Shown here in pieces: positions 1 to 41,568 of a stretch of DNA of 41,568 bases (position 1 is the first letter of the stretch; each line of letters begins with the position of its first letter). The notes under the pieces are model-generated. The model worked only from the letters and a program-made list of their open reading frames with translations, ran no database searches and was not told the DNA's origin. The position numbers were made by a program, and so were the translations under genes. Origin of the DNA: Deltaproteobacteria bacterium (GTDB taxonomy: Bacteria; Desulfobacterota; GWC2-55-46); the NCBI GenBank assembly GCA_016219025.1, contig JACRCM010000027.1, positions 1 to 41,568 of the forward strand, in the 5' to 3' direction.

Positions 1-399
1 GTGATAGGCACCTCGGCCGAGGACGCGGACTCAGGCGAGGTGGGCAGGGGCAACAGGGTCAACGGCGTTATCTCTCTTGCGCGGCCCATGGGCACGGAGG
101 CCGCCGCGGGCAAGAACCCGGTAAGCCACGTCGGAAAGATTTATTCCATCCTCGCGCACCGCATGGCGCGCGAGATGCACGAGCGCATCGAGGGCATAAA
201 GGAGGTATACGTCTGGCTGCTCTCCCAGATAGGCACGCCCATAGACAAGCCGAAGGAGGTCTACATAAAGATATCCCCGGCCCGGAGGAGCAACGCGGCG
301 GCCCTGCGTAGGAACGCCGCGTTGATAGTCGATGAGTATCTATCCGGGATAAGCGCATTCACCGGCGAGCTTGCCAGAGGCGAGCATCCGGTGTGTTGA
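1..399 (+). CDS. S-adenosylmethionine synthetase, archaeal type (3' end only)
   Basis: The 5' part lies outside the window; the GTG at base 1 is probably an internal codon. The visible 132 residues include ...TSAEDADSGEVGRGNRVNG, a GTEAAAGKNPVSHVGKIY stretch and a C-terminal region with QIGTPIDKP. These match the archaeal-type methionine adenosyltransferase family (PF01941), which makes SAM from methionine and ATP and differs in sequence from bacterial MetK. That family is found mainly in archaea and sporadically in bacteria. The stop lies 41 bp before the next start. The family call is firm; that it is the cell's only SAM synthetase cannot be judged from here. Confidence 0.85.
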   Translation: MIGTSAEDADSGEVGRGNRVNGVISLARPMGTEAAAGKNPVSHVGKIYSILAHRMAREMHERIEGIKEVYVWLLSQIGTPIDKPKEVYIKISPARRSNAAALRRNAALIVDEYLSGISAFTGELARGEHPVC

Positions 400-440
400 C
401 CGGTTGCCAATCGGCTGTATTAACGAAAGGAGGCAAGACC

Positions 441-830
441 ATGCCTGCAAAAAAGATGAACGAGCGCAACACGAGACTCAGGAATCTGCTGATGGATCAG
501 AAAAGGCGCATGTGGGGGACGCTGCGCGGCGAGCTATTCAATAAGCTCGGCAAGGACTACAACGCCCAGTTCGCCAACCCGCAGGACGTCGAAGACCTCG
601 CGCTCATCGACATCATAGAAGACACCGGCATAGCCCTTGCCGACATGAAGCGCAAGGAACTCGAAGAGCTTGAGGCCGCGCTCAAGAGGCTCGAAGGCGG
701 CGTCTACGGGGTCTGCACCGAATGCGGAAGCGGGATAGACGAGGCCAGGCTCAAGGTCATGCCCTTTGCCGGGTGCTGCGTCAGGTGCCAGTGTGACGGC
801 GAGGGGAAGGGGAGGAAGCCGACCCTGTAA
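441..830 (+). CDS. DksA/TraR-type C4 zinc-finger protein
   Basis: A 129-residue protein with a long helical N-terminal region (residues about 5-85, rich in charged residues, fitting the DksA coiled coil) and a C-terminal zinc finger: CTECG, then CCVRCQ about 20 residues later. DksA-family proteins bind in the RNA polymerase secondary channel and change transcription in concert with ppGpp. The acidic tip residues of classical DksA are not clearly recognisable, so the exact role is open. The ATG at 441 was chosen because AAAGGAGG ends a few bases upstream; an in-frame upstream extension to 393 would run into the SAM synthetase gene. Its stop overlaps the next start (TAATG), so it is probably cotranslated with the Nudix gene. 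Confidence 0.8.
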   Translation: MPAKKMNERNTRLRNLLMDQKRRMWGTLRGELFNKLGKDYNAQFANPQDVEDLALIDIIEDTGIALADMKRKELEELEAALKRLEGGVYGVCTECGSGIDEARLKVMPFAGCCVRCQCDGEGKGRKPTL

Positions 831-1276
831 TGGATACCATGCGCGAGCTTTCAGCCGGAGGGGTCGTGTTCAGGCGCGTCGCCGGCAAGGCCGAGGTGGC
901 GCTCATATCCGTCAAGGGCGGCAAGGTCTGGGCGCTTCCAAAGGGACAGCGCGAGGAGGGAGAAAACCTCGCAAGGACCGCGCACCGCGAGGTAAAGGAA
1001 GAGACCGGACTCGACGGAAGGATAATAGCGAAGATCGGCCACGTCGAATACTTCTTTACGTTCAAGGCCGAGGAGGGAACCCGGCGCGTATTCAAGATAG
1101 TATATTTCTTCCTCATGGAAGCGACGGGCGGCGACATCACCAAGCACGACGCCGAGGTCATTGACGTGCGCTGGTTTCCGGTGGACGAGGCCATAAAGAT
1201 AATGAAATACGACGACGAGAAGGGAATAATAAGGAAGGCAAAGAGGTTGATAGAGGAGACGGAAGAGGGGCGGTAG
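830..1276 (+). CDS. Nudix hydrolase
   Basis: 148 residues with a complete Nudix box: G at the start, E six residues on, then REVKEETGL (pattern GX5EX7REUXEEXGU). Nudix enzymes hydrolyse nucleoside diphosphates linked to another group. The sequence around the box (WALPKGQREEGE) resembles the Ap4A or (di)nucleoside polyphosphate hydrolase type, but substrate cannot be set from sequence alone. The start overlaps the stop of the DksA-like gene; an alternative ATG lies three codons in (839). A strong terminator follows 35 bp after the stop, so this is the last gene of the transcript that includes the SAM synthetase. Confidence 0.85.
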   Translation: MDTMRELSAGGVVFRRVAGKAEVALISVKGGKVWALPKGQREEGENLARTAHREVKEETGLDGRIIAKIGHVEYFFTFKAEEGTRRVFKIVYFFLMEATGGDITKHDAEVIDVRWFPVDEAIKIMKYDDEKGIIRKAKRLIEETEEGR

Positions 1277-1310
1277 GCGGTATTTACGAGCCAAGTTGCC
1301 GGTTCGCGTC

Positions 1311-1350
1311 CGCGCGGGGCATCGTCTTCGCAATGCCCCGCGCGTTTTTT
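1311..1350 (+). terminator. Rho-independent terminator after the Nudix gene
   Basis: A perfect 12-bp GC-rich stem (1311-1322 pairs with 1333-1344) encloses a 10-nt loop and is followed directly by six T residues (1345-1350). It sits 35 bp after the Nudix stop codon and closes the first transcription unit. A second, weaker hairpin (GCCTT/AAGGC) follows at about 1359-1373. Confidence 0.88.
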
Positions 1351-1399
1351 ATGTTTAAAATGCCTTTTAGCAAGGCCCCTGCGCCCACGTAGAATCGGC

Positions 1400-1428
1400 T
1401 TGTCATTTTCGTTATTTTGAGTTATTTT
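1400..1428 (+). promoter_or_regulatory. Possible sigma-70 promoter for the methyltransferase gene
   Basis: In an AT-rich patch between the terminator and the next gene, TTGTCA (1400-1405) is followed after 17 bp by TATTTT (1423-1428). The -10 match is only four of six, so the call is tentative. The position between a terminator and a new coding region supports it. Confidence 0.35.
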
Positions 1429-1486
1429 TATAACAGCGCCGGGTAAATCCGTCGAACAGACCAAGTGGAACGCGGCGGCCTCAGAG

Positions 1487-2452
1487 GTGTCATTGTCATC
1501 CAGAAAGACCCGTAAAGAAAAGACCTCTCAAGCCGCGGCTGCGTCCAGGTGTTTTTTGTGCGAGACGGGCTCGTTCAAGCCCGGTTATGAAAAGATATTC
1601 ATCGAGGCCGGGGTTTTTGGCGTGGAGTTCTGTGGAAACTGCGGCCTTGGCAGGACCGTGCCGTTGCCCGAAGAGGCGGGGGAGGGTTCGGGTGCGGACC
1701 CTGCCGGGTTGTCCCTGGCCGCAAGGCTGCTGCGCAGGTGCTTCGCCGGCGCCGGGCGCAGGAGGATAGAGCGGTTCGTCAATAAAGATAAGGGCGGCAT
1801 CCTCGACATAGGCCGCGCCAGGGAGGACTTCTTATCCGCCATGGAAGACCGGGGCTGGACCGTCCACGGCCTCGACGCCGATTCATTGGCGGCCGGGAGC
1901 GGCGCTCATGCAGGTCTGGATATCCTGCCCGAGGCGTCTTTCGACGCAGCCGTCTTTTGGCGCGTCTTCGGGCACATCCAAGACCCGGCAACGGCCCTGA
2001 GGGAGTGCGCGAGGGCGTTGAAGCCGGGCGGGGCGCTTGTGATGGCCGTGCCCAACGTCAAGAGCCTTCAGGCGCGTATCACTGGCAAGGCGTGGTTTTA
2101 CCTCGACCCGCGGTTCAACGCCTATCATTACACGGAGGCAAACCTCAGGCTGCTTCTGGCGAAGTCCGGGTTCGAGGTGGCGGAGGTAAGGCGGTTTTCC
2201 GCTGAATACGGGCCGTTCGGCCTCCTCCAGAGCATCTATAACGTGGGAGGGTTCAGACGGAACATCCTCTATAATCCCCTGAGTTCGGCGTCCGGGCGCG
2301 GCATCGGCTTCTATGTGGACATCGTGCAGATATTGACGACCCTGCCGCTGACCATACCCATCGCCGTTATCCTTGCCGTTGTGGAGGCGTGGCAAGGCAA
2401 CGGCGGGGTTATGGAAATATACGCAAGGAAGAGGGCGCGCCCCGGGACGTAA
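1487..2452 (+). CDS. Class I SAM-dependent methyltransferase with N-terminal Cys pairs
   Basis: 321 residues. The N-terminus has CFLC and CGNCG pairs, a likely zinc ribbon (residues about 22-55). The Rossmann methyltransferase core follows: ILDIGRAREDFL (motif I, less glycine-rich than usual), then FDAAVFWRVFGHIQDP and LKPGGALVMAVPN. This layout is that of the Methyltransf_23/11 type often found with glycan or lipid modification genes. A hydrophobic stretch near the C-terminus (about residues 270-295) could associate with the membrane. GTG start at 1487 with only a weak AG-rich site upstream. The gene ends 23 bp before the aminotransferase. Substrate unknown. Confidence 0.7.
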   Translation: MSLSSRKTRKEKTSQAAAASRCFLCETGSFKPGYEKIFIEAGVFGVEFCGNCGLGRTVPLPEEAGEGSGADPAGLSLAARLLRRCFAGAGRRRIERFVNKDKGGILDIGRAREDFLSAMEDRGWTVHGLDADSLAAGSGAHAGLDILPEASFDAAVFWRVFGHIQDPATALRECARALKPGGALVMAVPNVKSLQARITGKAWFYLDPRFNAYHYTEANLRLLLAKSGFEVAEVRRFSAEYGPFGLLQSIYNVGGFRRNILYNPLSSASGRGIGFYVDIVQILTTLPLTIPIAVILAVVEAWQGNGGVMEIYARKRARPGT

Positions 2453-2475
2453 AAATATGCGAGAGGCTTAAAATC

Positions 2476-3546
2476 ATGCTTGATGCGGCAATAGAGACAA
2501 CCAAGGCGGGGCGCACAAGGCTCACGGAAGCCCTCCTTGACAACCCCGGGTTCGGGCACATATTCTCCGACCACATGCTCGTGATGGACTATGCGGACGG
2601 CGCATGGAAGACGCCGCGCATAGTCCCGTTCGGGGACATGCCGATATCCCCGGCGCTTTGCACCCTGCACTACGGACAGGCGATATTCGAGGGTCTGAAG
2701 GCGTTCCACGCCAAAGACGGGATAAACGTCTTCAGGCCCGGCGCCTATCACGCGAGGATGAACAGAAGCGGCGCGCGCCTGTGCATCCCGGCCGTTGACC
2801 ATGACGTATTCATCGCCGGGCTTACGGCGCTCCTGCGGCTCGACGCCGAATGGGTGCCCAAGAGGCACGGCTATTCGCTCTATATCAGGCCGTTCATCTT
2901 CGCCGCTGATAATTATCTCGGGGTGAAGGTCTCGGAGACCTACAGGTTCATGGTAATCACCTCTCCGGTTGGCGCGTATTACAAGGAGGGGATAAACCCG
3001 GTGCGCCTGATGACATCCGGCGAGTTTGTCCGGGCCGTGCGCGGCGGACTCGGCGAGGCCAAGACCCCGGCGAACTACGCCGCGAGCATCCTTGCCGCAG
3101 AGGAGGCGAAGAAGAAGGGGTTCACCCAGGTGCTCTGGCTCGACGGAGTCGAGAGACGGTATGTCGAAGAGGCCGGCACCATGAACGTCTTCTTCCTCAT
3201 GGGAGAGGAGCTCGTCACGCCGGCCCTTACCGGCTCGGTGCTCGCGGGCATCACGCGGGACTCCGTCATTACGCTGGCAAAAGACTGGGGCGTGAATATC
3301 TCCGAGCGGAGGCTCTCCATTGACGAGGTCATCGAGGCGTCGGCCAAAGGCGCGTTGAGGGAGGTATTTGGCACCGGGACCGCCGCCGTCATATCCCCGG
3401 TAGGTGAGATACAGCACGGTGACAGGAGAATAGTCATAAATAACGGCAAGATAGGGCTCCTTTCCAAGAGGATGTATGACCACATAACCGGGATGCAGTA
3501 TGGCGACGAGCCGGATAGGTTCGGGTGGTGCTACAGGGTATCGTAG
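2476..3546 (+). CDS. ilvE: Branched-chain amino acid aminotransferase (PLP fold type IV)
   Basis: 356 residues, a normal length for the larger BCAT class. It transfers the amino group between glutamate and branched-chain 2-oxo acids, the last step of Val/Leu/Ile synthesis. The region LHYGQAIFEGLKAF, the PLP-lysine segment GEAKTPANYAAS, and EEAGTMNVFF (glutamate contacting the PLP ring nitrogen) are all present and in order. The ATG at 2476 is preceded by GAGAGG at 2461-2466; the longer frame from 2389 overlaps the methyltransferase and is unlikely. The stop codon lies inside a short repeat (see 3543-3602). Confidence 0.9.
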   Translation: MLDAAIETTKAGRTRLTEALLDNPGFGHIFSDHMLVMDYADGAWKTPRIVPFGDMPISPALCTLHYGQAIFEGLKAFHAKDGINVFRPGAYHARMNRSGARLCIPAVDHDVFIAGLTALLRLDAEWVPKRHGYSLYIRPFIFAADNYLGVKVSETYRFMVITSPVGAYYKEGINPVRLMTSGEFVRAVRGGLGEAKTPANYAASILAAEEAKKKGFTQVLWLDGVERRYVEEAGTMNVFFLMGEELVTPALTGSVLAGITRDSVITLAKDWGVNISERRLSIDEVIEASAKGALREVFGTGTAAVISPVGEIQHGDRRIVINNGKIGLLSKRMYDHITGMQYGDEPDRFGWCYRVS

Positions 3547-3602
3547 TTGCCGGGATTTACAGATAGGGCTACTTTGTAAATCGTAGCTCTATTTCATCGG
3601 CG
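3543..3602 (+). repeat. Palindromic repeat nested inside a second terminator-like repeat
   Basis: GTAGTTGCCG (3543-3552) and TTCATCGGCG (3593-3602) are the two halves of a short repeat that is intact at 18320-18340 and, inverted, at 33571-33591. Here about 40 bp (3553-3592) separate the halves. The interruption carries GATTTACA/TGTAAATC arms and the TAGCTCTAT tail of another dispersed repeat, also seen at 11451, 24936 and 40227. The outer repeat starts in the ilvE stop codon (TAG at 3544-3546). Confidence 0.65.
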
Positions 3603-3618
3603 TCTTTGTAGTTATCAA

Positions 3619-4008
3619 ATGATCGACATAAAGAAGCAGATAGCCTATTGGCGCGACGGGGCGGATGAAGACCTTGCCGTGGCCTGAGAGCTTGCAGGAT
3701 TGAAGCGGGTCAGGCACGGCCTTTTCTTCGCCCACCTTGCGCTTGAGAAGATGCTCAAGGCGCACGTTTGCAGTAAGACGAACGCGCTCGCGCCGCCGAT
3801 TCACAACCTTGTCATACCGGCGCAGAAGTCGGGGATAGAGTTTGAACGCATCCAATTGAAATTAATTGCCAAGGTAAATGAGTTCAATATCGAGGGTCGT
3901 TATCCGGACCTGCGGCTCCCTTTGCCGGACTCTGATGAGGCCGGGGAGTATATGTCGCGTATAAGGGAGTTGATAACGTGGTTGAGGATCCAATTAGATC
4001 AGCCGTAG
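3619..4008 (+). pseudogene. HEPN-domain protein, interrupted by an in-frame TGA
   Basis: Reading from ATG 3619, the frame gives MIDIKKQIAYWRDGADEDL, a stop codon TGA at 3685-3687, then continues in the same frame as a typical HEPN domain (RHGLFFAHLALEKMLKAH, later NEFNIEGRYPD) to 4008. HEPN proteins of this kind pair with MNT nucleotidyltransferases in toxin-antitoxin or related modules, and the next gene is such a partner. A short product restarting at TTG 3700 is conceivable but would lack helix 1. No Cys is expected at the TGA position in this family and no convincing hairpin follows it, so a nonsense mutation is preferred over selenocysteine. Confidence 0.65.
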
Positions 4009-4301
4009 CGGCCTATCTCAAAACGGTTGAGGACAATGGCATCCCGATCAGCTTCGGCGTCATATTCGGCTCGCAGGCCAAGGGGACGGCGCATGAATGG
4101 AGCGGCATAGACCTTGTAGTCGTCTCTGCGAGGTTCGACAACATGAGCGGACGCGAGGATATACATCTCCTTTGGTGGGTTGCCGCCAACACGGATGCCC
4201 GCATCGAGCCGATACCGTGCGGGGAGGCGCAGTGGCGCGACGACGATTCACGCGCGATAATCGAGGTGGCGCGCCTTGAGGGCGAGGTCGTGAGGATGTG
4301 A
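3978..4301 (+). CDS. MNT-type nucleotidyltransferase domain protein, catalytic Asp missing
   Basis: 107 residues with the minimal nucleotidyltransferase signature FGSQAKGTAHEWSGIDLVVV. In active members GS is followed by ten residues and then DxD; here the first Asp is Gly (GGC), leaving GID. A single base change from GAC would explain this. Active MntA-type antitoxins AMPylate their HEPN partner, so this copy is probably catalytically impaired. GTG start at 3978, overlapping the HEPN frame by 31 bp, as is common for these pairs. With the nonsense codon in the partner it suggests a decaying module. Confidence 0.7.
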   Translation: MVEDPIRSAVAAYLKTVEDNGIPISFGVIFGSQAKGTAHEWSGIDLVVVSARFDNMSGREDIHLLWWVAANTDARIEPIPCGEAQWRDDDSRAIIEVARLEGEVVRM

Positions 4302-4320
4302 AGGGCGGCTGCTAAGAAGC

Positions 4321-4470
4321 TGCTGAAAAACCCTGTCATTGCGAAGCAATCCGGTTATCGGTTATCGGTGAATGGTAAAAAAACATGTTTTTATCCTTAA
4401 CTGATAACGGATAACCGATAACTGATAACGTCTTACCCCGCGCAATGACAGGGTTTTGAGTTTTTCAGCA
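4321..4470. repeat. Nested palindromic intergenic element
   Basis: The outer arms are GCTGAAAAACCCTGTCATTG-type sequence (4321-4343) and its complement (4441-4470, with a 7-bp interruption). Inside them lies a second inverted repeat made of GGTTATCGGTTATCGG units (4351-4370 against 4399-4430). No gene is visible between 4302 and 4543. Another run of the inner unit (4524-4543) abuts the next start codon. Confidence 0.6.
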
Positions 4471-4543
4471 ACCGGCTAAAGGCCTTGGCCGTGCCCTTTT
4501 TTTTACACGGCTCACGGTATCTAAACCGATAACCGATAACCGG

Positions 4544-4798
4544 ATGGAACCAACCACTCTCCTCGGTCTTATAGCCGGCACGCTTACCACGGCGTCTTTT
4601 CTGCCGCAGGTGGTCAAGGCGTGGAGGTCGAGGCATACAAGCGACATCTCCGGCCTCATGTTCTACATGCTCGCCGTGGGCATAGTCCTTTGGCTGGCTT
4701 ATGGGATAATCAAGTGGGACATCCCGTTGATGATCGCCAACGGCGTCTCGCTTGTCCTGGTCTCGATGATAACGTATTTCAAGGTAAAGTACGGATAG
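4544..4798 (+). CDS. SemiSWEET family transporter (PQ-loop)
   Basis: 84 residues with three predicted membrane helices and the PQ motif in [18 protein letters not shown], typical of bacterial SemiSWEETs. These dimerise to form a small facilitative sugar transporter. The length matches the family (about 80-100 residues). No Shine-Dalgarno sequence is visible because a dispersed ATAACC repeat runs directly up to the ATG; the start is set by family alignment. It ends 16 bp before purL and may be cotranscribed, though there is no clear functional link to purine synthesis. Confidence 0.85.
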
Positions 4799-4814
4799 GA
4801 AAACGCCAACCATC

Positions 4815-7022
4815 ATGCAAATTACTGAACAGACAATCAAAGAGCACGGTCTCAGCCTCGACGAATACGGTGAGATAAAGAAGGCGCTCGGCAGGGAGCC
4901 TACGCTCGTCGAACTCGGCATATTCTCGGCCATGTGGAGCGAGCACTGCTCATACAAGTCGTCAAGGCGGCACCTCAAGAATTTCCCCACCAAGGGGCCG
5001 CACGTGCTCCAGGGGCCTGGCGAGAACGCGGGCATAGTGGACATCGGCGGCGGACTTGCCGCGACGTTCAAGATGGAGTCGCACAACCATCCGTCGTTCA
5101 TCGAGCCTTATCAGGGCGCGGCAACGGGCGTTGGCGGCATACTCCGGGACATATTCACGATGGGCGCGAGGCCAGTGGCCTCGTTGAATTCGCTCCGTTT
5201 CGGCTCGCCTGACAACCCGCGCACCCGGCATCTCCTTGACGGCGTGGTGGCCGGAATAGCCGGGTACGGCAACTGCATGGGCGTTCCCACCGTGGGCGGA
5301 GAGGTCTACTTCAATGACTCATACGACGGCAACTGCCTCGTCAACGTCATGACCGTCGGGATAGTTAAGAAGGACGGCATATACAAGGGCATCGCGGCGG
5401 GCGTGGGGAATCCGGTCCTCTACGTAGGCTCACGCACGGGCAGGGACGGCATACACGGAGCGGTCATGGCCTCTGACGTGTTCGGCGAGGGCGGGGAGGA
5501 GAGGAGGCCGACCGTGCAGGTCGGCGACCCGTTCGCCGAGAAACTCCTGTTGGAAGCGTGCCTTGAGCTATTCAAGACCGATCACGTCATCGGCATTCAG
5601 GATATGGGCGCGGCCGGGCTTACGTCGTCGTCGGTGGAGATGGCGTCGCGCGGCAACGTCGGCATGGAGATAGACGTTGACAGGGTGCCGAGGCGCGAGG
5701 AGGGGATGAGCGCCTACGAGGTGATGCTCTCCGAGTCGCAGGAGCGCATGTTGATGGTGGTGAAGAAGGGGCGCGAGGCCGAGGTCAAAAAGATATTCGC
5801 AAAGTGGGACCTCGAATGCGTCGTCATAGGCCGGGTCACGGACGATAAGACCGTCACGATAATCGAGGGCGGCAAGGTCGCGGCCTCGATACCCGTTGCT
5901 CCCCTCACCGACGCCGCGCCTTCCTATGACAGGCCGTCCGCGAGACCCGCCGAGCAGGATTCAATAAACGCGCTCGATGTGGATTCACTAACTATTCCGA
6001 ACGATTATTGTAAAATCCTAATAACGCTTCTAATGTCCTTGAACGTGGCGTCCAAGGAGTGGATATACCGCCAGTACGACCACATGGTCAGGACGGATAC
6101 GGTCGTGTGTCCGGGCTCCGACGCGGCGGTGGTGCGGATAAAGGGCACGGACAAGGCGCTCGCCATGACCGTTGACTGCAACTCACGCTACTGTTATCTC
6201 GACCCGGCAAAGGGCGGGGCAATGGCCGTTGCCGAGGCCGCTCGCAACCTCGTGGCGAGCGGGGCCAAGCCCCTGGCCCTGACCGACTGCCTCAATTTCG
6301 GAAACCCGGAGCGGCCGGAGGTCATGTGGCAGCTCAAAGAGGCTATAATGGGCATAAGCGCCGCGTGCCGCGCCCTCCACATACCGGTCATAGGCGGCAA
6401 CGTCAGCCTCTATAACGAAACGTCCGGCAAGTCCATCCACCCCACGCCGGCCATAGGCATGGTGGGGCTGATAGATGACGTAAAGACGTGCAGGAGGCAG
6501 TGGTTTACCGGCCATGGCGACGCCATTGCCCTGCTTGGCTGCGGCGCGCCGTCGCTTGCCGGGAGCGAGTATCTCAAGGTCGCGCACGGTCTGGAGAGGG
6601 GCGCATTGCCTGAGATCGACCTCGCAAGGGAGAAAAACCTCCTTGACGCTTGTCTGGCGGCTATCAAGGCTGGTATAATAGTGTCGGCGCACGACATATC
6701 CGAAGGCGGCCTTGCCGTAGCGCTCGCCGAGTGCTGTTTCAACCCGGACGGCTCCATTGGAGCGGCGGTCGAGTTCCATCAAGGCTGGCTCCGGCCAGAC
6801 GTAATGCTCTTTGGCGAGTCATCCGGCAGGATAATCGTGAGCGTCAGGGAAGGCGACGCGGATAAACTGCGTTCCGTAGCGGCCTTATTCGGCGTCCCGG
6901 TCGAGTTTATCGGCAAGACGGGTGGGGGGCGTCTCAGGATAGGCGGCTTTATTGAGGCGCCGGTGGAGGAATTACGCGAGGCATGGAAGGGCGCGCTACC
7001 CGACTTCCTATCGAGCAAATAA
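4815..7022 (+). CDS. purL: Phosphoribosylformylglycinamidine synthase subunit PurL
   Basis: 735 residues, the length of the small PurL that works with PurQ and PurS. It catalyses the ATP-dependent conversion of FGAR to FGAM in purine synthesis. [11 protein letters not shown] is at residues 41-51, ESHNHPS at 88-94 and GAATGVGG at about 101-108; the second half repeats the fold ([24 protein letters not shown]). The stretch 5980-6035 is AT-richer with rarer codons than the rest but stays in frame. The stop overlaps the methylase start (TAATG). purF lies downstream, separated only by the restriction-modification genes. Confidence 0.95.
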
Positions 7023-8071
7023 TGGAAAAGTTGCCAAGGATCGATGATGACGATGATTTAAGGAGATTGCTTGAGCCGCATTGCCGCCTCAAGCGCGGTG
7101 AGATATGGGAAGACCCATTGCATGGCCATAGGGTTGGTTGTCTTGATGCCACCAGCAAAAGGGATGTAGTTGCGCTCATGGCCGGTGAAACGTCCGGATT
7201 GGCAATCCAGGACCCGCCGTATAATATCGTTCTGAGCGGCGCAAATACCATCGCCCTGTCGAAGACTGCCCTGGAGAATTATATCGCTTGGAGTAAATGT
7301 TGGGTAGGCAATACGATTGATGTCTTGAGTGATGATGCCAGTCTTTATGTGTGGCTTGGCGCAGACCAGAGGGACGGGTTTCAGCCGCTCCCTGATTTTA
7401 TGCTTATGATGAGGGGGTTTGATGGTGTAAAGACGAGAAGTTTCATAACGATGAGGAATCAGCGCGGTTATGGAACGCAGAAAAATTGGATGGCGGTAAG
7501 GCAGGAACTCCTCTATTATATCAAGGGCAACCCAGGATTCAATGTTAAGGCCGAATATACCGATATACCGAAGATTTTAAGGGGATACTACAAGAAAGTT
7601 GACGGGAGGATTACGGAGAATCTTGAGCGCGGCAAGTCGGATAACATAAGGGCCGGCAATGTTTGGGTCGACGTCCAGCAGGTGTTTTACAGGATGGAGG
7701 AGAACGTCCCTGGCTGCTATGCCCAAAAGCCATTGAAGTCAACGGAAAGGATTGTAGAGGCAAGCTCGACGCCAGGAGAGTTGATAGCCGATTTTTTTGC
7801 TCATTCAGGCACAACCCTTATGGCGGCTGAACGGTTGCAACGGCGTTGTTTCACGATGGACGTGGACCCGATTTTTGCCGAGATCACTATCAGGAGGCTT
7901 GAGAATTTCAGGAAGACCGGGCGTTGCGGCTGGCAATTCAATACGCCGTTCCCCGAGGCAGGGTTCAACATCGGGACGGGTGACGGCCTTGATGACGGCC
8001 CTGTTCATAATGGGCCGGTACAGGAAGCGCTATTCGCCGCAAATGATTGTCCTGGGACGGCAAAAGGGTAG
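7022..8071 (+). CDS. Site-specific DNA methyltransferase, beta class (DPPY)
   Basis: 349 residues. The catalytic motif DPPYN (residues 64-68) comes before the SAM-binding motif (DFFAHSGTTLMAAERL) near the C-terminus, the order of beta-class N6-adenine/N4-cytosine methylases. It would protect host DNA from the endonuclease encoded next. The ATG at 7022 overlaps the purL stop; an in-frame ATG at 6983 behind GGAGGA is the alternative. The region 7022-8807 is visibly AT-richer than purL and purF, supporting acquisition by transfer. Target sequence cannot be read from the protein. Confidence 0.85.
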   Translation: MEKLPRIDDDDDLRRLLEPHCRLKRGEIWEDPLHGHRVGCLDATSKRDVVALMAGETSGLAIQDPPYNIVLSGANTIALSKTALENYIAWSKCWVGNTIDVLSDDASLYVWLGADQRDGFQPLPDFMLMMRGFDGVKTRSFITMRNQRGYGTQKNWMAVRQELLYYIKGNPGFNVKAEYTDIPKILRGYYKKVDGRITENLERGKSDNIRAGNVWVDVQQVFYRMEENVPGCYAQKPLKSTERIVEASSTPGELIADFFAHSGTTLMAAERLQRRCFTMDVDPIFAEITIRRLENFRKTGRCGWQFNTPFPEAGFNIGTGDGLDDGPVHNGPVQEALFAANDCPGTAKG

Positions 8072-8073
8072 AC

Positions 8074-8807
8074 ATGGAGAAGTTAAAGAATGAGCTTGAC
8101 GAACTGATAGACAGGCTTGAGAATACAGGTGATTTTCGCAAGGAAGTTGCTGAATTATATTCCGTCTTTCCTTTCAACGAGTATGAGTACGTAATATCGC
8201 ATCTGCTTGTCAGGGGTAAATTCACCCTGCGGGAATATTATGACTTGCGCAGGTCGTATATTGACCGCAATTTGTATCTATCCATCTTTGAGATTTCGTC
8301 GCCGCGGGGCCTCGGGGATGGCTGGGCGCGTGGACAGTTGATGCAGCTTGTGCCCGAGTTCAGGTTGCCGAGCAAGGAGTTGGACGCGGATTATTCCAAT
8401 CAATACGATTTGTGGCTGCCTCTCGCTGGCAAGAGCGGCGTTTATCGAGGCGTAAGGATCGAAATAAAGGCATCGAGGGCCGTTGATGTTGATAAGCCGC
8501 ATGAACCATTATACATCAAGGCCTTATCAGCGGATTCGAACAAAAAGTTTGATATCAGCAGATAAAGCCGGGATGCGCGGATGTGTTCGTATGGGTGGCG
8601 GTTTGGAGGGACAGGATAAGGTATTGGGTTTTGAATTCAAATGACGTGTCGGGGAATCGATATTTTTCCAACAAACAGCATAGAGGAAACGTAGGCGAAG
8701 GGCAGTTGCATCTGACGCGCGAGAATATCTCCGGCTTTGACAAGTATGAAGCGGCATCCACCGGCATAAAGCCAGCTGTAATCAGTGCATACAAGAGATT
8801 GAAGTGA
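8074..8807 (+). pseudogene. Restriction endonuclease, frameshifted
   Basis: The first frame (8074-8565) encodes 163 residues with a likely PD-(D/E)XK core: D112 in NQYDLWLP and E130-I-K132 in VRIEIKAS. It stops shortly after KKFDIS. The adjacent frame then continues without a start codon (QQIKPGCADVFVWVAVWRD...) to the stop at 8805-8807, ending in ISAYKRLK. One missing base near 8555 joins the two into a protein of about 244 residues. The core residues fall before the break, so the truncated form might fold, but loss of activity is more likely. ATG 8074 is preceded by AAAAGGG. No family name is assigned; position next to a methylase and the nuclease core support the role. Confidence 0.65.
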
Positions 8808-10231
8808 TGGATACCGGATTCAAGCGCGATAAATTCAACGACGAGTGCGGGGTCTTCGGCGTATACGGACACCCGGAGGCCGCTAATATCGCGTATCTCG
8901 GCCTCTACGCGCTACAGCACAGGGGCCAGGAGAGCGCGGGCATAGTCGCATCCGACGGCCACAGGCTCGGCTTTCACAAGGGGATGGGGCGCGTTGGAGA
9001 CGTCTTCAACGGCGACGTGCTCGGCTCCCTTCCAGGGGACTCGGCCATAGGCCACGTCCGGTACTCCACCGCAGGGGAATCGCACATCAGGAACGCGCAG
9101 CCCTTCGTGGTCGAGTACTCGCGCGGCTCCATCGCGGTGGCGCATAACGGCAACCTCGTCAACGCCGCGTTCCTACGCGACAAGTTCGAGGCGCACGGCT
9201 CGCTCTTTCAGTCCTCTATGGACACGGAGATAATCATACACCTCATCGCGTCCTGCTACGAAAATTCCATCACCGACAGGATTACCTACGCCCTGCGCGA
9301 GATAAAGGGCGCGTACTCGCTTCTCTTTCTGACCGAGGAGATGATGATCGCCGCGCGGGACCCGCACGGGTTCAGGCCGCTGTCGCTCGGCAGGCACAAG
9401 GGCGGCGCTTATGTGGTTGCCTCCGAGACCTGCGCCTTCGATCTTATCGAGGCCGAGTTTGTCCGCGACATCGCGCCCGGCGAGATGCTCGTCATCGGGA
9501 GGGGCAAGGGGCCGGCCTCCTATTTCCCGTTCGGGAGGGGCGCGGTCGCGCCCAAGCCGTGCGTATTCGAGTTCATCTATTTTGCGCGGCCAGACTCGAC
9601 TGTCTTCGGCGCGAACGTCTATGACGTCCGCACGAGGCTCGGCGAGAGGCTGGCCAGGGAGCACCCGGTTAAGGCCGACATCGTCATACCGGTGCCGGAC
9701 TCAGGCGTCCCGGCGGCCATCGGCTTCGCGCGGGCCTCAGGCATCCCGTTCGAGATGGGGATAGTCAGGAACCATTACGTCGGCAGGACGTTCATCGAGC
9801 CGAAGGATTCCATCAGGCACTTCGGCGTCAAGATAAAGCTCAACGCGATAAGGGACGTGATACGCGGCAAGCGGGTCGTCGTCGTGGACGATTCCATCGT
9901 CAGGGGGACGACCTCCAGGAAGATCATCAGGATGATACGTGACGCGGGCGCCGCCGAGGTGCACATGCGGATAAGCTCTCCGCCGACCGTCTCCGCCTGC
10001 CATTACGGGATAGACACCCCGCGCGTGACGGAGCTTATCGCCGCCAAGAAATCGAACGAGGAGATAAGGGCGTTCATAACGTCCGACACGCTCGGGTACC
10101 TGAGCGTGGCCGGGCTTTACGGCGCGGTGGTGGCGGCGGGCGGGAGCTTTTGCGACGCCTGCTTCACGCGCTCATACCCGGTTGACGCGTTGAATGAGGA
10201 GATGGTCCCGCAACTCGCGTTGTTCAAGTAA
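8807..10231 (+). CDS. purF: Amidophosphoribosyltransferase
   Basis: 474 residues. PurF makes 5-phosphoribosylamine from PRPP and glutamine, the committed step of purine synthesis. A 13-residue propeptide precedes the catalytic Cys14 in [18 protein letters not shown] and VAHNGNLVN follow in the glutaminase domain. [16 protein letters not shown] is the PRPP-binding loop. Cysteines in [16 protein letters not shown] and CDACF match the [4Fe-4S] ligands of the Bacillus-type enzyme, so it is probably oxygen-sensitive. The start overlaps the endonuclease stop (TGATG); GTG 8804 is an alternative two codons... one codon upstream. Confidence 0.95.
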
Positions 10232-10242
10232 GATGCCGTTGT

Positions 10243-10267
10243 CCGCGGCCGTGAACAGTGGCCGCGG
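10243..10267 (+). terminator. Hairpin after purF, possible terminator
   Basis: CCGCGGCC (10243-10250) pairs perfectly with GGCCGCGG (10260-10267) around a 9-nt loop, 11 bp after the purF stop. There is no run of T after it, so it may be a pause or mRNA-end hairpin and not a full intrinsic terminator. Confidence 0.4.
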
Positions 10268-10294
10268 CGTTACATAAAGCAACGAGGAGGTATC

Positions 10295-11263
10295 GTGAAT
10301 ATGGACAGGTTGACAGTGACAGCGTTACGTTGGACAAGGCCGCTTGCCGCCGTCATCGCCGTGCTGGCGGCCTCGGCGATAGTTTTCGCGCCGGCGTATT
10401 CCATCGCCGCTTCCAAGGCCGGTGATTCCAAGAATCCTCCGCCGGCGCAGGATGCGGGCGCGCCGGGGCCGGGCAAGGATGCGGGCACCGGCAAGGAAGA
10501 GAAGAAAAAGGCCGCGGAGCCCGCCAAGGGAGAACTCGTAAAACTGGACTGGCTCAAGGGGCCGGTAAAGGATAAGAGCGAACTGCCGTCCTTCAAGATG
10601 ATCTATGTCAAGGGCAAATGCTTCGACATGGGAGACTGGACGGGCGACGGAGATGACGACGAGAGGCCCGTCCATAAGGTCTGCCTCTCCAATTATTACA
10701 TAGGCGAGACCGAGGTGACGCAAAAACTATTCGCGGCGGTGCTCGGGTTCATCCCGAACGAGGCCAAATTCCTCGGGCCGGACAATCCGGTCGGTTCGGT
10801 AACCGCGCCCATGGCAAGGGGCTTCATCAAGAGGCTTAACGAATTGACGAAGGGGTATTACCGCCTGCCGACCGAGGCGGAATGGGAGTTTGCCGCAAGG
10901 GGCGGCGGCAAGACCGAGAGGTGGGCCGGCGTTGACAATGAAGATACGCTCGCGGACTACGCATGGTTCTCGGAGAACTCGGACGGGACCCTGCACCCGG
11001 TCAAACAAAAGAAGCCCAATGGATACGGCATCTACGACATGACCGGCAACGTCTGGGAGCTGACCGAGGACTACTTCGACTTCGATTATTACCAGAGGAG
11101 CTCGCAGCGCGATCCCCTTAATATGGAATATACGACGTGGAACTCGATGCGCGGCGGCTCCATTGCGGATGAACCCTTCTGGATGCGCGCCACCTACAGG
11201 TACGGCATCGAAATGCATAAGGCCTCCGCCTCGGCCAACGTCGGTTTCAGATTGGCGGAGTAG
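10295..11263 (+). CDS. Secreted formylglycine-generating-enzyme-like (FGE-sulfatase) domain protein
   Basis: 322 residues with a signal peptide (hydrophobic residues about 17-35), a low-complexity Pro/Ala/Lys linker, then an FGE-sulfatase domain from about residue 95: ETEVTQKLFAAVLG, YYRLPTEAEWEFAARGG, GIYDMTGNVWELTEDYF, MRGGSIADEPFWMR, VGFRLAE. True FGEs use Cys residues in the C-terminal part to oxidise sulfatase cysteines; no Cys is seen there, so this is probably a non-catalytic binding or structural version. GAGGAGG (10284-10290) precedes both GTG 10295 and ATG 10301; either may be the start. It lies ahead of the envelope-signalling genes but 300 bp away from them. Confidence 0.75.
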   Translation: MNMDRLTVTALRWTRPLAAVIAVLAASAIVFAPAYSIAASKAGDSKNPPPAQDAGAPGPGKDAGTGKEEKKKAAEPAKGELVKLDWLKGPVKDKSELPSFKMIYVKGKCFDMGDWTGDGDDDERPVHKVCLSNYYIGETEVTQKLFAAVLGFIPNEAKFLGPDNPVGSVTAPMARGFIKRLNELTKGYYRLPTEAEWEFAARGGGKTERWAGVDNEDTLADYAWFSENSDGTLHPVKQKKPNGYGIYDMTGNVWELTEDYFDFDYYQRSSQRDPLNMEYTTWNSMRGGSIADEPFWMRATYRYGIEMHKASASANVGFRLAE

Positions 11264-11567
11264 CCCCTGGGCGCAAGACCGCATTTTTGAGTTATGCTTG
11301 TAATATCAAGGAGGCCCTGGTTAATTCCTTGATGCCGTTATCGGTTGCCGGTTATCCTTGGCGGGAGCAGGTTGCAACCACACCTGTCCAAGATGAGTTT
11401 TTAAAAGAAGCCTCAACCGGTTAAAATATGTTTTTCCGATAACCAGTTACGATATAGGGCTACGATTCACAAAGCAGCTCTAATAGAGTTGCTTTGTGAA
11501 TCTGTAAATCGCGTCGCTATAGTTTCACGCGCCGGTCTTAATAACCATCCGCCGGAGGTCTCTTAAC
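11264..11567. repeat. Intergenic region with three palindromic repeats, no gene
   Basis: This 304-bp gap holds an ATAACC-type repeat (11335-11357 with partner 11436-11450). It also holds a near-perfect 39-bp hairpin at 11464-11502 (19-bp arms, one G-T wobble, 1-nt loop) that belongs to the GATTTACA/TAGCTCTA family. No coding region is visible. Confidence 0.6.
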
Positions 11568-12224
11568 GTGGGGTCCAATCTCCGTAGCGCCGCTTGCTGG
11601 AAAAAGACAACCCTGCCGCGCCTCGGCAGTGCCGCCCTTGCGGCCGTCGTTATCGCCGCCCTGTGTCTGGGCGGCTGCGCCGCCGTAGGGTCGCAGCCTC
11701 CCTATCAGGACGTCCTTGCGCAATGGACCCGTTCAGAGAAGGTCTTCGTGGGGCTCGACGCAAGGATTTATCTGAGCGCCACGTACAAAGACCCTTCATT
11801 CATAGCGTCCTACGTGGACAGGTATGCGGCCGCGTATAAGCTCGACGACGCCTACAAGGCGGCGCTCCTTGAACGCGAAAAGGAGGAGGCCGAGCGGTAT
11901 AACGAGTTCTTCGCCGCCGTCTACACGCCTGAGGATTCGTGGAACGACCTGCAGAATAAAGACTCCATCTGGAGGCTCTACCTCGAGGACGGCACAGGGG
12001 CGAGGCTGGCGCCCATATCCATCACCCGCGTCGATAAAAGCGACCCGCTTCTGCGCGAGTTCTTTCCATACTTCGACATGTGGAGCTCCGGTTACAGGGT
12101 CAAGTTTCCGAAGTACTCCGACGCCGGCGCCGAGCCTATACCCGGCCCCTCCACCATGTATTTGCGGCTTACCGTGACCGGCATCATGGGCGAGGGAAAC
12201 CTTCTATGGAGGTTCAAAGAATGA
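11568..12224 (+). CDS. Lipoprotein of unknown function
   Basis: 218 residues. A signal peptide ends in a lipobox (CLGGC, the lipidated Cys being about residue 37), so the protein is predicted to be anchored to a membrane in the envelope. The rest is a soluble region with a charged helix (EREKEEAERYNEFF) and no domain I can name. The GTG at 11568 follows GGAGG at 11554-11558. Its stop overlaps the start of the FecR gene (ATGA), which ties it to the FecR/CHASE2 signalling pair; an accessory sensor or partner role is inference. Confidence 0.7.
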   Translation: MGSNLRSAACWKKTTLPRLGSAALAAVVIAALCLGGCAAVGSQPPYQDVLAQWTRSEKVFVGLDARIYLSATYKDPSFIASYVDRYAAAYKLDDAYKAALLEREKEEAERYNEFFAAVYTPEDSWNDLQNKDSIWRLYLEDGTGARLAPISITRVDKSDPLLREFFPYFDMWSSGYRVKFPKYSDAGAEPIPGPSTMYLRLTVTGIMGEGNLLWRFKE

Positions 12225-13264
12225 CAAGATGCCTGCGGTTTTTTTTGTTGTCCGTTCTGCTTCTCGTCCCCGCGTTGAGCTACGGCGCCACGGCCACCAT
12301 AGACGCCGCAAACGGAGTCGTTTATTTCAAGGCAAAGGGTTCTCCCTCATGGGGGCTTACTGAAAAGGGGAAGGCCGTCGAGGAAGGGGACCGGATAAAG
12401 ACCGGGAGCGACGGCAGGGCGAGCCTCGTCTTCGCGGACTCGACGAAGCTCATGCTCGGCAACGACACCGAACTGGAGGTCACGGAATTTCTCCTCAAGC
12501 CCAGGAAGAGGAGCGCCGTCTACTCGGTCTCTACGGGCAAGGTCAGGGCGGTCGTGGCCAAGTTCGCTGGCAAGAGCGACATAAAGGTAAAGACCCCGAC
12601 GGGCGTGGCGGGCGTCAAGGGCACGGACTTCATCGTGATGAACCAGGGCGACGCGAACGTAATCTTCGGCAAGGAGGGCAAGGTCGACGTGGCCGGAGAC
12701 GGCGGCGGGACGGTCAAACTCAGCGCCGGCAAGATGACGGAGAACACCAGGGGGGCATCTCCCATAACCCCGGTCGCGGTCGAGCCGGGCACCGCCCTTG
12801 CCGACGCGAGGGCCGAACTCGAGGCCGTCACGGACGCAAACGCGCCGGTGGAGTGGGAGCGCGCGGGCAAACTGCCCGACGTGCTTGCGAGGTGGAACAT
12901 CAACTACGGCCATTACCTTGCGGAGAGCAAGAGGTACAAAGAGGCGCTCGACGTGTTTAGGATAGCGATAGACCTGTCCACGGCTCCGTCCACGAGGGCC
13001 GAGGCGCATCTTGAACGGGGCACCGTGCTCTCGCTCTACATGAACGACCAGCGCTCCGCGCTCGCCGAGTATAACGAAGTCATCGAGAAGTATCCCGAAG
13101 TGCCGTTCGTGGCCAATGCCCTCTATTCCGCCGGGAAGATAGACATGGACGCGGGGAATAAGGCCGAGGCCGTCCGTCTCTTCAAGAGATATCTGAGTGA
13201 ATTTCCGCAAGGCCCCCACAGGACGACGGTCGAGCAATTGTTAAGGTCGATGGAGGCCGATTGA
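12221..13264 (+). CDS. FecR-domain protein with TPR repeats, secreted
   Basis: 347 residues. A signal peptide (about 1-22, ending LSYGA) is followed by a FecR domain at about 30-185 (GVVYFKAKG, GDRIKTGSDGRASLVFADST, VKTPTGVAGVKGTDFIV). Tetratricopeptide-like repeats occupy about 225-345 (YKEALDVFRIAIDL, AEAVRLFKRYLSEFP). This FecR type is not an iron sensor; it commonly sits beside CHASE2 adenylate cyclases and is thought to act as a periplasmic ligand or partner. The ATG at 12221 was chosen for TGGAGG upstream and the 4-bp overlap with the lipoprotein. Its stop overlaps the cyclase start. Confidence 0.85.
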   Translation: MTRCLRFFLLSVLLLVPALSYGATATIDAANGVVYFKAKGSPSWGLTEKGKAVEEGDRIKTGSDGRASLVFADSTKLMLGNDTELEVTEFLLKPRKRSAVYSVSTGKVRAVVAKFAGKSDIKVKTPTGVAGVKGTDFIVMNQGDANVIFGKEGKVDVAGDGGGTVKLSAGKMTENTRGASPITPVAVEPGTALADARAELEAVTDANAPVEWERAGKLPDVLARWNINYGHYLAESKRYKEALDVFRIAIDLSTAPSTRAEAHLERGTVLSLYMNDQRSALAEYNEVIEKYPEVPFVANALYSAGKIDMDAGNKAEAVRLFKRYLSEFPQGPHRTTVEQLLRSMEAD

Positions 13265-15393
13265 AACCGGTCCGCGCCATCCGGCCCGGAGACAGGACGG
13301 TATTTCTCCTTCTGGCCGCGTCGTGCGCCGCGTTGACGCTCCTCGCCTATCTCTACAGACCCGCCTTTTTGACCCTCCTCGACCTAAAGGCGTCCGACGC
13401 GATGCTTTCAGTGCGCGGGAGTTCCACAGCGCCGAAAGAGGTCGTCATCGCGGCCATCGACGAGAAGAGCGTAAACGAGCTCGGCAGGTGGCCGTGGTCA
13501 AGGGAGGTCACCGCCGGGCTGATAACCGTGCTCAAACCGGCCCGCGTTACGGCCCTCGACATAGTCTTCTCCGAAAAACAGAACGCGGCGGCGGACGGGG
13601 CGCTTGCAAGGGCGGTCGAGTCCTCGGGGAACGTCGTGCTCGGTTATTTTTTCAGGGACGACTCCACCGAGCAGCCGTCCGAGGCCGCGCTCTCCCAGAT
13701 AAAAACCTCATCCATAAATCTCATAAATATAGTCGGCGGCCAGGCCGCGGGCGATAGGCCCTTTCCGGGGCCGGAACTCTCAGGCGTGGAGACGAACATA
13801 GACGTTATCGGACGGGGCGGCGCGGGCTTCGGGTCATTCAACGCCGACCCGCAGGACGACGGCATCTACAGGACGGCCAATCTCGTCTATAAATACGGCG
13901 GCGACCTCTACCCGTCGCTCCCGCTTGAGGCCCTCCATAGATACCTCGGCGGCGACGTGATGCTCAACGCCGCGCCGTTCGGCATCGACGGCGTGACGGT
14001 CGGCGATAGAGGCATACCGGTGGACGAGCAGGGCGCGTTCACGCTCAACTTTTACGGGGGCGGAGGCGCGTTCGCCACGTATTCGGCGGTCGATCTGATA
14101 AAGGGCAGGGTGAGCGCCGGCGCGATAAAGGATAAACTCGTCTTCGTGGGCGTGACCGAGCGGGCGATATACGACATCAGGCCCACGCCGGTGGACGCAT
14201 ATTTTCCGGGCGTTGAGATACACGCCACGGTGGCGGGCAACGTCTTGCAGGGGCGCTATCTCATCCATGACGCGAGGGTCGTGGTGCTCGATCTCGCGCT
14301 GGTCTTCGTGCTCCCGCTCGCGCTTGCGGCGATAATAGGCCTGGCCCCGCGCACATACATAAGCCTTGCCGCCGGGCTCTGCATCCTCGCGGCGCTCATT
14401 GCCTTCGACTACTACCTCTTTGCGCGGCGCGGCGTCAAGCCCGACGCCGTATATCCCGGCCTCTCCCTCATACTCGCGTATCTCTCGTGCGAGGCGTACC
14501 GGAACGTGGTGGTGGAGAAGAAGGGCAGGTATCTTAAAAAGGCGTTCTCCCAGTATGTATCGCCCGACCTCGTATCCGAGATAATAAGAGACCCGGATAG
14601 GCTCAAGCTGGGCGGAGAGAAGCGCGTCGTGACGGTGCTATTCTCCGACATACGCGGGTTTACTACCATCTCGGAGAAATTGCCGCCGGACGAGCTCGTC
14701 ACGCTCCTCAACGAGTATCTTAGCCCCATGACGCGGATAGTCCTCGATGAAAAGGGCCTCCTTGACAAATACATCGGGGATGCGATAATGGCCATATTCA
14801 ACGCGCCGCTCACGATACCCGACCATCCGATGCGCGCCTGCGCGGCGGCGGCGAAGATGATGCCGAGGCTTGAGGAACTCAACGCCGGATGGGCGCGCAA
14901 GGGCTATCCGGCCATAAAGATCGGCGTCGGCGTAAACACGGGCGAGGCGGTCGTGGGGAATATGGGCGCGGAGCTCAGGTTCGACTACACGGGCATAGGG
15001 GACACCGTGAACCTTGCCTCGCGCCTCGAAGGGTTGAACAAGCTCTACGGCACGCGCATCATCGTGAGCGAATTTACATACGAGCAGGTAAAGGACGCCT
15101 TTTTATTCAGGGAACTCGACCTCGTCCGAGTCAAGGGCAAGGCTAAGCCCGTGGGCCTCTATGAGCTGACGGGCGGGACGGATAGAGACCGCGGGATATG
15201 CGCGGCGTTCGCGGAGGCGCTGGCGCTCTACAGGGCATGGAGGTTCGAGGATGCGAGGAAGAAGTTCGCTCTCTTGCTCGAAAGGTTGCCGGACGATGGG
15301 CCGTCCAAGCTTTACCTGACGAGGTGCGATGAATTTCTCGCAACCCCGCCCCCGCCTGACTGGGACGGTGTATACGTGGCCAAGACGAAGTGA
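13261..15393 (+). CDS. CHASE2-domain class III adenylate/guanylate cyclase
   Basis: 710 residues: one N-terminal membrane helix (about 13-32), a periplasmic CHASE2 sensor domain (about 35-330, with DEKSVNELGRWPWSRE and GRWPWSR-type core), three membrane helices (about 338-420), and a class III cyclase domain (about 455-640). VTVLFSDIRGFTTISE carries the metal-binding Asp and DKYIGDAIMAIFNAP the second; DYTGIGDTVNLASRLE completes the site. It should make cAMP or cGMP in response to an envelope signal. A short TPR-like tail follows. TTG start at 13261 behind GGAGG, overlapping the FecR stop. Confidence 0.92.
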   Translation: MKPVRAIRPGDRTVFLLLAASCAALTLLAYLYRPAFLTLLDLKASDAMLSVRGSSTAPKEVVIAAIDEKSVNELGRWPWSREVTAGLITVLKPARVTALDIVFSEKQNAAADGALARAVESSGNVVLGYFFRDDSTEQPSEAALSQIKTSSINLINIVGGQAAGDRPFPGPELSGVETNIDVIGRGGAGFGSFNADPQDDGIYRTANLVYKYGGDLYPSLPLEALHRYLGGDVMLNAAPFGIDGVTVGDRGIPVDEQGAFTLNFYGGGGAFATYSAVDLIKGRVSAGAIKDKLVFVGVTERAIYDIRPTPVDAYFPGVEIHATVAGNVLQGRYLIHDARVVVLDLALVFVLPLALAAIIGLAPRTYISLAAGLCILAALIAFDYYLFARRGVKPDAVYPGLSLILAYLSCEAYRNVVVEKKGRYLKKAFSQYVSPDLVSEIIRDPDRLKLGGEKRVVTVLFSDIRGFTTISEKLPPDELVTLLNEYLSPMTRIVLDEKGLLDKYIGDAIMAIFNAPLTIPDHPMRACAAAAKMMPRLEELNAGWARKGYPAIKIGVGVNTGEAVVGNMGAELRFDYTGIGDTVNLASRLEGLNKLYGTRIIVSEFTYEQVKDAFLFRELDLVRVKGKAKPVGLYELTGGTDRDRGICAAFAEALALYRAWRFEDARKKFALLLERLPDDGPSKLYLTRCDEFLATPPPPDWDGVYVAKTK

Positions 15394-15449
15394 CGGGGCG
15401 GGGTTTACACGGCGCTGTTTTTCTGGTATGTAATCATAAGGGGCCTGTT

Positions 15450-17144
15450 ATGATGAAAAAGACATTCGTTATTTTTCTCCTCCTCCTGACGATGCCGCTG
15501 TGCTCTTACGCATCCACCCTCGTCCTCGAGGGGAGGACGGCGAACGAGGTCGAGGTCACGCAGGAGAGGGTATTTTCCACGCCAAGCGAGGGGCTGCGTA
15601 AACTCGTCTTCAGGTTCGCGTCTCCCGCCGAATGGAAGGGGCTGACCCTTACGCAGAGTCTGACGAAACACACGGTAGATTATACGCCTAAGCCCGACTC
15701 GGTCGCCGCCGACAAGGACGCCTACGGCAATACCTTCACCGTGGCCACGTGGACGAACCTCAAGCAGGACGCGGTCGTAAGGGAGCGGTTCACCGTGGCG
15801 CTCGATATAACCCTCAAGGAGATGAAGAGCAACGCGCCGTTCCCGCTCAAGGTCAGCGAAATACCGGCGGACGTCTCGGTCTATCTCAAACCCACGGAAC
15901 AAGTGCAGTCGGAAGACGCGGATATAAAGAAGCTCGCGGCCTCGCTCACAAAAGACAAGGCGACCGAACAGGCCGCGGTCATGGCCGTGCTCGACTGGGT
16001 CGTCGATAATATAAAATACAAGACCCCGATACCCGATTACAGCGCCGCGTGGACTCTTCAGACCAGACATGGCAACTGCCAGAACTACGCGCACCTCTCC
16101 ATCGCGCTTTTGCGTTCTCTCGGCGTCCCGGCGCGCATAGTCGGCGGACTCGCCCTCGGAAAGACGTGGAAGGTGCCTATAGAGGGCGGCACGCTCCAGC
16201 AGTCCATCGGGCAGGGCGGACACGCATGGATGGAGGTCTGGTACCCTGACCTTGGGTGGGTGCCGTTCGACGCGCAGCAGAGCCACCTCTTCGTCGGCCC
16301 AAGGCACGTCAAGCAGACAGTTGGGCTCGATTCGACCGACGTAAACGACTCATGGAGAGCGGCTCCCGTGTTGCCGCCCTTCAAAGAGGACATCTCCGCC
16401 GAGTATATCAAGGACGATATCGAACTCGCGCTCAAGAAGGAGCTACTGGGGCCGTCGAGCTACATAATGACCGGAAACGTCGAGATAACCGCGCCCGTTG
16501 CAACTGAGCCTCTAAAGCCCGCTCCTCCTCCGCCGGAGCCCGTTAAAAAACCAGAGGAGACAGCGCGTCCGGTTGCCCCGTCCGGGCCGGTGGAGTTCGG
16601 CAACCTCGATTTTCCGGCGCTCATGGATTTCTCCGTCAAGTCCGGCTCCAATGTAGGCAGGAAGACCTTTGACAAGGAGACGGCAGAGTATGTGACCGGG
16701 GACGCGACCTTCGCTCAGGCGTTCACGGTTGAGGGCGACCTCAGGCTCGATGCGGTCTCGCTCGCCATGCACAAGTTCGGCGGCAGGCTGGGGAGCCTCT
16801 GGATAGACGTGGTGAAGGACGAGGGAGGACGCCCCGGTGCCGAGGGCACGCGGAGTATGCCGCTGTTCCTCGATGCCGTCAAATATTATCCGGGGTACAA
16901 GTGGTTCGACTTCAGGTTCGCCGCGAGCGCCGAAGACCAGCCCGTGCTCAAGCCCGGCAAATACTGGATAATACTCAGGCGCTCAAAAGACGCCATCGTG
17001 AACTGGTATTACACGCCGGGCAATCAATACGGCGGGGCAGGGGACGCGCGCTCCACTGCCACGGGCATAGACTGGTCGAACGTCCTGAACTATGACTTCA
17101 ACTTCAAGGTCAAGGGCGCATACATAAAGAGCGGCGGGGCGTAG
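15450..17144 (+). CDS. Secreted transglutaminase-like (cysteine protease fold) protein
   Basis: 564 residues with a signal peptide (MMKKTFVIFLLLLTMPLCSY). The transglutaminase core has Cys at about 209 (HGNCQNYAHLS), His at about 257 (GGHAWMEVW) and Asp at about 273 (VPFDAQQ), a complete triad. Bacterial members are usually proteases or peptidoglycan/protein modifiers. A Pro-rich linker (about 350-375) leads to a C-terminal region of about 180 residues that looks like a beta-sandwich binding domain. Start chosen at ATG 15450 behind AAGGGG; the frame from 15390 would overlap the cyclase. Likely in the same operon as the cyclase. Confidence 0.85.
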   Translation: MMKKTFVIFLLLLTMPLCSYASTLVLEGRTANEVEVTQERVFSTPSEGLRKLVFRFASPAEWKGLTLTQSLTKHTVDYTPKPDSVAADKDAYGNTFTVATWTNLKQDAVVRERFTVALDITLKEMKSNAPFPLKVSEIPADVSVYLKPTEQVQSEDADIKKLAASLTKDKATEQAAVMAVLDWVVDNIKYKTPIPDYSAAWTLQTRHGNCQNYAHLSIALLRSLGVPARIVGGLALGKTWKVPIEGGTLQQSIGQGGHAWMEVWYPDLGWVPFDAQQSHLFVGPRHVKQTVGLDSTDVNDSWRAAPVLPPFKEDISAEYIKDDIELALKKELLGPSSYIMTGNVEITAPVATEPLKPAPPPPEPVKKPEETARPVAPSGPVEFGNLDFPALMDFSVKSGSNVGRKTFDKETAEYVTGDATFAQAFTVEGDLRLDAVSLAMHKFGGRLGSLWIDVVKDEGGRPGAEGTRSMPLFLDAVKYYPGYKWFDFRFAASAEDQPVLKPGKYWIILRRSKDAIVNWYYTPGNQYGGAGDARSTATGIDWSNVLNYDFNFKVKGAYIKSGGA

Positions 17145-17200
17145 GCCGTGCGTCAATCCATCGCCACAAATCCATCAGGAACCGGAGGCTTCGACACTCA

Positions 17201-18172
17201 ATGAAAAAACCCTTTTTTGCCGCGTTCGCGCTTGCGCTCGGCGTCACCCTCGCCGGGTGCGTATTTATCAACCTGCCGCACGTAGAGCCTCCAGCCGAGA
17301 AGGTCATAGGGGGGCAGGGGCCTGATAAGGTGGCCGTCATCGACATATCGGGCGTCATCGACGACGAGGGCGAGAAGAACCTGCTCGGGAGCGAGACCGG
17401 CGTCAACATAACCGCGCGGGTGCGCGAGGAGTTGGGCCTTGCCATGGAGGACAAGGCGGTAGCCGCCCTGATACTAAGGATCAACACGCCGGGCGGGGCC
17501 GTGACGACGTGTGACATTATAAACCACGAGATAACCGAATGGAAGAAGCGGAAGAAGGCCCCGGTCGTGGCCGAGCTTATGGACATCGCGGCGTCCGGCG
17601 GGTACTACGTCGCGGCTGCGGCTGACAGGATAATCGCCCATCCTACGACCGTTACCGGCTCCATCGGGGTCGTCGCGTTCAACGTAAACGCCTCCGGGCT
17701 CATGGACAAGATAGGCATAACCGATCAGACGATAAAGTCCGGGGTCAACAAGGACATAGGCTCGCCCATGCGGCCCATGTCCGATGCCGAGCGCAAGATA
17801 CTCCAATCGGTCATAGACGACATGTATGAGAGGTTCCTCGACAGGATAATAGAGGGCAGGCCGGGCGCGGGCTTCAAGAAGGAGGCGCTCCGCGCCATTG
17901 CCGACGGCAGGATATACACCGCGCCGCAGGCGCTCGACCTCAAACTCATAGACGCCATCGGTTACATGGACGACGCCGTGTCCGAGGCGAAGCAGGCCGC
18001 CCACATAAAAGACGCCACGGTCATAACCTATTCCGCGCCGTCGTCATACAAGAACAACCTCTACTCCAGCCTCGCCCAACCCATGCCCTCGACCGTCAAC
18101 CTCGTGAACATAGACGGAGGGGCGCTGCGGCACCGGTTCGGGATGAGTTTTATGTATATGTGGAGGCCGTAG
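17201..18172 (+). CDS. sppA: Signal peptide peptidase SppA, lipoprotein form (S49)
   Basis: 323 residues. The N-terminus has a lipobox (TLAGC, Cys about 20), so the protein is predicted to be a lipoprotein, unlike the membrane-helix-anchored SppA of E. coli. Residues DIAASGGYYVAAAADRI carry the catalytic Ser (about 131) and KSGVNKDIGSPMRP the general-base Lys (about 180), as in the half-length Bacillus-type SppA. SppA enzymes degrade cleaved signal peptides and membrane fragments. ATG 17201 was chosen by the signal sequence; no strong ribosome site is visible. Its place after the transglutaminase suggests a shared envelope proteostasis role. Confidence 0.88.
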   Translation: MKKPFFAAFALALGVTLAGCVFINLPHVEPPAEKVIGGQGPDKVAVIDISGVIDDEGEKNLLGSETGVNITARVREELGLAMEDKAVAALILRINTPGGAVTTCDIINHEITEWKKRKKAPVVAELMDIAASGGYYVAAAADRIIAHPTTVTGSIGVVAFNVNASGLMDKIGITDQTIKSGVNKDIGSPMRPMSDAERKILQSVIDDMYERFLDRIIEGRPGAGFKKEALRAIADGRIYTAPQALDLKLIDAIGYMDDAVSEAKQAAHIKDATVITYSAPSSYKNNLYSSLAQPMPSTVNLVNIDGGALRHRFGMSFMYMWRP

Positions 18173-18638
18173 ATGCCGCGGCCCGCGCGCGGGGCAGGCC
18201 GTGCCCGCGATGTTGGAAGCAGGGCTTGGGCAAGGCGTTCCCACTCTCGACAGATACATTCGATGGCAGGCGCAGAGATTGGGAACGAGGGGGATGACGG
18301 GTGCCTGGTGGAGGGTTTTGTAGTTGCCGATTCATCGGCGTTTTTAGAGTGTAGGGGGCAGGTTGATGTTACGGGACGCTGGATTCGTCCCCGAATGTCT
18401 TAGTCTCCGATTAAGGTATTCGGGGATCGATTAAAACCTTGGGAATGACAGTCCGGGGCCGCGTCCTCACAGCCTGCCCTCGAATGTCTCTACCGGGGGC
18501 AGGAGCGTGGGAACGATAATTCTAATTTTCATAGCTGGTTGCTCCGTTAAAAAAAAGATTATACCACATAGAATTGGTTGAGCCACGAAGCCCATCGGGG
18601 TCTGGGCAAATTACCGATGGGCTTCGCTACGCTCCCGC
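18173..18638. repeat. Gene-free region with several hairpin repeats
   Basis: No plausible gene. It holds four palindromes. 18236-18248 pairs with 18275-18287 (CGTTCCCA-type arms). 18388-18402 pairs with 18412-18426 (TCCCCGAAT arms). 18586-18598 pairs exactly with 18614-18626 (CGAAGCCCATCGG arms, 15-nt loop). A GGAGCGTGGGAACGATAAT segment (18502-18520) is repeated inverted at 40196-40214. Confidence 0.6.
18326..18345 (+). terminator. Small terminator-like hairpin in a dispersed repeat
   Basis: GCCGAT (18326-18331) pairs with ATCGGC (18334-18339) and is followed by GTTTTT. It is the core of the repeat GTAGTTGCCGATTCATCGGC. The copies near ilvE (split) and at the end of the GT2 gene have the same orientation relative to their upstream gene, which supports a terminator role. 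The stem is short. Confidence 0.45.
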
Positions 18639-18866
18639 CTCCTACTCCTACTCCTGCTCCTACTCCTACTCCTACTCCTACTCTTGCTCCTACTCCTACT
18701 CCTGCTCCTACTCCTGCTCCTGCTCCTACTCCTACTCCTACTCCTACTCCTACTCCTGCTCCTACTCCTGCTCCTACTCCTACTCCTGCTCCTGCTCCTG
18801 CTCCTACTCCTACTCCTACTCCTGCTCCTGCTCCTGCTCCTACTCCTACTCCTACTCCTACTCCTA
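18639..18866. repeat. Tandem hexanucleotide array, 38 units of CTCCTA/CTCCTG
   Basis: Exactly 38 hexamers: 25 CTCCTA, 12 CTCCTG and one CTCTTG, with no spacer. The last three bases of the final unit (18864-18866) are the stop codon of the M16 peptidase on the minus strand, so the array is the 3' extension of that gene. On the minus strand it reads TAGGAG or CAGGAG, giving 25 in-frame amber codons. GG every six bases on that strand allows two-layer G-quadruplexes. On the plus strand one frame reads Pro-Thr/Pro-Ala repeats; I do not regard that as a gene. Confidence 0.95.
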
Positions 18867-21506
18867 CTCCTTCCCCTTCTCCCCGCCGTTCGGCCCGACC
18901 ACCGAGATCGTATATGCGTCGAGCGTCAGGTATTTTTTTGCGGCGCGGAGCACGTCGTCGGCCGTTACGGCGTCTATCTTGCCGGGGTATTCGAGTTCGA
19001 ACCTGTAGCCGAGCCCGAGGAGTTCGTTGTTCGTCATTACGGCGGCCTGATCCGAGACCTCTTGCAAGCCTATCTGGTACCCCCCTATTATCGAGCCTTT
19101 GGCCCGCTTGAGTTCGTCGTCCGAGACCTTCGACGTGGATATCTCTTTCAACTCCTGCATTATCCCGGCTATGGCGTCGGTCTTCTTGTCAGGCGCCGAG
19201 GCGATGTATATGCCGAAGATGCCTGGGTCTGCGCCTTCCTTTGAGAAGGCGCTCACCGAGTAGGCGAGCGAGCGCTTATCGCGGAGATTCACGAATAGCC
19301 TGCCGCCCTGTCCAGCGAGCGTCTCGGTCATTACCTTGAGCGGGTATGAGTCGGCCTCGCCGACGGCCGCGCCGAGGAACGCCATGCCGATATGGGTCTG
19401 CTCCTTCTGCTTGACCGCGCCGGTCGAGCGCACCTCGGTCTGGTGCGCCTCCGCCGCGGGCGCGGCGAGCGGCTGCGAGGCGGCATTGAACCCCTTGAAC
19501 AACTCCTTCACCTTGTCAACCGCATAGGCGGCGTCCACGTCGCCGACTATCGTCAGTACCATGCGGTCGGGAGAGAAGAACCGCTCGTAATGCTTTTCCA
19601 CGTCGTCCCTCGTGAACGCTGAGACCGTCTCCTGAGTGCCGGCGACTGGCATCCCATAAGGGTGGCTCCTGTAGAGTTCCTTGTAGAGGAGCTTGAAGGT
19701 GTAGCCCGGCAGGTAATCCTCCTGCTTCTTTATGGCCGCGAGGGTGTCCTTCCTGAGTTTTTCAATCTCCACGTCAGGGAAGGACGGATGTAGGAGCGCG
19801 TCGACGTAAAGCTCCATGCCTCTGTCAAAGTATTTAGAGAGGAACTTGGCCGATGCGCCCGTGGAGTTCCACGCGGAGAAGCCGTCAACGCCCCCGGCTA
19901 TCTCCTCCACGTCGCGGGCGAACTCGGCCCTCGCGCGCTTCTTCGTGCCCCGCGTAAGCATCGCCGCGGTGAAAGCGCCTATACCGCCGGTCTTTGCGTT
20001 CTCGTAGCGCAGGCCCCCGGGGAAGGCCGCGTAGACCGCGACCGTCGGGTTTGAGTGGACTTCCTTGACGATGAGCGTTACGCCGTTGTCGAGTTTTATC
20101 CGCGAGACGGCTTCTTTGGCCGCGGCGGTTTTTTCCGTCACGGCCTTGGCTGAATTGACGGCTGAGGCGATGGCACCGGCGGTTATGACCGCCTTGTCGG
20201 CCTCCGGCACGACCGCGCCGACCGTAAGGTTCGCCCCGGTCAGGTACTTCGCGGCAACGCGCCTTACGTCGTCCGGCGCGAGCCTCCTTACGCCTTCGAC
20301 GTAGGTCTTGTCGTAGTTCATGTCGCCGATTATCGTCTCGTAGTATCCGAGCCTGTCGGCTATGCCGTCCATGGTCTCGCGCGAGTAGACGAAGTCGCTC
20401 TCGAGGTTGAGCTTTATCTTGTCGAGCTCCTCGTAAGACGGCCCGGAGGCCGCGAGCTTGCCGATTTCCTCCATTGTGGCGGCAAGGGCCGTTCCTGCGT
20501 CCTTGGCGTCAAGCGTGGCGGTTACGAGGAATACGCCGGGGTCTTTCATGGACATGGCGTAGGCGGATATGCCGTGGACTATCTGGTTGTCTATCTTGAG
20601 CCTCTTGTAGAGCCTCGAACTCTCTCCGCCTCCGAGGATGCCGGCGAGGGCGTCTATGGCGAAGGTGTCGGCGTTCTTCTCCTCAGGTATGTGGAAGGCA
20701 AGTCCGATGCGAGGCTCCATTATCTCCTTGCCGGTGATGACGGTCTTTAACCCAGCCTGAGCCGGTTCGGCCGGACGCCGCCTGTGCGGGTCTTTTCCCT
20801 TCTTGAAGCCTTTGAATTCCCTCTTTACCGCGGCCAGCGCGGCCTTCGCGTTCACGTCTCCGGCGATGACGAGCGTCATGTTGTTCGGGACGTACCACTT
20901 CCTGAAGAACGCGAGTATGTCCTTCCTCGTGAAGGTCTTTACGTTTTCCGCGGCGCCTATGACGGGGCGTCCGTACGGGTGTTTTTGATAGGCCGCCCCG
21001 AGTATGGTCTTGTAGAGGCTCCTGCCCGGGTCGTCCTCGTTCATGCGTATCTCTTCTATGATGACGTCGAGCTCCTTTGCAAGCTCATCCGGGTCGAAGG
21101 ACGAATGCTGGATGGCGTCGGCCATGATGTCGAGCCCCGTTGAAAACCCGCGGGCAGGCACGGTGAGGTGATAGACCGTGTCGTCGTAGGACGTGTAGGC
21201 GTTGATGTCGCCGCCGACCGCCTCTATCTCGCCCGCTATCTCGCCGACCTTTCTCTTCGCGGTGCCCTTGAAGAGCATGTGCTCGAAGACGTGGGAGATG
21301 CCCGATTCCTTATCCGTCTCTTCGGCCCCGCCGACCTTGACCCACGTCTGTATCGCCACGACCGGCGCCGATGGGTTCTCGTCGATTATCACGGTAAGCC
21401 CGTTGTCGAGTCTTGTCCTTTGAGGCTCGGCCGCGGCGTTGAAGACGAGGCCGAGAAAAAATACGGCGGCAATGGATATTATCGCGGCTATTCTGGTGCG
21501 GCGCAT
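18864..21506 (-). CDS. M16 family (insulinase-type) zinc peptidase, two-domain, secreted
   Basis: 880 residues with a signal peptide (about 1-26). The N-terminal M16 domain has the inverted zinc motif HVFEH (72-76), with a third ligand Glu expected in the [15 protein letters not shown] region. The second half repeats the fold ([20 protein letters not shown] from about 470) but has no HxxEH, as in fused active/inactive M16 pairs such as PqqL. Such enzymes degrade peptides in the periplasm. ATG at 21504-21506 follows GGGAGG on the minus strand. The stop codon is the first three bases of the 38-unit hexamer array. Confidence 0.9.
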
Positions 21507-21636
21507 TATGGTGTCCTCCCTGAACGATATGCGGTGATTGATTCGTGCGGTATGATAAGGATAAACCTTTTCCAGCGGTTTTTCAACCGGATACGCGCTG
21601 CCTTGACACGCGCCCGAAGCCTGCTATAGATGAAGT

Positions 21637-22245
21637 ATGGACAGGTCATGTTGTCTGCTCATAGTAGACGTGCAGGTCGATTTCTGTCCCGGAGGCGCGC
21701 TTGCGGTGAAGGACGGAGACTTGGTCGTCCCGGTAATCAACGAATACGTCAGGCTCTTCGGCGCGGCGGGATGCCTTATCGCGGCCACGAGGGACTGGCA
21801 TCCGGCAAAGACCGTTCATTTCGGCGGCGGAAAGTGGCCTCCTCATTGCGTCCAGGGGACGCGCGGCGCGGAGTTTCATCCGGGGCTCAGACTTCCGTCA
21901 AACGCGAGGGTTATAACCAAAGGGACGCGGCCTGACGAGGACAGCTATTCAGGCTTCGACGGCTCTGACGCATCCGGCGCAAGACTCGGCGACATGTTGA
22001 AGAAAGAGGGGGTAGGCCACGTTTTCATCGCCGGTCTTGCGACAGATTATTGCGTGCGAGCCACGGCTCTCGACGCGCGGAAGGCCGGGTTCAAGGTGAC
22101 GGCGCTCATTGACGCGATAAAGGGCGTTGACGTCAAGCCCGGCGACTCGAAGACCGCGATAATCGAGATGATAGAGGCGGGCGCGGATACCGCGACGTTC
22201 CCGGACGTGAAGAAGGCGGCGGGCCACGGGGAGGCATGTCAATGA
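21637..22245 (+). CDS. pncA: Nicotinamidase (isochorismatase fold)
   Basis: 202 residues. The catalytic triad is visible: D11 (VDVQVDF), K95 (ITKGTRPDED) and C139 (ATDYCVRA); metal ligands D53 and H55 lie in RDWHP, with H70 in WPPHC. It hydrolyses nicotinamide to nicotinate in NAD salvage; KGTRPDEDSYSGF is typical of nicotinamidases and not of other isochorismatase-like hydrolases. The stop overlaps the start of the rhodanese gene (ATGA), so the two are probably cotranslated. Confidence 0.9.
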   Translation: MDRSCCLLIVDVQVDFCPGGALAVKDGDLVVPVINEYVRLFGAAGCLIAATRDWHPAKTVHFGGGKWPPHCVQGTRGAEFHPGLRLPSNARVITKGTRPDEDSYSGFDGSDASGARLGDMLKKEGVGHVFIAGLATDYCVRATALDARKAGFKVTALIDAIKGVDVKPGDSKTAIIEMIEAGADTATFPDVKKAAGHGEACQ

Positions 22246-22572
22246 AGGCGCCGCGCATTACTAAGGAAGAGGTCAAGGCGAAACTTGACGGGAGAGAGCC
22301 GGTCACGCTCCTCGATGTCAGAAACCCGGTCGATTACGGCAACTCGAACGAAGCTCCCCGGCGCGGTGAGGATGCCGCTTGAAGGGCTTGAGGCGCGGAT
22401 AAATGAACTCGACGCGCAACGGCTCATCGTAGCATACTGCACGTGAACCGAGGAACACTCAAGCGCCCGTGCGGCGCTTATACTCTCAGGCAAGGGCTTC
22501 AAGGCTGCGATGGCGCTCCTCGGCGGGTTCAATGCGTGGGTGAACGCCGGGTATCCGGTCGAGAAGAAGTGA
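22242..22572 (+). pseudogene. Rhodanese-like sulfurtransferase: UGA at catalytic position (possible selenoprotein) and a frameshift
   Basis: Frame one (from ATG 22242) gives MKAPRITKEEVKAKLDG, then LLDVRNPVDYGNSN. At the CCCC run (22356-22359) the reading must shift forward by one base; the other frame then reads PGAVRMPLEGLEARINELD, LIVAYCT, TGA (22444-22446), TEEHSSARAALILSGKGF, LLGGFNAWVNAGYPVEKK and stops at 22572. The TGA falls where this subfamily has the catalytic Cys (YCxC...E...SAR). A perfect 7-bp stem with loop CGUGC (22461-22479) follows at the distance of a bacterial SECIS element. So UGA may encode selenocysteine. The C-run shift may be a true mutation, an assembly error or programmed frameshifting; two defects in one gene also allow a plain pseudogene. 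Confidence 0.65.
22461..22479 (+). promoter_or_regulatory. Candidate bacterial SECIS stem-loop in the rhodanese gene
   Basis: AAGCGCC pairs perfectly with GGCGCTT around the loop CGTGC. The loop starts 22 nt after the in-frame TGA (22444-22446), within the range of known bacterial SECIS elements, which carry G and U in the apical loop. A similar hairpin with loop GTG follows the UGA of the GrdB-like gene in this window. Confidence 0.5.
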
Positions 22573-22578
22573 CGGCGC

Positions 22579-23670
22579 TCAGCGTCCGCCTGAGCACGCG
22601 AGCGCGGCCTTTTGCCAATCCACGCCCTCAAGGAGGGGAGCGGCCTTGACTTTGAACGGACGCGTCTTTATCTCCGCCTCAAGATAGTTCACGCGGTCGC
22701 CAGTGGCCGGATGCGTCGAGAGGTAGGCAAGCGCGCTTGGGTATTTGGCGCGCGTCTCCTCTAACTTTTTGAAGAACGCCGCCATCCCATCCGGGTCTAT
22801 TCCCGCCTTCATCAAAAGCCTGAGACCCTCTTCGTCCGCCTCGCGTTCGTTCATGCGGCTGTAGCGCAGGTTGGCGAAGGTATTTACTATGCCAGCGGCG
22901 TTTCCCGACCCGCCGGTCGCAAGCGTTATGAGCATGTAGGTCGAGAGGTTCTGGAAGATCGACTTGGTCGCGTGGCGCCTCAATACGTGCTGCATCTCGT
23001 GGCTGAGCACGCCCGCCAGCTCCTCAGGCGTCCCCGCGCGTTCGAGCAGGCCCGTGAAGATGATGATGTGGCCGCCCGGGGCGGCAAGGGCGTTGACCAT
23101 CCTGTTTTTAATGATATGCGCCTTGAACGTATATGGGTGTGGCTTGGCCGCCGCGTCGAGGATGGTGATAATCGCGGAAACCTGCGCCGTTGCCTCAGGA
23201 TTATTGCATTCGGGGGATGAAGCCGTGAATTCAAGGACGATCGACTCGCCGAGCCGTTCCTCCCACGCGGGAGGCACGTGGAGCGCCGCGTAGGATGCCG
23301 CAAGGGGGATTATCCACAGGTAGAGCGCGGCGATGACCGGGACCGCGCCGAGGATGAGCGCCGTTATCCATGCGCCGCGTTTGGCGGCTCCCGCGTTGCG
23401 CAGGCTCGATGAATGGGCAGGAGAGGCCGTCTTGAAGGCCGTTAGAAAGGCAGGGCCGCCTACGGCGAGGGTTTCTCTGCCTCGCTCGAGCCTCGCCGTT
23501 CCATCGGCGTTTATTCTATGATTCAGGGTTACTTCGGCGAACGGCCAGTCGATGACGGTGCGGTCTGCCTTGACTATCCTGATGGACGTTGCGCCGAGCG
23601 ACACGGTTACGCCGTGGCGCTCGGCGGTAAGGCCGTTATAGTAATATCCCTGCCAGGGCGCCCCGTTCAT
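22579..23670 (-). CDS. M48 family zinc metallopeptidase, membrane-anchored
   Basis: 363 residues. An N-terminal region of about 95 residues (beta-rich, PH-like by look) precedes one membrane helix (about 103-125, TALILGAVPVIAALYLWII). The protease domain follows with HEMQH in VLSHEMQHVLRRH and a third ligand Glu in NEREADEEG. Related to the BepA/YfgC and Oma1 type that handles misfolded envelope proteins. ATG at 23668-23670 overlaps the stop of the DUF898 gene, so the two are translationally coupled; the longer frame upstream lies wholly in DUF898 and was rejected. Confidence 0.88.
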   Translation of the reverse strand: MNGAPWQGYYYNGLTAERHGVTVSLGATSIRIVKADRTVIDWPFAEVTLNHRINADGTARLERGRETLAVGGPAFLTAFKTASPAHSSSLRNAGAAKRGAWITALILGAVPVIAALYLWIIPLAASYAALHVPPAWEERLGESIVLEFTASSPECNNPEATAQVSAIITILDAAAKPHPYTFKAHIIKNRMVNALAAPGGHIIIFTGLLERAGTPEELAGVLSHEMQHVLRRHATKSIFQNLSTYMLITLATGGSGNAAGIVNTFANLRYSRMNEREADEEGLRLLMKAGIDPDGMAAFFKKLEETRAKYPSALAYLSTHPATGDRVNYLEAEIKTRPFKVKAAPLLEGVDWQKAALACSGGR

Positions 23671-24836
23671 CAGAAGGCGAAGTCGATGTCGAGCATATCC
23701 GCGAGGTCGTCGCCGGACGCCTTGGCGTCGCTTGGGGCCTGGCGTATCCGGTCGAAGTCGAACTCCCCGGTCATGGCGACGTACCTTGTCCAGAACTCGG
23801 TCTTGCGTTTCACGAACCACGGGTATCCGATGCCGAGCGTAAAGACCACGATGAGCAGGTTCACGAGGTGATAGCCGAACAGTTGTCCGCCGGTGATGGA
23901 GGAACTGAAGCGCACGGACTGGATGGAGGTGTGTCCCCAGTCGTAACGCATCAGTTGCGCCCTGTACCAGAACCAGTAAATCCCGAAGGTGGCGGGCATG
24001 AGGAGCATCCCGATTATCATGCGCCTGAATACGTCCTTGCTCTCGCCGTCATACTTGAACGCGGCGGAGCCGTAGAAGCTGTTTTCGCGCCAGAACGCCT
24101 GTTTGGCTATATAGTGGCGCGGGTAGTAGAAGCCGAGCGTTATGACGGAGAGGAATCCGCCGGATATGTAGAGTTTCATGCCTTCCGCTACGGTGCCGCG
24201 GAAGGAGAAGCGCACGCCGTGCCATTCCGTCCTGCTCATGCGGTAGCGCCGGGCCGCCACGAGGATGAACGGCCTCAAGAGGAACATGTTGACGAAGACG
24301 AGGAAGCCGAACGCGGGATTAACGAACCTCGACAGCAGGTTAGGCACGATGAACGCCGCGAAGAATATGGCGCCCGCCTTGAACGCGCCGCGGAAGAGCT
24401 CCTTGCCGGTGCCGAGATAGTTGAAGCGCTCGCCCATGAGTTCCATCTGGCCGTAGAGATATTTGCGCAGCTTCACCTTGCCCCAGAAGTAGTAGATGTT
24501 GAGCGTTATGACGGAGAGGAGCATGTTGACCGCGTATATGCCGAGCAGGGCGGAGCCGGTGCCGTGGAAGGCGAGGGAGCGCGCCGCGCCGCCTCCGGCG
24601 GGCTTGTCAGGGCGGGGCGGCGGGGCGGCTGGAGGCGGCGTTGCGGTATTCTTCGCGGGCGCGTCGCCGAGCGCCGAGGCCATGCCGCCATGAAGCGGGT
24701 GGCGCGGGGCGTCGTTCCTTCTCGTGAAGGTGAAACCGTGCCCGCACCTGGGACACCGGGCCTTGAGCAGGCCGTAAGGCAGGCCACCCCCATCGACCTC
24801 GCCGGAATGATGACAAGACGGGCATTCGATCAGCAT
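23670..24836 (-). CDS. DUF898 (YjgN-like) membrane protein with N-terminal zinc ribbon
   Basis: 388 residues. The N-terminus is an MJ0042-type zinc ribbon (CPSCHHSG, CPRCGHGF) followed by a Pro/Ala linker (about 60-85). The rest is the DUF898 repeat with several membrane helices and aromatic motifs (ITLNIYYFWGKVKLRKYLY, ITLGFYYPRHYIAKQAFW, ATFGIYWFWYRAQLMRYDW). Function of DUF898 is unknown. Coupled to the M48 peptidase, a pairing known for this family (DUF898 with M48), which suggests a joint membrane quality-control job. Confidence 0.88.
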   Translation of the reverse strand: MLIECPSCHHSGEVDGGGLPYGLLKARCPRCGHGFTFTRRNDAPRHPLHGGMASALGDAPAKNTATPPPAAPPPRPDKPAGGGAARSLAFHGTGSALLGIYAVNMLLSVITLNIYYFWGKVKLRKYLYGQMELMGERFNYLGTGKELFRGAFKAGAIFFAAFIVPNLLSRFVNPAFGFLVFVNMFLLRPFILVAARRYRMSRTEWHGVRFSFRGTVAEGMKLYISGGFLSVITLGFYYPRHYIAKQAFWRENSFYGSAAFKYDGESKDVFRRMIIGMLLMPATFGIYWFWYRAQLMRYDWGHTSIQSVRFSSSITGGQLFGYHLVNLLIVVFTLGIGYPWFVKRKTEFWTRYVAMTGEFDFDRIRQAPSDAKASGDDLADMLDIDFAF

Positions 24837-25228
24837 CGCGTCTTCCTTGCATGGGGCGTTTTTTTAGTTGAGTTGGTAGATACCGTCTCGCCTGTCAATC
24901 AAATATCTCCTCCCCCCGCTTTTTTTTTGGGGGGGGATTTACAATAGGGCTACGATTTGCAAAGTAGCTCTATTGTAAATCGTAGCTCTATGGGTGGGGG
25001 GTGCCCCAACGGCCCCCCATCCCCCGCCTTAACGATCTACAAAGTAGTCTTATGCGGGGGCAGGCTCTTTCCTTCCCACCAAAGGCGGGGGGAAGGGGGT
25101 TTCGCAGCAGGTTGGGTTAGCGCAGCCCCCGTCTCAACGATTTACAGATATTTGTTGGGTTGAAAAGCGCAACCCAACCTGCCATCTTGTATAACTTTAC
25201 AACTTATCCGGCGGCATCGCAATAAAAA
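24837..25228. repeat. Gene-free region packed with hairpins
   Basis: The 392 bp carry: a C-run/T-run/G-run palindrome (about 24911-24936); a 46-bp hairpin at 24936-24981 (18-bp arms, one wobble) of the GATTTACA family; G-rich/C-rich arms at about 24991-25025; a partial family copy at 25033-25053; and a large inverted repeat with arms GCAGGTTGGGTTAGCGC (25107-25123) and GCGCAACCCAACCTGC (25167-25182). No gene seen. Confidence 0.65.
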
Positions 25229-26674
25229 TTAGCGTGCCCGGCCAGGCCTCTTTCTTTTAAGGCCCTTCAATCCAGCCGGCCCGGTTATCGTCTTTGGGTC
25301 CGTGATCCGCTCCCATTCGTCCTTCGTCATTATGCCGGCCCTGAGCACGGCCTCCCGGATGGTTTCGCCGTTTGCCTCCGCCTCCTTGACGACCCGCGCC
25401 GCCGCCTCATAACCGATGACCCTGTTGAGGGCCGTGGCGAGCCCGGCGGAATTTTCAAAATAGGTCTTGCACCTTTGTCTGTCGGCCTCTATGCCCCTTG
25501 CGCACCGTTCGTCGAACGCGCTTACCGCGTTGGTCAATATCTCGATGGAATGCAGGAGGTTCCAGTTGACGAGAGGGAACATGACGTTCAGTTCTAGTTG
25601 TCCGGCCTGCGCCGCGAGGGTTATGGCAAGGTCATTGCCTATTACCTGAAACGATACCATCGTGAGCATCTCCGGCATGGATGGGTTTACCTTGCCCGGC
25701 ATTATGGACGAGCCGGGCTGAACCGCCGGGATGGTTATCTCGGCAAGGCCCGTGTGCGGGCCGGAGGCGAGGAGGCGCAGATCATTGCAGATGCGTATGA
25801 GGTCGGCAGCCGCGCCGCGCAAGGCCCCGGACGAGGCCGTAAAGTCTCCAAGGGACGTTGCGGCCTCGAAGTAGTCCGGCGCGGGCCTGAGTCCCCGGAT
25901 GCCCGTCGCGTCCCTGAGCGCCGGCATGACGGCCTTCCTGTAGAGGGGATGGGTGTTTATGCCTGTGCCTACGGCCGTGCCTCCGAGGCCGATAATCCTC
26001 ATGCGCCCGGTTGCCGTCTTTATCCTATCGACGGAACTCTCCACGGAGGCCGCGTAACCTGAGAACTCCTGGCCGAGCCGCACCGGCGCCGCGTCCTGAA
26101 GATGCGTCCTGCCGGATTTTATTACGCCGTCGAACCTTGCGGCCTTTTGCCTCAGGGTCCTTGAAAGACCGTTCAGGGCGCGCACAAGTCCTTCGGACGA
26201 CATTATGGCCGCCACGCGCAGCGCCGCGGGCATGGCGTCGTTCGTCGACTGTGAGGCGTTTACGTGGTCGTTGGGGTGGACGATGGAATAGTCGCCGCGT
26301 CTGCCGCCGAGCTCCTCGATGGCGCGGTTTGCGATGACCTCGTTCGCGTTCATGTTGTGGGAGGTGCCGGCCCCGGCCTGATAGACGTCAACGATGAATT
26401 GATCGTGGAGGCCGCCGTTGATTATCTCGTCCGCGGCCCTGATGATGGCCCCGGCCCTTTTCCGGTCGAGGAGTCCGAGCGAGAGGTTTGTCCGGGCCGC
26501 GGCCTTCTTGACCATCGCGGTCGCGGTTATGAAGACCGGCTTGGCCCTCATGCCGCTTATGGCGAAGTTTTCGGATGCGCGCAGGGTCTGGACGCCCCAA
26601 TAGGCGCCGATGGGGACGCGCCTTTCTCCCAAAGAATCGGCTTCAAGACGAAAGCCTTTGCGGTTTTTGGGCAT
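25229..26674 (-). CDS. aspA: Aspartate ammonia-lyase (aspartase/fumarase family)
   Basis: 481 residues. It has the family's flexible loop GSSIMPGKVNP with the catalytic Ser. AGAGTSHNMNANEV and VNASQSTNDAMP favour aspartase (fumarase usually has SQSSND and GSGTQSNMN), so deamination of aspartate to fumarate is the better call; class II fumarase is the alternative. ATG at 26672-26674 follows AGAGG on the minus strand. It lies 37 bp after the GerMN gene and may be in the murI operon. Confidence 0.8.
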   Translation of the reverse strand: MPKNRKGFRLEADSLGERRVPIGAYWGVQTLRASENFAISGMRAKPVFITATAMVKKAAARTNLSLGLLDRKRAGAIIRAADEIINGGLHDQFIVDVYQAGAGTSHNMNANEVIANRAIEELGGRRGDYSIVHPNDHVNASQSTNDAMPAALRVAAIMSSEGLVRALNGLSRTLRQKAARFDGVIKSGRTHLQDAAPVRLGQEFSGYAASVESSVDRIKTATGRMRIIGLGGTAVGTGINTHPLYRKAVMPALRDATGIRGLRPAPDYFEAATSLGDFTASSGALRGAAADLIRICNDLRLLASGPHTGLAEITIPAVQPGSSIMPGKVNPSMPEMLTMVSFQVIGNDLAITLAAQAGQLELNVMFPLVNWNLLHSIEILTNAVSAFDERCARGIEADRQRCKTYFENSAGLATALNRVIGYEAAARVVKEAEANGETIREAVLRAGIMTKDEWERITDPKTITGPAGLKGLKRKRPGRAR

Positions 26675-26711
26675 CTGGCCTCTGTCTTTTACGGCGAGCC
26701 TGTTTGCGCGG

Positions 26712-27338
26712 TTAGTTGTTGATGAGGCTTGCGTCGGGCGTAAACGGGACGCTTGCGTCTATGTGCCCGGCGATGGTGCCGGTCTTCTTACCGTCTACGA
26801 GGAGGCGCACCTCCTTTATCTCAGGGAAGTTGAGCGCCACGGTGTCCACCACCGAGTAGATGGTAAGGATTTCGTACGTCGAGCCTCCGGGGTGGTTCCT
26901 GACCATCTCGGAGGAGAAGTCCGCCGTGGCGGTCTGTCCCTTGACGCGGACGCCGAGGAGTTTTACGCCCTCGGGGATGGTGTTGCCAAGGGTGCGGTTT
27001 AGAGGGCCTTCGATCAGAAGGCCGAGCGCTTCTTTTATCTCGTTTTCGAGACTGCCTTTCTTGATAAGCCTTCTTTCGGCCTTGAGCCTCTCGCCGTCTT
27101 CGTCGCTCCAGTAGACGTTTATCTCCCTGGTCTCGGCGGTCTCCTTGATCTTCTTTTCGACTATCGGTCTGAATATGCGGTCGCCGTACCTGTCGACGAG
27201 CACGATGCCGGCGATGACCGTGATGATGGCGATGATGATTACAATAAGCCAGCCGCCGGCCTTGCGGGAGCGGGGACGTTTTCTGGGCGCCCCGTTTGCG
27301 GGACCACCGGTCTTGTCGGTTGTCTTCTTCTTCGCCAT
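26712..27338 (-). CDS. GerMN-domain membrane-anchored protein
   Basis: 208 residues: a Lys/Arg-rich cytoplasmic tail, one membrane helix (about 29-49, GGWLIVIIIAIITVIAGIVL), and a GerMN domain (about 70-200, LIEGPLNRTLGNTIPEG, ADFSSEMV, EVRLLVDGKKTGTIAGH). GerMN was named from spore germination proteins but is common in non-spore-formers as an envelope domain of unknown role. It starts two bases after the murI stop, so it is coupled to murI; a link to peptidoglycan is plausible. Confidence 0.85.
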   Translation of the reverse strand: MAKKKTTDKTGGPANGAPRKRPRSRKAGGWLIVIIIAIITVIAGIVLVDRYGDRIFRPIVEKKIKETAETREINVYWSDEDGERLKAERRLIKKGSLENEIKEALGLLIEGPLNRTLGNTIPEGVKLLGVRVKGQTATADFSSEMVRNHPGGSTYEILTIYSVVDTVALNFPEIKEVRLLVDGKKTGTIAGHIDASVPFTPDASLINN

Positions 27339-27340
27339 TT

Positions 27341-28228
27341 CTATGCGCCGACCGTAACGAGCCTGGCCGTGTCGAGGCCCGGCCCGAAGAATCTCTTGCC
27401 CACGGCCACGAACCGCTCAGGCGAGTCGGTGACGAAGAACTCGCGCTTCGCGCCGCCCGCCGCGCCGTTGAGCATGTCATCTCCGGCGAGCGCCCGTCTG
27501 GTCTCCTCAGCCGTGGCCTCTGCCGAGTCTATGAGTTTGACGCCCGGCCCCATGACCCCGGCTATGGTATCCTTGAGGATAGGGTAATGGGTGCAACCGA
27601 GGACGAGCGCGTCCACGCCCCGGCCTTTAATGCCGTTCAGGTAATGCTCCGCCGTAAGACGGGCGACGTCATTGGACGTCCAGCCCTCCTCGGCGAGCGG
27701 GACGAAGAGGGGGCACGCCTTGGTGAAGACAGTCAAGACATCGGTCTCTATCTCGAAGTATCTGTCAAAGCCCTTTTCTCCGTGTTCAGTGACCGAGCGC
27801 GTCTTGTCGCCTGAGAGCGCGTTGATGGCGTTCACGTAAGAGTTGCTCCGTATCGTCCCCTCGGTGCCTATTATGCCTATCCTGCCCGCGGCCGTGGCGC
27901 GTTTAGCGGCCCTTGCCCCAGGCTCTATGACCCCTATGACCGGGATGGCGAGCGTCTTTTTGAGTTCACCGAGGCCGTAGGCCGAGGCAGTGTTGCAGGC
28001 CACGACGATGAGCTTGACCCCGCGCCCGGCGAGAAACCCCGCTACCTCGCGTGAATACCTGATGACCGTCTCCTTCGACTTGCTGCCGTAAGGCACGCGC
28101 GCCGTGTCTCCGAGATAGACGGTATCCTCGCCGGGCATGAGACGCGCGATCTCGCGGAGTACCGTAAGTCCGCCGATGCCGGAGTCGAATACGCCTATGG
28201 GTCTTTTATTTATATCCTCTGAAAGCAT
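27341..28228 (-). CDS. murI: Glutamate racemase
   Basis: 295 residues. MurI makes D-glutamate for peptidoglycan. Both catalytic cysteines are present (C79 in ACNTASA, C212 in GCTHYP), with FDSGIGGLTVL and LGDTARVPYG at the start. Residues about 139-162, between the strand after GTIRSNSYVNAI and the ACPLFVPL motif, form an extra segment of about 20 residues not usual in the family; it is in frame and the enzyme may still work. Heads the murI-GerMN-aspA set. Its promoter region overlaps that of polX. Confidence 0.92.
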   Translation of the reverse strand: MLSEDINKRPIGVFDSGIGGLTVLREIARLMPGEDTVYLGDTARVPYGSKSKETVIRYSREVAGFLAGRGVKLIVVACNTASAYGLGELKKTLAIPVIGVIEPGARAAKRATAAGRIGIIGTEGTIRSNSYVNAINALSGDKTRSVTEHGEKGFDRYFEIETDVLTVFTKACPLFVPLAEEGWTSNDVARLTAEHYLNGIKGRGVDALVLGCTHYPILKDTIAGVMGPGVKLIDSAEATAEETRRALAGDDMLNGAAGGAKREFFVTDSPERFVAVGKRFFGPGLDTARLVTVGA

Positions 28229-28264
28229 AGCACAATTATTGAGTCTATGGTAAAGGGCAGCCTG

Positions 28265-28292
28265 TTGTCAAAGCAATAGATTATTATATAAT
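28265..28292 (+). promoter_or_regulatory. Sigma-70 promoter for polX, overlapping a divergent murI promoter
   Basis: TTGTCA (28265-28270) and TATAAT (28287-28292) are separated by 16 bp, 39 bp upstream of the polX start. On the minus strand TTGACA (complement of 28267-28272) overlaps the same -35 and could serve murI, with a weaker -10 (TAGACT) 18 bp on. Confidence 0.7.
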
Positions 28293-28330
28293 AAGAAGGC
28301 CGGTTTGCATATAGCGGCTGAGGCGAGTTG

Positions 28331-30082
28331 ATGGAAAACACAGAGATAGCCAGGATATTCCACGAGATAGCCGAACTCCTCGAAATGAAGGGAGAAGACC
28401 ATTTCCGCATCCGCTCGTACCGGAACGCCGCGATGGTCATAGAGGGGCTGACCGAGTCCTTGAAGACGCTTTATGAAAAGGGCGAGGCCGGACTCGACGG
28501 CATCCCCGGCGTGGGCAAGGGCATACGCGCCAAGATCGCCGAGATGCTCACGACCGGTCGATGCGCCGTCCATGACGGGCTTTTGAAAGAGCTTCCCGCC
28601 GGACTCTTCGACGTGTTGAAGGTCGGGGGGATCGGCCCGAAGAAGGTCATGCTTCTATATAAGGAACTTGGGATAACGAGCGTGGACGCGCTCAGACGGG
28701 CCGCCGAGTCCCACGCCATACACGCGCTGCCCGGCATGGGCGAAAAGACCGAGGAGAATATCATCAGGGCCGTCGAGAGCCTCAAGAAGGTCTCCGCGAG
28801 GTTCAATCTTGCCGTTGGGCTGTCCTACGCCGAGGGTATCAAGGCGCATCTTCAAAAAACGCCGGGCGTTGCGCGGGTCGAGGCCGCCGGGAGCCTCAGA
28901 CGCTGGAAGGACTCCATCGGGGACCTCGACATGCTGTGCATCGCGCATAAGCCGGAAGACGCCATCGCGGCCTTTGCAGCTTATCCCGGCGTTAAGGATG
29001 TCTTATCGAAGGGAGGCACGAAAAGCACGGTTGTTTTAAAGACGGGGTTGCAGGTCGATCTCCGCGTCCTCAAGGAGGACGCCTTTGGCGCGGCCATGCA
29101 GTATTTCACCGGCTCCAAGGCGCATAACGTGGCGCTGCGCGATATGGCCAAGAGAAAGGGGTTGAAGATAAACGAGTACGGCGTATTCAAGGAGCCGGGG
29201 GACAGATGGGACGCGGGCAAAACGGAAGAAGATGTCTATAGGAGCGTCGGCCTGCCGTGGATACCGCCTGAACTCCGCGAGAACCGGGGAGAGATAGAGG
29301 CCGCCGCCGAAGGGAGACTCCCCGCGCCCCTCGAACTCTGCGACATAAGAGGCGACCTCCACGTCCACACGAGGGAGTCCGACGGCAATGCCACGCTTGC
29401 GGAACTGAGCGAGGCGGCGCAGGCGCGGGGCTACGAATACATCGCCATAACCGACCACTCCAGGGCCGTGGGCGTGGCGCACGGCCTCGACGAGAAGCGC
29501 GCTATGGCGCAGATAGAGGCGATAGACGCCTTTAACGAAAGACTGAAGGCGTCGGGCAGGCATTTCAGATTATTGAAGGGCGCAGAGGTGGACATCCGGG
29601 CTGACGGCACGCTCGATCACGCCGATGAGGTCTTGTCGCGCCTCGACTGCGTCGTCGGCGCGGTGCATTCGGGCTTCAACATGACGCGGGAGGCGATGAC
29701 CGGGAGGATCATAAAGGGCATGGAGAGCGGCTGGATAAACGTGCTCGCCCATCCTACGGGCAGGCTCATAGGAGTCCGCGAGCCGTATAAAGTTGACATG
29801 GAGGCCGTGATGGGAGCGGCCAAGAGGCACGGGACGGCCCTGGAACTGAACTCATACCCTGAACGCCTCGACCTCAACGACGTGCATTGCAGGATGGCCA
29901 GGGAGAGGGGGATTCTCGTGGCAGTCTCGACCGACTCTCACTCGACGGCGCATCTCGGCAATATCACCTTCGGCATCCACAACGCGAGGCGCGGCTGGCT
30001 TGAGAAGAACGACGTGCTGAACACGCGGGGGCTGAAGGAGTTGCTCAGGATTTTGAAGAAGACGAGGCAGGCGGGGCGATAG
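28331..30082 (+). CDS. polX: DNA polymerase X family protein with PHP domain
   Basis: 583 residues. The N-terminal part has helix-hairpin-helix segments (GIPGVGKGIRAKIAEM, ALPGMGEKTEENI), then the nucleotidyltransferase motif GSLRRWKDSIGDLDML. The PHP domain starts at about 343 (GDLHVHTRESDG) with metal-binding His/Asp residues (AITDHSRAVG, AHPTGRLIG, STDSHS). Bacterial PolX fills short gaps in repair and the PHP part is a 3'-5' exonuclease. ATG 28331 is preferred over TTG 28328. The stop TAG is followed immediately by the reversed stop of the next gene (TAGCTA). Confidence 0.93.
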   Translation: MENTEIARIFHEIAELLEMKGEDHFRIRSYRNAAMVIEGLTESLKTLYEKGEAGLDGIPGVGKGIRAKIAEMLTTGRCAVHDGLLKELPAGLFDVLKVGGIGPKKVMLLYKELGITSVDALRRAAESHAIHALPGMGEKTEENIIRAVESLKKVSARFNLAVGLSYAEGIKAHLQKTPGVARVEAAGSLRRWKDSIGDLDMLCIAHKPEDAIAAFAAYPGVKDVLSKGGTKSTVVLKTGLQVDLRVLKEDAFGAAMQYFTGSKAHNVALRDMAKRKGLKINEYGVFKEPGDRWDAGKTEEDVYRSVGLPWIPPELRENRGEIEAAAEGRLPAPLELCDIRGDLHVHTRESDGNATLAELSEAAQARGYEYIAITDHSRAVGVAHGLDEKRAMAQIEAIDAFNERLKASGRHFRLLKGAEVDIRADGTLDHADEVLSRLDCVVGAVHSGFNMTREAMTGRIIKGMESGWINVLAHPTGRLIGVREPYKVDMEAVMGAAKRHGTALELNSYPERLDLNDVHCRMARERGILVAVSTDSHSTAHLGNITFGIHNARRGWLEKNDVLNTRGLKELLRILKKTRQAGR

Positions 30083-30952
30083 CTACGCCGTCTCCACTTC
30101 CTTTATCTCGACCGAGGTGTGCCCGAACTGCTGGAGCCTGTTGGTCTTGACCTTGATGTCGCACGGGTTGCAGTGGCCGAATGCGCCGCATACGCGCCAC
30201 GAGTCCTCAAGACCGAACGCCGGGTCGATGATGCTGCCTACGGGCGTCCTGCCCTCGTAGAGGTCGCTGTGGCAGCGGTAGACCGAGCCGTCGCTCCCGA
30301 TGATAAGCTCGGTGGTCTTGCACATCACAGTCTTCTTGAACTTCCTTTCGCATGCGCGTTCATACCTGTAAGTGCCGTGGAGCCTGCCCGCGTGTTCGCC
30401 GAGGAACTCCTTGAAGCGGAAATCCACCCCCCTGTCCAGGCAATACTCCCGCGCCTCGCGGATCGTCCTTTCCTGCGACGGGTGCAGGACGCCCCAGATG
30501 CCGATGGAGTATCCGGCGTCCTGCATCTTCAAGACCTTTTTGACGAGCGGGGCAAGCTCCATCGCCTCTGGGTGGTAGCTGACGCGGATGGACGCGTATG
30601 GCGAGTCGCGCTTTACCCTGTAGGGGTTGACCTTGCTCATGAACTCGTCCACGTCGAACTGGAGGTTCGTGAGGATGTCTATGTTGAGGGAGGGCTTTAT
30701 GTTGTTGATGATGTATATGAAGTCCTTGTGGAGCGAGGGTTCTCCGCCCTGAAGCGTTATCGGGAGGTCGTCGCGCGAGACCAGCCTGTTTATCCCCCTG
30801 ACCACGTCCTCGCCTGATAGCCGCTTCCTGGCGAAGCCCGCTTCTCCGAAACGGTTTATGCAGTATGAGCAGGTGAGGTTGCAGGCCAGCGTCAGGAAGA
30901 AGGCCGCGTAATTGTAGTGGGGCGGCAGGGGTATGGGCTTTAATTCCTTCAT
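30083..30952 (-). CDS. Radical SAM protein
   Basis: 289 residues with the [4Fe-4S] motif CNLTCSYC (C24, C28, C31), GGEP (residues about 69-72), and a C-terminal cysteine group (MCKTTELIIGSDGSVYRC, GHCNPCDIK) that may hold a second cluster as in SPASM/twitch enzymes. Reaction unknown. It is the last of seven minus-strand genes with spacers of 15-29 bp. The 29-bp spacer before it contains an ATAACC repeat (30965-30980). Confidence 0.82.
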   Translation of the reverse strand: MKELKPIPLPPHYNYAAFFLTLACNLTCSYCINRFGEAGFARKRLSGEDVVRGINRLVSRDDLPITLQGGEPSLHKDFIYIINNIKPSLNIDILTNLQFDVDEFMSKVNPYRVKRDSPYASIRVSYHPEAMELAPLVKKVLKMQDAGYSIGIWGVLHPSQERTIREAREYCLDRGVDFRFKEFLGEHAGRLHGTYRYERACERKFKKTVMCKTTELIIGSDGSVYRCHSDLYEGRTPVGSIIDPAFGLEDSWRVCGAFGHCNPCDIKVKTNRLQQFGHTSVEIKEVETA

Positions 30953-30981
30953 GGAGACCTCCGTCGGTTATCGGTTATCGT

Positions 30982-32034
30982 TCAGAACGCCGGCGCATGC
31001 GGGGCCGTCGTTGCCGTCTCCCGGCGGCGCGGGGCCTCTGAGTCGCCGAGCGTATTTTCTATGGCCTTCCAGACCGTCTGCGGCCTTATCGCGTACATGC
31101 AGGGCGTCTCTTTTTTGCACGTGGTGGACAGACACGGCAGACAGTCGTATTTGCCTTCGGGCAGGAGTTTCACGCCGTTCTTGACGTAGACCTCGCTTGC
31201 AAGCGTCGGGCCGAAGAACGAGACGATCTTTTTGTCCAGCGCGTGCGCGATGTGGAGACCCAGACTGTCGTTGGTCACGAGGAGCCTACATGAGTTTATC
31301 CACTCTATGTACTCCTCGATGTATTTGAGACCCTGTTGCCACGATATCCTGTAACGCCCGCCTATGAGCGCCTCGAGCTCCTTCCAGTACTCAGGCGGCC
31401 ATGCCTTTATCGGCCACTTGTCGCCGACGTGGTGGTTGAAGCCGATGTCGTATAGCGTTTTTCCGGCGGGACGATACCCGATGGACGGCGTCTCTCCTTG
31501 CCACTTGCCGCCGACCATCTCGAACAATACGTCCTCCCAGTACTTGCCGTGCGAGACCTTGTCCTTCTGGTTGAAGCATATCTCAAGGACGTGCTGGCTT
31601 CCGTCATAAGCGTTGGTCTCGCCGGTCTCAGGGTCGAACCGAAAACCGTACCGCCTCCAGCCGTTGAGCGAGTCGGCAAGGGCGCAGATGCCAGCGACCT
31701 TCTCCAGGTTGATTATCGTGTCGAACCGCTCGGCCTTCAGTTGCAAAACGGCCGTAAGGTCGTAGGGGAGTATCCGCGCAATGCCGGGGTTGCCCTTGAG
31801 GAGGGCTACGGCCTTTTCGTCCACGAGCCACGTAACGTGCGCGCCCTTGAACTGGTTGAGGAGCACGGTGGAGCGCAGGACGTCTCCGAGCGAGGTCGTC
31901 CGGCTGACCTCGTCAACGAGGGTCTCGGAGTAGCCCAGCTTGATTATCAGCACCTTTTCCCTGCGTTTCAGGTTCACTTTAGTCAACTGCCTTATGTTGA
32001 GGAGTTCATGATGAGGAATGGGATTTATGCTCAT
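30982..32034 (-). CDS. Glycosyltransferase family 9 (heptosyltransferase-like)
   Basis: 350 residues. KVLIIKLGYSETL near the start, a WLVDEKAVALLKGNP segment and LVTNDSLGLHIAHALDKKIVSFFGPT near the C-terminus are typical of ADP-heptose:LPS heptosyltransferases and other GT9 enzymes. A cysteine-rich stretch (CLPCLSTTC) follows. It adds a sugar to a growing lipid-linked glycan in the cytoplasm. The ATG at 32032-32034 was chosen because the longer frame runs into the upstream gene. Confidence 0.85.
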   Translation of the reverse strand: MSINPIPHHELLNIRQLTKVNLKRREKVLIIKLGYSETLVDEVSRTTSLGDVLRSTVLLNQFKGAHVTWLVDEKAVALLKGNPGIARILPYDLTAVLQLKAERFDTIINLEKVAGICALADSLNGWRRYGFRFDPETGETNAYDGSQHVLEICFNQKDKVSHGKYWEDVLFEMVGGKWQGETPSIGYRPAGKTLYDIGFNHHVGDKWPIKAWPPEYWKELEALIGGRYRISWQQGLKYIEEYIEWINSCRLLVTNDSLGLHIAHALDKKIVSFFGPTLASEVYVKNGVKLLPEGKYDCLPCLSTTCKKETPCMYAIRPQTVWKAIENTLGDSEAPRRRETATTAPHAPAF

Positions 32035-32060
32035 ACCCGTATACCCCCAGCGTTTTTTGA

Positions 32061-33545
32061 CTACGTCTTGCCCAACTCCTCTTTGCTGAAGACCTCTTCC
32101 GTGTGTTTGAAACGTTCCAGCACGAAGCTCTCGTAGACGCCCCTGGCCGTGTCCGCGAGCGAGAACCTCATCGGGTATATCTTTTCCTTTATGAGAAACG
32201 CCTTGACGAGATAGTAGGCTATGAAATACGCCCGCGTGAACGGGAGTTTTATGAGTCCGTTCACGACGACGTTGCGCGTCCACGGCGCCCACAGGCATAC
32301 GGTGGAGAGGAGCGAGAGGTTCCTTTGCAGGAGCTTTTCCTTCTCCGTAAAGCAGGTGAGGGGCGAGGTGGACTGGTAACTCATGTGGAGCTTGTCGAAG
32401 TTGCCGTCGAACGCGCCCTGGGCTATCGCGTAGTTCGCAAGCTCGGTCTCAGGGTATGGGAAAAAGAGCGGGAACTCCCCGAACGTCACCTTGCATTTGA
32501 GGTTCAGGTCGAGCGACTCGATATCCTCGCTTAAAGACGAGCCTGGCGCGGCGAAGATGGTGTTCGAGAATGTCGGAACTCCGTGTCTGGCGCACAGGCC
32601 GAACGCCTCCAACATCGTCTCCTTCGTCATGTTCCGTTTCAGGACCTCGTTCCTTACCCTGTCGCTCCCGCTCTCGATGGACATGGAGAGGGATGCGAGA
32701 CCGGCCTTTTTGAGCTTGAGGAGTATCGGCTCGGTGAGGAGGTTGGCCCGCATGAGGCAGTGGAACGGCAGGCCGATCTCGCGCGGGTACCTCTCGGAGA
32801 ATTCGTCGAGCCATTCGCCGTCTTTCATCACGAAGATGTCGTCGTAGAATTTTATGAACTGCGTTGGCCAGCGCCGCTTCAGGTCTTTGAGCTCCGCGAG
32901 CGCGCGCTCCACGCTCATGCGCGCCCCGAGCGTGCCGTTGCCCTTGTAGAACGTGTTGTATTTGTGGTTGAAGCAATAGGCGCATTTGTACGGACATCCC
33001 CTGCTTGCCATGAAGCTCCGCATGGGGAATCTGCCCAGCCGGGTCGTCTCGTAGAAGAGGCCGCGGTCGAGGAACGGCAGGTCGTCGAGTTGCGCCCTTC
33101 TTGGCCGGCAAACGGGCGGCGTCCCTTTTACGAAGTTCGCCTTCGTGACGACGTTCGGTATACCGTCGATTGAACCCTTGTTCTCTATGGCATTGAGGAG
33201 CTCAGGCCATGCGTCGTCTCCCTCGCCCGCGCACAGGGCGTCGAACGGGAACCGCTCTATCATTTCGGGGAAGAAGGTCGCATGAGGCCCGCCGATGACC
33301 GTGAAGATGTCTTTGCCGATGGACTTGACGACCTCGTTGGCGGCTATGTAGTATTTATGCTCTCCGGTCTTGGCGCTGAACGCCGCCACGTCGGGCCGGA
33401 ACTCCCTGACCTTGTCTCTCAAGTCCCTCTTCGCAAGCACCGATATGGCGGTCGAATGCCCCTGCCTTTTTGCAAGCGCCGAGAGGAGCATTATGCCCAT
33501 CGGGTCGATGTATTCCACGTCTTTGATTATGAAGAGTATCTTCAT
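32061..33545 (-). CDS. B12-binding-domain radical SAM protein
   Basis: 494 residues. An N-terminal Rossmann-like cobalamin-binding domain (about 1-135, MKILFIIKDVEYIDPMGIM, VIGGPHATFFPEMI) precedes the radical SAM core with CPYKCAYC (about residues 184-191), MSIESGSDRVRNEVLKR and a helical C-terminal region. Class B enzymes of this type methylate or rearrange unactivated carbons. DxHxxG is not seen in the N-domain, so base-off B12 binding is uncertain. Membership in the glycan gene set suggests a sugar or lipid substrate. Confidence 0.85.
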   Translation of the reverse strand: MKILFIIKDVEYIDPMGIMLLSALAKRQGHSTAISVLAKRDLRDKVREFRPDVAAFSAKTGEHKYYIAANEVVKSIGKDIFTVIGGPHATFFPEMIERFPFDALCAGEGDDAWPELLNAIENKGSIDGIPNVVTKANFVKGTPPVCRPRRAQLDDLPFLDRGLFYETTRLGRFPMRSFMASRGCPYKCAYCFNHKYNTFYKGNGTLGARMSVERALAELKDLKRRWPTQFIKFYDDIFVMKDGEWLDEFSERYPREIGLPFHCLMRANLLTEPILLKLKKAGLASLSMSIESGSDRVRNEVLKRNMTKETMLEAFGLCARHGVPTFSNTIFAAPGSSLSEDIESLDLNLKCKVTFGEFPLFFPYPETELANYAIAQGAFDGNFDKLHMSYQSTSPLTCFTEKEKLLQRNLSLLSTVCLWAPWTRNVVVNGLIKLPFTRAYFIAYYLVKAFLIKEKIYPMRFSLADTARGVYESFVLERFKHTEEVFSKEELGKT

Positions 33546-33561
33546 TTAAACACCGCGACCG

Positions 33562-34329
33562 TTAAAAAGACGCCGATGAATCGGCAACTACGACCCGCTG
33601 ACCATGTCCGCTGTAGCGCGTCCGTTCCTTTACCCGCACGTCCCAGAAGAGCGTGATTATGGCCTTGGCGACGCTTATGACGTTCTTCGGCGCGAACGCC
33701 TTGCTCCTGCCCGTGTCCCTCGGTTTTATCTCTATGCCCACCTCGGCGTATGTGGCGCCCGTTCTGAGAAGCCGCACCAGTATCGCGGCCATGTACGCGA
33801 AGCCCCACGTCTTGAGCGGGCATCTTTTCAATAAGGCGCCCTTGATGACGCACGTGCCGTTGTAGTAGCGCAGGCTCAACCCGAATAGCGTATTTACGAT
33901 TACGACGAAGAGCCGCGATATCGCCCGCCGGGCAGGGGGACGCGCGCGCTGGTTGGCGGTATACGGGATTATGATGTCGGCTGTTCCGGCAAGGCGCATG
34001 ATCCTCGTGAGCGCCTCGGCGGGTATCTCGTTGTCGCCCGGCACCATGATGACGTATTCGTTTGAGGCGAGTCTCACGCCCTCCGTGTAGTTGTACCCGA
34101 AGCCCATGTTCCTTGGGTTGTGCACCACGCGGACGGACTTGTCCCGCTCCCTTATGCCCTCGATGACCGCGCCCGTGTCGTCGGTCGAGCCGTCGTTGAA
34201 GATGATGATCTCGAATGCGCCGAACCTCCGCGAGGCGGCAAGGGCGGTCTTGATGGATTCGACCGCGCCGCGGACGTTGCCCTCTTCGTTCAGGCACGGG
34301 ACGATTATCGATATGGTTGTCTTGGTCAT
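33562..34329 (-). CDS. Glycosyltransferase family 2
   Basis: 255 residues. ISIIVPCLNEEGNVRGAVES, FNDGSTDDTG and MVPGDNEI are the nucleotide-sugar binding motifs of GT2 polyprenol-phosphate or related sugar transferases. There is no clear C-terminal membrane pair. The last residues (VVVADSSASF) and the stop are encoded by a copy of the GTAGTTGCCGATTCATCGGC repeat (33571-33591), so the C-terminal tail comes from a dispersed element. The hairpin there is followed by T residues and could attenuate transcription into the next gene. Confidence 0.85.
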   Translation of the reverse strand: MTKTTISIIVPCLNEEGNVRGAVESIKTALAASRRFGAFEIIIFNDGSTDDTGAVIEGIRERDKSVRVVHNPRNMGFGYNYTEGVRLASNEYVIMVPGDNEIPAEALTRIMRLAGTADIIIPYTANQRARPPARRAISRLFVVIVNTLFGLSLRYYNGTCVIKGALLKRCPLKTWGFAYMAAILVRLLRTGATYAEVGIEIKPRDTGRSKAFAPKNVISVAKAIITLFWDVRVKERTRYSGHGQRVVVADSSASF

Positions 34330-34345
34330 TGCGTCAACCGCGTGT

Positions 34346-35401
34346 TCATCGCGCCGCCGTTGCGTCTCCCAGCGCCGTTTTTACCGCTTCTATTATATTG
34401 TCCTTGCCGGGGTAGTATAACTTCTCCAAGGCCGGAGACGCCGGGGTAGGGCACTCAGGCAGGTTCACCCTAACGGGCGGCCCATGAAGCGAGTCGAACG
34501 CCTCTTCCGCCACCCTCGATATTATCTCCGCGCCTATGCCGCATTCCTTCCAGCCCGTGTCCGCCACGACGAGCCTGCCCGTTTTTCTGACGGACCCCAT
34601 GATAAGGGGCGCGTCGAAGGGTTTGAGCGTGCGCAGGTCGATGACCTCGGCCTCTTTGCCGTCCTTGCTTAATGCGTCCGCGGCCTGCATGGACTCGGAT
34701 ACCATAAGAGAGAGCGCCACGATGGTAACGTCCGTGCCCGGTCTCCTGACGATGCCTTTTCCTATCTCGACCGCGTAAGGGCCTTCGGGCACGTGGCCTA
34801 TATGCTCATAGAGCCAGCGGTGCTCGATGAATATGACCGGGTTGCCGTCGTAGACCGCGCCGCGCAGGAGTCCCTTCGCGTCATAGGGGTTGGCCGGCAT
34901 GACGACCTTCAGCCCCGGTATATGGGCGAATAGGGAATGGAGGTTCTGCGAGTGCTGCGCGCCGCTTCCCCAGCCCCTGCCGATGATGCCCCTTATGACC
35001 AACGGCGTCTTGAACGCGCCGCCGAACATGTAATGCCATTTGGCCGCGTGGTTTATTATCTGATCCATCGTGAGGAGGGTAAAGTCCACCCTCATGTGCA
35101 CGAGCATCGGCCGCATCCCGGCAATGGCCGCGCCCGTTGCTATGCCCGTGAGCGCGCCCTCGGCCAGAGGCGTGTCCATCACCCTGTTGCCGAATCTTTC
35201 GCGGAGCCCCAGGGTGGTGCCGAATACGCCGCCGGAGTCGTCAACGCCTTCGCCCATGATGAATACGTCCTCGTCGGAGGCAAGCAGCTCGGCGGCGGCC
35301 TCGAGGAGCGCCTCCCTGTAGGTCAGGCCGCGAAGCCCGGCCTTCTGACCGCCCGCCCGGTCAAACTCGGTCTTGTTTGCGTATATCTTTGTCCACGGCA
35401 T
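34346..35401 (-). CDS. 2-oxo acid dehydrogenase E1 beta subunit (TPP-dependent)
   Basis: 351 residues. TYREALLEAAAELLASDEDVFIMGEGV, TPLAEGALTGIATGAAIAGMRP and IGRGWGSGAQHSQNLHSLFAHIPGLKVVMP are characteristic of the E1 beta subunit of pyruvate, branched-chain or acetoin dehydrogenases. An extra N-terminal 25 residues precede the usual start. It follows the alpha subunit by 15 bp. No E2 or E3 gene is present nearby. Confidence 0.88.
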   Translation of the reverse strand: MPWTKIYANKTEFDRAGGQKAGLRGLTYREALLEAAAELLASDEDVFIMGEGVDDSGGVFGTTLGLRERFGNRVMDTPLAEGALTGIATGAAIAGMRPMLVHMRVDFTLLTMDQIINHAAKWHYMFGGAFKTPLVIRGIIGRGWGSGAQHSQNLHSLFAHIPGLKVVMPANPYDAKGLLRGAVYDGNPVIFIEHRWLYEHIGHVPEGPYAVEIGKGIVRRPGTDVTIVALSLMVSESMQAADALSKDGKEAEVIDLRTLKPFDAPLIMGSVRKTGRLVVADTGWKECGIGAEIISRVAEEAFDSLHGPPVRVNLPECPTPASPALEKLYYPGKDNIIEAVKTALGDATAAR

Positions 35402-35416
35402 TGGATTGTCTCCTCG

Positions 35417-36403
35417 TTATTGCATCGCCGCGTAGACGTTCGTCAGGAGGTCGCTTGCGTCCGGGTAAGGGCTTGCCTTCGCAAAGGCCACGGCGTCGTC
35501 TATCTCTTCGTTGATCGACGCCTCCGCCGCGTCCATGTCCCTTTCAGTCATGGCGTTAGTCTCAAGGAGCCTGGCCCTGAACCGTTTTATCGGACACCGC
35601 TCAATCCACTCCATAAGCTCGTCCTTGGGCCTGCACCCGCGTTCGTAGTCGGCCTCCGGGCCGACGTGCCCTTTCCATCTGTAGGTGACGGCCTCTATGA
35701 GGGATGGGCCTGCGCCGCCGCGCGCCTTCGCAACGGCGCCCCTTGCGGCCTCATAAACGGCCATGGCGTCGTTGCCGTCCACGCAGACTCCGTGCGCGTC
35801 GAAGGCGGCGGCGGCATTGACGATATTGCACGCGGCCTGCCGCGACCTCTGATGCGAGTTCGTGGCGTAGAAGTTGTTTTCGCAGACGAAGACGACGCCG
35901 AGCTTCTTGAGGGACGCGAAGTTGAAGGACTCGTAGAATACGCCTTCTTCGGATGCGCCGTCGCCGAAGAATATCACGGTCGCGCGCCCGTCGTTTTTGA
36001 GGCTTGAGGCGAGCGCCGCGCCGACGCCCATCGGTATCCCGCCGCCCACGATGGCCGAGGTGCCTGGGATGCCGTTCTCCCTGTCAGCTATGTGCATGGA
36101 CCCGCCCTTGCCCCGGCTGCACCCGGTCTTTTTGCCGTAGAACTCCGCCATGAGCGGCCTCATGGGCGCGCCCTTGGCGAGCGCGTGGCCGTGGCCCCGG
36201 TGGTTGGAGAAGACGTAGTCCCTCTTTTCAAGGTTCAGGCAGACCCCGGCGGCTATGGCCTCCTGTCCGATGCAAAGATGCACCGGGCACTTCATCTCCT
36301 GCTCTGGATATAGCGCCGCGATCCGCTCCTCGAAGAGACGGATGCGGAGCATGGACGAATAGAGCAGGGCAGGGAGGTCTCTTGGTCTCTTAGCGTTATT
36401 CAT
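35417..36403 (-). CDS. 2-oxo acid dehydrogenase E1 alpha subunit (TPP-dependent)
   Basis: 328 residues. The TPP/Mg motif GDGASEEGVF (residues 147-156) ends in ENN at 175-177; HRGHGHALAKG and GSMHIADREN are typical of the alpha subunit. With the next gene it forms an alpha2beta2 thiamine enzyme that decarboxylates a 2-oxo acid. Without E2/E3 and inside a glycan gene set, it may act on a specialised precursor or transfer the two-carbon unit to another acceptor; this is inference. Confidence 0.88.
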   Translation of the reverse strand: MNNAKRPRDLPALLYSSMLRIRLFEERIAALYPEQEMKCPVHLCIGQEAIAAGVCLNLEKRDYVFSNHRGHGHALAKGAPMRPLMAEFYGKKTGCSRGKGGSMHIADRENGIPGTSAIVGGGIPMGVGAALASSLKNDGRATVIFFGDGASEEGVFYESFNFASLKKLGVVFVCENNFYATNSHQRSRQAACNIVNAAAAFDAHGVCVDGNDAMAVYEAARGAVAKARGGAGPSLIEAVTYRWKGHVGPEADYERGCRPKDELMEWIERCPIKRFRARLLETNAMTERDMDAAEASINEEIDDAVAFAKASPYPDASDLLTNVYAAMQ

Positions 36404-36422
36404 GGAGTATGGGATGCGTCGT

Positions 36423-37490
36423 TCAAATGAAGTTTACGTGCGCCCCGGGGTGGGCGAGGTCCCACAGGTATCTGTTCACCTCGTCCATCCTGCAATTAAC
36501 GCGGCACTGATTCGTGTCGAGCTCATCGGCGGCGAGCCGCTTTATCTCCGTCCTCTTCGCCCCTTTCCATATCCGCTCGAAGGGGGTCTCGTTGATGTTG
36601 CCGTATAGAAACCTCTCGTCTCCGAGATAGGCGCTGCACCCCCAGACCCCGCCGCCCGCGTCTATATACGTCCAGAAGGGCAGGGCGAGGCACCGTTCAT
36701 GCTTGCGCCTGGTCTCTTCGAGTTTGCGCATGGCGTTCTCCCTGAATATGACCTGAAAGCCGTTGCCTGAGAGCCTCTGGAGCTCTTCGTTTATGCGGAG
36801 ATAATCGCCGTACTTGAACGTCTGATACTTCCGCGTGATGCTCTTCAAGTGCTGCGAGTATGACTTTATGACGAGATAGTCGGCGCCGATCTCCTTGGCG
36901 ATGCGGGCAAGCTCGACGGCCTCGCCGACGTTCTCAGGCAGGAGTATCAACTGCATCCCGATGGTGGCCGGGATGCCTTCCGCTGAACGCATCTTCACCG
37001 CGCCGGAGACGTTCTTTATGACCCTGCCGAAGTCCTCTTCCTTTGTCCGGTGTATGGCGGCGTAAGTCTTTGGCGTGGCGGCGTTGCAGCTGATCTTTAT
37101 CCACGTTATCGACGGCAGCGTCATGGAGCAGACCGGCTCCGTGAAGAGGACGCCGTTGGAGGTGACGGCCACGTCTATGCCGGCCGCCTTCGTATGGTTG
37201 ATTATCCCCGCGATGTCCTTATGCAGAAACGGCTCTCCTTCGCCCGCGTACATGACCGACTTGAGTCCGAGTCCGGCCATCTCGGTTAGCCGCGTCTTCA
37301 GAAGGGCGGCGTCAAGATGCCTTGGGTTGTAGCCCATGTAGTCGAGGCCGCAGTAGGTGCATCTGTGATTGCACGCGCCTATGGGAGACAGCTCCGCGTA
37401 TATGGGGTATACGTCCTCCCCCATGAGCCACTCGGCCACGCGCCGGGGGTGGTATATCAACTTGTGGCTGTCTATCCTGTATTCGTCCAT
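36423..37490 (-). CDS. Radical SAM/SPASM-type protein
   Basis: 355 residues from ATG 37490. The cluster motif is CNHRCTYC (about residues 40-47), followed by AGEGEPFLHKD and VTSNGVLF. C-terminal cysteines (CLALPFWTYIDAGGGVWGC, QCRVNCRMDEV) match a SPASM-type second cluster. The longer reading from TTG 37523 adds 11 residues; neither start has a strong ribosome site. First gene of the seven-gene minus-strand operon. Reaction unknown. Confidence 0.82.
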   Translation of the reverse strand: MDEYRIDSHKLIYHPRRVAEWLMGEDVYPIYAELSPIGACNHRCTYCGLDYMGYNPRHLDAALLKTRLTEMAGLGLKSVMYAGEGEPFLHKDIAGIINHTKAAGIDVAVTSNGVLFTEPVCSMTLPSITWIKISCNAATPKTYAAIHRTKEEDFGRVIKNVSGAVKMRSAEGIPATIGMQLILLPENVGEAVELARIAKEIGADYLVIKSYSQHLKSITRKYQTFKYGDYLRINEELQRLSGNGFQVIFRENAMRKLEETRRKHERCLALPFWTYIDAGGGVWGCSAYLGDERFLYGNINETPFERIWKGAKRTEIKRLAADELDTNQCRVNCRMDEVNRYLWDLAHPGAHVNFI

Positions 37491-37682
37491 GAAGTAATGA
37501 GCGGCGTCCTGATTGCGCTGCAAGTTATGAAAATGCGGCCGCGCGCAAATGCGCGGACGCCTTGATTGTGCCGCGTGGTTGATATTCGGGATGCAAAAAT
37601 GGCTCTTGGGTGCAGGCTCAGGAGGAGTGCGGACGCTCTGGAGGTCATGCCTTGGCTGTATTACAATTAGAGCAATAATTTT

Positions 37683-37722
37683 CCGCTTGTCAAGCGGAGG
37701 CGCGCTGTCTTTATGTTATAAT
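37683..37722 (+). promoter_or_regulatory. Extended -10 promoter and palindromic operator candidate for the copper ATPase
   Basis: TATAAT (37717-37722) is preceded by TG one base upstream (37714-37715), an extended -10. A perfect palindrome CCGCTTG-T-CAAGCGG (37683-37697) covers the -35 zone and could bind a dimeric metal regulator. No regulator gene is adjacent. Confidence 0.5.
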
Positions 37723-37741
37723 CTGTAAGAGGGAGACCGAT

Positions 37742-40036
37742 ATGGCGAAAGATCCGATCTGCGGCATGGAAGTGGAACCGTCAAAGGCTAAAGGCGCGAG
37801 CGTCTATAAGGGCGAGACGATCTATTTCTGCAACCCCAACTGCAAGATAAAGTTCGACAAAGACCCTGATGCGTATATGGGCGGCGTCAAGGCCGCGATG
37901 CACCTGGCGTCCCCGGAGGCTCACGCCTCCGGCGAGATGGCCAAAGACCCGATCTGCGGGATGGTTGTGCCCAAGGAGCGCTCGATAAAGACCGAGGCCG
38001 GTGGCAGGGCGTATTACTTCTGCTCGGAGGGGTGTCTGCGGACCTTCGAGGCCCCTGAGACCGAGCTCAAATCCATGAAGCGCCGCGTGGCCATTGCCCT
38101 TGCCGGCGTGGTCGTGCTCGCGGTGCTGCGCTCGGCCTTCTTCCTCGGGCTTGCCGCCGGAGCGACGGTGCTCACGTGGGCGCCGGTACCGTGGCTCCCG
38201 TGGTTTAAGTGGCCGGTCTGGCTCTTTATCATAACGACGCCGGTGATGGTCTTCGGCGGGCGCGGGTTTTACGCCGGGGCGTGGCACGCCGTCAAAGACC
38301 GCTCCGCCAACATGGATCTCCTCATCGCGCTCGGCACCTCGACCGCGTATCTCTACAGCACCGTAGTGACGTTCCTCCCGGACGTCTTGCCGGTGGAGGA
38401 GAAGGCCGTCTACTACGAGGTCTCGGCCATCATCATCGCCTTCGTCCTCCTCGGCAAGTACATGGAGGAGATAATCAAGAAAAGGTCGAGCGCCGCGATA
38501 AGGAAGCTCCTCGACCTGCGGCCTCAGACCGCGCGCGTGGTCAGGGGCGGCGCGGAGATGGACGTGCCCGCGGAGTCGATTCAAAAGGGCGAGATCGTCG
38601 TGGTCCGCCCCGGCGAGAAGATACCCGTTGACGGCGTCGTAACGGAAGGCCGCTCTACCGTCGATGAGAAGCTGATAACGGGCGAGTCCTTCCCGGTCGG
38701 GAAGGAGGCAGGAGACGCGGTCACCAGCGGCACGCTCAACAAGACCGGCGCGTTCAGGTTCAGGGCCGAGAGGGTCGGCTCCGAGACCACGCTCGCCCAG
38801 ATAATAAGGCTCGTGGAAGAGGCGCAGGCGTCAACGTCAAAGATACAGAGGCTCGCCGATAAGGTCGCCTCCTACTTCGTCCCGGCGGTGGTGGGCGCGG
38901 CCTTCGCGTCCATAATCCTGTGGTCTGTATCCGGCAGCTTCACGACCGGGCTGTTGTCGTTCGTGGCCGTGCTCATCATCGCGTGCCCGTGCGCCCTCGG
39001 CATAGCTACCCCGGCGGCGCTGATGGTGGGCGTGGGCAAGGGCGCGGAACTCGGCATCCTCATACGCGGGGCCGAGTATCTTGAGCGCGCCGCGAAACTC
39101 AACTGCGTGGTCTTCGACAAGACCGGCACCCTCACCAAGGGCGAGCCGGAGGTGACGGAGGTAATCGCCGCCGCGGGCGCGGGCGCCGACGAGGTCGTCA
39201 TGCTCGCGGCCATCGCCGAGAAAGGCTCGGAGCACCCGCTTGGAGAGGCCGTGACGAAGAGGGCGCGGATGACCTCCGGCAAGGCGATACCGGACGCCGA
39301 GGGCTTCGAGGCCGTGCCCGGTCACGGCGTCAAGGCGCGTTATCGCGGCGTGGAAATAATCATCGGCAACCGCAGGCTGATGGGTTCCATCGGCGTGGAT
39401 GTCAAGGCGATGGAGGCGGCCATATCGGCCCTTGAAGGGGCGGGCAACACGGTGATGATAGTCGCTCGCTCCGGCGCGCTCATGGGCGTCATCGCGGTCG
39501 CAGACACCCTAAAGGCGCACGCCGCCGAGGTGGTGGCTGGTCTCCGGCGCGAGTCGATAGAGGTCGTCATGCTCACCGGCGACAACGAGAGGACGGCGAA
39601 GGCGATAGCGGCAGAGGCCGGGGTCGATAACGTCATAGCGAACGTGGCGCCCGGTGAAAAGGCGGCGGTCATCAAGGGCTTGCAGGCGAAGGGCAAGGTC
39701 GTGGCGATGGTCGGCGACGGCATAAACGACTCGCCCGCGCTCGCGCAGGCCGACATAGGCATCGCCATCGGAAGCGGCTCGGACGTGGCGAAGGAGACCG
39801 GTGGGATAATCCTCGTCCGCGACGATCTCCGCGACGTCCAAAGGGGCATAAGGCTCGCCCGCGCGACGATGACGAAGATAAAACAGAACCTCTTCTGGGC
39901 GTTCATCTACAACTCCATCGGCATCCCCATAGCGGCGCTCGGCCTGCTCAACCCCATCCTCGCCGCCGCCGCAATGGCGCTTTCGTCCCTCTCCGTAGTG
40001 CTGAACTCGGCGCTATTGAAGAGGATGAGGATATGA
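37742..40036 (+). CDS. copA: Copper-translocating P-type ATPase with two N-terminal YHS domains
   Basis: 764 residues. In place of the usual heavy-metal-associated (GMTCxxC) domains there are two YHS domains: DPICGMEVEPSKAKG...FCNPNCKIKF (about 4-40) and DPICGMVVPKE...FCSEGCLRTF (about 68-105). The P1B pump follows: CPCALGIATPAAL in the membrane (about 414), DKTGTLTKGEP (phosphorylated Asp about 458), SEHPLGEAV and GDGINDSPAL. YNSIG and MALSSLSVVLNS in the last helices are the copper(I) type. It exports Cu(I) or loads it into periplasmic enzymes. GAGGGAG precedes the ATG. Confidence 0.92.
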   Translation: MAKDPICGMEVEPSKAKGASVYKGETIYFCNPNCKIKFDKDPDAYMGGVKAAMHLASPEAHASGEMAKDPICGMVVPKERSIKTEAGGRAYYFCSEGCLRTFEAPETELKSMKRRVAIALAGVVVLAVLRSAFFLGLAAGATVLTWAPVPWLPWFKWPVWLFIITTPVMVFGGRGFYAGAWHAVKDRSANMDLLIALGTSTAYLYSTVVTFLPDVLPVEEKAVYYEVSAIIIAFVLLGKYMEEIIKKRSSAAIRKLLDLRPQTARVVRGGAEMDVPAESIQKGEIVVVRPGEKIPVDGVVTEGRSTVDEKLITGESFPVGKEAGDAVTSGTLNKTGAFRFRAERVGSETTLAQIIRLVEEAQASTSKIQRLADKVASYFVPAVVGAAFASIILWSVSGSFTTGLLSFVAVLIIACPCALGIATPAALMVGVGKGAELGILIRGAEYLERAAKLNCVVFDKTGTLTKGEPEVTEVIAAAGAGADEVVMLAAIAEKGSEHPLGEAVTKRARMTSGKAIPDAEGFEAVPGHGVKARYRGVEIIIGNRRLMGSIGVDVKAMEAAISALEGAGNTVMIVARSGALMGVIAVADTLKAHAAEVVAGLRRESIEVVMLTGDNERTAKAIAAEAGVDNVIANVAPGEKAAVIKGLQAKGKVVAMVGDGINDSPALAQADIGIAIGSGSDVAKETGGIILVRDDLRDVQRGIRLARATMTKIKQNLFWAFIYNSIGIPIAALGLLNPILAAAAMALSSLSVVLNSALLKRMRI

Positions 40037-40291
40037 AGGGACGGGGAGGTGGGAGGCGGGGGCATAGGGTTATCGGTGAACGTGAAAGAAGAATTATCCT
40101 TATGCTGATAACCGATAACCGTCAACCGATAACTGTTTCGCGTGGGCTGTGCCCCGTCCTTAGCCGCTTCTCGGCAAAAATGACGGGTGTTTTCGATTAT
40201 CGTTCCCACGCTCCAGCGTCCCGTTCGATTTACAGATAGAGCCGTTTTGCAAATCGCAGCTTCATTTAACCCTTTCAAGGAGGCCAACGAA
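40037..40291. repeat. Intergenic region with repeat copies
   Basis: The gap holds an ATAACC inverted repeat (40067-40080 with 40103-40135, the same design as 4351-4430), an inverted copy of the GGAGCGTGGGAACGATAAT segment (40196-40214), and a GATTTACAGATAG repeat (40227-40265). No gene is seen. Confidence 0.6.
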
Positions 40292-40650
40292 ATGACGAAA
40301 TATCTCTTCCTCTCCTGCCTGCTCTACCTTGCAACCGCAGGATATGCCATGGCGGCTGACTCGCCCGCCCAAGACCCTTTCAAGCGCGGTGAGGCGGCCT
40401 TCAACGCCAACTGCGCGAGGTGTCACGGGGTAAAGGGCGGCGGCACTGACAAAGGCCCGCCGCTCGTGCACAAGATATATCAGCCGAACCACCACGCGGA
40501 TATCAGCTTCCGCTGGGCCGTGGAGCGCGGGGTGAGGGCGCACCACTGGCCGTTCGGCGACATGCCTAAGATAGAAGGCGTGAGCAAGGACGACGTGGAA
40601 AATATAATCTTCTACGTCCGCGCCATCCAGAGGGACGCGGGGATATACTG

Positions 40651-40651
<1 letters not shown>
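40292..40651 (+). CDS. Small secreted c-type cytochrome
   Basis: 119 residues with a signal peptide (about 1-22, ending AMA) and one haem motif CARCH (about residues 42-46). NANCARCHGVKGGGTDKGPPL and the C-terminal DVENIIFYVRAIQRDAGI are a class I cytochrome c with a likely Met ligand (DMPKIEG). It is exported and carries electrons in the periplasm. AAGGAGG (40277-40283) sets the ATG at 40292. The stop overlaps the next start (TGATG), coupling it to the GrdB-like protein. Confidence 0.88.
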
Positions 40652-41445
<794 letters not shown>

Positions 41446-41465
41446 CCCTATGTTATATTCGTGGT

Positions 41466-41485
41466 GTCAGGAGTTTCCTCCTGAC
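41466..41485 (+). terminator. Hairpin downstream of the selenoprotein gene
   Basis: GTCAGGAG (41466-41473) pairs perfectly with CTCCTGAC (41478-41485) around TTTC, 20 bp after the stop codon. No T-run follows, so it may be an mRNA-end hairpin. The remaining bases to 41568 contain no clear gene; a short open frame from TTG 41513 runs off the end and cannot be judged. Confidence 0.35.
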
Positions 41486-41568
41486 GACATGGGTATGTGA
41501 GAGGGTGAATTATTGATATCTGTAAAAGTAATGCAATGGCGGCGCTTATGCTTAAACGAAAACGAGTA

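Follow-up and report, generated by a model that had tools for sequence, protein, structure and literature searches.

How is a rhodanese-like gene read when its coding sequence is interrupted twice, once by an in-frame TGA and once by a change of reading frame? Such a gene lies in the window, by which we mean the whole stretch of DNA that was analysed (41,568 nucleotides, the complete contig C138 of a MAG). The preliminary description had suggested a selenocysteine (Sec) rhodanese with a frameshift at a CCCC run, caused either by an assembly error or by programmed +1 frameshifting. From the ATG at 22242, overlapped by the stop codon of the preceding nicotinamidase gene, frame 0 extends over 46 codons to a stop at 22380-22382; it encodes MKAPRITKEEVKAKLDGREPVTLLDVRNPVDYGNSN and then departs from the family sequence. 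The family sequence resumes at 22351 in frame +1 (KLPGAVRMPL...YCT-TGA-TEEHSSARAA...GGFNAWVNAGYPVEKK) and ends at a stop at 22570-22572 (Table 1). No Rfam match was found in the window. Taken as a whole, the locus is very probably a gene of a CxU Sec rhodanese family that carries a private lesion and does not use programmed frameshifting.

Table 1. Features of the rhodanese locus in the window.
Feature	Coordinates	Strand	Evidence
Nicotinamidase/pyrazinamidase gene	21637..22245	+	NF008623, 174.6 bits (cut-off 174); adjoins the rhodanese gene in seven of nine syntenic intact loci
Rhodanese gene, 5' part, frame 0, MKAPRITKEEVKAKLDGREPVTLLDVRNPVDYGNSN	22242..22349	+	Own-genome match to query residues 1-37 in frame 0; codon bias; aligns with 29 intact relatives
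Frame lesion, net -2 (+1), one base in place of a whole codon (mostly Val) of the relatives	22350..22350	+	Codon-level comparison with relatives; change of frame in codon usage
Rhodanese gene, 3' part, frame +1, to TGA stop	22351..22572	+	Match with one internal TGA; codon bias; third-position-biased divergence from the G001 orthologue
CCCC run, proposed slip site	22356..22359	+	Sequence; family alignment
UGA as predicted selenocysteine codon, motif YCTU	22444..22446	+	TGA in aligned intact relatives, further paralogues and phylum-wide homologues; Cys codon in a few (L062, L086, L098)
Putative bacterial SECIS hairpin, 7-bp stem, loop CGUGC, 21 nt from UGA to loop	22461..22479	+	Fold; pair counts in 38 sequences; bSECIS model (PMC13188914)

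The identity of the protein was assessed on intact relatives, all 29 of which match the Pfam rhodanese domain PF00581 (L015, 53.7 bits against a gathering threshold of 22.2). The AF2 model of L015 has a pLDDT of 85.5, and among its best Foldseek hits in the PDB rhodaneses the TM-scores are mostly 0.8 or above. In this model, the strand formed by residues 63-67 ends at Tyr67, a loop opens with Cys68, and residue 70 is the Sec column. In rhodaneses the catalytic Cys sits at the opening of this loop, the position taken by Cys68. All three residues (Y67, C68 and C70, the Sec column) are invariant in the 29 aligned relatives, which places the Sec/Cys column two residues after an invariant Cys and gives YCTU in the window gene. 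An ungapped sequence alignment to 6mxv instead puts the Sec column beneath the catalytic Cys. The preliminary description had the TGA replace the catalytic Cys of the YCxC motif; the TGA itself is real, but the modelled position two residues beyond the usual catalytic Cys suggests that the UGA residue may not be a simple replacement.

CxU rhodanese selenoproteins (form 3) are listed in reviews and selenoprotein catalogues, one review naming the model NF041203 (rhodanese_LYCAU). With this model the joined window protein reaches 100.8 bits and L015 102.0 bits, both below the curated cut-off of 115, and we therefore place the window protein beside NF041203 and outside the model. All 29 relatives match it (best E 1.5e-36), the best of them probably above the cut-off. 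Judged from its sequence, the window protein is a CxU-type selenoprotein rhodanese, a kind already catalogued in bacteria. It shares with the NF041203 type the rhodanese domain, the CxU motif, a UGA followed by a SECIS-like hairpin, and the existence of Cys homologues, whereas its motif is YCTU rather than LYCAU and the window copy alone carries a frame lesion. With the single-domain rhodaneses of the GlpE/PspE type (PF00581) it has the fold and the DVR...YC loop...GG..AW landmarks in common; unlike these, the window family has a second redox residue (Sec or Cys) two positions past the Cys.

A second YCxU rhodanese group, apparently exported as judged by a signal-peptide-like N-terminus, is found in many of these genomes (L037, L039, L041, L043, L069-L077) and scores closer to NF041203. 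At one of these loci, L074 (G037:C112), two YCTU rhodanese genes lie in tandem, with extra stop codons in the upstream part of one of them, which may be degraded there.

The source genome encodes the full set of Sec-decoding components that we looked for: selA (579 bits), selB (326 bits), tRNA-Sec (71 bits) and selD (367 bits). The selD gene (L226, G000:C15:1623-2540) itself contains one internal TGA, so that SelD is probably also a selenoprotein. The closest homologues of the rhodanese, in genomes ranging from the same genus to members of the class, each have one internal TGA; in the aligned intact relatives this TGA stands in the UGA column, where YCT or something very similar immediately precedes it. 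Across the phylum, the homologues have either U or C in the Sec column; L062, from the same order (G034), has TGT. Cys forms of this family also occur in the phylum: L086, L098 and L062, with the motifs YCDC and YCTC.

The predicted SECIS hairpin consists of AAGCGCC (22461-22467), the loop CGUGC (22468-22472) and GGCGCUU (22473-22479), and folds with an MFE of -14.0 kcal/mol (z = -2.46). In the bacterial SECIS model a loop of 3-9 nt with a G in its first two positions tops a stem of 4-16 bp, at 16-37 nt from the UGA (PMC13188914); here a loop of 5 nt with G at position 2, a stem of 7 bp and a distance of 21 nt are found. Among all 1208 TGA trinucleotides of the window, only 10 (0.8%) precede a perfect hairpin with 7 bp or more and a loop and spacing of this type. 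The hairpin is retained across 38 sequences, with 89% of cells paired and compensatory changes at three pairs; its covariation score of 0.219, against 0.084 in shuffles, is reached by none of 500 shuffles, and controls in which the hairpin was slid gave far lower covariation. Read directly off the alignment, the three covarying pairs connect third codon positions, and are thus largely free of protein constraint.

The hairpin reported in the preliminary description is thus present and conserved, and homologues aligned at the TGA column have TGA or, rarely, a Cys codon (YC-x-U/C). The second UGA gene that it had taken to make Sec decoding more credible is likewise real and conserved. This gene (40651-41445, plus strand, UGA at 41158-41160) encodes a PrdB/GrdB-like reductase subunit with the motif UGLC, which passes TIGR01918 (74.5 bits, cut-off 65.45) and does not pass TIGR04483; a hairpin follows its UGA, and it is found in 15 of 20 relatives, nearly all with one TGA.

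For the rhodanese, the conservation of the column and the covariation of the hairpin rule out an ordinary stop codon or a nonsense mutation. The machinery, the conserved UGA/Cys column, the covarying SECIS and the synteny described below together argue strongly for the Sec reading of the TGA, and for the gene family we regard Sec decoding as nearly certain; at the window gene it is strongly supported by comparison, from which we infer incorporation. In the reading that we propose, a CxU-type selenoprotein rhodanese (YCTU-TEEHSSAR) would be encoded behind the nicotinamidase gene, its UGA being read as Sec by the SelA, SelB, SelC and SelD of the cell with the hairpin as the putative bacterial SECIS. 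The active-site loop would then hold Cys at the usual catalytic position and Sec two residues on, a pair that could plausibly act as a redox-active selenenylsulfide or as a persulfide/selenopersulfide carrier. The window copy would differ by one net -2 (equivalent to +1) lesion at 22350, either an error or a recent inactivating mutation.

The nature of this lesion follows from comparison with the relatives, in which a single frame runs through NSN-V-KLPG or a similar sequence. The window has NSN-(g)-KLPG, with a single base at 22350 between AAC (Asn) and AAG (Lys); as only one base stands at the Val column, two bases have been lost on balance. Codon usage switches its preference at 22350, from frame 0 to frame +1. 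The frame change of the preliminary description is therefore real, but its location at CCC-C is not: the alignment puts the break six bases ahead of the start of the CCCC run, which the family frame reads, without any shift, as the third base of CTC followed by CCC (Leu-Pro). No frameshift occurs in the relatives, all of which have full-length matches in one frame.

These relatives include nine intact syntenic loci (L015, L049-L056) in which an M16 peptidase gene lies next to the rhodanese gene or next to the nicotinamidase-rhodanese pair, nicotinamidase being present in seven of the nine. The locus of G001, from the same genus, keeps M16, M48, DUF898 and fumarase without nicotinamidase; at the class level (L057, L058) the neighborhood is not shared. 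The shared neighborhood identifies the window gene as an orthologue that has kept its ancestral position.

Programmed +1 frameshifting at CCC-C, which together with Sec decoding would give a full-length protein, is consistent with the presence of the run, with the restoration of the downstream frame by a +1 slip there, and with the coding bias that persists downstream. The shift is nevertheless absent from every relative, including the nine syntenic intact loci, and a slip at this place would yield a product one residue short, with E-A-P replacing V-K-L-P. The usual features of such sites are also lacking: CGG and CCC, at 10.4 and 13.2 per thousand in this contig, are not rare codons, and no stop is adjacent, the frame-0 stop at 22380-22382 lying seven further codons past the supposed slip codon. 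The gene prfB is a programmed +1 frameshift gene; genes of this type share with the window a +1 frame change that restores the downstream open reading frame, whereas the window site has no stop at the shift and the shift is not conserved in relatives. With the break at 22350, we consider programmed frameshifting at CCC-C extremely improbable, and we give equally negligible credence to the broader proposal that the cell really carries the shift and bypasses it by +1 frameshifting somewhere around 22350-22359, a single short gene then depending on frameshifting as well as Sec decoding for a working rhodanese. Alternatively, the downstream part could be translated alone, as a short Sec protein, from the ATG at 22372, which belongs to frame +1 and precedes the frame-0 stop by 8 nt, so that coupled reinitiation is conceivable. 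The N-terminal portion of the rhodanese fold would be missing from such a product, and a split gene is seen in none of the relatives; we hold this to be highly improbable.

The divergence from the G001 orthologue points to a recent lesion. Changes at codon positions 1/2/3 number 9/7/21, 10/5/16 and 4/7/26, a third-position excess found on both sides of the lesion, so that selection acted until recently or still acts. Coding bias and third-position divergence in both gene pieces thus argue either for an assembly error or for one recent lesion, and rule out an old, decayed pseudogene. The error anticipated in the preliminary description has to be considered together with a fresh disabling mutation, with the relatives unshifted and the lesion private. 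Most likely the lesion is one or the other, with the two about evenly balanced.

For an assembly or consensus error, with an intact gene in the cell, we see an even chance. The active site and SECIS are intact, coding bias is present on both sides of the lesion, and the source is a fragmented MAG (2.18 Mb in 170 contigs, 86.8% complete). A survey of 178 gene pairs against G006, covering 560 kb of the assembly, gave four frameshift candidates, one of them clear: a one-base shift in a PPDK-like gene (L164 near 4010, G000:C34), near an A-run close to the contig end, which suggests some consensus errors in this assembly. Another candidate (L182 near 3500) seems to mark the border of two adjacent genes. 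Against an error, a two-base loss outside a homopolymer is atypical of sequencing, and no other broken gene was found in the 41.6-kb contig. The assembly is therefore not full of indels here, which rules out an error-riddled contig. Somewhat short of an even chance is a real and recent lesion, making the gene a young pseudogene in this lineage or the lesion a variant in part of the population. The lesion is isolated, and several family members (e.g., G004, G006 and G007) yielded no TGA-type gene, so that its loss appears to be tolerated; a second disabling change is nevertheless missing, and the divergence still looks selected.

Double recoding in one gene would be new if true, and the comparison takes away its main support. 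Ordinary gene callers would interrupt this rhodanese gene at two points, the UGA and the lesion. The Cys forms L086, L098 and L062 are useful Sec/Cys exchange pairs. With this analysis the CxU rhodanese selenoproteins gain a YCTU branch that is well supported and conserved in position; its SECIS is backed by covariation, and in most of the loci examined it has an operon-like link to nicotinamidase.
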